A stretch of 42,542 bases of DNA from a virus, in IMG/VR virus record IMGVR_UViG_3300033552_000020, positions 1-42,542 of that record; one strand, given 5' to 3'. The notes under the pieces were generated by a model. That model was given only the letters and a program-made list of their open reading frames with translations, made no database searches and had not been told where the DNA came from. Numbering within the stretch: the first letter of the stretch is position 1; each line of letters opens with the position of its first letter. Position numbers and translations under genes: made by a program. Below are positions 1 through 42,542 of the stretch, piece after piece.

Positions 1-290
1 CTATTAAAGTTCCCGTTGGTTACGTTGGGCTAGTGTTCAATAGAAGTTCACAAGGTAAAATACATGTTCAAATACCTCACTCCGTAGGGGTAATTGATAG
101 CCCTTATCGCGGTAACATTAAGGTATTATTAAAAAATAACGGAGAGAACCCTTACACAGTTTTAGCGTACGATACTAGAATTGCTCAATTAGTTATTATG
201 CCTATTATGTTGCCTGCTTTTATAGAATATGCGGGTAGTGATTGGGATGACACCGTTAGAGGTACAGGTGGTTTTGGAAGCACGGGATGA
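1..290 (+). CDS. dut: dUTP diphosphatase (dUTPase), 5' end outside window
   Basis: C-terminal part of a trimeric dUTPase, which hydrolyses dUTP to dUMP and diphosphate and keeps uracil out of phage DNA while feeding dTMP synthesis. The frame is open from base 3 to the stop at 288-290, so the start lies left of the window. Visible family motifs are the NRSS stretch, the substrate-pocket motif GVIDSPYRGN and the C-terminal glycine-rich RGTGGFGSTG that closes over the active site. The stop overlaps the start of the next small gene (ATGA at 287-290). With the reductase that follows, this forms a nucleotide-supply operon. Confidence 0.93.
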   Translation, partial: IKVPVGYVGLVFNRSSQGKIHVQIPHSVGVIDSPYRGNIKVLLKNNGENPYTVLAYDTRIAQLVIMPIMLPAFIEYAGSDWDDTVRGTGGFGSTG

Positions 291-463
291 ATCCCGAAGA
301 ACTAGCATGTTTTAATGCTATAAAAGTAATTGAAAATTATTTGAATCGCAATATTAAAGACTCTTCGACCTTTAATATAGTTATTCAGCACGTATCAGAA
401 CTAAAAACATTTCACAGTATGTCTGTGGGATATAGAGTCATTAAAGAAAGTAATAATGGATAA
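287..463 (+). CDS. 58-residue hypothetical protein between dut and the reductase gene
   Basis: Short gene starting at the ATG that overlaps the dUTPase stop (ATGA, 287-290) and ending 8 bases inside the following reductase gene. The product starts MNPEELACFNAIKVIENYLN, and no domain is recognised. The reading is supported by its tight packing: it exactly fills the gap between two certain genes, with coupled overlaps at both ends. The product looks soluble, with no membrane segment and a predicted helical N-terminal half. Function is unknown; by context it may be linked to nucleotide metabolism. Confidence 0.7.
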   Translation: MNPEELACFNAIKVIENYLNRNIKDSSTFNIVIQHVSELKTFHSMSVGYRVIKESNNG

Positions 464-2417
464 AGTAAGTACACGAGCGCAGGTTATTACACGACGCACA
501 TATAATAGACCACTTTCTGACGACGGAAAAGTATTTGAAACCTGGGAACAAACAGTAGCCCGAGTTATTGACCACCAACAGTGGCTATGGGAACGCTCCC
601 TGGGTCGTGAGTTAGTGGATGTTGAATTTGCAGAGCTCTACGATCTAGAAGACTTAATGCTTGAACGTAAAGTTTCAATGAGCGGTCGTAGCCTTTGGCT
701 GGGTGGTACAGAAGTTGCAAAAACTCGAGAAGCCAGTCAGTTTAATTGTAGTTTTACAAATGTAGAAACTATCTATGACACAGTTGACGTTTTATGGTTG
801 CTGCTTCAAGGATGTGGTGTAGGGTTTAAGCCTGTTGTTGGTACTTTAAATGGGTTTTCAAAGCCTATTAAAAATATTCGTGTAGTACACAGTACTAGAA
901 CCGAAAAAGGCGGTCTAGAAGGAAACCTAGAGACCTTTAAAGACGGCATATGGACAATTCAAGTAGGAGATTCAGCAGAAGCATGGGCTAAGTCTATTGG
1001 AAAACTTATGGCCGGTAAATACCCTGCCAAAGAACTTGTACTTGACTTTAGCCAACTGCGCCCTGCAGGAGAGCGGCTAAAAGGATACGGCTGGATTAGT
1101 TCAGGAGATGGGGCTATTAGTACGGCTTATGTGGCTATTGCTAAAATCCTTAACGGTCGTGCCGACAGCCTACTTACCCGAATGAACATCCTAGATATTG
1201 TTAATCATCTAGGAACTATTCTTAGTAGTCGTCGTTCAGCTGAAATCGCTCTTTTTGAGTACGGTCAGCCAGAGTGGGAAGAGTTTGCTGTTGCTAAGAA
1301 AGATTGGTGGCTACATAACAATTCGCAGCGTCAACAAAGCAACAATTCCTTAGTATTTAAAGAGAAGCCGGTATACGCAGACCTCAGAAGAGTATTTGAC
1401 CTTATGGAAGACGCAGGAGGTTCAGAGCCGGGATTTATTAATGCCGTTGAAGCGACTAGAAGAGCTCCTTGGTTCTCTGGTTGTAACCCCTGCGTGGAAA
1501 TCCTTCTTGGAAACAAATCCTTCTGTAACCTCACTGAAACAGATATTGGAAAATTCAAAGGAGACACAGCAGGTTTGCATGAGGCTATTAGGCTTGCCTC
1601 AAGAGCCAACTACCGTCAAACCTGTGTAAACTTAAAAGACGGTATTTTGCAAGAGTCTTGGCATTTAAACAACTACTTTCTACGTTTGTGTGGCGTAGGT
1701 CTTACAGGTATTGCTAAGCGTCCTGATATGGGCGGATATGACTACGAGTACCTTAAGCGTACGTCTACTTCAGCAGCAATCGGTATGGCTCAAGAGCTCG
1801 GACTTCCTAGCCCAAAAAACATTACTTGTGTAAAACCTTCTGGAACGTTATCAAAGATTATGGATACCACAGAAGGTATTCACAAGCCTTTAGGTAAGTA
1901 TATTTTCAATAATGTACAGTTTAGCAAGTATGACCCCGTTGTTGATAAGCTTAGACAAGCAAACTATAACGTAATTAATCACCCCACAGACGACAGTGGC
2001 GTCTTAGTAACCTTTCCTGTAAAGTGGGATGATGTACCATTTTCTAAAGTTAATGGTAAAGAAGTTAATTTAGACACTGCACTAGAGCAGCTAGAAAAGT
2101 ACAAGCTAATTCAAACTTCGTGGACTCAGCAAAACACTTCCGTAACTATCTCTTACTCATTAGATGAAGTAGAAGATATTATAAAGTGGTTGTTAAGTAA
2201 CTGGGATGTTTACGTAGGCGTAAGCTTCTTATACAGAACCGATCCTAGTATGACAGCTAAAGATTTAGGGTACCTGTACTTACCACAAGAAGTAGTTGAC
2301 GAAAGTACATATGAAGCGTATGTAAAAACCCTTGGTACAGTTGACTTAAACGATACCAATAGTTTTGATGAAATTGTTGGGGACGACTGCGCAACCGGCG
2401 CATGCCCTATTAAATGA
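456..2417 (+). CDS. nrdJ: Adenosylcobalamin-dependent ribonucleoside-triphosphate reductase, monomeric class II
   Basis: Reduces ribonucleotides to deoxyribonucleotides with a radical made from adenosylcobalamin. The 653 residues fit the short monomeric type known from Lactobacillus leichmannii. Key residues are visible with matching spacing: redox Cys98 (FNCS), the NPCVE motif at 344-348 with thiyl Cys346 and Glu348, redox Cys357 eleven residues later, and a C-terminal CATGAC pair (Cys645 and Cys650) for re-reduction by thioredoxin. In the Lactobacillus enzyme the same cysteines are 119, 408, 419, 731 and 736. No second subunit gene is seen or expected. The enzyme makes dNTP supply independent of oxygen but dependent on host B12. 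It is the last plus-strand gene before a bidirectional terminator. Confidence 0.93.
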   Translation: MDKVSTRAQVITRRTYNRPLSDDGKVFETWEQTVARVIDHQQWLWERSLGRELVDVEFAELYDLEDLMLERKVSMSGRSLWLGGTEVAKTREASQFNCSFTNVETIYDTVDVLWLLLQGCGVGFKPVVGTLNGFSKPIKNIRVVHSTRTEKGGLEGNLETFKDGIWTIQVGDSAEAWAKSIGKLMAGKYPAKELVLDFSQLRPAGERLKGYGWISSGDGAISTAYVAIAKILNGRADSLLTRMNILDIVNHLGTILSSRRSAEIALFEYGQPEWEEFAVAKKDWWLHNNSQRQQSNNSLVFKEKPVYADLRRVFDLMEDAGGSEPGFINAVEATRRAPWFSGCNPCVEILLGNKSFCNLTETDIGKFKGDTAGLHEAIRLASRANYRQTCVNLKDGILQESWHLNNYFLRLCGVGLTGIAKRPDMGGYDYEYLKRTSTSAAIGMAQELGLPSPKNITCVKPSGTLSKIMDTTEGIHKPLGKYIFNNVQFSKYDPVVDKLRQANYNVINHPTDDSGVLVTFPVKWDDVPFSKVNGKEVNLDTALEQLEKYKLIQTSWTQQNTSVTISYSLDEVEDIIKWLLSNWDVYVGVSFLYRTDPSMTAKDLGYLYLPQEVVDESTYEAYVKTLGTVDLNDTNSFDEIVGDDCATGACPIK

Positions 2418-2454
2418 AAAAAGCCCGTATAGATTAATCTATACGGGCTTTTTT
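2417..2454. terminator. Bidirectional intrinsic terminator between convergent genes
   Basis: Perfect palindrome: an A6 run, a 26-base self-complementary core GCCCGTATAGATT/AATCTATACGGGC, and a T6 run. It ends the plus-strand reductase transcript and, read the other way, the minus-strand transcript of the 65-residue gene. It marks the boundary between the left operon and the large minus-strand block. Confidence 0.95.
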
Positions 2455-2455
2455 A

Positions 2456-2653
2456 TTAGCTAGCTTTTGGGACCGGCTTTACAGGGGTAGCTGGCACTAC
2501 TGCTTCTTCTTTTTCAGTTTCACAGGTTAGTGTGTCGCCTACTAGAGCGTCTAGCTCGGGTACTTTTTTGTCGTAGCTAGTACCAGTTACGGTAACTACA
2601 AATGAACCTGCATTTACAGCAGTACCTGTGGTGCTTTTATATAAGAAACTCAT
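2456..2653 (-). CDS. 65-residue hypothetical protein with its own promoter
   Basis: Small protein starting MSFLYKSTTGTAVNAG, with a beta-rich, threonine and valine-rich first half and a proline, alanine and lysine tail (PATPVKPVPKAS). An AAAGGA ribosome site sits just before the ATG. It is the only gene of a short transcription unit bounded by the promoter at 2686-2714 and the terminator at 2417-2454, which suggests it is needed in amounts different from its neighbours. No family is recognised. A small virion or decoration protein would fit the composition, but that is a guess. Confidence 0.75.
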   Translation of the reverse strand: MSFLYKSTTGTAVNAGSFVVTVTGTSYDKKVPELDALVGDTLTCETEKEEAVVPATPVKPVPKAS

Positions 2654-2685
2654 TAATTGATCCTTTTTTTGTTAATGATGTAGTA

Positions 2686-2714
2686 ATTATACACCTTTAA
2701 ATAATCTTATACAA
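2686..2714 (-). promoter_or_regulatory. Sigma70-type promoter for the 65-residue gene
   Basis: On the minus strand, -35 TTGTAT (2709-2714), 17-bp spacer, -10 TATAAT (2686-2691). Transcription would begin near 2679, about 25 bases before the ATG at 2653. It lies directly downstream of the phoH terminator, the same terminator-then-promoter order seen elsewhere in the block. Confidence 0.8.
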
Positions 2715-2769
2715 GGGTAAATTTTTTGAGGTTAAAGAAAAAACCTACACTAAAAATAACAAAGAAAAA

Positions 2770-2803
2770 GCCACAGTAACACTAACGTTACTGTGGCTTT
2801 TTT
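2770..2803. terminator. Bidirectional intrinsic terminator after phoH
   Basis: An 11-bp perfect stem (GCCACAGTAAC / GTTACTGTGGC) with a 6-base loop and a T6 run on the plus side. Read on the minus strand, the stem is followed by TTTTTC. It ends the fibre-lysis-phoH transcript. Confidence 0.92.
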
Positions 2804-2805
2804 AA

Positions 2806-3540
2806 TTAGTTTCTATAGGCCATAATAATCTGTTTACACATTTTACTACGTACAATATCTTCATCTAAGAATTCGATTACTTCTATTCCTGAAATATGTC
2901 CTAAGCGATGCATAGCATCATCTAATCCAGAGTTTTCAATATCAGCTTGTTCTGTATCGCCTGATATGATCATCTTACAATTTTTGCCAATACGGCTAAG
3001 AAGCATTTTCATTTCTTCTTTTGTGCAGTTTTGGGCTTCGTCTACTAAAACAATGCAATTATCAAAGGTAGTACCTCGCAGAAACCCTAGTGGCGTGGGC
3101 TCGATATCTTTGCTTTTTAAGGCATAATCATAAAACCCTTTTCCCAGAGCCTTACTAAAAATAGCATCAAACGGTAGTAAGTAGGGGGCATACTTTTCTT
3201 CTAGTGTACCGGGTAGAAAGCCCAAGCCTCTGCCGGTTTCTACGTTAGGCCGGGTTAGAATAACTTTATTTACTCTACGGTGAAATAGTTCAGATGCAGC
3301 AAAACTTGCTGCAATAAACGTTTTACCGGTACCTGCTGACCCAACTCCAAACACAACATCATTGTGTTTAATAGCTTCTAAATATTCACCTTGAATAAAG
3401 TTTAGGGGTTCTACTTCTTTAAACGCATGATTAGTTTTAAATCCTGCATCTGATTTAGTAGTTTCTCTACGTGCTTGAGATTTTTCCGCTTGAGTAGGAA
3501 AACTACGGGCTTTTTTACCGCTGCCACTGCTTCTTGCCAT
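2806..3540 (-). CDS. phoH: PhoH-like ATPase
   Basis: PhoH family P-loop ATPase of 244 residues. Walker A is GSAGTGKT (67-74), Walker B is VLVDEAQN (about 164-171), and the family signatures LTRPNVETG, GFLPGT and SGDTEQ follow in order. The N-terminal 45 residues are basic and low in complexity. An AAGGAT site precedes the ATG. PhoH proteins are frequent in phages; bacterial relatives are tied to phosphate starvation and RNA handling, but the phage role is not settled. It is the last gene of the unit that carries lysis genes, which is an odd place for a metabolic gene. Confidence 0.92.
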   Translation of the reverse strand: MARSSGSGKKARSFPTQAEKSQARRETTKSDAGFKTNHAFKEVEPLNFIQGEYLEAIKHNDVVFGVGSAGTGKTFIAASFAASELFHRRVNKVILTRPNVETGRGLGFLPGTLEEKYAPYLLPFDAIFSKALGKGFYDYALKSKDIEPTPLGFLRGTTFDNCIVLVDEAQNCTKEEMKMLLSRIGKNCKMIISGDTEQADIENSGLDDAMHRLGHISGIEVIEFLDEDIVRSKMCKQIIMAYRN

Positions 3541-3554
3541 TGTGTATCCTTAAA

Positions 3555-3989
3555 TTATGCAAAAACTCTAGTACCTTTGTCATCTATAGTCAAAATTTGC
3601 TTACGGGGCGCTTTATTAGTAAAACTAATATGCACCCAGCTTTCAAACTCAAATATTAGTTGATCAAATTCTATATTGGAACACTTAATTTTTTCAACAA
3701 TTTGTCTTGGCGTACCAAACAATCGAGAAGTAAAGTCTACAGCTTCACCTACCATATGTTGACTTGTTTTTGAAGACCCTTTAAGTACTTTATTAAGTGC
3801 AGCAGAACGATATCCGCTGTTAATGTTAATAGGAGTACCTAATAGTTTTCTAACTAACTCCATTTGCATAGCTGTGTTAGTTAGATTTGTTAGGGCTTGC
3901 CCTGTAGGGACATTACTAATGTTATTACGAGAAGCCGTTTGACTAAACGTAAGCTCATCTAAGGAAAAGTTAGGGGATAATTGCGTCAT
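3555..3989 (-). CDS. Endolysin, peptidase M15 family (L,D- or D,D-peptidase)
   Basis: Zinc peptidase that cuts peptidoglycan peptide crosslinks to lyse the host. The M15 motifs are visible: SGYRS (58-62), the zinc ligands of the HxxxxxxD motif (His78, Asp85) and the C-terminal WVHIS with His120. The length of 144 residues is usual for a single-domain phage M15 enzyme. There is no signal peptide, so release would depend on the holin encoded just upstream. Its ATG overlaps the holin stop (TAATG), so the two are probably coupled in translation. Confidence 0.9.
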   Translation of the reverse strand: MTQLSPNFSLDELTFSQTASRNNISNVPTGQALTNLTNTAMQMELVRKLLGTPININSGYRSAALNKVLKGSSKTSQHMVGEAVDFTSRLFGTPRQIVEKIKCSNIEFDQLIFEFESWVHISFTNKAPRKQILTIDDKGTRVFA

Positions 3990-4195
3990 TATTCCTTCGT
4001 AGGTTGTTTTATTAATCTACCTAATACACCTGCCACTAATAGGGCTAGGGTCATCCAATGGACTACGTCTTTTGGAATGTTTACTTTTAAATCTTCCGGT
4101 ACATACATCCAAGCACCTTGTAGGGCACCTGCCATTGTCATAGCTTGGACGCTAAGCCATCTCCAGCTTTGTTTTGCATTCTCTACAAGAGTCAT
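3989..4195 (-). CDS. Holin, small inner-membrane protein
   Basis: 68 residues with two hydrophobic segments, near 17-31 (AMTMAGALQGAWMYV) and 48-61 (TLALLVAGVLGRLI), joined by a short charged loop. Size, two segments and position directly before the endolysin point to a holin, which permeabilises the inner membrane. The N-terminal pattern (ENAKQSWRWLSVQAM) matches a holin-type family common in phages, recalled from memory only. A GGAGGT ribosome site lies before the start, and the start overlaps the o-spanin stop (ATGA). Confidence 0.78.
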   Translation of the reverse strand: MTLVENAKQSWRWLSVQAMTMAGALQGAWMYVPEDLKVNIPKDVVHWMTLALLVAGVLGRLIKQPTKE

Positions 4196-4464
4196 TTAAT
4201 ACCTCCGAACTGTTTTAATAGCTTAATACTGTTAGTCTGTTTGTTACTGCATGCCGCATATAGTGTTGCAACATCAGAATAAGCTATTATAGCATCTTCA
4301 AAAGTACTTATTACTAAACCCTCTTTTAAAAGACTACAATACTCCAAAGCTTCTCTATCTAGTTTAACTGGTGAATTAGTATAAGTAACGGGGCCGGGGT
4401 CTTTTTTAAAAACTCCGCATCCAGATAAAAATAATGAAAGAATTATGATAGGGATAAACTTCAT
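4192..4464 (-). CDS. Outer-membrane spanin lipoprotein (Rz1-like)
   Basis: 90 residues with a lipoprotein signal: hydrophobic stretch IPIIILSLF, then lipobox LSGC with Cys16 as the lipidation site. Expected mature location is the inner face of the outer membrane. The gene overlaps the preceding i-spanin by four bases (ATGA) and is followed by holin and endolysin. The pair would fuse inner and outer membranes at the end of lysis. The gene follows its partner instead of being nested inside it. The mature part is not notably proline-rich, unlike lambda Rz1, so the assignment rests on the lipobox and context. Confidence 0.8.
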   Translation of the reverse strand: MKFIPIIILSLFLSGCGVFKKDPGPVTYTNSPVKLDREALEYCSLLKEGLVISTFEDAIIAYSDVATLYAACSNKQTNSIKLLKQFGGIK

Positions 4465-4850
4465 TTTTGAGTTTCCTTCATACTCTCATTAACACGTTTG
4501 TTTACCGCATCTATGGTATCCGAAAAAGTTTGTGATGGGGTACACTTACCGTCTTTTACAACAACAAGTGGAACACCTTTTACTTTATTAAGAATACTAT
4601 ACACACTAGAAGCTAATGCAGTATTTGAAGCCCTGCTCTCTGTAACTAAAGTGCTAGAGAGCTGCTCAATATCTTTTAGTTTAGTGTCTATTAGCTTTTG
4701 CTGGTTATCAATTACTAATTGATATTTAGTGGCAGCCTCGGTGTACCCAGCCTGGCGAATATTAGAGTATACAGAATAGCCGCCAGCAGTTATTGCAGCT
4801 GTCAGCAAGCCTATTCCTACCCATTTAATTAAAAAGGGTGATAATATCAT
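4461..4850 (-). CDS. Inner-membrane spanin (Rz-like)
   Basis: 129 residues with one N-terminal membrane segment (about 8-28, IKWVGIGLLTAAITAGGYSVY) followed by a helical, coiled-coil-like periplasmic region rich in K, Q, L and E up to about residue 75. This is the usual i-spanin architecture. An AGGA site precedes the ATG. It opens the four-gene lysis cassette (i-spanin, o-spanin, holin, endolysin). The signal is topology and context, since spanins diverge too far for motif calls. Confidence 0.78.
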   Translation of the reverse strand: MILSPFLIKWVGIGLLTAAITAGGYSVYSNIRQAGYTEAATKYQLVIDNQQKLIDTKLKDIEQLSSTLVTESRASNTALASSVYSILNKVKGVPLVVVKDGKCTPSQTFSDTIDAVNKRVNESMKETQK

Positions 4851-4887
4851 TTAAGTCCTAATTTAATAAGTATTTAAATTATCAGAT

Positions 4888-6021
4888 TTAATTGTCGTTT
4901 TCGACATAATCGCTGATAATATCCAAGCCGACTGCCAGAGCCGTCGCATTGTTTGTACGCCACGCCCTCTGATAGCTGAGGAGCGTAGTGTTAAGCGGCA
5001 GCTGCGTGCCTGCAGTAGCCGCCGTCAGGGTGCCACTTGCTGTAGCTCCAGTGTTCAGCCGAGTCACCGTATAGCCCACGTTGCCTGTGAACGGAGAGGC
5101 AAACAGCGCAAGCTCGTAAGCGTCAACGCTCAGAGTGTTGGCCGGAAAGTTAACACCCAAATCTATGGGTGGTTGCGCCGCGCTACCGCCAAAGTAAATT
5201 CTGAGGGTGGTATCAGCCGCGCCGTGTCCTATACCTATGCTGTTAAGCAAGGTTGAAGGCTCTACGTTAGTCTGCGCTGCTACGTTGCTGCTGACGCCGA
5301 TAAACATGCGCGCACCAGCTACGGCAGCAGCATCGCTGATTCCGAAGCGAACAATCTTATTGAAGCCGCCCAAGCCCGCACCGTTACCTATAGTGACTTG
5401 AGCTACACCCACACGAGCCTCTACAAAGCCAGCAGCGGTAGCCACTGACACGAGGCCCAACCGGCGCAGGCGGGTAAAGAAGTTGGTGGTCGCCACGTTA
5501 CGTGCGGTGGCAGTCCCAACCAGAGTCGGGGCGGTGTAACCAAAGACGCCGGGGAGAGCCGTCGAGTTGCCTTGGGGTCTCCAATGGCCTACAGCATTAC
5601 GAGCCAAGAAAGGCTGCACGGTGGAACCCGAGTTTGTCTCAGGTGCGCCGATAGCAGCCAGCATCATGCGACCTGCAATACTGCGACAAAAGATAAGAGC
5701 CTTGTTGGCAAGAGGTGCTGAAGGCGTTGCAATTATGGGTACAGAAATCTCACCCAAATCGGTAATCAATATCGGGCTGGTCTTGACAAGGTTTCCAGTC
5801 AAGTTGTCGAAGCGTGGCACTGCGTTAACGACAGAGGCCGCTGGACCAGTTACTCCCGCAGGCGCTGACCCAGCAGCATTCCAGCTAGCACCGTTCCAGC
5901 TTACGGGAGCGCCTAGCGTAGTGCTCCACACCATCACCCCTACAATTAAGGGATCGGGAGTAGTGGCCCCAGCTGCAATAGCTAGGGATGGAAGTGCTGA
6001 ATAATTTAGCTGTTTAGCCAT
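4888..6021 (-). CDS. Tail fibre or tail tip appendage protein, 377 residues
   Basis: Predicted virion appendage. The N-terminal part has the pattern seen in small tail-tip proteins (DPLIVGVMVWSTTLGAPVSWNGASWN), followed by a glycine, alanine and threonine-rich beta region to the end. It lies between a fibre gene and the lysis cassette, with an AAGG ribosome site before the ATG. Base composition is richer in G+C than its neighbours (about 55% in the line 5581-5640), which suggests recent exchange of a host-recognition domain. The exact partner is unknown. Confidence 0.65.
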   Translation of the reverse strand: MAKQLNYSALPSLAIAAGATTPDPLIVGVMVWSTTLGAPVSWNGASWNAAGSAPAGVTGPAASVVNAVPRFDNLTGNLVKTSPILITDLGEISVPIIATPSAPLANKALIFCRSIAGRMMLAAIGAPETNSGSTVQPFLARNAVGHWRPQGNSTALPGVFGYTAPTLVGTATARNVATTNFFTRLRRLGLVSVATAAGFVEARVGVAQVTIGNGAGLGGFNKIVRFGISDAAAVAGARMFIGVSSNVAAQTNVEPSTLLNSIGIGHGAADTTLRIYFGGSAAQPPIDLGVNFPANTLSVDAYELALFASPFTGNVGYTVTRLNTGATASGTLTAATAGTQLPLNTTLLSYQRAWRTNNATALAVGLDIISDYVENDN

Positions 6022-6024
6022 GTT

Positions 6025-7335
6025 TTAACCTTGTACTACAACCCTAAATGCACTAGCTATAACAGCTACTGCAAACCCCAACGTAATCTGATTTACAGTA
6101 TTACGTACTACATCGCAATCTACAGTAGCACCATCAGCTACTTCATACACTTGAACTGCGACATCCAAGGTGTTCAAATTGTGGCTAATAGCTACCGAAG
6201 TACCGGCACCGATTGGTGCAGCAAACTTGCGAACTACTACGCTAGTATCAATAGCAACTGCATCTGCCGTTACTAGTATACCTGCACCAGCACCTACATT
6301 AAAATCTGCACCAGTTAGTACTAGACCATTGCCTGCTGTGTATGCGGTAGATGCGCTAGTAAATACCACAGTAGCTGTAGAAGAACCAAGCGTGATTGCA
6401 GTATCGTTAGATAAGATTAGGAATCTATCCGCACTTGTACCTGCCTGGACTATCCAGTAAGAACCTAAGGATGCTTCAGCATCTGTATCCCAGTTCAACG
6501 TACGAGTCATAGCTGCTGCCGACCCGTTGAAAACGTAAGGACCGTTCTGTGTTGTAACAGTTTGTCCGTAAAGCCAGAACAATTCACCAACTGCAGCGGT
6601 CAGTCCGTCTATAGTCGTTCCAGGTGTAGTGATATTGACGTTTGTCGCTGTGGCTGCACGAACTGACCCTTTAATAACTGAGGTATTATTAGAAGAGGCA
6701 ATCGCCGCCGTTAGCTGTCCAAAATTTGCTGCATCACTAGCGGCTACGCCGTTTGCTACATTAATAATTTTTTGGTTGCTGACGTTAACAGATGTAATAG
6801 GTACTGCAAACTCATCAAGACGATATGCTTTTACCACTGCAGCTAGGTCACTAACGGTAGCAGCTACCTGGGTGCCTGTATGGTTAGCGCGAGCAAGTAA
6901 GACGGCATCCGAGCTGTTTGCAGTAGCGCTAGCGGCTATGCCATCTAGCTTGGTTTTGTCAGCGCCAGTCATAAAACCAGATGCACCTGCGGCTATAACA
7001 GCAGCGTGTGTGGTGCCGCCTGCACGTGTGCCGTGAGCCGTGTCGTCAAAGCGCGCTGCAGGCAGTAAACCGGAACCTAGATCGGCTGCAGAACCGCTGG
7101 TGGCTATAGCCGCAAGACCTGTAATACTGGCTACAGGCTGCGTACCTGTGTGATTACTACGAAGCGTAGGATCAATCCAGATCACAGCCCCGAAAAACTC
7201 AAGTCTGCCACTAGTCGTGTTGTAGTAAGTTTGACCCGGCAAAGGAGAAAGCGGAGCTGTTGCCAAGTTTTGAATAATGGCGTTTTGAAGCTCGTTTTTA
7301 GCTAGGTTTAAGTGGGAAAGAAATTTGCGGCTCAT
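6025..7335 (-). CDS. Tail fibre protein, 436 residues
   Basis: The N-terminus (LNLAKNELQNAIIQNLA, then PLPGQTYYNTTSGRLEFF) is a pattern common in phage fibre proteins. Residues about 80-145 carry the fibre-shaft motif TKLDGIAASATAN with LLARANHTGTQ, and the C-terminus is a small beta domain (SHNLNTLDVAVQVYEV). That end domain resembles the C-terminus of the neighbouring collagen-like protein. A GGAG site precedes the ATG. The LARANHTG motif recurs in the 1055-residue fibre, so these fibres share shaft modules. Confidence 0.75.
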   Translation of the reverse strand: MSRKFLSHLNLAKNELQNAIIQNLATAPLSPLPGQTYYNTTSGRLEFFGAVIWIDPTLRSNHTGTQPVASITGLAAIATSGSAADLGSGLLPAARFDDTAHGTRAGGTTHAAVIAAGASGFMTGADKTKLDGIAASATANSSDAVLLARANHTGTQVAATVSDLAAVVKAYRLDEFAVPITSVNVSNQKIINVANGVAASDAANFGQLTAAIASSNNTSVIKGSVRAATATNVNITTPGTTIDGLTAAVGELFWLYGQTVTTQNGPYVFNGSAAAMTRTLNWDTDAEASLGSYWIVQAGTSADRFLILSNDTAITLGSSTATVVFTSASTAYTAGNGLVLTGADFNVGAGAGILVTADAVAIDTSVVVRKFAAPIGAGTSVAISHNLNTLDVAVQVYEVADGATVDCDVVRNTVNQITLGFAVAVIASAFRVVVQG

Positions 7336-7353
7336 AATGTACTCCGATAAGAA

Positions 7354-7803
7354 TTAGTTTAAGTAAGCGTTACCGGTAAAAGCGGCAGAAAAAATAACAC
7401 GCAAGCTATTATTGTCGAGGTACTTAACTTCCCCCTCCACCTCTTCGCCTGCGCTATCCACTACAGTAACTGAAGGAAATTTTGCAAGGTTGTGAATAAT
7501 CAACCAGTTTAGCGAAGCAGGACCTTGTGCGTACTGATAGCTTAAATCTACTCCCAAACCCGGAGTACCTTGTATTCCTTGTGCTCCGGTAAGTCCAGTA
7601 AGTCCAGTACTTCCGGTAAGCCCAATACTACCCGTATTTCCGGTAGGGCCAACACTTCCGTTAGGTCCGGGTATTCCTGGAGGCCCCTGTTCATAAAGCT
7701 CCATTAATTCGGTAGTGCCCGTATCTAGTAATATAACTTCTAATAGAGAGGTTTCTAGTACTAGATGTTCAATATCTGCTACTAAGAGTATTTCGTTAGA
7801 CAT
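7354..7803 (-). CDS. Collagen-like tail fibre protein
   Basis: 149 residues in three parts: an acidic N-terminal region likely to attach to the tail, fourteen uninterrupted Gly-X-Y triplets at about 40-81, and a C-terminal beta domain ([18 protein letters not shown]). Collagen-like repeats form trimeric rods in phage fibres. Proline is mostly in the first triplets and threonine dominates later, as in phage collagens that lack hydroxyproline. Overlaps the upstream gene by 8 bases. The C-terminal domain matches in pattern the end of the next gene (6025-7335), which suggests a shared trimer-capping fold. Confidence 0.82.
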
Positions 7804-8155
7804 TTGTTACTTGGGGGGATATAACTATATTACCTGCAATTTTACGTTTTACCGTAGCATCAGGGAAAATAATTTTTAAGTCGTATACGCCGGTAGTCCA
7901 GGTAATTAAGGAGGTTGCAGCAGCCGTAAGTTTACAGAATTCAATAGACCCACTAGTACCCCCTAGTACAATGCCGCCGTTTTCAGTAGTTAGTTCTAAT
8001 AACACAGTAGTAGAACCTACTTTATCTTTAACGCGCATTTTGGCGGTACAGCCAGTAAGATTAACAGGAACTGCTGGAGTTCCTGATTTCCATACCGCTT
8101 TTTTAGAGTAAGTAGCACCTTGGTCTATTTTTAGATTTAAATTAAATGTAGACAT
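7796..8155 (-). CDS. Conserved tail protein, 119 residues
   Basis: The N-terminal pattern [20 protein letters not shown] followed by [28 protein letters not shown] and VYDLKI matches a family of small beta-sandwich proteins often found next to collagen-like fibre genes in phages, recalled from memory only. It probably links fibre to tail or acts as a fibre base. Its ATG shares a base with the upstream gene stop region (8155), giving tight coupling. No catalytic motif is visible. Confidence 0.7.
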
Positions 8156-8364
8156 TACTCATCTCCATAAGTCAAAGAGTGTCTATTTTTCCATATTTGA
8201 GAAAAACAAACAGAGTTAGCAGCAAATGATACCGTTTCTATTCCGTTAATATCTATTAGTATTCTACGGATTCTCCACGCGGCGGAGGCTTCACCGGTAT
8301 TTACAGGAGCTTCGCCTCGGTATATTAAGTATTGGGATACTAGATCAATTCGTTTTGAGTGCAT
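8155..8364 (-). CDS. 69-residue conserved tail-region protein
   Basis: Basic small protein starting MHSKRIDLVSQYLIYRGEAP with a core WRIRRILIDINGIETVSFAANSVCFSQIW, which reads like a short beta-sheet protein of the kind found beside the 119-residue family in other phages. A GGAGGT ribosome site lies before the ATG. It overlaps the upstream gene by 20 bases and abuts the downstream one. Function unknown; likely fibre base or assembly. Confidence 0.68.
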   Translation of the reverse strand: MHSKRIDLVSQYLIYRGEAPVNTGEASAAWRIRRILIDINGIETVSFAANSVCFSQIWKNRHSLTYGDE

Positions 8365-8710
8365 CAGCTACCTCCGCTGTTTGCTTTATCATAATACGAT
8401 GCAGTCTAGTGGTTTCTTGATTTAGTATAGAAACTTCTTCTTGAAGCTTCTGATTTTCTAGGGTAAGTTTAGTAAGTTGACCGCTAAGTTTAATTAGCTC
8501 TATTTGAAGCTTACCAATTTCCCCTGATAATGTAGAATTTTGTCCGGACATTCGTTCTAACTCTGTATGCATAAGAGTTAGCAAGGAGGACTCAGTAGAG
8601 CCACTTTTCCAAATTTTCATAATACTTTGAATACCTAGTGCAATCACTGCCATGGTAACTATTAGAAAACCAAATATCTGGGCAAAATCGTATGAACCCG
8701 TCAAATTCAT
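8345..8710 (-). CDS. Membrane-anchored coiled-coil protein, 121 residues
   Basis: Start set at the ATG at 8710, where an AAAAGGG ribosome site lies seven bases upstream; a GTG at 8734 would add eight residues but has no clear site. The product has one N-terminal membrane segment (about 8-30, DFAQIFGFLIVTMAVIALGI) and a long coiled coil with leucine and glutamine heptads (about 45-110). First gene after a strong promoter. The topology is like an i-spanin, but the cassette already has one at 4461-4850. It may be a second envelope-spanning factor or a tail-associated membrane protein. Confidence 0.72.
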   Translation of the reverse strand: MNLTGSYDFAQIFGFLIVTMAVIALGIQSIMKIWKSGSTESSLLTLMHTELERMSGQNSTLSGEIGKLQIELIKLSGQLTKLTLENQKLQEEVSILNQETTRLHRIMIKQTAEVADALKTN

Positions 8711-8780
8711 AATATTGCCCTTTTTAAAAAGCACTAGATAGTACTTATAGTATTAAAATATTTTTTTCTCGATTCCTGAA

Positions 8781-8809
8781 ATTATAACACAAACACAGTT
8801 TAGGGTCAA
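8781..8809 (-). promoter_or_regulatory. Strong sigma70-type promoter for the distal fibre, lysis and phoH unit
   Basis: Minus strand: -35 TTGACC (8804-8809), 17-bp spacer, extended -10 TGTTATAAT with TATAAT at 8781-8786. The start would be near 8774, about 64 bases before the first ATG. It follows directly after the terminator at 8818-8843. The -35 is followed by CTAAAC, also seen in the 29-bp repeats upstream of terS. Confidence 0.9.
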
Positions 8810-8817
8810 GACGAAAA

Positions 8818-8843
8818 ACGGGGAGCCCTATAAAGCTCCCCGT
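8818..8843. terminator. Intrinsic terminator of the first fibre unit
   Basis: A 9-bp perfect stem (ACGGGGAGC / GCTCCCCGT) with an 8-base loop. On the minus strand the stem runs into TTTTCG, and on the plus strand into AGTTTTTT. It closes the unit that ends with the gene at 8850-9329 and sits immediately before the next promoter. Confidence 0.85.
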
Positions 8844-8849
8844 AGTTTT

Positions 8850-9329
8850 TTATATAACGTGTCTTGTTTTAATAGCTAGTTGTGGTCGGTACTCTAGTTT
8901 TGAAGGGTATTTACTAGAACTGTACACGGGCCAGCCAAAGCTAGTGTGAAAGCACCAAGATATTTTTCCTAAGGAGTAAGGCTTAGATATCTTGCGAGTG
9001 TAGAAGAACCCGTCTCTTTTATGTGGGCCACCTTCCGGCCAGTAGCTAGGGGCTTCTTTGGAGAATAAGCTATCAAACCCGTGAGCTCGGTTTCTTAGAC
9101 CAAACCAGTACCATGCGCTAATAAACCAACCGTACTTATTATAAATACGTTGTACAGTTGGTTCGTATAGTCCTATAAATTCTGCTTCATCTGGAGTATC
9201 GTACCAACTCCAAGCTAGATTTTTTGCATCGCGCTTAGTGCATAAGAGTGCAAAAAATACGGCTAGTGGCGCGGTTTGTGCTACTACAAAGCATAATAGT
9301 GCTACGAATATTACATATAATTTACTCAT
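8850..9329 (-). CDS. Putative membrane-associated protein, 159 residues
   Basis: N-terminal hydrophobic stretch (about 4-29, LYVIFVALLCFVVAQTAPLAVFFALL) followed by an aromatic-rich region with YDTPDE, YGWFISAWYWFGLRNRAHGF and SWCFHTSFGWPVY. The pattern TPDE then Y-W-F-G-L-R-N-R-A-H-G recalls an uncharacterised phage family (a DUF), whose role is not known. Overlaps the upstream hydrolase gene by 8 bases. Last gene of its unit before the terminator at 8818-8843. Confidence 0.72.
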   Translation of the reverse strand: MSKLYVIFVALLCFVVAQTAPLAVFFALLCTKRDAKNLAWSWYDTPDEAEFIGLYEPTVQRIYNKYGWFISAWYWFGLRNRAHGFDSLFSKEAPSYWPEGGPHKRDGFFYTRKISKPYSLGKISWCFHTSFGWPVYSSSKYPSKLEYRPQLAIKTRHVI

Positions 9330-9825
9330 GTAGTTCTTTCTGAGTTACTAGTACGCAGGTTGCCCCAGCTTGCATTGCCTTTAAAACAACGTCATCAGGT
9401 ATAGCCTTTGTTCCAAGATTAATACCAGCACTACGGAGTATGTTTAACACATAAGCTGCGCACTGTCTTACATCGTCGGCATCTAAAAGGATAAAAAATG
9501 ATTTAACCGCAGTAGCTTGTGAATAGTTAACCCCTACTTTTGATAGTGCTAGTTCTTCAACAGCTTCCGACCAATTAGCATTTAAAGGAATTAAGTAAAA
9601 ATCACCTATTGAACTCATTGGGTAAATACGTAGCTTAGGGCTAACTGCCTCTAGCATAAACACACGGCCACCTACTACCCAAGCAATACCAACATGAGAG
9701 TAGGTAGATCGTGTAAACATCCGCACAAAGTTTATTTTAACCCCTTTCCAGGTTAGCCAACTACCAGTGCTTTGCGCTATTAAGTCACCAGAACAAATTA
9801 GCGGGCGGGCGTCGCTGTAGATCAC
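9322..9825 (-). CDS. YiiX/NlpC-P60-like permuted papain-fold hydrolase, 167 residues
   Basis: Cysteine hydrolase-like protein. With the GTG start at 9825 it begins MIYSDARPLICSGDLIAQ. Visible family residues are the SGD turn (12-14), His44 in SHVGIAWV, Glu59 in FMLEAV and the likely nucleophile Cys122 in RQCAAYV; this circularly permuted order (His before Cys) is that of YiiX-like proteins. The GTG start is preferred because GAGGGG lies six bases upstream and the GTG overlaps the preceding stop (TAGTG). An upstream ATG at 9996 would add a 57-residue cysteine-rich segment that is only another frame of the preceding gene. Within a fibre region it could cut peptidoglycan or a surface amide or ester. 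Confidence 0.78.
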   Translation of the reverse strand: MIYSDARPLICSGDLIAQSTGSWLTWKGVKINFVRMFTRSTYSHVGIAWVVGGRVFMLEAVSPKLRIYPMSSIGDFYLIPLNANWSEAVEELALSKVGVNYSQATAVKSFFILLDADDVRQCAAYVLNILRSAGINLGTKAIPDDVVLKAMQAGATCVLVTQKELHE

Positions 9826-9971
9826 TATTTGCCCCTCAACGAGGCCAACGCAGCAACCGACAGCATCGTCTCTGCTGCTGTGTACTTGCTTTTTATGTTT
9901 AGCTTGAGCGCAGGAAGGTTGCCCGCAGCAACAACCGTCTGGGTTGCGTCTGTATACTTCCAGTTCATCAT
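9825..9971 (-). CDS. 48-residue small tail-region protein
   Basis: Starts at an ATG that overlaps the stop of the fibre gene (ATGA, 9968-9971) and ends in TAGTG, overlapping the hydrolase start. The product begins MMNWKYTDATQTVVAAGNLP, which has the WKYTDAT pattern of very short proteins often placed after fibre genes in tailed phages (recalled, not searched). A second ATG is at 9968. The gene is below usual length cut-offs and would be missed if the hydrolase were given its longer start. Function unknown. Confidence 0.7.
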   Translation of the reverse strand: MMNWKYTDATQTVVAAGNLPALKLNIKSKYTAAETMLSVAALASLRGK

Positions 9972-11032
9972 AATCTGCATCCCGTAAACAAAACAAAAAC
10001 CATACCTATGCACACAAGACTAGTTGCATTACCCGAAACAAGCCCAGATAAATTTACTGCCGAAATTGATGCTGATAAAAGTGAAGCATTACCGAAAGTG
10101 ATCACGCCAACAGACCCACCACCTGCGTTACTCATACCAATCGCGCCCGTAACTGTAAACCCTGTTGGAGGAACCCTAGCTTGTACTGGAAACGTTACAA
10201 AACATCGTGCGTTGCTAGAAGTAAAAACCATTCCTGTGTATGAGTATTCTGTAACTGCGACAACAGGCAGATACCGCTGACACTTTCGCAGGTCATCAGC
10301 AAAAGTAATCTCACTCACAGCAGCAACAGTACCGAGATTGAGCGTGACCTTTTCCATTGCCCACACATTACCTATCGTGGCGCAATCGTTGACTTGGTTG
10401 GCCGTGGCTATCAGGCTCCCAACAGTCCACACCTCAGGGGTGGTCGTGTGAAACTGAGTTCCAGCCATGTGCAGGAAATTAACAGACATGCCTGCGCCAT
10501 TTGTATAGTTCCACGTCCCTGCCGTGGGCAGACCACCGACCACAGTGAAAGAACAGTTTTGGTACACGTTGGCTGTTGGAAAGTTTATTTCCTTAACGTA
10601 AGCCCGGTCGCCGCCCCCGCTTCTTAAGGCAACGCAATGAATACCCGCTACAGGAACCATTGCTCGAAACCCAATAGTGAAGGTGTTGCCTACATATTTT
10701 TCAATGTCATACCCCTCGATTAATGTAACGTCTATAGCGGCGTTTGCCACGCCTACCGCACCAGATGCAGTGGTAATTGTGACCCGCCTAGCAAGCCTTC
10801 CCGCGCTGCTGCCCGCTACTTGCGCTACAGTAAATACGGTCGCGCCGCTTCTATCTGAAAGCCAGCCATCCAAGTCGTAAGAACCCGCAACAGGCGCAGG
10901 AAAGCTAGTCCCATTCTGCGCAACGCGAAATTCACCGTTGATGATGTCGTTGACATGACTCAGCTCTCTGGCACTAGCTATGCGAGAGCCGTCAGCAAAC
11001 ATTACACCGGAGTCTGATAGTTCAGTAGTCAT
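9968..11032 (-). CDS. Tail fibre or receptor-binding tip protein, 354 residues
   Basis: The N-terminal segment SDSGVMFADGSRIASAREL is an anchor also seen, with changes, in the 149-residue gene at 12281-12730 (SDAGVQFADG). Then comes NGEFRVAQNGTSFPAPVAGSYDLDGWLSD, a pattern common at the start of phage carbohydrate-binding fibre domains, followed by a beta-rich body with FADDLRKCQRYLPVV near 250. A GAGGT site precedes the ATG, which directly follows the stop of the 71-residue gene. Most likely a tip protein in contact with the cell surface. Confidence 0.75.
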   Translation of the reverse strand: MTTELSDSGVMFADGSRIASARELSHVNDIINGEFRVAQNGTSFPAPVAGSYDLDGWLSDRSGATVFTVAQVAGSSAGRLARRVTITTASGAVGVANAAIDVTLIEGYDIEKYVGNTFTIGFRAMVPVAGIHCVALRSGGGDRAYVKEINFPTANVYQNCSFTVVGGLPTAGTWNYTNGAGMSVNFLHMAGTQFHTTTPEVWTVGSLIATANQVNDCATIGNVWAMEKVTLNLGTVAAVSEITFADDLRKCQRYLPVVAVTEYSYTGMVFTSSNARCFVTFPVQARVPPTGFTVTGAIGMSNAGGGSVGVITFGNASLLSASISAVNLSGLVSGNATSLVCIGMVFVLFTGCRL

Positions 11033-11248
11033 TTATGCGACCTCACTTTTTACAATGCTTGAGCGGGCAAGTTGTCGTTTGGCGGCTACGTCTTGCGGCA
11101 TAGCTTTGCCCGTCTCCATTTGGCGCAGAACCATCCAGTCAGTTGACTGAAGATAGCTTTGGTCAACGATGTTGTCTGTATGCTGTTTTGTTAGATTGTA
11201 AACGTCAGCTTTTTGCTTAGCCGTAACAAGTTTTGTAAGGTCGATCAT
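11033..11248 (-). CDS. 71-residue tail-fibre accessory protein
   Basis: Small helical protein starting MIDLTKLVTAKQKADVYNLT with a C-terminal half YLQSTDWMVLRQMETGKAMPQDVAAKR. This YLQSTDWMVLR...PQDV pattern is frequent at the ends of fibre-assembly proteins and small fibre-adjacent proteins in phages. It overlaps the upstream gene by ATGA and ends right before the ATG of the 354-residue tip protein. Likely a fibre chaperone or base component; no enzymatic motif. Confidence 0.7.
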   Translation of the reverse strand: MIDLTKLVTAKQKADVYNLTKQHTDNIVDQSYLQSTDWMVLRQMETGKAMPQDVAAKRQLARSSIVKSEVA

Positions 11249-11535
11249 TGTGGCAACTCCATAAAGCCATCTGCAGGGTTGATGATAGGTTTGGGAAAGT
11301 TGGCCACATCGGTTGCGTCCGCACCCGTAGGCAGCAGCAACGACAAGTGCAGTACGCCAGCGATGCGCTCGATGTTGCCGAACAGAAGCTCGCAGTCGGT
11401 GGCGCTGGCTGGCAGTGTCGAGCCTTCAGTGACGACTGAGAAATCGTAGTCGATGCCGTTGATCGTGAGCGTGTCACCTGCTTTGACGACAACAAGTGTG
11501 TCGTCGCGGCGCTGGGGGATTAGTGTGATGTGCAT
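11245..11535 (-). CDS. 96-residue tail-fibre accessory protein (MHITLIPQRRDD family), intact copy
   Basis: Start set at the ATG at 11535, where AAAGGA lies seven bases upstream; an earlier in-frame start at 11562 lies inside the upstream gene. The product starts MHITLIPQRRDDTLVVVKAG and includes the NGIDYDFS segment and a C-terminal PADGFMELPQ. A clearly related but truncated copy lies at 12131-12268. Position after a tip gene suggests a fibre accessory role. No enzyme motif is seen. Confidence 0.72.
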   Translation of the reverse strand: MHITLIPQRRDDTLVVVKAGDTLTINGIDYDFSVVTEGSTLPASATDCELLFGNIERIAGVLHLSLLLPTGADATDVANFPKPIINPADGFMELPQ

Positions 11536-11545
11536 GATGTTTCCT

Positions 11546-12094
11546 TTAGAACCAGCGACCAATAGCTATAACTCTGGGGGCGTATGCTTGCGCTATGGTT
11601 GCACCATTACGCAAAACAAAAATTCCTGCTCCAGTACTTGTTGGATGACAAAATAAAACCCCAAAACAATCTGGATGGCTACCCGGAACAGCAACAACAG
11701 ATACAGAAAATGTATTGTCTATAAACACGGCTGGTAATGCAAAAGCTATATTACTTGATATTGAATTAATACCAAGTAGTCCGGTTGTAGGCTGGACACT
11801 AGTACATATCTGCGTACCATCTGCAAACCGTACAAACTCACCATTGGCGTTTGATCCGCGCTCAATGACCGCACCAGTAGGCACGCCCGCCGCTTGACTA
11901 ACTACACCAAGAATGTTGCCCCGGTTAATGATGCGATGACCCCCAAGCGCATTCATGTTGCCCGCTGCGTCGATAGCCACAGCTGTGAGCTTGCCGGTCG
12001 AGGGTCCGACGATGATATTTAGCAGGCCATCGTTACCTGCTGCAAGTGAAGATGCGGCGCTTACTGAGTCGCCTGCTGTGAGTAGTGTTGGCAT
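11546..12094 (-). CDS. Tail fibre tip protein B, 182 residues (duplicated cassette)
   Basis: Starts MPTLLTAGDSVSAASSLAAG, then residues from about 62 (LGVVSQAAGVPTGAVIERGS) through NANGEFVRFADGTQIC match closely the 149-residue gene at 12281-12730, as does the last segment ending AIGRWF. The middle, variable part differs. Shared conserved arms with a divergent core fit a receptor-binding tip that has been duplicated. An AAGGGTGA site precedes the ATG. Confidence 0.75.
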   Translation of the reverse strand: MPTLLTAGDSVSAASSLAAGNDGLLNIIVGPSTGKLTAVAIDAAGNMNALGGHRIINRGNILGVVSQAAGVPTGAVIERGSNANGEFVRFADGTQICTSVQPTTGLLGINSISSNIAFALPAVFIDNTFSVSVVAVPGSHPDCFGVLFCHPTSTGAGIFVLRNGATIAQAYAPRVIAIGRWF

Positions 12095-12130
12095 TTATGT
12101 CACCCTTGTGATGTTTATAGTGAGTATGAT

Positions 12131-12268
12131 TTAGAGCCTTGCTGGCAGCGTTGCGCCTTCGGGGATGGCAGATAAGTCGTAGTCAACATCGTTGATCGTA
12201 AGAGTGTCGCCTTGCTTGCTGATAGCAAGGGTGTCGTCGCGTCGCTGGGGAATTAAGTTGATGTGCAT
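12131..12268 (-). pseudogene. Truncated copy of the 96-residue fibre accessory gene
   Basis: 45-residue reading frame starting MHINLIPQRRDDTLAISKQG, with NDVDYDLSAIPEGATLPARL and then a stop. It matches residues 1 to about 43 of the intact gene at 11245-11535, where the protein continues for 50 more residues. The copy has therefore lost its C-terminal half, probably when the cassette at 11546-12094 was inserted or duplicated. It lies between tip A and tip B, in the same relative place as the intact copy has after tip B. Whether the short peptide is still made is open. Confidence 0.7.
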
Positions 12269-12280
12269 GATGTTTCTTTT

Positions 12281-12730
12281 TTAGAACCAGCGGCCAATTG
12301 CAAAGGTGCGCAAACTGTATGTTTGCGTTACGCTAAACCTGCGTGTTAGCAAGAAATTTGTAGCTGTTATGGTTGTGCCAGAAATCGAGTGGTAATAAGT
12401 GTTAGTCGCACTGACGCTCACAATACTCGTGTGAATGCTTACAGTGCCACCCCCAAACGTTGCGGGGAACGCGACGGTAGAAGTAACCCCGATGTCGGCT
12501 GTGGCTGCTTCGGAAAGGTCAACAAGTATGCAAATCTGCGTACCATCAGCAAACCGCACAAACTCACCATTAGCGTTACTGCCCCGCTGAATGACCGCAC
12601 CAGTGGGTACACCGGCTACCTGACTAACAACCCCAAGCAAGTTTGAAGGTCGGTAAGCTGTTCCGGCTGATACAGCCTGAACAGTTCCGTCAGCAAACTG
12701 AACACCAGCATCGCTATATGTAGTTGTCAT
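12281..12730 (-). CDS. Tail fibre tip protein A, 149 residues (duplicated cassette)
   Basis: N-terminus TYSDAGVQFADGTVQ is shared in pattern with the 354-residue tip protein; LGVVSQVAGVPTGAVIQRGS and NANGEFVRFADGTQIC are shared with the 182-residue tip protein; the end is FAIGRWF. Its ATG overlaps the stop of the large fibre (ATGA), so the two are probably coupled. Reads as one of three alternative or combined tip proteins sharing building blocks. Confidence 0.75.
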   Translation of the reverse strand: MTTTYSDAGVQFADGTVQAVSAGTAYRPSNLLGVVSQVAGVPTGAVIQRGSNANGEFVRFADGTQICILVDLSEAATADIGVTSTVAFPATFGGGTVSIHTSIVSVSATNTYYHSISGTTITATNFLLTRRFSVTQTYSLRTFAIGRWF

Positions 12731-15700
12731 AGGATGACCAATCTTTGATTTGTTGGAACAGTTAAAGCTGCACCTGTGGCAATAATTAAAGGCCCGACCA
12801 TTGAGGCGCTTTTACCAGTTGATAATGTGTAGCTGGTATTCATGACGCGACTGTTTTCAACGAACACCGTTTCGCCAGCTGCGCCGGTTGCGCCGCCGGT
12901 TGCTGGCAGTGGGTTGAGAACCACGTAATCCACGCCGTCATATTCAACGTCGAACAGTGTCGGCAAGGCATTTGCTGCAGGCGCTACTTTGGCACCGATG
13001 ACATTGTAGAGTCTGATGGGGGCTGCAGCCAATCCGTCGCGCACCAGGGTCGGCGCTGCGCCGTTGGGTGTGTGCAGCTTAATGCGGTAGCGCTGACCAG
13101 ATACCAGCGAGGGCTGCACCGGTAAAGTTGCCACGGAGTAGGCCGTGCTTGAGCCAACAGTTGTAACAGCCGTGTGGCTTTGTGCTTGCACAGCACCTTT
13201 GTCCACTTTTTCTAAATCTAGCTCGTTGATAGCACCCTGCACGGTAGTGGCAGCTATGCCTCCTGCAGGAGTGTTACTAATTGTTTTGTTAGTAAAAGTC
13301 TGCACTGTATCCAAATTTGCCGACTCGCTCCACGCTGTCCAGGCAGTCATCGGCCCTAACGCTGTTGCACCATTACCGGCTCTGGTGTATGTTTTGCCGG
13401 TGATGTAAGCAACGATCTGCTGGAAGCAGGTATTGCCAGAGCGAGACACCAACATGGCGCTGTCATCAAGTCCCACAGGCATGTTGACGTGAGGTGATGA
13501 CAGCCTATAAAACCCTGATGTAGCAACAGTGTTGAGATCAACAGCGCCGCCTAAGGTGGTAACTTTGTCCACCTTCCTAGCCTCCAGCCCGTTGATTGCC
13601 CCTTGCGCTGTTGCTTCAGTTACACCGGCTGCTGCCACGTTGCCTACCAAGGCCCCACCGCCGACTGCCGCTAATGTAGAAGCCGTAGTTTTCAAATCAA
13701 GTGCGGCTTGCTGCGCTGTGCTAACTGGCTTGCTTGCATCAGATGTATTATTAACGTTACCTAAACCAACCATAGCTGATGTAATACCGCCAATCGTACC
13801 AGTAAAAGTAGGGTTAGCTAAATTAGCTTTTAGTGCAAGATCGGTATTGTCAGCAATAGTACCGTCACGGTCTTGAAAAGTATACGTTCTAGCAACTGTA
13901 TTAGCATTAGTAAAAAATGATGTGATTGTATTAAGTGCGTTCTTAAAGTTTATCTGAAAAAGTGTAAGTCCTGCGTATCCACCACTAGCATCTTTGCCTG
14001 CCAAAGGCTGTGCCAAGGCATTAGCGGTAGCTTGAGCTGTGCTAACAGGTTTGCTAGCATCACTAGTGTTATCTACATTACCAAGACCAACATCTACTTT
14101 GTTTGATGCAAACTTTTTCCAGGCACCCCAAGCACTAGCACCCGCAGACGTTCTCATCCACAAGTTATTACTGTCAGTAAGAGCGATTTGTTTAACTTCT
14201 CCCCCACTAAAATCCGGATAACTTTTAACGTTAATTAAACTATGATAAGTCCCACTGTCTACAATACTTGTAGTTGTATTAGCTTTAAATTCAGCTTTAA
14301 CACCAAGAGCAACAGCTGAAGGCAAATTGTTTACAGCTCTTGTGTCGTCGGAAGTTAGTGTTGAGGAGCTAACTGCAACACCTGTAGTAGCTAACTTACC
14401 ATCTAATGCAATTTGAAGACCTGTAACTGTACTTATTGCTTGTGCACCAGTATGATTAGCTCTTGCTAATAAAATTGCGTCTGTTGAATTAGCTGTTGCA
14501 CTTGTAGCTACACCCGCTAACTTAGTAAAATCAGTTGCGCTCATTGAGCCGGCGGCGGCTCCTGTAGCTGCATTAATTGATATAACAGGAGTTGAGGTTC
14601 CTGTTACAACTTGAATCGGTAAAGCACCGGTAACACTTGTTACAGTACCGCTACCTGCTCCTGTTGCACCTATTGGACCTTGAGTACCTGATATGGCTAT
14701 ATTCCAATCTGCTAGTGTTCCGCTGCCCTCAATATCTAAAATATTCATTACCAGCGCACCTGTGCCGCTGTTGTAACTGGTTACCGCGCCGTGCATATAG
14801 TTAGCACTGTTGGCTGCGCTAGTTAAGCTTAAGAACTGGCCTGCCCCCCAAGCTTTACCCAGAGTTGTGGTAAAGCTTTTGCTACCAAGGCCTATTAATA
14901 CGCTAGTAGTACTAGTGCCTATGGTTAAATAGTTAGCGGCTGTTGTAGCACTAGAGGCTGCATTGGTAGCTTGAGTAGAAGCCGTTGAAGCACTTGCACT
15001 AGCGTTTGTAGCTTGAGTAGAAGCTGTTGTAGCACTAGCTGCGGCGTTTGTAGCTTGAGTTGTAGCGGTTGAGGCACTAGCAGCTGCATTGGTAGCTTGA
15101 GTAGAGGCTGTTGTAGCACTTGCACTAGCGTTTGTAGCCTGAGTTGTAGCGGTTGAGGCACTTGCACTAGCGTTTGTAGCTTGAGTAGAGGCTGTTGTAG
15201 CACTTGCACTAGCATTGGTAGCTTGAGTTGTAGCTGTTGTAGCACTTGCAGCAGCATTTGTAGCTTGAGTAGAGGCTGTTGTAGCACTTGCAGCAGCATT
15301 TGTAGCTTGAGTTGTAGCTGTTGAGGCACTAGCAGCAGCGTTTGTAGCTGCACTAGTAGACTGTACAGCTACCCACGCTGTACCTGTCCATACTCTCATT
15401 TCTGGTATGGCTGTGTTCCAGTAAATTGCTGAAACAAGTAAAGCAACTCCATCATTATCTAAGGTAGGATTAGTAGCTTTACTACCTAAGTATCTGTCAT
15501 CAAAAGCATCATAGCTAGCTGCTGCATTTGTAGCTTGAGTTGTAGCTGTTGAGGCACTAGCAGCAGCGTTTGTAGCTGCACTAGTAGACTGTACAGCTAC
15601 CCACGCTGTACCTGTCCATACTCTCATTTCTGGTATGGCTGTGTTCCAGTAAATTGCTCCAGTAAGTAAAGCAACTCCATCATTATCTAAGGTAGGATTA

Positions 15701-15894
15701 GCAGCTTTACTACCTAAGTATCTGTCATCAAAAGCATCATAGCTAGCTGCTGCATTGGTAGCTGAAGTAGAGGCTGAGGCTACACTGGTATCTATATTAT
15801 CTAGTTTAGTACCTACAGCGGCTATTTCAGTAGCCGTAGCTAACTTATTAAGCTCCGTAATATAGTCTGTTTGGCCTGAGTAAAAATTAGGCAT
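12727..15894 (-). CDS. Large tail fibre, 1055 residues, repeat-rich
   Basis: Long side or central fibre. From the N-terminus: a short attachment region (YSGQTDYITELNKLATATE), two copies of a 76-residue unit containing YDAFDDRYLGSK and WNTAIPEMRVWTGTAW, a shaft of nine 14-residue repeats rich in A, S, T, N and Q (likely trimeric helix), then beta-shaft modules (TKLAGVATSATAN, GLGNVDNTSDASKPVSTAQ twice) and a C-terminal beta region. GGAG lies before the ATG. The DNA is A+T-rich up to roughly 13740 from the start side, then clearly richer in G+C, so the C-terminal third looks exchanged. Followed by three tip genes. Confidence 0.85.
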   Translation of the reverse strand: MPNFYSGQTDYITELNKLATATEIAAVGTKLDNIDTSVASASTSATNAAASYDAFDDRYLGSKAANPTLDNDGVALLTGAIYWNTAIPEMRVWTGTAWVAVQSTSAATNAAASASTATTQATNAAASYDAFDDRYLGSKATNPTLDNDGVALLVSAIYWNTAIPEMRVWTGTAWVAVQSTSAATNAAASASTATTQATNAAASATTASTQATNAAASATTATTQATNASASATTASTQATNASASASTATTQATNASASATTASTQATNAAASASTATTQATNAAASATTASTQATNASASASTASTQATNAASSATTAANYLTIGTSTTSVLIGLGSKSFTTTLGKAWGAGQFLSLTSAANSANYMHGAVTSYNSGTGALVMNILDIEGSGTLADWNIAISGTQGPIGATGAGSGTVTSVTGALPIQVVTGTSTPVISINAATGAAAGSMSATDFTKLAGVATSATANSTDAILLARANHTGAQAISTVTGLQIALDGKLATTGVAVSSSTLTSDDTRAVNNLPSAVALGVKAEFKANTTTSIVDSGTYHSLINVKSYPDFSGGEVKQIALTDSNNLWMRTSAGASAWGAWKKFASNKVDVGLGNVDNTSDASKPVSTAQATANALAQPLAGKDASGGYAGLTLFQINFKNALNTITSFFTNANTVARTYTFQDRDGTIADNTDLALKANLANPTFTGTIGGITSAMVGLGNVNNTSDASKPVSTAQQAALDLKTTASTLAAVGGGALVGNVAAAGVTEATAQGAINGLEARKVDKVTTLGGAVDLNTVATSGFYRLSSPHVNMPVGLDDSAMLVSRSGNTCFQQIVAYITGKTYTRAGNGATALGPMTAWTAWSESANLDTVQTFTNKTISNTPAGGIAATTVQGAINELDLEKVDKGAVQAQSHTAVTTVGSSTAYSVATLPVQPSLVSGQRYRIKLHTPNGAAPTLVRDGLAAAPIRLYNVIGAKVAPAANALPTLFDVEYDGVDYVVLNPLPATGGATGAAGETVFVENSRVMNTSYTLSTGKSASMVGPLIIATGAALTVPTNQRLVIL
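14966..15343. repeat. Nine tandem 42-bp units in the fibre gene
   Basis: Each unit begins GTAGCTTGAG (one has GTAGCCTGAG) on the plus strand and differs from the others by a few bases. On the coding strand each gives a 14-residue unit of the type ATNAxASAxTAxTQ. The array codes the fibre shaft. Copy number could change by slippage or recombination without breaking the frame, because 42 is a multiple of three. Confidence 0.92.
15301..15756. repeat. Two near-identical 228-bp tandem units in the fibre gene
   Basis: The segment from about 15301 to 15528 is repeated from 15529 to 15756 with few changes (for example GAAACAAGT against CCAGTAAGT). The unit length of 228 keeps the frame (76 residues, containing the DAFDDRYLG and AIYWNTAIPEMRVW segments). 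High nucleotide identity suggests a recent duplication. Confidence 0.88.
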
Positions 15895-16788
15895 TTAAAT
15901 CTCCTCTATGTCTATTGCTGTACTATATATACCAAACATTGGATGCTGTATATCAGATAGCTGAGATAACTTACCGTATACCTGATGTGCTTGCTCTTTG
16001 TCCCAGTCTTCTAGGTTATCTGGAAATAAGCTAATAAATAAAGGCTTGGGCAAGCCATTACCTTTAAGAATTCTAGTAAACTCTAGTCTATCCTCAGGGG
16101 TTAACCAGGTGAGATCAAATCTCATACTACGGTATCTAACCCCTCTAGTAGTAATTAAGTCGCCTGATTCACTTCTAGAGTGTGAGCTCATATCTTTATT
16201 AGTCGAGCTTAATCCAAAAGAAGTGTTAAACGTTGGAGACCAATATGCACCAACAACTAATCTAGAAAGCTCTATGTATCTATCTGCATTAACGTCAACT
16301 ATTTCTATTAATAAACTAGTACAAGATAGTTGATTTGGAACCCATACTCTACCGTATGTGCCGCCTCCGTATGAGTAGCTGTTTACTCCAAGAGGTAAAG
16401 TACCCCAAGACCATAAACCTAGTACTTGATAAGGGGCAGCTATAACAATACCTGAGTCAAATACTAAGGTTCCGGTGGCAGATACAGTAGGTAAGTCTAC
16501 GGTACCTGCCATAGTTGGCGCGGCTCCAGTGTACCCGCGTACCCTAACTGTAGCTGTGGGGCTAAGGTTACAAAAAGGCAGCATAATTCCACCTACTATA
16601 GTAGGTGCAAAAGCTACTACTAAGTTGGCTTTTACTGATGTAGTAGTTGACAACGCCGAGCGCCAAACCGAGCCTTTAATATCTTTAGCCAAATTAGCTG
16701 CACTTGTTATTCCAAGAGTACTTGACGCGGTAATAGTGGCAGAATCAATTATATTTTGATATATTATTCTAAGATTATTTGCTGCCAT
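15895..16788 (-). CDS. Tail tip structural protein, 297 residues
   Basis: Predicted minor tail protein. The N-terminal half is beta-rich (ASSTLGITSAANLAKDIKGS, then repeated G and T-rich strands, as in carbohydrate-binding folds); the C-terminal part has TTRGVRYRSMRFDLTWLTPEDRLEFTRIL and PLFISLFPDN, which reads like a tail-attachment domain. It is the first gene after the promoter at 16851-16879 and directly precedes the large fibre, so it may hold that fibre on the tail tip. No catalytic motif seen. Confidence 0.68.
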   Translation of the reverse strand: MAANNLRIIYQNIIDSATITASSTLGITSAANLAKDIKGSVWRSALSTTTSVKANLVVAFAPTIVGGIMLPFCNLSPTATVRVRGYTGAAPTMAGTVDLPTVSATGTLVFDSGIVIAAPYQVLGLWSWGTLPLGVNSYSYGGGTYGRVWVPNQLSCTSLLIEIVDVNADRYIELSRLVVGAYWSPTFNTSFGLSSTNKDMSSHSRSESGDLITTRGVRYRSMRFDLTWLTPEDRLEFTRILKGNGLPKPLFISLFPDNLEDWDKEQAHQVYGKLSQLSDIQHPMFGIYSTAIDIEEI

Positions 16789-16850
16789 TTTTTGTCCAGT
16801 ATAAAGTTAATTTAAGCTCGCAAAATTTGTCAGCTTATATGATTTTATAT

Positions 16851-16879
16851 ATTATAACACATAAGCAGCCTAGGGTCAA
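16851..16879 (-). promoter_or_regulatory. Strong sigma70-type promoter before the fibre genes
   Basis: Minus strand: -35 TTGACC (16874-16879), 17-bp spacer, extended -10 TGTTATAAT with TATAAT at 16851-16856. The same TTGACCC and TGTGTTATAAT ends occur at 8781-8809. A weak stem followed by a T run upstream (about 16884-16915) might be a terminator, but it is not convincing. Confidence 0.88.
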
Positions 16880-16922
16880 GATAAAAAGTTTTATGCCTGT
16901 AGATTTTTCTATGGCCCATAAC

Positions 16923-19262
16923 TTATACTGTTAAATCTCCAAGTTGAACTCGTAGTGTTCCTGCAGAGTCAAACACCTTAATAACATTGTTCTTAATCTC
17001 CATACGTGCCCCACTAGCCGCTGACTTAACATTTAATGAACCACTAAATGTAGCCGCCCCGCCAACAACACTAAGTCCGGGTGAATAAATATCACCACCA
17101 CTAGTTACTTGAAAATAACCTGCACCAACTACACCAGCAGCATGGGCATTCTGGTTACCAAGCAGTAAACCTGAAGAATTAAGAAAAGAGCCACCACCTG
17201 CATTGGCTGCTGGCCAATTGTAGCTTGAGTACGCTCCTGTAGCAAAAGAACTAGCAGAAATTGTACCTGCTGTAACTACACCTAATGTAGCACTAATTGC
17301 AGAAAGGCTACCTACTTTTAAATTACTTAAGTAAGGGTTACCCCAGGCAATATTGCCCCCAGTAGTTAATATACCATCTGACTGATACATAAACTGGCCA
17401 TTAGCAAGTACACTTGTTGAAATAAATGACCAGCCTGTAGGTGCCTGGTCTCCTGCTAAAGCTGTGGGAGTTACAGGAGGTGTTCCGCTTGTAGTAACTA
17501 TATAGGCTACCCGAGCAGAGTTACCTTGTATACCTATGCTACCATCCAATCTATAACCTATGGTATTAGATACAGCACTAGACCAATTAACTGCAGTTGT
17601 AGTATCTGTAGCTATGGCAGTAATTGTTAAATTAATCTGGAATAGAGTTTCTCCGTTGGCTGTTGAAGCTTGTGCACCAGCTGTCCAACCTACGGGATAG
17701 GCGCTTACATTTCCGCCCCATGTATACGTAGCTGCTTGAGCAAACGTACCTATTGAAGTACCCCATCTAAAAGCACTAATAGTTATAGACTTAGTACCAC
17801 TAGTACCGGTACTACCTGTAGCACCTGCATAAGCTATACTAAAGGCCTGTGTTTTTAGTAATGAAAAGGCAACACCCCCTAGAGACACTCCACTGATAGT
17901 ATAGGATATTAAGGCAGTATTTCCAGTAATATTAGAAGCATTACCCGTAGTAGCAAATAAACCACTGTCAGTTATAGCACCTATAGTGATATTAGACTGA
18001 AAAGTAGATGCAATTTTCCAGGTACCACTAGCAGTGCCCACCGCGTCATAAGTTAACTCGGTTGCTCCTTCATACACATGTATTTCTGTAGGAGTACCGG
18101 TGTATATTCCAGCAGTGCCTACACTATTAGTAGGTATAGTGGCAGAGTCATTAGTAAGGGCAGCAATAATAGCTGAAGAACCAGTAAATAGCACAGGTAT
18201 AATATCTGAGTCCAGCAGGATAGCTCCAGCTACTGTAGTTTGATTATACAACTTAACAGTATAGCTAGTTTTTCCAGCAGTGTTATTTATAGCTGTAGTA
18301 ATACTATTAGCAGTAGCTAGAGTAGCTTCGGCGTCGCCATTACCTGTAACAGTTAAGAACCCATATGTAGCAGGCGCTGCCGACCCTATTACCCGTTTAC
18401 CTGTAACAGTAACGTTTGAATGTGTGCCGGTAATTGGTGCAGCTGATGTAGACTTAGAGATTACAGGTGAGGAGGCTTCAATATAAGAAAAAGTAGCATC
18501 CCCTCCGATTACACCATTAGTAACTTTAGTATAGGTTATTCTCTTAGCAAAAGTTGGAGAAACTATTACACCTGAGGCGTCATATACTGTTACTACAAAT
18601 ATTACTGTAGCAATATCTACAGTAATATTTGTTATACCACTGATACCATAAGTAGTAGCAGTAGTATTTATAGTACCTACTGTTCTTGCTACATTGTCTG
18701 CTTGTATATCTACTTTAAAAGAATTAATTCCTCCAAGAGCATTGTAAGCTAACGCAACATCTCCACGGGATACGCTTATAGTAGTATCTGTATTCGTGTA
18801 CCCTGTAGGTTCTCCAGCAGAGTTGGAAGCTATTACCGCAGCAGCTCTAGTTATATCTACAATAATAGGTTCCGATACCTCTTTACTGTATGTAACAGTA
18901 AAAAAGCCAGAAGCACTAGTTAATAAATTCTCAGTAACTAAACATCTATATTGTACCCATGTGGCTTCCCCAACTATAGTAAGTATATTAGTATTAGTAA
19001 CAGTAGTAGTATTACCACTACCTAAAGCTACCCAAACAGCAGGAGCAGTACTAAGAGCATAGGACCACGCATACACCGCAGCCGCTGTAAATACGATATT
19101 AGGTGTTGCAGTTAGTACAATATTAGCGGGGGCAGTGGTACCACCATTTTTAAAGGTTTTAAAAGCACCCGCACTAGCGCTTATTGATACTAGGGTAGTT
19201 GCAAATCTGTACAGAGACGCCTGTAGCGCTAAGTCTCTATCATTTAGAATAGGGGCTGCCAT
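16923..19262 (-). CDS. Tail tip fibre protein with gpJ-like C-terminus, 779 residues
   Basis: Long T, A, S and G-rich protein of many beta segments, with a collagen-like patch near 480 (GATGSTGTSGTKS). The end (SGARMEIKNNVIKVFDSAGTLRVQLGDL) matches in pattern the C-terminus of host-specificity proteins of the lambda gpJ type. Overlaps the hub gene by one base (TAATG). Together the two genes resemble a split gpJ: hub in the first, fibre arm in the second. Receptor contact is possible but not shown. Confidence 0.72.
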   Translation of the reverse strand: MAAPILNDRDLALQASLYRFATTLVSISASAGAFKTFKNGGTTAPANIVLTATPNIVFTAAAVYAWSYALSTAPAVWVALGSGNTTTVTNTNILTIVGEATWVQYRCLVTENLLTSASGFFTVTYSKEVSEPIIVDITRAAAVIASNSAGEPTGYTNTDTTISVSRGDVALAYNALGGINSFKVDIQADNVARTVGTINTTATTYGISGITNITVDIATVIFVVTVYDASGVIVSPTFAKRITYTKVTNGVIGGDATFSYIEASSPVISKSTSAAPITGTHSNVTVTGKRVIGSAAPATYGFLTVTGNGDAEATLATANSITTAINNTAGKTSYTVKLYNQTTVAGAILLDSDIIPVLFTGSSAIIAALTNDSATIPTNSVGTAGIYTGTPTEIHVYEGATELTYDAVGTASGTWKIASTFQSNITIGAITDSGLFATTGNASNITGNTALISYTISGVSLGGVAFSLLKTQAFSIAYAGATGSTGTSGTKSITISAFRWGTSIGTFAQAATYTWGGNVSAYPVGWTAGAQASTANGETLFQINLTITAIATDTTTAVNWSSAVSNTIGYRLDGSIGIQGNSARVAYIVTTSGTPPVTPTALAGDQAPTGWSFISTSVLANGQFMYQSDGILTTGGNIAWGNPYLSNLKVGSLSAISATLGVVTAGTISASSFATGAYSSYNWPAANAGGGSFLNSSGLLLGNQNAHAAGVVGAGYFQVTSGGDIYSPGLSVVGGAATFSGSLNVKSAASGARMEIKNNVIKVFDSAGTLRVQLGDLTV

Positions 19263-20878
19263 TAAATAATTACCTCTATGTTAATTGTTCCAGCCTGCCA
19301 ATTAGGGCTTAAAGATATAACTTGGCCAGACTTACCTAATTCTAGCCCAAATCTATTATGCGTTAATAGCACCCCCTGCCCTAGTTTTAAGGACAGCAAT
19401 GCAGAAGAGCCTACAAAACTATACACGGTTTTAGGCACTTTAAAATAGTTATTTAGTCGTAAGGCTAAGGCATTGGCGTCGCTGCCTTTTATTAAAGAGG
19501 TATCTTTTTGTATAGGGGCTGTATCTAATTTATACGTATCTCGAATACTGGTGTCTACTACTGTTTTAGAGTACCACTCATCTTTAAACATTACATTATG
19601 CGCTGCTGGTAGTGAAAGCGCTAAGGCAGTTTGCGGTGTATAGTTTTTATTATACCCTACTTTAGTAGCTGCTATAACGTCAGTTCTGTTAGATATATGT
19701 AAACTATGATGCATAATATTACTATCGGTAATATTAACTACTGCATCAGATGTATATACACCTAATTGTAATAATTGTAGTAGACCTTTTCTATTCATAA
19801 ACAGTTGAGCGTTAGTACTTGCTAGTATACTTTGGCATACTATAAGCATATTTGACCTATCAACAATAGCTATACCAGTGGCTTGTTGATTATTAACATC
19901 TAAAGAAAACGCCTTTAAATTTACTAAGTCTAGATCACCAACCCCTAACCGTGTAAGTACGGGGCCGTACTGAGTAATTAGTAGTGCTACAAGATTAGCT
20001 ATATTATTTACGTAGGTTCCTAGAACTAAAGCACCTGTATCTAGATTAATAGAGTTTTTTATACCCTGTACAGACGTGGTAATAGTACCTATAGGAGCCC
20101 TAAGAAGCTTGAGCTTACCTGTGGGTAGATTAACCGTTACAGTTGAGGGTCTGGGCTCAGTACCTGTATACACAGACGGATCAGTATATATAGGAGCGCC
20201 ATTATCCCTTACCTCAATTACTAGTTCAGTGTTGCCGTTGTTAAAGGAGTACTCCAATTGACTGGGGTCTATTAGCATCGGGGATATATTGCTTACTTCT
20301 CCAAATATAAGGGGTATAATGCTATCTTGGTTGGCCTGCCCCCCACCCCAAGTACCGTAGGTTCCTAAAGTACTTTCTGTTGCCGGAGTATTTAGTCTTT
20401 CTAATTTATCCCGAACTTTCAAGTTTAAGGATTCACGCGAGCTGGAGTCAATGTCTGCAATGACTCCATCAAATATCTTTTCAAACCCGCCTGTAGCCGT
20501 ATTACGTATAGCAGCTAAGTTTAGTAGTACCCAGCGTGGGTCACCTAAATAAACTTGAATAGGTCTATTAACCCAAATAAACTTAGTACTGTCTAGCCAG
20601 CTATCTAACTCTCCATTAATATTAGTGATCTGGATATCACCAAAGGACATAGACATCCCCCCCTCTATAGAAATAGACTCGGTTGTCTGAATACTGCCAG
20701 TTAAATATGGTAAAAAACTAATTGTAGCATCTGAAGAAGTATACCCGATATTAGATAAGTATATAACTACTTCAGTACCTGCTGGACCATAAGTACCTAA
20801 ACGGTCCAATACAGTTGCTTCTACTAAAATACCTTTTATACTTGCGGGATTTTCAAGCCACTCTTGTGTATAATTCAT
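19262..20878 (-). CDS. Tail tip hub or baseplate protein, 538 residues
   Basis: First tail gene after the tape measure, where the distal tail or hub protein is expected. The N-terminal region has ILVEATVLDR, ISFLPYLTGS and MSFGDIQITNINGELDSWLD, which look like the strands of a tail hub domain; KIFDGVIADI and RDKLERLNTP follow. An AGGA site lies before the ATG. Own promoter at 20905-20933. The family is not recognised by name, so the call rests on gene order and composition. Confidence 0.65.
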   Translation of the reverse strand: MNYTQEWLENPASIKGILVEATVLDRLGTYGPAGTEVVIYLSNIGYTSSDATISFLPYLTGSIQTTESISIEGGMSMSFGDIQITNINGELDSWLDSTKFIWVNRPIQVYLGDPRWVLLNLAAIRNTATGGFEKIFDGVIADIDSSSRESLNLKVRDKLERLNTPATESTLGTYGTWGGGQANQDSIIPLIFGEVSNISPMLIDPSQLEYSFNNGNTELVIEVRDNGAPIYTDPSVYTGTEPRPSTVTVNLPTGKLKLLRAPIGTITTSVQGIKNSINLDTGALVLGTYVNNIANLVALLITQYGPVLTRLGVGDLDLVNLKAFSLDVNNQQATGIAIVDRSNMLIVCQSILASTNAQLFMNRKGLLQLLQLGVYTSDAVVNITDSNIMHHSLHISNRTDVIAATKVGYNKNYTPQTALALSLPAAHNVMFKDEWYSKTVVDTSIRDTYKLDTAPIQKDTSLIKGSDANALALRLNNYFKVPKTVYSFVGSSALLSLKLGQGVLLTHNRFGLELGKSGQVISLSPNWQAGTINIEVII

Positions 20879-20904
20879 ACATTTTCCTATATCATTTTTA
20901 CACT

Positions 20905-20933
20905 ATTATACTACACTAAGGAAAATATGTCAA
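20905..20933 (-). promoter_or_regulatory. Sigma70-type promoter for the tail hub unit
   Basis: Minus strand: -35 TTGACA (20928-20933), 17-bp spacer, -10 TATAAT (20905-20910). Both hexamers are perfect consensus. It lies just downstream of the tape measure terminator. Confidence 0.92.
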
Positions 20934-20956
20934 GCATAATTTTCCATAAGCATAAA

Positions 20957-20981
20957 AAAGCCCGGTAGTTAGCCGGGCTTT
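20957..20981 (-). terminator. Intrinsic terminator after the tape measure gene
   Basis: A 9-bp stem AAAGCCCGG / CCGGGCTTT with a 7-base loop; on the minus strand it runs into T6 (20954-20959 read as A on plus). It starts three bases after the tape measure stop and precedes the promoter at 20905-20933. Confidence 0.9.
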
Positions 20982-20983
20982 GT

Positions 20984-23900
20984 TTATGCTATTTTAACCT
21001 GTGACCTTATTCTCCAGTCTTGGTTATCAGAAGCCTCTTCTGTAGCGTTAACTACAGCAGCAGCATTCTTCGAGTTAGCATCGTAGTTGGTTGCAATTAA
21101 GTGACCTGTTTGTTGCTTCTGATCTGCACGTAGTTGTGAAACTTCTGCTCTTAGTGATCGAATTTCAGCTACTAATTCCTTAGTATTGAACATATCATTA
21201 GATGCTTGGTTTGGATAAATACGTGCTGTTGAAGTAAAGTTGGCTAATTCTGGCCCATCTTCTCCAACTAGTGTTAAACCGTTTGCAACCCCGCCCCCTG
21301 CCATCGCCGGAATAGCGTATACGCTAGCAGCAGCACCAGAACCTGCCGCTATTGCCCCAGTTCTTGCGGCTGCAGTAGCTACTTGTAACACTAACAGTTC
21401 TTGTAGTAAGCTGGCTGTAGTATCTGTACTAGTAGTTATAAGTTTTAGGAAACTTATGCTTTCATCTAAAGTAACTAGCTGTTTTTCTGCTGTTGATAGT
21501 TGTTGGGTTAAGGATAAGCTGCTACCGTCCAACAACTCCAGTACACCTGCAAAGTCTTGAATATATCTGTCAGAACTAGCAAACATTTCTTTAGAGGCAC
21601 TTAAGAACGCGTCTGAAGTCGAAGATACTTTAGATATAGCGTCGTTTCTAGCAGCAATCTCTTCTGATGTTGAGTCTGAAGTTATTGTAGATCTGGCTAA
21701 TGACGTAGTCTGAAGCATAGTAGCCTGAGCTTGTGCATACTTCTCGGAAGGAGTAAGCAGCGAACTAGCGCCTGCTGTTAGAGATGTTTTATATTCTTTA
21801 AGAGATTTTATAGATCCTGTTAGTGAACTAATGGTATTCTTAATAGCGGTTGATTGATCGGTGTATGCTTTAGTTAGTTTAGTTTTTAGAGACGTTTCGT
21901 CTTTAAGAGTATTTAAGTATTTTTGGATAGGTCTTACACTTGCATCTAAAGCTTCTATCTCTTTTTCTCTAGTTAGTTGTAGAGCTATTTCAGCCTTACC
22001 TAGTTCAGTATATATAGCTATGTCTAAATCTACTAGTGCGGCTTTTAAAGTTTTAGTTGTTTCATCTATAGTAGATGTAACCTTATCAAAACCAGGGACT
22101 AGTTCCATAAGATTTTGATACATATTTCGTCCAGCTTCAGAAGACAGATCTTGTGCTAATACTAAATTTTTAAACTGGTCTCTGCTTAAATTAGTGCTTA
22201 ATCCTAGTGCGTTAAGTTGTGTTTTTAAAGCTTTTTGTATAGGCGCCAGTCTTTCGGCATCTGTTAAGAAAGCATCCCCAAATGTTGCAGTTTGCTCCAT
22301 AAACTGAGATAACCCACCAGCAGCATTAACCATAGCTTCAGAAATATCAAAGTTAGATATAATGCTAAAGCTACTGCCTATAGAGCGTAAAGCCTGATCT
22401 ACTTTGTCATTAGCGTCTATAACTCTAATAACAGTAGTTAGAAAATCCTCACCAAAGTTCTTATATTTAGCAAAGCTACTAAATATAGTGCTAGCTGCAT
22501 TACTAATTTGGTTACCTATAATACCGTTTAACTCATCAACTAGCGCTTGCCCCGTTAGGTTCATTAAGTCTGCTGACATAGATACATTTATCTGGCTAAG
22601 TACGTTGCGTATATGCTCTGCACTTACACCAGCTTTTTTACCTACCTCAATAAACATGTTATTAGCTTCTTTAAATATATTGCTAATAGATGCACTGGCT
22701 CCCTCAGCTAACCCCTTAACTTCAGTGCTTTTAGTAGACCAGCTTTTGTCCTTGCTAAACCAGCCACCACTTTTAGTAAACTGAGAAAGTATGTCTTTAT
22801 ACTGAAGAATACTTCCTGATACATTATCCATTACATCGTTAAATGTTCCTTGAAATTGTATACCTGCACTAGTAATACTAGTATTAGATGTGGTCTTTCC
22901 TCCGAATATACTACCCATTAGGCCAGCACGACCGCCTACTGTAGAACCTTGCATAGTACCAAAACCAGAGCCGTCACGTAACCCACGTATTCCATATATA
23001 GATTTAGCCGCTTCTACTATTGAACTAGCTAGCTTTTCTAAAGCTTTTGTCATTCTATTATCGTAACTAAGTCCAATAATAGAGTTATCCTTTAGAATTT
23101 CTAAGCTGTTCATAATTCCGGTTGATTTAGCGCTTGAGTCACCAAAAACCCCACCACCGTTGTCTACTTTAGCGCCATTAACCCATGATTGCCCTGTACC
23201 TTGAGTAGCTTGCCGGTCTTCTGAGGTAGTGCCTACAGTAGGTGCGCCCGGAGCCGCAGGAGATTTTCCTCCAATACTAGATATTAAACCGGCTACTACG
23301 GCTGCCGTTGCGGCCCCTGCAGCAAGATTTAAAGGGAAAGGTAGACTTGATATAGCTTTAACTACAGCTTTTACTCCATCTACTCCGGCTTCTGCTACAG
23401 AAGCGGTGGTACGTACACTGGAATTAGTAACTGAAGAGGCTGTTCCTGTTAAGTCAGCTACAATCTGTGCAGCTTGCATACCAAGTTTAGCTATATGTAG
23501 TGCTTTCTCTACTCCGCCCAATACTTTATAGGCTAAGGTTTTTTCACCAAACATCTTTTTAGCTGCACCAGCGGTTTTAGCATACCCGTCTAGTTCACTT
23601 ATAGTTTTTTCTTTGTCTAGTTTAATTAAGTTTTTTCTATCTTTAGCTATTTCTGCTGGGTTCAGTTCATCAGCAGTGCTAGAAGTAGCTAGTTTAGTTT
23701 GTAAGGCTAGTTTTTGTTTAAGGTAGTCTTGATCAGCTTTACCCATTTTTAAGATAGCTTGGCCTGCTTCGCCAATAGCTGCTCCAACATCTCCAAAAGC
23801 TCCTGCTAGAGTTTCTGTAAAGCCAACCATTCTTTCCATTTGCTCTGCATAACTTTTAGCTAATACTTCTTCTTTTCCTGCTAAAGTTATTGAGGTAACT

Positions 23901-26900
23901 TTACCCTGATTTAGTAAATTTTGAGCATCAATTTGACGTAAATAAGAGGCTTCAAGAAGCTTTTGCATTGCTTCAATTTTCTCTTTTTCTACAGCTGTTG
24001 TAAGCGGTAAGTTTTTACTGTTTTGTAGAGCTATATAGCTTGTTACATACTTGGAAGCTATTTCTACTCTTTTGTTTTCATCGTCTATAGCTTGTTGATT
24101 CAAACTAATTTGTGTTAGCTTGGCAGCAGTTACAGAACCCGTTAGTGCCCCTATAGTTTCTAAATACTTTATTTCGTCTGCTTGTTGGGTTAGCTTGATA
24201 CCAGCAATAGTCTGTGTTTCAGTTCTTACTAGTTCAAAGTTAGCTTGTTGTTTGAGTCTAATATCTTCAAGACCTTTTTGCTCTATTATTCTAGACGCTT
24301 GAGTAGCTGCATTAGTGTCTGTTTGAAATTTAAAAATTCTTGCCTGCCAGGCCAGTTTAGCTGCGTCAAGAGCCTTAGTTACTTCGGCTTGGTTAACTTC
24401 AGACGACTTTGAAGATGCTCCTATTATACGTTTATCACTATCATACTTTAACAAATCATTCTTCATCTGCTTGTTAAGCTTTTCAGTTTCAAGGGTGTCT
24501 TTTTTAGTTTGAAGTGTTTTATCGTACTCTACATTTAACGCAATTGCATTGTTAAGTGTTTGTAACTCTGTGTCTATACTACCAATACGTGTGTTATTTT
24601 CTGCTTGGCCTTGCTTTAGTTTTTCTCTATCTAAATTGGCAAATCCTTGAATAGCTATTGCCGCAGCTTTACCACCTATTGTGGCTAGACCCGATAAATA
24701 ACCCGTTAATTGAGTCATATAGGGGGCCATACCTGCGAGAACTTCTGCAGAAAACTCGCCCCCAGCCTTTAAAGCTAGTACGTCTTTAGGCTTCATTTCT
24801 GTTATTCGTACGTTTTTTACTATGTTTTCAAGTTGTGTCTCTAAACCCGATAATTCTTTATACGCTTTATCCCTGCGTAATTCACTATTTCCTGCATCAG
24901 CAAGAACTAAGTTTGCAGCAACTATTTGATTAGATATCGTAAGTATTTCTAAGGCGTTAGTGTTGCGTTGTTGCGCTTTCATCTGACTGTATGATGCTTC
25001 TAAAATTTGCTTTTGCATACCTAACTCTTGCTGAGCTAATTTTGTTTCAGCTGCAGCTGTTCCCACGCCAGCTTCTTTTAATACAGATAAATAACCTCTT
25101 GCAGCTGTTATACCCCCTTCGGACATAGCTGCTTTTAAACTTAGATTTAGCTTACTTAAACCAATGTTTACAAAATCATTAGCTACTTTACTTGAAAGTT
25201 CAAATCCTACTGCTTTCATCTTAGCTTCTGCTTCAACTAGAGCGTTCTGTATATTTGCAATATAGGCTTTGGCATCAGTAGCTGCGGAGGTATCTACACG
25301 CTTAGTAGTTCCGGTGTACGTGTTTCCTACAGTAACCTCTGCTTTATTTTTAGCTTTTAGATCTTGTAGGGCTTTTTCGCCATTAATTAGCTGTTGTTGT
25401 AGTGACCCATAATTATCATTAAGCTTCTGTATTTCACTACTAGCGCTAATTAAGTCACTACTGACATTAGGGGAAAGTAAACTTAGTGCTCTGCTATCTT
25501 TAGCTAACTTATTTAACAGTATTAAGGAATTAATGGGATCTTGTAACCCCTTATATATTTCTGAGGCTGAAGACACCATTGCAGTACCTAACTTACCAAC
25601 AGCATCTGTTGGTGTTAAGGCTAAGTTTTGCGCCTGCACTAGGGCAGAAAGCTCAGTAATACGTGCAGTAGCTGCAGTTAGTGTGCTAGCCGCATTATTA
25701 GCACTTAGTGAAATATCTCTAAGTATTTTATCAATAGCAGCACCTGCTGCGGCTACTTCTGGATTATTTAATTTACGTAAGGCTAATGTTACTACATCAA
25801 TGTTTGTTACATCAATATTTTTACCTAGTATATATTGTAGCTTTTTAATACCTTCTGATTTTGCTGCGCTAGTGGCTGCACCCTCTAACCCTGCAGAAAT
25901 AGACTTGGCCAGATTAGTAGATAACTTATCTGCTGAACCTTTACCAATAGAATCCCAGAAACCGTCCATAAAGCTATCAAAAGCACTTGAAGCTTTTTGT
26001 ACTGCATTAAAATCTTTTACTAAAGATTTTAAGCTATCCGATAACCCCTGCAAAGCGCTGGCTCTTGCCTGTATTGTTTCAACAGAAAATACTGTGAGAG
26101 GGTCCTTGTCCGTAATAAAATCTATCGTTCTTTTTAGGTTATCTACTGCGTCAGACACACCCGTTATACTAGAAGAAAACCTGTCTGCTTCTTTGGAATT
26201 AGTACTAAGCCACGAGGCCAGTAACCCAAATGCTGCGGTTACTAAACCTACTATCATTAGAACTCCGCCAATAGAGTTCATAAAAGTAGTAACAGCGCTA
26301 GTAGCTATAGCAAAGGTACCTTTTACTGCAGTACCAATTTTTGATACATTACTACCCTCAAGACTACTTAAATCCGACTTTAGTGTTTTAAAAGCTATAC
26401 TTGGGCCCATTACGGCAGCATTTTCAGCTGCATTAGACACTACACTACTTTTCTTTGCTTCAAACTCTAGTTTCTTTAAGTACGCTTCTTTTTGTCTTTG
26501 ATGAGTCCACCATGCGGAATCTTTTCTTTCGTTAACTGCTGCCGCGGCATCTCCTACCTTACTTATGGAGGCATTTATTTCTTTAACCTTTACAGCTCTA
26601 GCTTCTAGTTTAGTATATTGGTCGCTTTCACCTTTGGAAGCAGTTCCAGAAGCTATTTTATCTTGTAGCTCTTTGTGCTTCGACAGAATTTTTGCTGATT
26701 CTTCTGGAGTTAAGTCTAGTGGGCTCTTTTTAAGGGCCCCCCTAACGTCTGCCCCCATTATTTTTGAGTTAAAAGATGCGTCTTTTAATGCCTGAATTTT
26801 TTTAAGTCCAGTACCTGTGGTTAAATACTCAGTTTCTGCACGTTTTGCGGCTAAAACATCTAACTGCACCGCTGCTTCTCTTTGCTCTACAACTTGACGC

Positions 26901-27937
26901 TTAACTCTAGCAGTAGTCTCTTCGGACATACGGCGAGCAGTTTCTCTAAACATTCCTATAGCTGGAATAGCTTGTTTTAATAAAATTGCACCAATACCGG
27001 CCATAGCCACAGATAGGGCTGTAGGGCTTGAAGCTAGTAAATTTATCAAAGGGCCTAAAACGTTATTAACTAGCTCTAATCCAGTTTGCGCAAGATTTTT
27101 CATTGACGCAAGAATTTTGTCGTACGGGTTAGTATCTAATTTAATAGCGCCAAACTTCTTTTCACCTTGTTCTAGTACCGCATTAGCAAAACCTTGGCGT
27201 TTTTCAAAGTCAGTGAGTGCACTTGCTGTTTTACCAAGCGTAAGCGCATAAGCTTCGGCAGACCTGTCTACCCTTACCATAATACCGATTTCATCTAATA
27301 GTTCTGGCTCTAGCTTTGTAATACCTCGGCTAATACGGCTTAAAGCATCAGGCATAGCTACACCCAAAGCCTGAGAGGCCTGTTTAGCTACCATACCCAT
27401 ACGTAGAATAGCTGCATTAGTCATACCACCTGCAGAAGCTTGTACAGTAGCTGTCATTGCTTCACGCATAGATATAGCGCCGTCAGTTATTCCCATTAGC
27501 TGTTTAGAAAGACTGCCTAGTGCGCGACCACTACTAGCACCTAATTGATCTAAACCCTTAACCATGTTTGAAGTATCTGCTGCTCTAGAAAGGGCTGTAA
27601 ACGCTGCGCTTACTGCAAATAAATTGGCTGCAAAAGTGGCGTACACGTGCACTAACCCACCAAGACCTTGAGCTTGCTTAGCAAAATCGCGGCCTTCTGC
27701 ACCCGTGCCTGGGCCTATGGAACGATTTACTCCATATCCTCTAGACTCTTCTCGTTGGTCTCTATAAGTTGATGCGGGCGTTCTTCCACCCGACATACTC
27801 GTTCTAGGTGCCGTAAGGGGGTCCGCTATTCTGGCACGCGCGGCTGCTTCCAAGCTGTCTTTTATGCTTTTGGCATGTTTAGCCTGTTCTATTAAATTAC
27901 TTTTTAACTCTAGTTCTAACGTTGTTTTAGTTACCAT
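20984..27937 (-). CDS. Tape measure protein, 2317 residues
   Basis: Sets tail length and passes into the cell envelope at infection. It is by far the largest gene, lies directly after the chaperone pair, and is rich in A, S, K and L with long helical stretches. Hydrophobic segments are seen near GGVLMIVGLVTAAFGLLASW and LNLAAGAATAAVVAGLISSI. Near the end is the tape-measure signature GLTLVGEDGPELANFTSTAR. AGGAG lies before the ATG. By the usual rule of about 0.15 nm per residue, the tail would be roughly 350 nm, an inference. No lysozyme or peptidase motif was noticed. Confidence 0.95.
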   Translation of the reverse strand: MVTKTTLELELKSNLIEQAKHAKSIKDSLEAAARARIADPLTAPRTSMSGGRTPASTYRDQREESRGYGVNRSIGPGTGAEGRDFAKQAQGLGGLVHVYATFAANLFAVSAAFTALSRAADTSNMVKGLDQLGASSGRALGSLSKQLMGITDGAISMREAMTATVQASAGGMTNAAILRMGMVAKQASQALGVAMPDALSRISRGITKLEPELLDEIGIMVRVDRSAEAYALTLGKTASALTDFEKRQGFANAVLEQGEKKFGAIKLDTNPYDKILASMKNLAQTGLELVNNVLGPLINLLASSPTALSVAMAGIGAILLKQAIPAIGMFRETARRMSEETTARVKRQVVEQREAAVQLDVLAAKRAETEYLTTGTGLKKIQALKDASFNSKIMGADVRGALKKSPLDLTPEESAKILSKHKELQDKIASGTASKGESDQYTKLEARAVKVKEINASISKVGDAAAAVNERKDSAWWTHQRQKEAYLKKLEFEAKKSSVVSNAAENAAVMGPSIAFKTLKSDLSSLEGSNVSKIGTAVKGTFAIATSAVTTFMNSIGGVLMIVGLVTAAFGLLASWLSTNSKEADRFSSSITGVSDAVDNLKRTIDFITDKDPLTVFSVETIQARASALQGLSDSLKSLVKDFNAVQKASSAFDSFMDGFWDSIGKGSADKLSTNLAKSISAGLEGAATSAAKSEGIKKLQYILGKNIDVTNIDVVTLALRKLNNPEVAAAGAAIDKILRDISLSANNAASTLTAATARITELSALVQAQNLALTPTDAVGKLGTAMVSSASEIYKGLQDPINSLILLNKLAKDSRALSLLSPNVSSDLISASSEIQKLNDNYGSLQQQLINGEKALQDLKAKNKAEVTVGNTYTGTTKRVDTSAATDAKAYIANIQNALVEAEAKMKAVGFELSSKVANDFVNIGLSKLNLSLKAAMSEGGITAARGYLSVLKEAGVGTAAAETKLAQQELGMQKQILEASYSQMKAQQRNTNALEILTISNQIVAANLVLADAGNSELRRDKAYKELSGLETQLENIVKNVRITEMKPKDVLALKAGGEFSAEVLAGMAPYMTQLTGYLSGLATIGGKAAAIAIQGFANLDREKLKQGQAENNTRIGSIDTELQTLNNAIALNVEYDKTLQTKKDTLETEKLNKQMKNDLLKYDSDKRIIGASSKSSEVNQAEVTKALDAAKLAWQARIFKFQTDTNAATQASRIIEQKGLEDIRLKQQANFELVRTETQTIAGIKLTQQADEIKYLETIGALTGSVTAAKLTQISLNQQAIDDENKRVEIASKYVTSYIALQNSKNLPLTTAVEKEKIEAMQKLLEASYLRQIDAQNLLNQGKVTSITLAGKEEVLAKSYAEQMERMVGFTETLAGAFGDVGAAIGEAGQAILKMGKADQDYLKQKLALQTKLATSSTADELNPAEIAKDRKNLIKLDKEKTISELDGYAKTAGAAKKMFGEKTLAYKVLGGVEKALHIAKLGMQAAQIVADLTGTASSVTNSSVRTTASVAEAGVDGVKAVVKAISSLPFPLNLAAGAATAAVVAGLISSIGGKSPAAPGAPTVGTTSEDRQATQGTGQSWVNGAKVDNGGGVFGDSSAKSTGIMNSLEILKDNSIIGLSYDNRMTKALEKLASSIVEAAKSIYGIRGLRDGSGFGTMQGSTVGGRAGLMGSIFGGKTTSNTSITSAGIQFQGTFNDVMDNVSGSILQYKDILSQFTKSGGWFSKDKSWSTKSTEVKGLAEGASASISNIFKEANNMFIEVGKKAGVSAEHIRNVLSQINVSMSADLMNLTGQALVDELNGIIGNQISNAASTIFSSFAKYKNFGEDFLTTVIRVIDANDKVDQALRSIGSSFSIISNFDISEAMVNAAGGLSQFMEQTATFGDAFLTDAERLAPIQKALKTQLNALGLSTNLSRDQFKNLVLAQDLSSEAGRNMYQNLMELVPGFDKVTSTIDETTKTLKAALVDLDIAIYTELGKAEIALQLTREKEIEALDASVRPIQKYLNTLKDETSLKTKLTKAYTDQSTAIKNTISSLTGSIKSLKEYKTSLTAGASSLLTPSEKYAQAQATMLQTTSLARSTITSDSTSEEIAARNDAISKVSSTSDAFLSASKEMFASSDRYIQDFAGVLELLDGSSLSLTQQLSTAEKQLVTLDESISFLKLITTSTDTTASLLQELLVLQVATAAARTGAIAAGSGAAASVYAIPAMAGGGVANGLTLVGEDGPELANFTSTARIYPNQASNDMFNTKELVAEIRSLRAEVSQLRADQKQQTGHLIATNYDANSKNAAAVVNATEEASDNQDWRIRSQVKIA

Positions 27938-27995
27938 TATGTCTCCTGCTCTTTTAGCGCGTGAAAGTTCAGACGTGCCAGTATTAGTAATCCAT

Positions 27996-28024
27996 ATTAT
28001 ATCACTTTAACTAGCGTATGTCAA
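27996..28024 (-). promoter_or_regulatory. Sigma70-type promoter for the tape measure gene
   Basis: Minus strand: -35 TTGACA (28019-28024), 17-bp spacer, extended -10 TGATATAAT with TATAAT at 27996-28001. It gives the tape measure its own transcript, separate from the chaperones. Confidence 0.93.
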
Positions 28025-28050
28025 GCCGTAAATTTTTTACCCATAAAAAA

Positions 28051-28076
28051 GCCCCTATACAGTTAAGTATAGGGGC
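28051..28076. terminator. Intrinsic terminator after the chaperone genes
   Basis: A 10-bp perfect stem (GCCCCTATAC / GTATAGGGGC) with a 6-base loop, flanked by A6 on one side and T5 on the other, so it can work in both directions. It separates the chaperone unit from the tape measure promoter. Confidence 0.93.
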
Positions 28077-28085
28077 TTTTTGTTA

Positions 28086-28391
28086 CTACGTTTTAGGTCT
28101 GCTTTCTTCTATTGCTTTAGATCTATGCGCATCAATAATACCTATTAAGTTATATAAGGTCTTGTGATCTTCCGGAGGCACTTCTAATATAGTAAATATA
28201 TCAATAATACCTGCGTAACTTTTTCCAAGGTATCTACCATTCATGGTGTCCCACTCATCTTTTAACTTGTGGTATACCCCTAAGGCTTCTTGTACATCAT
28301 AGTAAAAATCCTCATATTCCACGGGAATTTCAGATTCTAAAGGCTCGCTACCTAGTGCTTCACACATTTCGAAATAAGCATCCTTAGTCAT
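28086..28391 (-). CDS. Tail assembly chaperone, C-terminal (T) part reached by -1 frameshift
   Basis: 101 residues from the ATG at 28391, but the same frame is open without a stop back to the slippery site at 28457-28463, reading QYAELNRQLASYFTN before the ATG. This is the expected form of the longer chaperone (like lambda gpGT), in which the shared N-terminal part is fused to this domain. The fusion would have 260 residues (137 + 123). The domain is acidic and helical (ESEIPVEYEDFYYDVQEAL). It binds the tape measure and recruits tail tube subunits in known systems. Independent translation from 28391 is possible but less likely. Confidence 0.85.
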   Translation of the reverse strand: MTKDAYFEMCEALGSEPLESEIPVEYEDFYYDVQEALGVYHKLKDEWDTMNGRYLGKSYAGIIDIFTILEVPPEDHKTLYNLIGIIDAHRSKAIEESRPKT

Positions 28392-28417
28392 ACTAAGGCT
28401 GCTGTTTGTGAAATAGG

Positions 28418-28463
28418 AGGCCAGTTGTCGATTTAACTCGGCGTACTGGCCTTCGTGAAATTT
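28418..28463 (-). promoter_or_regulatory. Programmed -1 ribosomal frameshift signal
   Basis: On the coding strand the heptamer A AAT TTC (28457-28463) lies in the zero frame of the upstream chaperone and fits the X XXY YYZ rule, allowing both tRNAs to re-pair on AAA and TTT. Four bases later an 8-bp perfect stem follows, AGGCCAGT (28445-28452) pairing with ACTGGCCT (28418-28425) around a 19-base loop. The -1 frame leads directly into the downstream chaperone frame. The upstream frame stops at 28433-28435. Confidence 0.88.
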
Positions 28464-28867
28464 GATAGGTCCGTAACCGTCTCGCTAATATAGGCATCGA
28501 AATTAGCCGATGCTTGCATCAAGAACAGGGCGTTGTCTTGGTCATAAGCTAGTTCTGCTTCAGGATTCTGACCCGTAATATCTACGGGTGCAAGCTGTTC
28601 CAGATAGCTCATTTTTAAACCACTCCATCCTTTAATACAAGCATTAACATATAGTTGTAGGAATAACTTGTCATCTAGTTCTTCAACTGGCTGACGATTC
28701 TTGAAACTGGTTTTTGTAGCCTTTTTACGGATACTAACTAAAGTCTCGCGAGAAAGAAATACAACGTTAACTTTCATACCGTTAAAACCTGGGTATTCTA
28801 CTTCCACAGATTTGCTTGGTACAAGCAGGGATTTAAGACTAAGGATAGGGGTAATTGATTCTGACAT
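28433..28867 (-). CDS. Tail assembly chaperone, N-terminal (G) part
   Basis: 144 residues, made when no frameshift takes place. Lies between the tail tube and tape measure genes, the fixed place for these chaperones. It has a beta-rich start (VEVEYPGFNGMKVNVVFLSR) and a helical body (ELDDKLFLQLYVNACIKGWSGL). The last seven codons after the slip site are TKASTPS. An AAGGA site precedes the ATG. It keeps the tape measure soluble during tail assembly and is not expected in the finished virion. Confidence 0.88.
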   Translation of the reverse strand: MSESITPILSLKSLLVPSKSVEVEYPGFNGMKVNVVFLSRETLVSIRKKATKTSFKNRQPVEELDDKLFLQLYVNACIKGWSGLKMSYLEQLAPVDITGQNPEAELAYDQDNALFLMQASANFDAYISETVTDLSNFTKASTPS

Positions 28868-28907
28868 GTGTGTCCTTGGTTTATTTTATTAAGACGTTTA
28901 GAAAAAG

Positions 28908-28933
28908 AGGTACTGGTGATCAGGCCAGTACCT
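28908..28933 (-). terminator. Probable attenuating terminator after the tail tube gene
   Basis: A 9-bp perfect stem (AGGTACTGG / CCAGTACCT) with an 8-base loop, followed on the minus strand by CTTTTTCT. It lies between the highly needed tail tube gene and the chaperone gene, and no new promoter is seen after it, so partial read-through would set lower chaperone levels. Confidence 0.7.
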
Positions 28934-28942
28934 GGAGAAAAC

Positions 28943-30397
28943 TTAAATTGAGAAGTAGCGAATAGCTAGTTCGTTTACGTTAGTAATGTCGTATGCGTTA
29001 TCTGCTAGAGTACTGTTAGTACCTTGGCATGTAAAGTTGATTGCTGTAGACATAACTGCTTGAGCATCAATAGTAGGAATCTGAAGCATGGCTCCTGAAG
29101 ATTCTACTTCTACGCGTGTACCGTTTGATGCGCCACCAATTTCAAGCTGTAAGCGGAACTTAGGCTCAATTCCAGCAACTGTAGCAGATGCTGCTAGTAG
29201 TGCATTTAACAAGCCAGAGCTGTTAGTGCTACCGGTACGAAGATACGCATTAATAGTACCACTTACTGCACGAGTACCTGTAAAATATCCGATTGGGGTG
29301 TTTACTACCCCGATAATTGCAGGAGTAACATAAGTAATGTTATTTGCTATAGTAATACTACCACCCGTTAGTGCTAGTGTATATGCAGTACCACCAATAC
29401 CGCCGACATTACTAATCATAGTAACAGTAGACAGTTTATTAGTGATAAAATTAGCTGTAGTGTCCTTACCTTTAATAGTACCGGTTAAGCCACCACTAAT
29501 AGCTGGGTCTGTTGCTGCACTGTATGCTACGGTAGTAGCTAGCTGACGTAGCGCGGTACCTTTACCGGTCCATGCAACCATAGCAATACCGTCTAAGCCA
29601 AAGTCAATAACAGCCTGATCTAGGGCACAGTTATCAATAGCATAAGTAATACCATCTACAGTAATAATCATACCAAAAGCAAGCAGCTGGTTTCTATTAG
29701 AAAGAGCAGTTGTAACTGAAGAGTAAGCTACAGGAATTCCTGGGGCAACGTCTGCTGTAACTGCTGCGTTTTCGTTCCATGCGGTTCTGGTAAAATTAGT
29801 TATACCAGTTGCGCCAAAGTTAGCGGCTACAGCTGCAGCCGTAGGAGTAACTATATACGTAGCAGTTATCGCTGTACCACTAATGGCCGTAACTCTAACT
29901 GCGCTATTATATTGAGAAGCTCCTGCTCCTACAACACCTCTAATAACTGCTACTTCACCTACAGCTAAACCGGTAACTACCAAGCCTGTGCCTGTAAATG
30001 TGATAACACCCAGAGATTGAGTAACCGAGGTTAAAGTAGTATAAGATAGAGCTACCGGAGTTGCAGATACCGCAGTAGCACTTAAAAGCGCGTTCCACAG
30101 GTGAGATTCTTCACATTTTATAGTGCCCAATAGCTTAGGTCTAATATAAGTAGAGAACGAGAACTCTACGTTAGCTAAGCTAGTATTAAAACTGCGCTGA
30201 CCACGAACTGGTGTTACACCAGCTTCATTGATGTTTATAGTATCGGCGTTACTAGCTTGTGAAAAGCTAAACCCGTCCATTACTTGAAGTTCTTGAGAGT
30301 TAGCAGCAGTAAATCCAGTTGCTGCTACAATGCCCGTCCCGATAGCCACATTAGTTGTAAAAACTACGCGGCTATTACGTATTAGATTAAATGACAT
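28943..30397 (-). CDS. Major tail tube protein, 484 residues
   Basis: Directly upstream of the chaperone pair, as expected. The N-terminal domain (FSFSQASNADTININEAGVTPVRGQRSFNTSLANVEFSFSTYIRP, residues about 43-90) has the pattern of siphovirus tube proteins. The C-terminal part is beta-rich with G, T and A. The length is greater than many tube proteins (about 200-350), so an extra surface domain is likely in the middle (about 110-300). AAGGA precedes the ATG. Followed by an attenuator-like hairpin. Confidence 0.82.
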   Translation of the reverse strand: MSFNLIRNSRVVFTTNVAIGTGIVAATGFTAANSQELQVMDGFSFSQASNADTININEAGVTPVRGQRSFNTSLANVEFSFSTYIRPKLLGTIKCEESHLWNALLSATAVSATPVALSYTTLTSVTQSLGVITFTGTGLVVTGLAVGEVAVIRGVVGAGASQYNSAVRVTAISGTAITATYIVTPTAAAVAANFGATGITNFTRTAWNENAAVTADVAPGIPVAYSSVTTALSNRNQLLAFGMIITVDGITYAIDNCALDQAVIDFGLDGIAMVAWTGKGTALRQLATTVAYSAATDPAISGGLTGTIKGKDTTANFITNKLSTVTMISNVGGIGGTAYTLALTGGSITIANNITYVTPAIIGVVNTPIGYFTGTRAVSGTINAYLRTGSTNSSGLLNALLAASATVAGIEPKFRLQLEIGGASNGTRVEVESSGAMLQIPTIDAQAVMSTAINFTCQGTNSTLADNAYDITNVNELAIRYFSI

Positions 30398-30474
30398 TTA
30401 TATTCCTTAAAATTTTATGTATGTAGTGCTAGACGAGACATTTATCTGCTTTTACACTAATATACGGGTTGTAC

Positions 30475-30909
30475 TTACATTAGTTGATATCTAACTTGCA
30501 AGTTTATTTCACCTACCGCATAGGGGGCTAAAAGGCCTTCATCGGTAGTTATAGAAGCTACTAAAATTTCAGTAGTTTCATAGTTTTTTATGCTGTCGTA
30601 GACAAGTACTCGATTAGCGTCTATTACAGACTCTATATCCTCTAATAGTTGTTCTAATTCTAGCTGACTTTCTTCGCCTTTACAGTATACTTTTATACTT
30701 AAATTTAAGAAGGCCCAAGTAAAGTTACCTGGTAAGTACTCTCGTTGTTCAGTTCCAGCCGTGCTGTATATGCTTGGAAAATCTGAAATTTCATCCCAAA
30801 ATTTTAGCTTGGGATAAGCGTTATTAAATATATTGGAAGTATAAAGAATTCCATCAATATTTTTAAACTTATTAACTAGAGCGTCTAATATACTTTTGCG
30901 TCTGCTCAT
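30475..30909 (-). CDS. Tail terminator or completion protein, 144 residues
   Basis: Located between the neck protein and the tail tube, the usual place of the tail terminator (lambda gpU type), which caps the tail tube and joins it to the head. Size fits. Visible segments are ILDALVNKFKNIDGI, YLPGNFTWAFLNLSIKVYCK, LEQLLEDIESVIDAN and the final LLAPYAVGEINLQVRYQL; the last is a common ending in this family. Start overlaps the upstream stop by ATGA. Confidence 0.78.
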   Translation of the reverse strand: MSRRKSILDALVNKFKNIDGILYTSNIFNNAYPKLKFWDEISDFPSIYSTAGTEQREYLPGNFTWAFLNLSIKVYCKGEESQLELEQLLEDIESVIDANRVLVYDSIKNYETTEILVASITTDEGLLAPYAVGEINLQVRYQLM

Positions 30910-32315
30910 ACTAGTACTGCTCTCATTCTGTTAGATACTTTAGTGGCTGCAATATCTCTAATTGACTTAGATATTAGCAGTTTAGGGTCACGTGTTTTAG
31001 GGCTGCCTTGAGCAAATCCGGGTTCGAATGTTTGATAAGGGTTCTTCATGTAAGAGTAGAATGCGGTTATCATACCTTCTCGGGACTGGGTCATGCTTTC
31101 AACTTTAGCTGAAGAAGCAAACCTACCTGTTCTATAGTTTAGAACGCTTCTAGTACCTCCACTGCCCATGTTTGCTGATATTACGTCTTGCAAACTGTTA
31201 TTAATTAACTGCTGTAAGCTAGCTAGAGAGTAAAAGTTACCTCTTATGGTTTTTAAAGGGGCATTTAGTTTTCTTTTAAGAGCTTCTGCTTTAGAAAGCT
31301 CTGCTTTAACTACTGCACGCAGTTTGGTAAGGTCTACTTTAGGTAGTTTCTTAGCTCCTATTTTAACATCTTTATGAGAGTAGTCCTGATCTTTAGCTTT
31401 TCCTGTTATAGATCCCGCAATTTGCGTGACAATCATATCTATAAAACTGGGACTACTTTTCATCTTAAGTAAGTCATCAACAAACTTAGGGTCGCTTACC
31501 TTAGGGACAAGGCTATCAATGAGCTTACTCATTGCTTTTTCCGTCAAAGCTCCGGGAGTAAATAGTTTACGAATTGACCCAATAGTAGCACCAACTTCTT
31601 TTGCAGAAGATTGATTGGCTGCTTTAGGTTGAATTTCTACTAAATATTTTGTTTTTCCTGTTTTACTAATAGATTTATTTACACTGGCGTAAACAGGGAT
31701 GTCAGCAGCTGGCTGAATGTTGGCTGAGTCATAGTCTAGACGTTTGTAGTACTCTATAACATTATTAAGTTCAGCTAGTATTACAGATTTTGCGCCTGAA
31801 GAACCTGGTGCAGCTCTAGCGTCAATGGTAGAGATACGATTGGCGGTAATCCGCAGTAGCTCAGTGTTAAGGCCTACTACGTGACCTTTTTCAAATCTAG
31901 AAGAGAGCTCTTTAGCCTGAAGATTAAGTATGTTATTAACCAAATTAGTTATACTATCAAAAGAGATAGTACTAAAGTATACTGCAGGAACCCCTTCCCC
32001 TACAAGTATTTTTCTTCTATTAACCTTTGCCCCTACGTTTTTGCTACCAAACGCTGCAAATGCTAAATTGGTAGCTTGCTCTAGCTCTTCGCCTTGATAC
32101 CCTTTTAAAGTATTTAATAACTCTCTAACAGTACTTTTAGTAATAACAAAGGAGTTTTTACCTGCTACTTCTTCAGCCGATCTATACATACTAGTAGCAT
32201 TTACTAATGTGTTGACATTTGATAGTTTCTGAGACTCTCTGGCGTCGTTTTCTTTATTAAACCATTCGCGTATAGCTCTATTTTTTAAAGCTGCACTAAA
32301 GTCGGCTAAACTCAT
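30906..32315 (-). CDS. Head-tail neck or virion structural protein, 469 residues
   Basis: Lies between the connector and tail terminator genes, where the gp10-like neck component is usually found, but at 469 residues it is more than twice the usual size of a neck protein. The N-terminal two thirds are helical and lysine-rich without a recognised fold. The C-terminal third (RTGRFASSAKVESMTQ, then FYSYMKNPYQTFEPG, then RDPKLLISKSIRDIAATKV) looks like the neck domain of other siphoviruses. Start overlaps the upstream stop (TAATG). The long N-terminal addition has no obvious role. Confidence 0.72.
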   Translation of the reverse strand: MSLADFSAALKNRAIREWFNKENDARESQKLSNVNTLVNATSMYRSAEEVAGKNSFVITKSTVRELLNTLKGYQGEELEQATNLAFAAFGSKNVGAKVNRRKILVGEGVPAVYFSTISFDSITNLVNNILNLQAKELSSRFEKGHVVGLNTELLRITANRISTIDARAAPGSSGAKSVILAELNNVIEYYKRLDYDSANIQPAADIPVYASVNKSISKTGKTKYLVEIQPKAANQSSAKEVGATIGSIRKLFTPGALTEKAMSKLIDSLVPKVSDPKFVDDLLKMKSSPSFIDMIVTQIAGSITGKAKDQDYSHKDVKIGAKKLPKVDLTKLRAVVKAELSKAEALKRKLNAPLKTIRGNFYSLASLQQLINNSLQDVISANMGSGGTRSVLNYRTGRFASSAKVESMTQSREGMITAFYSYMKNPYQTFEPGFAQGSPKTRDPKLLISKSIRDIAATKVSNRMRAVLV

Positions 32316-32887
32316 TAGTAATAATTAGCCATATACAGGTCTAATACTCTTTTAATGTGCGCCGGCAGATTGGTTGTAGTTACGTACTCAATCTGAACTG
32401 AATTAGTTCCTGGGGCTTTACTTGAATGTATAGCCGAGTCGTTTTTGATGTAATAAGTTACTAAGTCAAGAACTGCTAATTTTAAATCTTCTGGTAGCTC
32501 TGTATAACCGGCTTTATAAGTCAGTTTATAACCGTTTATGGCTTCTGAAAATGTTAAGCTTTTAGTAGGTATAATATTACCAGAGGCTTTTCTTACTGCG
32601 TAGTCTGTAAAGTCTGCTAGAGCAGAGTAGGTACTACCGTAGTTAGAAGAGTACTCTAGTGAAGTAACTGAAATAATAGGGTATTCGTCTGGAGAAATAT
32701 AGCTAGTGCCGCCGTCAAAGTACTCTACTTTATCAGTAGCTGCATAATCAACAAATGTTCTGCGACACAGATTTTTAACTAAAGCACTTACTTTAGGTAA
32801 AATAGCATTTATAATGGTATCTTGATTTGAGCTATTAATACCAATATAGGCCTTATACTCTGCCAAAGTAACTAAGTTTAGAGCCAT
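32315..32887 (-). CDS. Head-tail connector (head completion) protein, gp6-like, 190 residues
   Basis: Matches the HK97 gp6 type of adaptor that binds under the portal: N-terminal TLAEYKAYIGINSSNQDTII with helices (INAILPKVSALVKNLCRRTF), then the YFDGGTSYI and ISVTSLEY strands, and ELPEDLKLAVLDLVTYYIKN. Gene order after the capsid fits. AAGGA lies before the ATG. A long hairpin in its leader (32904-32935) is noted separately. Confidence 0.86.
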   Translation of the reverse strand: MALNLVTLAEYKAYIGINSSNQDTIINAILPKVSALVKNLCRRTFVDYAATDKVEYFDGGTSYISPDEYPIISVTSLEYSSNYGSTYSALADFTDYAVRKASGNIIPTKSLTFSEAINGYKLTYKAGYTELPEDLKLAVLDLVTYYIKNDSAIHSSKAPGTNSVQIEYVTTTNLPAHIKRVLDLYMANYY

Positions 32888-32903
32888 ATTTAATCCTTAT
32901 ATC

Positions 32904-32935
32904 TTTTATATACTCGGCACGCCAAGTATATAAAA
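32904..32935 (-). other. Long hairpin in the leader of the connector gene
   Basis: Arms TTTTATATACTCGGC (32904-32918) and GCCAAGTATATAAAA (32921-32935) pair over 15 positions with one mismatch. It lies between the capsid terminator and the connector start, about 17 bases before the ATG at 32887. No promoter separates it from the capsid transcript, so it would be in read-through RNA, perhaps as a processing or stability element. Confidence 0.6.
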
Positions 32936-32957
32936 GACGAGGGCCGAAGCCCTCATC
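32936..32957 (-). terminator. UUCG-loop terminator after the capsid gene
   Basis: On the minus strand a 9-bp stem (GATGAGGGC / GCCCTCGTC, one G-U pair) closes the very stable TTCG tetraloop and runs into TTTTATAT. It begins nine bases after the capsid stop. It probably lets part of the transcripts end, giving more capsid than connector RNA. Confidence 0.78.
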
Positions 32958-32966
32958 TTTAGTTAG

Positions 32967-34892
32967 TTACGCCCAACGAAGAGCTGAAACGCCTTGACCA
33001 ATATTGGTCGTGGTTTGTACTAGTCCAGTACGTAGCGATGCTACTAGCACTTTACGCTGTGTTTCTACCAAGTCTTGAGTATCAAAACGTAGACCACGCT
33101 GATTACCTGCTAAGAAATTGCTAGCTGCAAAAGCGATTGCGCCAATGTTAGTAGAAGCAGTTGCAAGACCACCAGCTTTAGCAGGGAATTCAGAAGATAC
33201 TAGCACTGGGCTATTACCTACGGAACCTACTTGACCAGTTAGAAGAGTAGCAGCATTACCTACTTTATCAACTGTCTGGAACAGGGTGTCGTCTAGCAAG
33301 TCGTAGTACACTTCAGTAGATACGATGTAGGTAATTTCAGCTGGGTCAAGACCCCAAGCACCTAGATCTTTACGTAGAGCACGTAGGTTAGCTACAGAAG
33401 CCACACCGGTAGATGTAGGAACTACAACAGAAGTAGTGTCGTAAGACGCTAGACCTTTAACTGGGTCAACACCAGCACCAGCACCCATTAGGTAAGCTTT
33501 GTCCATTGCACGAGCAACACGACGAACCATAGCGTCACGAACGATAGGCAACAGCACCATTAGTGAGTCTTCTTCTTCTTCGTATGCAAGGTATTCCATT
33601 GTTGCTACTTTGTATGCATTTAGAGTAATCTCTTTTAATGCATGAGTTTGAGCAGCACCAGGTGAAGCAGTAGTACCAAACTGAGCGTTAGTAATCCAGG
33701 TTGCTGTACCTGCTTCTGGGTTTACAGGAATAGTCATGACGTTGGTTTTCATGGCAATACCACGAATCAAAGGCGCCACAATTAGTTTACGACGAACTTC
33801 AGCTTCCATGTTCATAGAAACTTCAAGTTCCCATGTATTTGAAGGTAGGTGAGCACCAGCTTTAGCAACTAGTTCAGCACCAAATTTGGTAGACTCAATA
33901 GACTTACCGGTAATTTTTGACAGTAGAACTGCCTTTTCGCGGTCAGCATAGCCAGCACTTTTATTATCGCCGTTGAATTGCATTTTGCTAGTTTGGATAG
34001 CAAGCATTTCAGTAGACTTCTCTTTTAGTTCGGCTTGTAGGCCCTCTAAAACAGACTTGGAGGTAGCAGCTTGGTCATCTACACGCTTAGTTAGTTCAGC
34101 GATAAGTTTTTCAGCACCAGTTTGACCGGTCTGAATGTGGGTAGCAACAGCCTTAGCTACGCTGTCATTAAATGCAGTAGTAGAAGCAGTTAGAGCAGCG
34201 GCATCGGCCTTCTCTTTTGCAGCTGCATCAGCGAAAGCTTTTGCAGTAGCGGTAGCAGCGGTATTAGCTGCAGCATCAAGCAAAGCTTGTAGTTCTTTTG
34301 GATCCATTTTCCATTCCTTTTTGATTGCGCTCGACGTATCTTCAAGAGAAACTAGCCCTTTAGCTGATTCGTCTTTGGGTATAAATTGAGCTTTGAAACT
34401 ATTAAAATCTTCGGCACTATCAAATGCTTTAGAGAGGTTAAATAAGGTGTTTTGATTGCAAGGTACTGAAACTACCGAAATCTCGATAAGTTCTAGTTCT
34501 TTGATTACAAATACCTCTGCGGCTGCATTATATTCAGCGTCTAGGATTCTGAACCCGATACTGAATGCTGTAAGGACTTCGTCCTTAATTAGATTAAAAA
34601 CTTCAGCAGCCGCTGAAATTCTTGCTTTTATCCAAAGACCTCTGCTATCTAGCTTGTGCTCAGTCATGCGGCCAATAGGGTCGTCATGATCGTGCTGGGC
34701 TAGAATAATAGGGTTTTTAAGGTAGTTTTGAATACCTTTTTCCCATGCTCCAGAGGCTACTACATCTCCTGATCTGTCAGTATCTACGGTACTTGCGTAC
34801 CCTTCAATGAAGATTGATTCAATAGTTTCATCTTTTGCGGATGCTGCTTTGGTAAAAGCACTATTTAAATATAGTACTTTTGATTTATCCAT
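32967..34892 (-). CDS. Prohead protease-major capsid protein fusion, 641 residues
   Basis: One gene codes the maturation protease and the HK97-fold capsid protein. Start set at the ATG at 34892, with GAGGAG just upstream, one base after the portal stop; a longer frame start at 34934 lies inside portal. Residues 1-160 are the S78-type protease: FIEGYAST, HDHDDPIG with a probable catalytic His67 or His69, FSIGF with Ser111, and ELELIEISVVSVPCN. Residues about 196-310 are a helical, alanine-rich delta (scaffold-like) domain, and about 310-641 the capsid (SNTWELEVSMNMEAEVRRKL, MAYLAYEEEEDSLM-like region, FLAGNQRGLRFDTQD). Cleavage after the delta region is expected. An internal start at 34307 is discussed in the findings. 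Confidence 0.9.
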   Translation of the reverse strand: MDKSKVLYLNSAFTKAASAKDETIESIFIEGYASTVDTDRSGDVVASGAWEKGIQNYLKNPIILAQHDHDDPIGRMTEHKLDSRGLWIKARISAAAEVFNLIKDEVLTAFSIGFRILDAEYNAAAEVFVIKELELIEISVVSVPCNQNTLFNLSKAFDSAEDFNSFKAQFIPKDESAKGLVSLEDTSSAIKKEWKMDPKELQALLDAAANTAATATAKAFADAAAKEKADAAALTASTTAFNDSVAKAVATHIQTGQTGAEKLIAELTKRVDDQAATSKSVLEGLQAELKEKSTEMLAIQTSKMQFNGDNKSAGYADREKAVLLSKITGKSIESTKFGAELVAKAGAHLPSNTWELEVSMNMEAEVRRKLIVAPLIRGIAMKTNVMTIPVNPEAGTATWITNAQFGTTASPGAAQTHALKEITLNAYKVATMEYLAYEEEEDSLMVLLPIVRDAMVRRVARAMDKAYLMGAGAGVDPVKGLASYDTTSVVVPTSTGVASVANLRALRKDLGAWGLDPAEITYIVSTEVYYDLLDDTLFQTVDKVGNAATLLTGQVGSVGNSPVLVSSEFPAKAGGLATASTNIGAIAFAASNFLAGNQRGLRFDTQDLVETQRKVLVASLRTGLVQTTTNIGQGVSALRWA

Positions 34893-34893
34893 T

Positions 34894-36087
34894 TTACTCC
34901 TCAGGTGGTTTATCTGGCTTAGTTGGTGCTCCACCTAAACTAGGGTTAGCCGCGGAGCCTGCAATGTTAGCTGGAATTCTTAACTCATTCGACTTAGGGT
35001 CTTTATCAACATCGTAGCGTAATTCTTTACGCGCTTCATTAGCTGTTAATATACCTGCATTCACTAGAGTAGAGTGATATGTGGCTACTTCTTTTAGTTC
35101 TGGTTGTAACGCAGACACATTAGAAGTAATAGGGCCTATGTCGTATCCAAAATAACGCTCCATTGCAGAGGTGTATTTTGCTATAATAGGCATTATAGTC
35201 TCTAGATAAAATAGGCGTAAATTAGGGCTAATATTAGCGTTGTTACCTCCGTCTAATAGAAGCGGTGGTACACCTAAAGCTTTTAAAATTTTGGTATCGT
35301 GGGTTTTGATACTTACATCAAAATCCATCTCTTGAAATGTAGCTGAAGAGATTGGACTAGGCTTAAGACCACTATCTAGAATCATTGGGCGTTTAGCACC
35401 GTTTTTAGGGCTATATCGCTGCGACCACATAGCAATAGTTTTGTCTTTAGCAATTTGGCTTAAGGTATTTTCTGTAGTAATTACAATACCTGCAACCGCA
35501 CCGTTTTCAAAGAATTGATCTTGAAACTGATGCATTTTATATAGGGTTTTAATATTTCTATCTGCAGCCGCCAGTCTGCTGCTACCTCTGTAAATAGAGG
35601 TACTACTAACATCTTTGATATGAATTACTTCAGAAGGTTTAAAAGTAATTGTGCTGTCGTAGAGATACTTTTCTACGAATAGTTTTGGGTGGCTAATAAC
35701 TTGTACATGAGAGGCTGGAAGATGATACAGAGCAGCACCGTCGTAGTAAAGGAATATGTTTCCTTCAAGAATAAAATCTGTAAATATACTAGTTCTAAAC
35801 TCTATAGCACTTTGATAAGGGTTTGGGCGGTAGTTAAGTAACGTGTGCAAAGTCTTTGCACGCATACCTGTTACTATACCTTCTAAAATTTTGTCTTTTA
35901 TGTCGTATTCTAGGCCTGAGCAGGCGCTTACGATCATATTTACTCCACGATTTACAGTTTCCAACTTATCAAATGATTGAGAGTACGCAATAGTAGCGTC
36001 TGACGAAATCTGGGGTCCTTCACCAAAACTAATCAGCTCTTGTGCTGGGTTTGCTTTGGTCCAGGTAGACGGGTTATACCATGCCAT
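34894..36087 (-). CDS. Portal protein, HK97 family, 397 residues
   Basis: Forms the dodecameric ring through which DNA enters. Start set at the ATG at 36087, with AGGA five bases upstream; an in-frame TTG at 36111 is less likely. Family segments are NRGVNMIVSACSGLEYDIKD, LLNYRPNPYQSAIEFRTSIF, EGNIFLYYDGAALYHLPASHV, EVIHIKDVSSTSIYRGSSRL, ENGAVAGIVITTENTLS and LKALGVPPLLLDGGNNANIS. Length and order match HK97 portals. The C-terminus is proline-rich. It follows the HNH gene with a seven-base gap. Confidence 0.94.
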   Translation of the reverse strand: MAWYNPSTWTKANPAQELISFGEGPQISSDATIAYSQSFDKLETVNRGVNMIVSACSGLEYDIKDKILEGIVTGMRAKTLHTLLNYRPNPYQSAIEFRTSIFTDFILEGNIFLYYDGAALYHLPASHVQVISHPKLFVEKYLYDSTITFKPSEVIHIKDVSSTSIYRGSSRLAAADRNIKTLYKMHQFQDQFFENGAVAGIVITTENTLSQIAKDKTIAMWSQRYSPKNGAKRPMILDSGLKPSPISSATFQEMDFDVSIKTHDTKILKALGVPPLLLDGGNNANISPNLRLFYLETIMPIIAKYTSAMERYFGYDIGPITSNVSALQPELKEVATYHSTLVNAGILTANEARKELRYDVDKDPKSNELRIPANIAGSAANPSLGGAPTKPDKPPEE

Positions 36088-36094
36088 ATCAATC

Positions 36095-36526
36095 CTAATA
36101 GAATTTGCCAAATGTAGAAATCACGGTATTTTTTTCTTGTACTGTACCGCCGGTTTCAAATTTAACTTTTTGTGTTTCTATCCAGCGCTCTTGCTTAGGG
36201 GCGCTGGATAGTGTAGGGGCTTTACCATAAACACCATGTAATTTTATGTGGTGTTTATTGCATAGTGTAAACACCCCTTCGTATATTTCAACCTTGTGCT
36301 CTTCAATAAACTCATCTCGAACCGCTAAAATACCGTCATCTGTGGAGATATCGTAAGTTTTCTTTGTGGCCCATAAGTTTAATAGCAGGGTTAGACTATG
36401 CGTATGATGCAGCTCGAGCTCTTGCTCAGTAGCACAAATATAGCAGGAAGACTTTTTATCGTATGCTGCCTTGGCTCTATCTCTTACCCATTTTATGGGG
36501 ATACGCTTATTAGTGTTAGCTGCCAT
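36095..36526 (-). CDS. HNH-like endonuclease, 143 residues
   Basis: Zinc-binding HNH-type fold: CYIC (Cys28, Cys31), LELHHTHSL with His40 and His41, and LCNKHHIKLHG with Cys89, His92 and His93. HNH proteins beside terminase and portal genes are common and in several phages are needed for terminase cutting in DNA packaging. This one could act so, or be a homing-type element. First gene after the promoter at 36556-36584. Confidence 0.8.
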   Translation of the reverse strand: MAANTNKRIPIKWVRDRAKAAYDKKSSCYICATEQELELHHTHSLTLLLNLWATKKTYDISTDDGILAVRDEFIEEHKVEIYEGVFTLCNKHHIKLHGVYGKAPTLSSAPKQERWIETQKVKFETGGTVQEKNTVISTFGKFY

Positions 36527-36555
36527 TTTTTACGTTTATAGTTTTCAATCCATGT

Positions 36556-36584
36556 ATTATATCATATAGGTAAGTATTTGTCAA
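36556..36584 (-). promoter_or_regulatory. Sigma70-type promoter for the head genes
   Basis: Minus strand: -35 TTGACA (36579-36584), 17-bp spacer, extended -10 TGATATAAT with TATAAT at 36556-36561. Drives HNH, portal, capsid and following genes. Identical in architecture to the tape measure promoter at 27996-28024. Confidence 0.93.
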
Positions 36585-36629
36585 TGTACGTATTTTCTAT
36601 GCCAATAAAATAAATTTAAACGTAAAAAA

Positions 36630-36663
36630 GCCGCAGTAGCTATAAGGCTACTGCGGCTTTTTT
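36630..36663. terminator. Bidirectional intrinsic terminator after the terminase unit
   Basis: An 11-bp perfect stem (GCCGCAGTAGC / GCTACTGCGGC) with a 6-base loop, an A6 run on one side and T6 on the other. It ends the terS to GIY-YIG unit and overlaps the end of the nuclease gene by two bases. Confidence 0.94.
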
Positions 36664-37249
36664 AACTAAACAACTTCTTCCACCAAGGTAAAGCTAATTT
36701 TTGACTTAACATTGCATTAGCTTCTGTTAACAATTTAATAGTAGCTTCGCGTTCTGCTATACAATTAATATACGAATTAATGCGTTTATTAACATCTGAC
36801 TTCAATTCTTCCTTAGAGCGTTTCTTTAATAAGTAATTAACTTCTTCGGTTAAACTATATACATTACCTAAAGTTTCTGTATGTACAGTATTAAGCTGAA
36901 TTAGGCTATCAACGTGCTCAATAGTTGACATGTGTAGCATACCCATCAAATCATCATATAGGGTGTCGTAAATACCTAAAAAAGGATCTGTTGGATATGT
37001 TGCATTTAGGGTAGGTTTTAGTCTATTAATAAAGCAAGCCTCAACTAAGTCAATATGATCAGCATGACACTGAAATATTACTTTACCCTCTGGAGTTCCG
37101 TACTTATTGAACTCTGCCTGCATGTTGCTAGCGGCCGTACCTTTCATAAGTTTATCGTTATGCTGCTTCCAGCGATTTTCGATATTTACAGATTTGCCAA
37201 TGTAATTATTGCCAGAGGAAAAGGTTAGTGTATAGATGCCGGAAGTCAT
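36662..37249 (-). CDS. GIY-YIG endonuclease, 195 residues
   Basis: Start set at the ATG at 37249, overlapping the terL stop (ATGA); the longer frame from 37348 only repeats terL bases. The nuclease domain is at the N-terminus: GIYTLTF and NYIG motifs, conserved Arg in NIENRWKQH, Glu in DLVEACFIN and the following LKPTLNATYP. All catalytic positions of the family are present. The C-terminal half is helical and charged, perhaps DNA-binding. A free-standing homing endonuclease directly after terL is the simplest reading; a DNA-cutting role in packaging is the alternative. Confidence 0.85.
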   Translation of the reverse strand: MTSGIYTLTFSSGNNYIGKSVNIENRWKQHNDKLMKGTAASNMQAEFNKYGTPEGKVIFQCHADHIDLVEACFINRLKPTLNATYPTDPFLGIYDTLYDDLMGMLHMSTIEHVDSLIQLNTVHTETLGNVYSLTEEVNYLLKKRSKEELKSDVNKRINSYINCIAEREATIKLLTEANAMLSQKLALPWWKKLFS

Positions 37250-38565
37250 AGTGTGTAAGTGTATAGTGCGTAACGTAATGCGTCTGCAATGTGAGAAGTC
37301 GCGCCATGAACGGGTTTCTCTTTGGTTAGGGTTTCTCTTTGGTCCCATTGGTACTGATCTAACATCTCTAAGGTGTGAGTGCAGTGAGGAGATACTAAAA
37401 GCCTGTCTTGTTGGACTATGGTCTGAACGTAAGCAATGCCTTCAAGTACCGCTTTTTTACCCTTAATTGTAGCGATATTGTAAGTATATGCAAGATCGGC
37501 TGCAAATTGCGCAGCAGCCGAGTCAATAAATATAGTCTCAAGACCCCATTTAGTAACAAACTCTTGCATAACTGAAGCATGGCCCTCAGTTACAGCTTCT
37601 GACTCAAGGTATTCGTCTATAACATGAAACTTGTCAATGCTGGGTATATAAGCTATAACTACAAAGGCTGTAGGGTCTTTGTATCCTGGGTCAAGACCGC
37701 CTATGTACTCTGCATTATCTAAGGGCTCATACTCTTGAGTACACTCACTATTATACTCGTATATCTGTCCTTCATACGTAGTAAATGAGGCCATGTACTC
37801 TTGCTCAAATTCAGCTTTACTCATACTACGACGTGCTTCTGCTACGTCAGATTCCTTCATTCGAGGATTTTCTGTATAGTCAGCAGTTAACGATACCCAC
37901 TCAGGATAGTCTGGACTAAATCCTCTGTGAAAGAACTCGCTAAACCAGTTATTTTTACCACGAGGTGTACTAATAAATATGGCTTTAGAGTTTGGCTTAT
38001 CTAGCGTAGGGCGCAAGGAGATGTTAAAAGCATCTTTACCGTTTTTACCTAAGGCAGCTTCATCGAATATAATAAGATCATATGAGCGACCAACGCAGCT
38101 ATCAACTGTGGTAATAGACCCCATCCTAATTGTAGAGCCGTTAGCAAGTTCTAAGATCTTATCCTTTAAGTTGTCTTTTTCAACTTCTAGGTCAAAGCTT
38201 TTAATTAGTTTACGCTGTATTTCGAAACTAATACTAGATAAAGTATAGTTAGGGGACATAATAAGTACATTACATCCGGGTATTAATACTACTAGTTGAC
38301 CTATGACATTAGCTATAAAAGTTTTGCCTAGACGACGAGCTAGGGCTGCGGAAATAAATCTGTACTTAGGGTTGTTTACTGCGTTGATTAACGCAATTTG
38401 GGGTCTGTTTGTTTCTTCCCATGCTGTAGACTTTTTATAGGTAACGGGGTCTACAGCAGGTAACAGTTTTAAGTACGCAGGAATAGGTAGTTTAATAAAT
38501 CTATTAGCTAAAGGGAACTCAGTTAGTTCTTCACTGTCTACGTCAGAACGACTAATCGTCAGCAT
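37246..38565 (-). CDS. terL: Terminase large subunit
   Basis: ATP-driven DNA packaging motor and nuclease, 439 residues. ATPase: Walker A-like ARRLGKT (76-82), Walker B LIIFDEA (164-170), coupling motif FISTPRGK near 198-204. Nuclease: Asp292 in GGLDPGYKD, Asp348 in FIDSAAAQ and Asp428 in HIADALRYAL. Length is typical. Its ATG overlaps the methyltransferase stop (TAATG). It is separated from terS by two unrelated genes, which is unusual, since the two subunits are normally adjacent. Confidence 0.95.
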   Translation of the reverse strand: MLTISRSDVDSEELTEFPLANRFIKLPIPAYLKLLPAVDPVTYKKSTAWEETNRPQIALINAVNNPKYRFISAALARRLGKTFIANVIGQLVVLIPGCNVLIMSPNYTLSSISFEIQRKLIKSFDLEVEKDNLKDKILELANGSTIRMGSITTVDSCVGRSYDLIIFDEAALGKNGKDAFNISLRPTLDKPNSKAIFISTPRGKNNWFSEFFHRGFSPDYPEWVSLTADYTENPRMKESDVAEARRSMSKAEFEQEYMASFTTYEGQIYEYNSECTQEYEPLDNAEYIGGLDPGYKDPTAFVVIAYIPSIDKFHVIDEYLESEAVTEGHASVMQEFVTKWGLETIFIDSAAAQFAADLAYTYNIATIKGKKAVLEGIAYVQTIVQQDRLLVSPHCTHTLEMLDQYQWDQRETLTKEKPVHGATSHIADALRYALYTYTL

Positions 38566-39284
38566 TATTTAGGTCTACAAATAATGTTGTATGACGCGTA
38601 GTTTTTATCCCAGATATTCTTCTTTAGCCCAAAGAAGTTATTTTCGCGGTACAGTGGGGGCGTGTGGTCTTCAATTGAATAGCCTAAGTAGTCTATAAAT
38701 TGACGTAAAGCTTTAGACTTGGTATCTCTATCATCTTCTAAATACATTACAGGCTTGCAGCGTGCAATTGTTTCTTGAGCACCTTCTAAGACTTCTAGCT
38801 CGTAGCCTTCAACGTCTACTTTCATAAAGCCTACGTCCATATACTCAAAAGAGTCAATAGTTACAACAGGCACTTCAATATTACCGTAAATTGAAGGGGT
38901 ACCAATACCTAAGCCGCCAAAGTTGTTTTTAACTGAGTAGTATACTTTAGGCATTTTAGCTACACCAGCTACAGCACCAACGGCAACATTATGCTCGTAG
39001 TGGCCGCTTTCTAGTAAGCTCATGCTCTTACAGTTTTCTACTAACAGATTAAATATCTCTGGCTGAGGTTCGAATGCTTCAACGCTAAACCCACTGGCAA
39101 TTAGTGCTTGAGAAATAACCCCAATATTAGCACCTATATCTAGACAACGCCCCGCAGCTAGGCTTAAAATCATTTCGGTTTCGTCGGGGTTGTATTCGCC
39201 GTAGCTATACATTGAACGGCCTACATAGATGTCTTTTTCTAAGAACTTACACTTTCCCCATCTGCCATATACTTCTCTATACAT
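38565..39284 (-). CDS. FkbM-family SAM-dependent methyltransferase, 239 residues
   Basis: Class I methyltransferase with SAM motif CLDIGANIGV (about 48-56), FEPQPEIF after the second strand (acidic residue binding the ribose), and the FkbM signature FMKVDVEGYELEVLEGA (153-169). FkbM enzymes methylate hydroxyl groups of sugars and other small molecules. It overlaps the glycosyltransferase gene by 8 bases and terL by one, so all three are translated together. The likely substrate is the sugar added by the neighbour or a host glycan; this is inference. Confidence 0.88.
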   Translation of the reverse strand: MYREVYGRWGKCKFLEKDIYVGRSMYSYGEYNPDETEMILSLAAGRCLDIGANIGVISQALIASGFSVEAFEPQPEIFNLLVENCKSMSLLESGHYEHNVAVGAVAGVAKMPKVYYSVKNNFGGLGIGTPSIYGNIEVPVVTIDSFEYMDVGFMKVDVEGYELEVLEGAQETIARCKPVMYLEDDRDTKSKALRQFIDYLGYSIEDHTPPLYRENNFFGLKKNIWDKNYASYNIICRPK

Positions 39285-40404
39285 TATTTTCCTTTAGTAT
39301 TTTTATTTTTTCGTGCACCGTAGCAAATGTTTTATCCCAACTATTGGGGTTACTAACTACAGAAACTGACGGGTACCAGACATTAGGCTGGCGGTTATCA
39401 CCCCATCTAAAGTCAGTATTCTTTAATGGTTGCACCATTATTGTGGGTACGCCAAGTGTTCCAGCTAAATGCACCAGGGACGTGTCAACTGTTACCAGTA
39501 AATCAAGTCCTAGGAGATAAGATGCAGTTTCTGCCCAAGTTTTAGGGCGTAAAGCAACAACATCTTTAGCAGTCCCAGCATCGGGACTAAGACTATACAG
39601 GCTACCAAAACTAGCGAGCCGACTAAAATAATTGCTAGAACAACTACGGTTATTGTTGTTAGCATGAGTAGGTGAACCATTCCAGCACACTCCTATATTA
39701 AAACTACCGGGGAACTTGTAGGCAGTAAACTTATCATCTAGGTAATTTTCTGGTACAACGCCGAAGATTTTCGCTAGTGAGCACATAGGCACGCTAACAG
39801 AAAATCCATGGGAAGAGGTTACACAAGGGTACGAGTATAAACAGTTTAGGCTCGGGTGGCACATTACGATAACGTTTTCAAAGTAACGTTCTAGGTAGGA
39901 TAAGTACCTGCCAAACATAATCTTGTCGCCAAAACCCTGTTCTGTTAATACTAAGATTGACTTGCCGGTTGAGACGCCATCCCAAGTAGGTACATAGTTA
40001 TCAATTTGAACAGCATTATTCTCCCGCTTAAATCGATACTCATAGTGCTGCCAGCCAGGTGAACAATTAGTTGAACGAAGAAGAGCGCATGCATAGTTCC
40101 AAATTGCGTCCATATAAAGCGGGTCTTTACATAGAGCAGCCTTATAGAACTCCATTGCCGCTTCTGAATTGCCTGAGGAATATTCAAGTAACCCAATATT
40201 ATTAAGTGCTAAAGGGTAGCTACCAGCAGCGTTAGCTGATTTTAAATAACACTCCATGGCCCTGTTATCTTGATCAAGCTCCCGATAGCAGTTGCCCATG
40301 TTTAGCAACACTTCACGAGTAGGGGTGCTTAATTTAAAGCATTGAAGAGCTTTTCGATAGTTTTTAGAGTTAAGGTACTTAAGACCTTTTTCAGCTTTAA
40401 ACAT
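39277..40404 (-). CDS. TPR-domain glycosyltransferase, 375 residues
   Basis: Residues about 1-110 are three tetratricopeptide repeats (NYRKALQCFKLS, DNRAMECYLKSANAAGSYPL, NSEAAMEFYKAALCKDPLYM). The rest is a GT-B type glycosyltransferase domain with WDG and LVLTEQGFGDKIMFGRYL (151-168), FNIGVCWNGSPTHANNNNRS, and the end motif LVTVDTSLVHLAGTLGVPTIMV, as in heptosyltransferase-like and TPR-GT proteins. It would move a sugar onto a protein or glycan. It starts 8 bases inside terS, and its location in a packaging operon implies late expression. The target may be a virion protein; not shown by the sequence. Confidence 0.85.
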   Translation of the reverse strand: MFKAEKGLKYLNSKNYRKALQCFKLSTPTREVLLNMGNCYRELDQDNRAMECYLKSANAAGSYPLALNNIGLLEYSSGNSEAAMEFYKAALCKDPLYMDAIWNYACALLRSTNCSPGWQHYEYRFKRENNAVQIDNYVPTWDGVSTGKSILVLTEQGFGDKIMFGRYLSYLERYFENVIVMCHPSLNCLYSYPCVTSSHGFSVSVPMCSLAKIFGVVPENYLDDKFTAYKFPGSFNIGVCWNGSPTHANNNNRSCSSNYFSRLASFGSLYSLSPDAGTAKDVVALRPKTWAETASYLLGLDLLVTVDTSLVHLAGTLGVPTIMVQPLKNTDFRWGDNRQPNVWYPSVSVVSNPNSWDKTFATVHEKIKILKENNV

Positions 40405-40888
40405 CTACTACACCCGAATCTTGGTGCATAAGCCGTTGAATTAACTCGGTATACTTCGACCCACCAGCCCCTTCATTAATTTGAATATTAGTTTGAGTTC
40501 TAACATTGGAGGCGCGCAATGTTTCTAATTTAATTTCTCGGTCAAGGTTTTCCATAGTCATCTTGTGCGATAGGGCTAAAAGCTCCGAAATATCTTTGGT
40601 TGAACCAGTTTCAGACTCGTCCATGTCTTGGAACTTTTTAGCAATTATCGCATCCATTGCATTGCGAATTTTAAATCTATTATTAAAGCCAGTATTGTAG
40701 AACACTTGGTCTATGTAGCTTTTTACCTCACGACGGGCAAGAATTTGCGTAACTAATTCAGGAGTAATTTCAAGAGCTTCTGCAACCTTTTTAATATCTG
40801 GGTCTTGCAAGTAGCAGTTAGCTACCTCTAGGCCTTCTGGGCTTATTTCTAAGACCTCAGCCGGGGAATGTGTGGGTAGGTTAGTCAT
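40397..40888 (-). CDS. terS: Terminase small subunit
   Basis: 163 residues. A helix-turn-helix-like segment at about 18-55 (LEVANCYLQDPDIKKVAEAL, then TPELVTQILARREVKSYIDQ) would bind the packaging start site; the middle (RNAMDAIIAKKFQDMDESE) is a helical assembly region. Position at the head of the packaging operon supports the call. It is preceded by the repeat array and promoters at 40914-41219. Confidence 0.86.
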   Translation of the reverse strand: MTNLPTHSPAEVLEISPEGLEVANCYLQDPDIKKVAEALEITPELVTQILARREVKSYIDQVFYNTGFNNRFKIRNAMDAIIAKKFQDMDESETGSTKDISELLALSHKMTMENLDREIKLETLRASNVRTQTNIQINEGAGGSKYTELIQRLMHQDSGVVDV

Positions 40889-40913
40889 GTGGGTATTGTT
40901 ATAAAGATATTTT

Positions 40914-40942
40914 ATTATAACAGTTTAGGCTCCAAGGGTCAA
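40914..40942 (-). promoter_or_regulatory. Sigma70-type promoter, proximal, for terS
   Basis: Minus strand: -35 TTGACC (40937-40942), 17-bp spacer, extended -10 TGTTATAAT with TATAAT at 40914-40919. The start would be near 40907, about 19 bases before the ATG. The spacer includes CCTAAAC, a string shared with the repeats just upstream. Confidence 0.9.
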
Positions 40943-40972
40943 GGGCGGAAATTTGGGTGCCCTTTAAATTAA

Positions 40973-40992
40973 AAAAACTTGGGTAAGTTTTT
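40973..40992. other. A+T-rich hairpin with T run between the two terS promoters
   Basis: Perfect 8-bp palindrome arms AAAAACTT / AAGTTTTT with a 4-base loop; on the minus strand the stem runs into seven T. It may weakly end transcripts that come from the distal promoter. The stem has only one C-G pair, so it is weak. Confidence 0.5.
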
Positions 40993-40994
40993 AC

Positions 40995-41081
40995 GGTTTA
41001 AAACAACCGTTGCGGTTTAGGGTGGTTTAAAACAACCGTTGCGGTTTAGGGTGGTTTAAAACAACCGTTGCGGTTTAGGGT
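40995..41081. repeat. Three perfect tandem 29-bp repeats upstream of terS
   Basis: Units at 40995-41023, 41024-41052 and 41053-41081, identical and without gaps. Each starts GGTTTAAAACAACC and ends GCGGTTTAGGGT, and carries an inverted repeat AACCG-TTG-CGGTT. Perfect copies directly beside terS suggest protein binding, for example a terminase packaging site like the R-sites of lambda cosB, or a late operator. They are contiguous without spacers, so this is not a CRISPR array. Confidence 0.9.
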
Positions 41082-41189
41082 CAGTGTGTGTTTTGGCACC
41101 GTAATTGTTGTGTTAGAAAATTTGAAATAGGCCCGGAGGATGGGCTAACCTACAAACTGGAAAAGCCTGGTCTGATAACCGCCCCCGGT
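41082..41189. other. Leader region between the distal promoter and the repeats, no gene seen
   Basis: No reading frame with a start and ribosome site is visible on either strand. It contains a small hairpin on the plus strand, GCCC-GGAGGAT-GGGC, with a ribosome-site-like GGAGG in the loop, and a CCGCCCCCGG stretch. No tRNA fold and no known riboswitch was recognised. With 40995-41081 it would form the leader of transcripts from the distal promoter. Confidence 0.45.
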
Positions 41190-41219
41190 ATTGTAGCACG
41201 CCGACCTACACCGTGTCAA
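41190..41219 (-). promoter_or_regulatory. Sigma70-type promoter, distal, for terS
   Basis: Minus strand: -35 TTGACA (41214-41219), 18-bp spacer, -10 TACAAT (41190-41195). Transcripts would start near 41183 and run through the 29-bp repeats. The -35 overlaps a palindrome (41218-41237), so it could be controlled by a bound protein. Confidence 0.75.
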
Positions 41220-41237
41220 GTTATTTATTAATAACTT
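41218..41237. promoter_or_regulatory. Palindrome between divergent promoters, candidate operator
   Basis: Perfect inverted repeat AAGTTATT (41218-41225) and AATAACTT (41230-41237) with a 4-base centre. It overlaps the -35 of the minus-strand distal promoter and lies 26 bases before the -10 of the plus-strand early operon. This is a fitting site for a regulator of the early-late switch. Confidence 0.6.
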
Positions 41238-41263
41238 ATTTTATATATGTTAATTGTTTCGGG

Positions 41264-41269
41264 TATAAT
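41264..41269 (+). promoter_or_regulatory. -10 element for the plus-strand small-gene operon
   Basis: TATAAT preceded by GTTTCGGG. No good -35 hexamer is seen at the right distance (TTATAT at 41241-41246 is poor), so it may need an activator. The start would be near 41276, about 20 bases before the ATG at 41296. It stands back to back with the minus-strand promoter at 41190-41219. Confidence 0.5.
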
Positions 41270-41295
41270 AAACACATACCAACCGAAAGCCCTTA

Positions 41296-41448
41296 ATGTT
41301 TAAGCTTCATCACACAATTGGAACACCACAAGCCCTGCCATTAGGCGTGGTTACAATTCACGGTTTACTTTTTGCTGATGATGGCTTTGGAAACTTCCAA
41401 CAGGTAGACGTGTTGCAATACGTAACCTTTTTCTTTTCTGTGGAATAA
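41296..41448 (+). CDS. 50-residue hypothetical protein
   Basis: First gene of the right-hand plus-strand operon, starting MFKLHHTIGTPQALPLGVVT. It has no recognised domain and no membrane segment, and ends with an aromatic-rich YVTFFFSVE. A clear ribosome site is lacking (GAAAG lies nearby). The next gene starts two bases after its stop, which supports a real reading frame. Early phage genes of this size often target host proteins, but there is no direct evidence here. Confidence 0.5.
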   Translation: MFKLHHTIGTPQALPLGVVTIHGLLFADDGFGNFQQVDVLQYVTFFFSVE

Positions 41449-41450
41449 AT

Positions 41451-41540
41451 ATGATTGAAATTGTTGTATCCGTTGTGTTTGCTGTGTGTTTTGGTGTTAT
41501 AATAATGGCTGTACAAGCTATTAATGGAGATTGGTTATGA
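41451..41540 (+). CDS. 29-residue single-span membrane peptide
   Basis: MIEIVVSVVFAVCFGVIIMA covers one membrane segment, followed by VQAINGDWL. It starts two bases after the preceding stop and overlaps the next gene by ATGA. The very short length makes this less certain, but the tight packing argues for translation. Function unknown. Confidence 0.5.
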   Translation: MIEIVVSVVFAVCFGVIIMAVQAINGDWL

Positions 41541-41758
41541 TCGTAAAATTCTCACACATGGGCATCAAGGCAAGCGACTACAATGGGATAAATTGTAGCC
41601 TAGCTACTGCCCTTATAATCAACGAGGCTATTGATTACCTAATGGATAATCACCTACAAAACATGGTAGAGCTTGACGTTATCCGTGCAACAGCTAGCAC
41701 GGTGGATTTTGGTCGTGAAACTGTTACTGTAGCTGTAACTACAATTTCATTTTTGTAA
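41537..41758 (+). CDS. 73-residue hypothetical protein
   Basis: Start set at the ATG at 41537, which overlaps the preceding stop (ATGA) and has GGAGA six bases upstream; an in-frame TTG at 41531 is unlikely. The product starts MIVKFSHMGIKASDYNGINC and has a helical middle (ATALIINEAIDYLMDN) and beta-rich end. It looks soluble. No family recognised. Confidence 0.7.
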   Translation: MIVKFSHMGIKASDYNGINCSLATALIINEAIDYLMDNHLQNMVELDVIRATASTVDFGRETVTVAVTTISFL

Positions 41759-41777
41759 CATTAGGCTAAGGGCTATC

Positions 41778-41888
41778 ATGAAACATAACGCTGAAAACGA
41801 TATGCAAACAGGCATATCTCTTATTATGTTTTTTGTTGCGGGCGTTCCCTTAATTGTTTGCGCGTTAAGTTACGCAAAATTTATTTAA
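41778..41888 (+). CDS. 36-residue single-span membrane peptide
   Basis: MKHNAENDMQTGISLIMFFV begins with a hydrophilic segment, followed by one membrane span (about 13-32) and a short YAKFI tail. It lies 19 bases after the preceding stop, with only a weak ribosome site (AAGGGC). Function unknown. Confidence 0.5.
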   Translation: MKHNAENDMQTGISLIMFFVAGVPLIVCALSYAKFI

Positions 41889-41913
41889 CCTTACTATACA
41901 ATGAGAGTTTAAT

Positions 41914-42099
41914 ATGTCAGACTATGTTGTTACCTATGATATGCCTTCTTTTCCATATACAAAACGAGTAGCGTTATTTTCAGCACCCGCTAATGCAACA
42001 TGGCGCGAGCTGCAACAAATTTTTGATCCTACCTATTACTATAACCTCCTTAAATTTTACAACTTAGGGTCAAAGATAAACCTTGTAGAAGGCAAATAA
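41914..42099 (+). CDS. 61-residue hypothetical protein
   Basis: Starts MSDYVVTYDMPSFPYTKRVA and includes WRELQQIFDPTYYYNLLKFY, giving a tyrosine-rich soluble protein. GAGAG lies before the ATG. It is followed by a pair of hairpins that probably end the first part of this operon. No family recognised. Confidence 0.65.
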   Translation: MSDYVVTYDMPSFPYTKRVALFSAPANATWRELQQIFDPTYYYNLLKFYNLGSKINLVEGK

Positions 42100-42106
42100 A
42101 TATAAC

Positions 42107-42160
42107 CCAAACGCGAACTATTCGCGTTTGGAGGCGCCAATTTTACCACACAAAATTGGC
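42107..42160 (+). terminator. Double hairpin, possible terminator or processing site
   Basis: First stem CCAAACGCGAA (42107-42117) / TTCGCGTTTGG (42121-42131), 11 bp with a 3-base loop; second stem GCCAATTTT (42136-42144) / AAAATTGGC (42152-42160), 9 bp with a 7-base loop. Neither is followed by a T run, so a classic intrinsic terminator is not certain; RNA processing or a Rho-independent variant are both possible. Confidence 0.55.
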
Positions 42161-42216
42161 CCCCGTCAATAGGGAAACTACCTAGAAAATAAAATAAATA
42201 TAGCTTATTTTGGCTG

Positions 42217-42222
42217 TATAAT
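42217..42222 (+). promoter_or_regulatory. -10 element six bases before an ATG
   Basis: TATAAT ends six bases before the ATG at 42229, so transcription would begin at about the start codon and give a leaderless mRNA. No good -35 is seen. The same spacing occurs at 42347-42352 before the next gene. Confidence 0.45.
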
Positions 42223-42228
42223 TAAAGC

Positions 42229-42351
42229 ATGAAAACCCAATACTCTGTTAAAGATTTCACCCTTTTTGATGCCTACTGCAAAAAATCAGGCCAAAAATTT
42301 AAATCAACAATTGCGTATCTTATCGCAATGGATGCGTTTTTTCAGGTATAA
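42229..42351 (+). CDS. 40-residue hypothetical protein
   Basis: Starts MKTQYSVKDFTLFDAYCKKS and continues GQKFKSTIAYLIAMDAFFQV. Soluble and basic; no family recognised. It lacks a normal ribosome site and lies six bases after a TATAAT, as expected for leaderless translation. Its stop codon overlaps the next -10 element. Confidence 0.5.
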   Translation: MKTQYSVKDFTLFDAYCKKSGQKFKSTIAYLIAMDAFFQV

Positions 42352-42352
42352 T
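42347..42352 (+). promoter_or_regulatory. -10 element six bases before the last gene
   Basis: TATAAT overlapping the stop of the 40-residue gene and ending six bases before the ATG at 42359, the same arrangement as at 42217-42222. No -35 match at the expected distance. Confidence 0.4.
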
Positions 42353-42358
42353 CTAAAC

Positions 42359-42542
42359 ATGAACAAAATTAAACTCATCGAATGGTTCGGAACCATAACA
42401 TCCGTTGTTGGTTCTTTTTTGGTATCTTTTGGAATTTTATTCCCCGGCTTTGTTCTTTTTACCCTTGGGGCCTTGTCGTGGATTATTGTTAGCAAGACCC
42501 AAAAAAATTGGGCTTTGCTTACCTTGAACGCGGTTTTTCTTG
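42359..42542 (+). CDS. Small two-span membrane protein, 3' end outside window
   Basis: 61 residues are visible before the window ends. Two hydrophobic segments: about 10-27 (FGTITSVVGSFLVSFGIL) and 30-44 (GFVLFTLGALSWIIV), then KTQKNWALLTLNAVF. This pattern of W, GA and a closing NWALL-LN-VF is common in small phage and bacterial membrane proteins of unknown role (recalled, not searched). Preceded by a -10 element with leaderless spacing. Confidence 0.65.
   Translation, partial: MNKIKLIEWFGTITSVVGSFLVSFGILFPGFVLFTLGALSWIIVSKTQKNWALLTLNAVFL

Follow-up and report, generated by a model that had tools for sequence, protein, structure and literature searches.

A glycosyltransferase-methyltransferase cassette between the terminase genes of T5-like phages, with a probable role in virion-protein glycosylation

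The stretch of DNA analysed here (the window), an IMG/VR virus record of 42.5 kb, comes from a T5-like phage, an assignment based on its T5-type tail tube, its prohead protease fused to the capsid protein, its portal and its terminase. The large terminase subunit (terL) is 49% identical to terL of cultured Vibrio Demerecviridae. In the Vibrio Demerecviridae phage 234P1, terS and terL abut directly, with zero genes in the gap. Elsewhere in the window, the prohead protease (Peptidase_S78) and HK97-type capsid protein are encoded by a single 655-amino acid ORF (32967-34934), corresponding to two genes in 234P1. An adenosylcobalamin-dependent (class II) ribonucleotide reductase is encoded at 456-2417, and a small collagen-like (GXY repeat) protein at 7354-7803, in the tail-fibre region.

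On the minus strand of the window, the terminase small subunit gene terS (40397-40888; phrog_3802, 2.7e-36) is followed by genes for a 375-amino acid TPR-glycosyltransferase, TPR-GT (39277-40404), a 239-amino acid FkbM-family SAM-dependent methyltransferase (38565-39284) and terL (37246-38565; Terminase_6N/6C, phrog_2, 1.8e-41). As the initial annotation had described, the two enzyme genes overlap each other and both terminase genes, with successive overlaps of 8, 8 and 1 bases; the junction sequences read ..TAGATG.. (terS/GT), ..TAATG.. (GT/FkbM) and ..TAATG.. (FkbM/terL). The end of terL is in turn overlapped by a GIY-YIG endonuclease-like gene (36662-37348, minus strand; PF01541, 9.6e-9). 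A sigma-70-like promoter with an extended -10 element, identified as a strong match but from the consensus only (11/12 positions, TG before the -10), lies just upstream of terS at 40942-40914 on the minus strand. An intrinsic terminator (36664-36623, minus strand), with an 18-pair stem including 8 G-C pairs and then a T-rich stretch, lies 3' of the GIY-YIG gene. Based on these two elements, a single transcription unit is predicted, running from the promoter match through terS, GT, FkbM, terL and, as its last gene, GIY-YIG to the terminator. GIY-YIG endonuclease-like genes, sometimes several, also pile up just 3' of terL in relatives of the window phage (L012 and L049).

The TPR-GT consists of N-terminal TPR helices (approximately residues 1-126) and a C-terminal GT-B-like domain carrying EQGxGD and DTSxxH motifs. 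In Pfam searches, TPR_1 scored above its cut-off (2.8e-11), and Glyco_transf_9 (PF01075) fell below it, with 19.3 bits against 22. The window enzyme can thus be called GT9-like only, and its assignment as a glycosyltransferase depends on relatives that do pass the Glyco_transf_9 cut-off (L061, L084, L089 and L069) and on the structural model. The AF2 model (pLDDT 86) has an all-helical TPR N-terminus followed by an alpha/beta C-terminal half. When this model was compared with known structures using Foldseek, as the initial annotation had suggested for known TPR-GT enzymes, the best full-length PDB matches were SPINDLY and OGT. These alignments have 11-14% identity, a Z score dominated by the TPR part and a low overall TM score, so that the fold match backs the architecture but not GT41 membership; no GT41 family appeared in the Pfam table of the protein at E<=0.01. 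Taken with TPR_1 and the model, the full-length matches give the window enzyme the TPR N-terminus and GT-B-like C-terminus of an FlmG-type enzyme. It also appears soluble and without a membrane anchor on hydropathy alone, where no membrane segment is evident (top 19-residue window, 1.46). Both catalytic-type motifs are invariant in 8 aligned GT sequences. Identity of relatives to the window GT is 33-55%, well under the 62-81% of terL in the same contigs, indicating that the GT evolves fast and nonetheless keeps these motifs.

For the methyltransferase, a full-length PF05050 domain was found (2.8e-20, 73.6 bits against a cut-off of 22.7), together with a match to TIGR01444 (1.5e-22, 80.6 bits against 37.7) and conserved DIGANIG and KVDVEG motifs. 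Its occurrence follows that of the GT: among 134 complete terS-terL intervals, FkbM was never found in the gap without a GT, and in 24 larger records it was present in 4 of 14 with a GT and 0 of 10 without. In L061 and L065 a non-homologous Methyltransf_11/23 enzyme occupies the FkbM slot. In unrelated phages (L074, L079 at 7068-8879, L086 and L094) the two activities are joined as single ORFs, with N-terminal FkbM and C-terminal GT domains; no TPR match was detectable in these fusions with Pfam. The fusions adjoin P2-like tail or fibre-like genes, those in L079 being P2-like tail genes. This dependence, replacement and fusion tie the methyltransferase to the GT and make a solid genomic case that the two form a functional pair, as the initial annotation had proposed. 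Its further claim, that they are co-translated with packaging proteins late in infection, holds in part. The overlaps and the single predicted unit make coupling plausible, but in two of the four larger records with FkbM this gene is distant from terL (in L036/L016, which are one contig, it sits amid recombination/replication genes; the other is G006), so the two are not always co-expressed late. Nucleotide-sugar epimerases (PF01370) were absent from 10 relatives, and donor sugars are therefore presumably host-derived. In Caulobacter phages, FkbM was seen near a large PE-PGRS-like gene.

To survey the arrangement more widely, GT- and terL-anchored scans of environmental T5-like contigs were used, yielding 134 distinct intervals in which terS and terL were both seen. 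A GT was present in 43: alone in 23, with FkbM in 17, with a different methyltransferase in 2 and in tandem in 1, so FkbM is missing from the gap at about half of the T5-like GT loci. The tandem case (L045:6848-9167) consists of two divergent TPR-GT copies. Among the 105 contigs reached by terL, and hence not picked for a GT, 14 contained one. The order terS-GT(-FkbM)-terL recurs in dozens of independent contigs, so relatives do not keep these genes only outside late operons, a distribution that would have spoken against the initial annotation. The cassette is real and conserved, and its recurrence is far beyond chance. In the GT tree, the T5-like enzymes group together in one supported clade, from which the enzyme looks like a single old acquisition that was lost from, or is absent in, other T5-like phages. 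The G+C content of the locus genes is uniform (0.40-0.41) and they are not a recent compositional outlier; with this and the monophyly of the clade, recent horizontal insertion of the cassette was dropped as an explanation.

The gap itself was empty of cargo in 65 of the 134 intervals and held unrelated cargo in 26. This cargo (in L123, L158, L162, L166, L180, L203 and L209) includes NifU/IscU-like, Fe-S biosynthesis (ErpA-like), class II aldolase, GT2 and calcineurin-like phosphoesterase genes, among others. In environmental T5-like phages the terS-terL gap is a hotspot for accessory genes. Because it also hosts unrelated metabolic genes or nothing, location there is weak evidence for a role in the virion, and after the cargo survey it was rejected as stand-alone evidence. 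The argument in the initial annotation from position in a packaging operon to modification of a virion protein or host glycan is weakened, while protein glycosylation still fits the TPR-GT architecture. A DNA-level search of a phage collection with the GT-FkbM pair gave no match, and tblastn of the GT against INPHARED returned one weak match (MW202512); the cassette is thus all but unrecorded among the deposited phages of INPHARED. No earlier description of the arrangement was found in the literature searched, which is not exhaustive.

Beyond the T5-like group, TPR-GT genes, often together with methyltransferase genes, were found beside T4-like major head genes (L069 and L075), beside phrog_617 major head genes (L084, with two methyltransferases, and L089), beside a phrog_212 head gene and connectors (L087), and beside major-head genes of phrog_9953 (L085) and phrog_334 (MW202512). 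They adjoin terL in L013 and L092, and tail or other virion genes in L079, L081 and L091. The strand of the GT is opposite to that of the head genes in L069 and L089, and in L076 and L078 the GT lies elsewhere. In the tree, GTs of non-T5-like phages are scattered among bacterial ones, pointing to repeated recruitment. This recurrence beside virion genes is stronger evidence than the position in the gap; the unrelated phages are not a random sample, however, and late regions are large, so it lends support without being decisive. In Herbaspirillum and Noviherbaspirillum, related bacterial TPR-GTs adjoin flagellin genes. The bacterial relatives came from an alignment-based scan; scanning bacterial genomes with the single GT sequence gave no matches.

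For identification of a candidate acceptor, genomes with and without the GT were compared gene by gene, and the major tail protein was the most different. In the window this is a T5 pb6-like major tail tube protein (28943-30397, minus strand; phrog_3575, 1e-52), considered as a candidate acceptor only, with an inserted beta domain at approximately residues 115-205, of which 27% are Ser or Thr. Its model aligns with T5 pb6 (5ngj) over 305 residues at 2.5 A (Z 31.2), and, judging from the aligned lengths, the tube region of pb6 seems to have no counterpart of the insert. The extra domain was present in 24 of 24 GT-containing contigs and in 14 of 54 without a GT (n=78). Raw Fisher tests gave 1e-10 and 1e-6; independent-pair tests on trees offered 2-4 contrasts only, each of them either neutral or pointing the same way, and the association was non-significant after phylogeny. 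It is largely explained by phylogeny and is best treated as a lead; with so few independent contrasts, the raw association was not accepted as proof of the acceptor. Across the set anchored on the major tail protein, this protein ranges from 368 to 530 amino acids, and the beta domain switches state repeatedly on the trees. The collagen-like and Ser/Thr-rich fibres were also considered as acceptors and set aside: nothing links them to the GT, and most have no matches in GT-containing relatives. Among virion proteins, the major tail tube protein, with the beta insert, ranks first as candidate acceptor; the capsid and fibres are possible. The initial annotation had raised capsid glycosylation; a virion target appears likely from these comparisons, but the capsid is not favoured over the tail, whose tube is no weaker a candidate.

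The reading we favour, and regard as rather probable, is that the GT and FkbM enzyme form a late-expressed cytoplasmic cassette for glycosylation of a virion protein with a methylated sugar. The TPR domain would bind the freshly made protein, and the C-terminal GT-B-like domain would move a host-supplied sugar nucleotide onto it, probably O-linked to Ser or Thr, with the FkbM enzyme O-methylating the transferred sugar. Such a cassette would be akin to FlmG-type enzymes and flagellin glycosylation islands, a self-assembling phage protein taking the place of flagellin, and the benefit would likely be an altered particle surface, affecting, for example, adsorption or stability. The activity, acceptor, linkage, sugar and benefit given here are those we infer for the cassette. 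A more specific and ambitious version, possible but doubtful, is that the tail tube of T5-like phages is glycosylated via a co-evolving extra domain by a dedicated TPR-GT/methyltransferase system, and that many unrelated phages have each taken up this enzyme type on their own to cover head or tail proteins with methylated sugars.

The main rival to virion-protein glycosylation places the target on the host: late in infection, the pair would alter a surface glycan (LPS core, O-antigen precursor or capsule) and so block re-adsorption of released virions to debris or infected cells. The heptosyltransferase-like (GT9) motif of the GT domain fits this role, FkbM enzymes commonly act on surface-glycan sugars as methylases, and the GT2 and calcineurin-like phosphoesterase genes held by the gap elsewhere are possibly envelope-directed. 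We consider it unlikely, as an enzyme with a TPR module and no evident membrane segment more probably acts on a soluble protein, some bacterial relatives adjoin flagellin genes, and the recurrent neighbours in phages are head and tail genes. The frequency of unrelated cargo and of empty gaps in the survey raises a different explanation, in which the cassette is hotspot cargo, either neutral or of use under some conditions, whose substrate is a cytoplasmic protein or metabolite of the host with no tie to virion or surface. This seems distinctly improbable for an enzyme that forms a single old clade with conserved motifs in this slot and whose type unrelated phages have taken up close to their virion genes.

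Given that the cassette lies beside the packaging motor, and that DNA-modifying phage GTs are known (PMC12619734), the GT might instead glycosylate modified bases of the phage DNA and FkbM methylate the sugar, protecting DNA around packaging. Thymidylate-synthase/hydroxymethylase genes (PF00303) were absent from 10 large relatives, possibly incomplete contigs, and control genomes were positive. To our knowledge, DNA GTs do not typically have a TPR architecture, and we rate this explanation as very improbable. If virion-protein glycosylation is correct, glycosylated phage particles would reach beyond mycobacteriophages into a widespread uncultured T5-like group, and a TPR-GT with a sugar methyltransferase would be a genomic signature of glycosylated virions across many phage lineages. 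Flagellin-type glycosylation would also be linked to virus particles, with a directly testable enzyme-acceptor pair.

Among known systems, the GT41 enzymes (OGT, an O-GlcNAc transferase, and SPINDLY, an O-fucose transferase) share the overall TPR plus GT-B architecture and gave the best full-length fold matches, but the window GT has a short TPR part besides its low structural-alignment identity and lack of a Pfam GT41 match. In mycobacteriophages, phage-encoded GTs have been linked experimentally to glycans that capsid and tail tube subunits carry (Freeman 2023, as cited in PMC12619734). By that description, the window cassette resembles them in having a phage-encoded GT and a proposed virion-protein target, and differs in its TPR-GT plus FkbM architecture, in its T5-like lineage and in that glycosylation here is deduced from genes. 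FlmG of Caulobacter crescentus is a cytoplasmic flagellin O-glycosyltransferase with TPR and GT domains (eLife 60488, PMC7591256). The window GT likewise appears soluble, with an N-terminal TPR and a C-terminal GT-B-like domain, and has bacterial relatives that adjoin flagellin; the likeness lies in architecture and these relatives, since the window GT is phage-borne, has 375 rather than 596 amino acids, is paired with FkbM and belongs to a phage without flagellin. The flagellin glycosylation islands of Enterobacteriaceae differ from strain to strain in their FkbM and AdoMet methyltransferases, and many of the GTs there include a methyltransferase domain (PMC4875605). The same combination of a variable GT with an interchangeable FkbM or other methyltransferase, and of GT-methyltransferase fusions, is seen in the phages; unlike the islands, the phage cassette sits between terminase genes, and its proposed acceptor is a virion protein.
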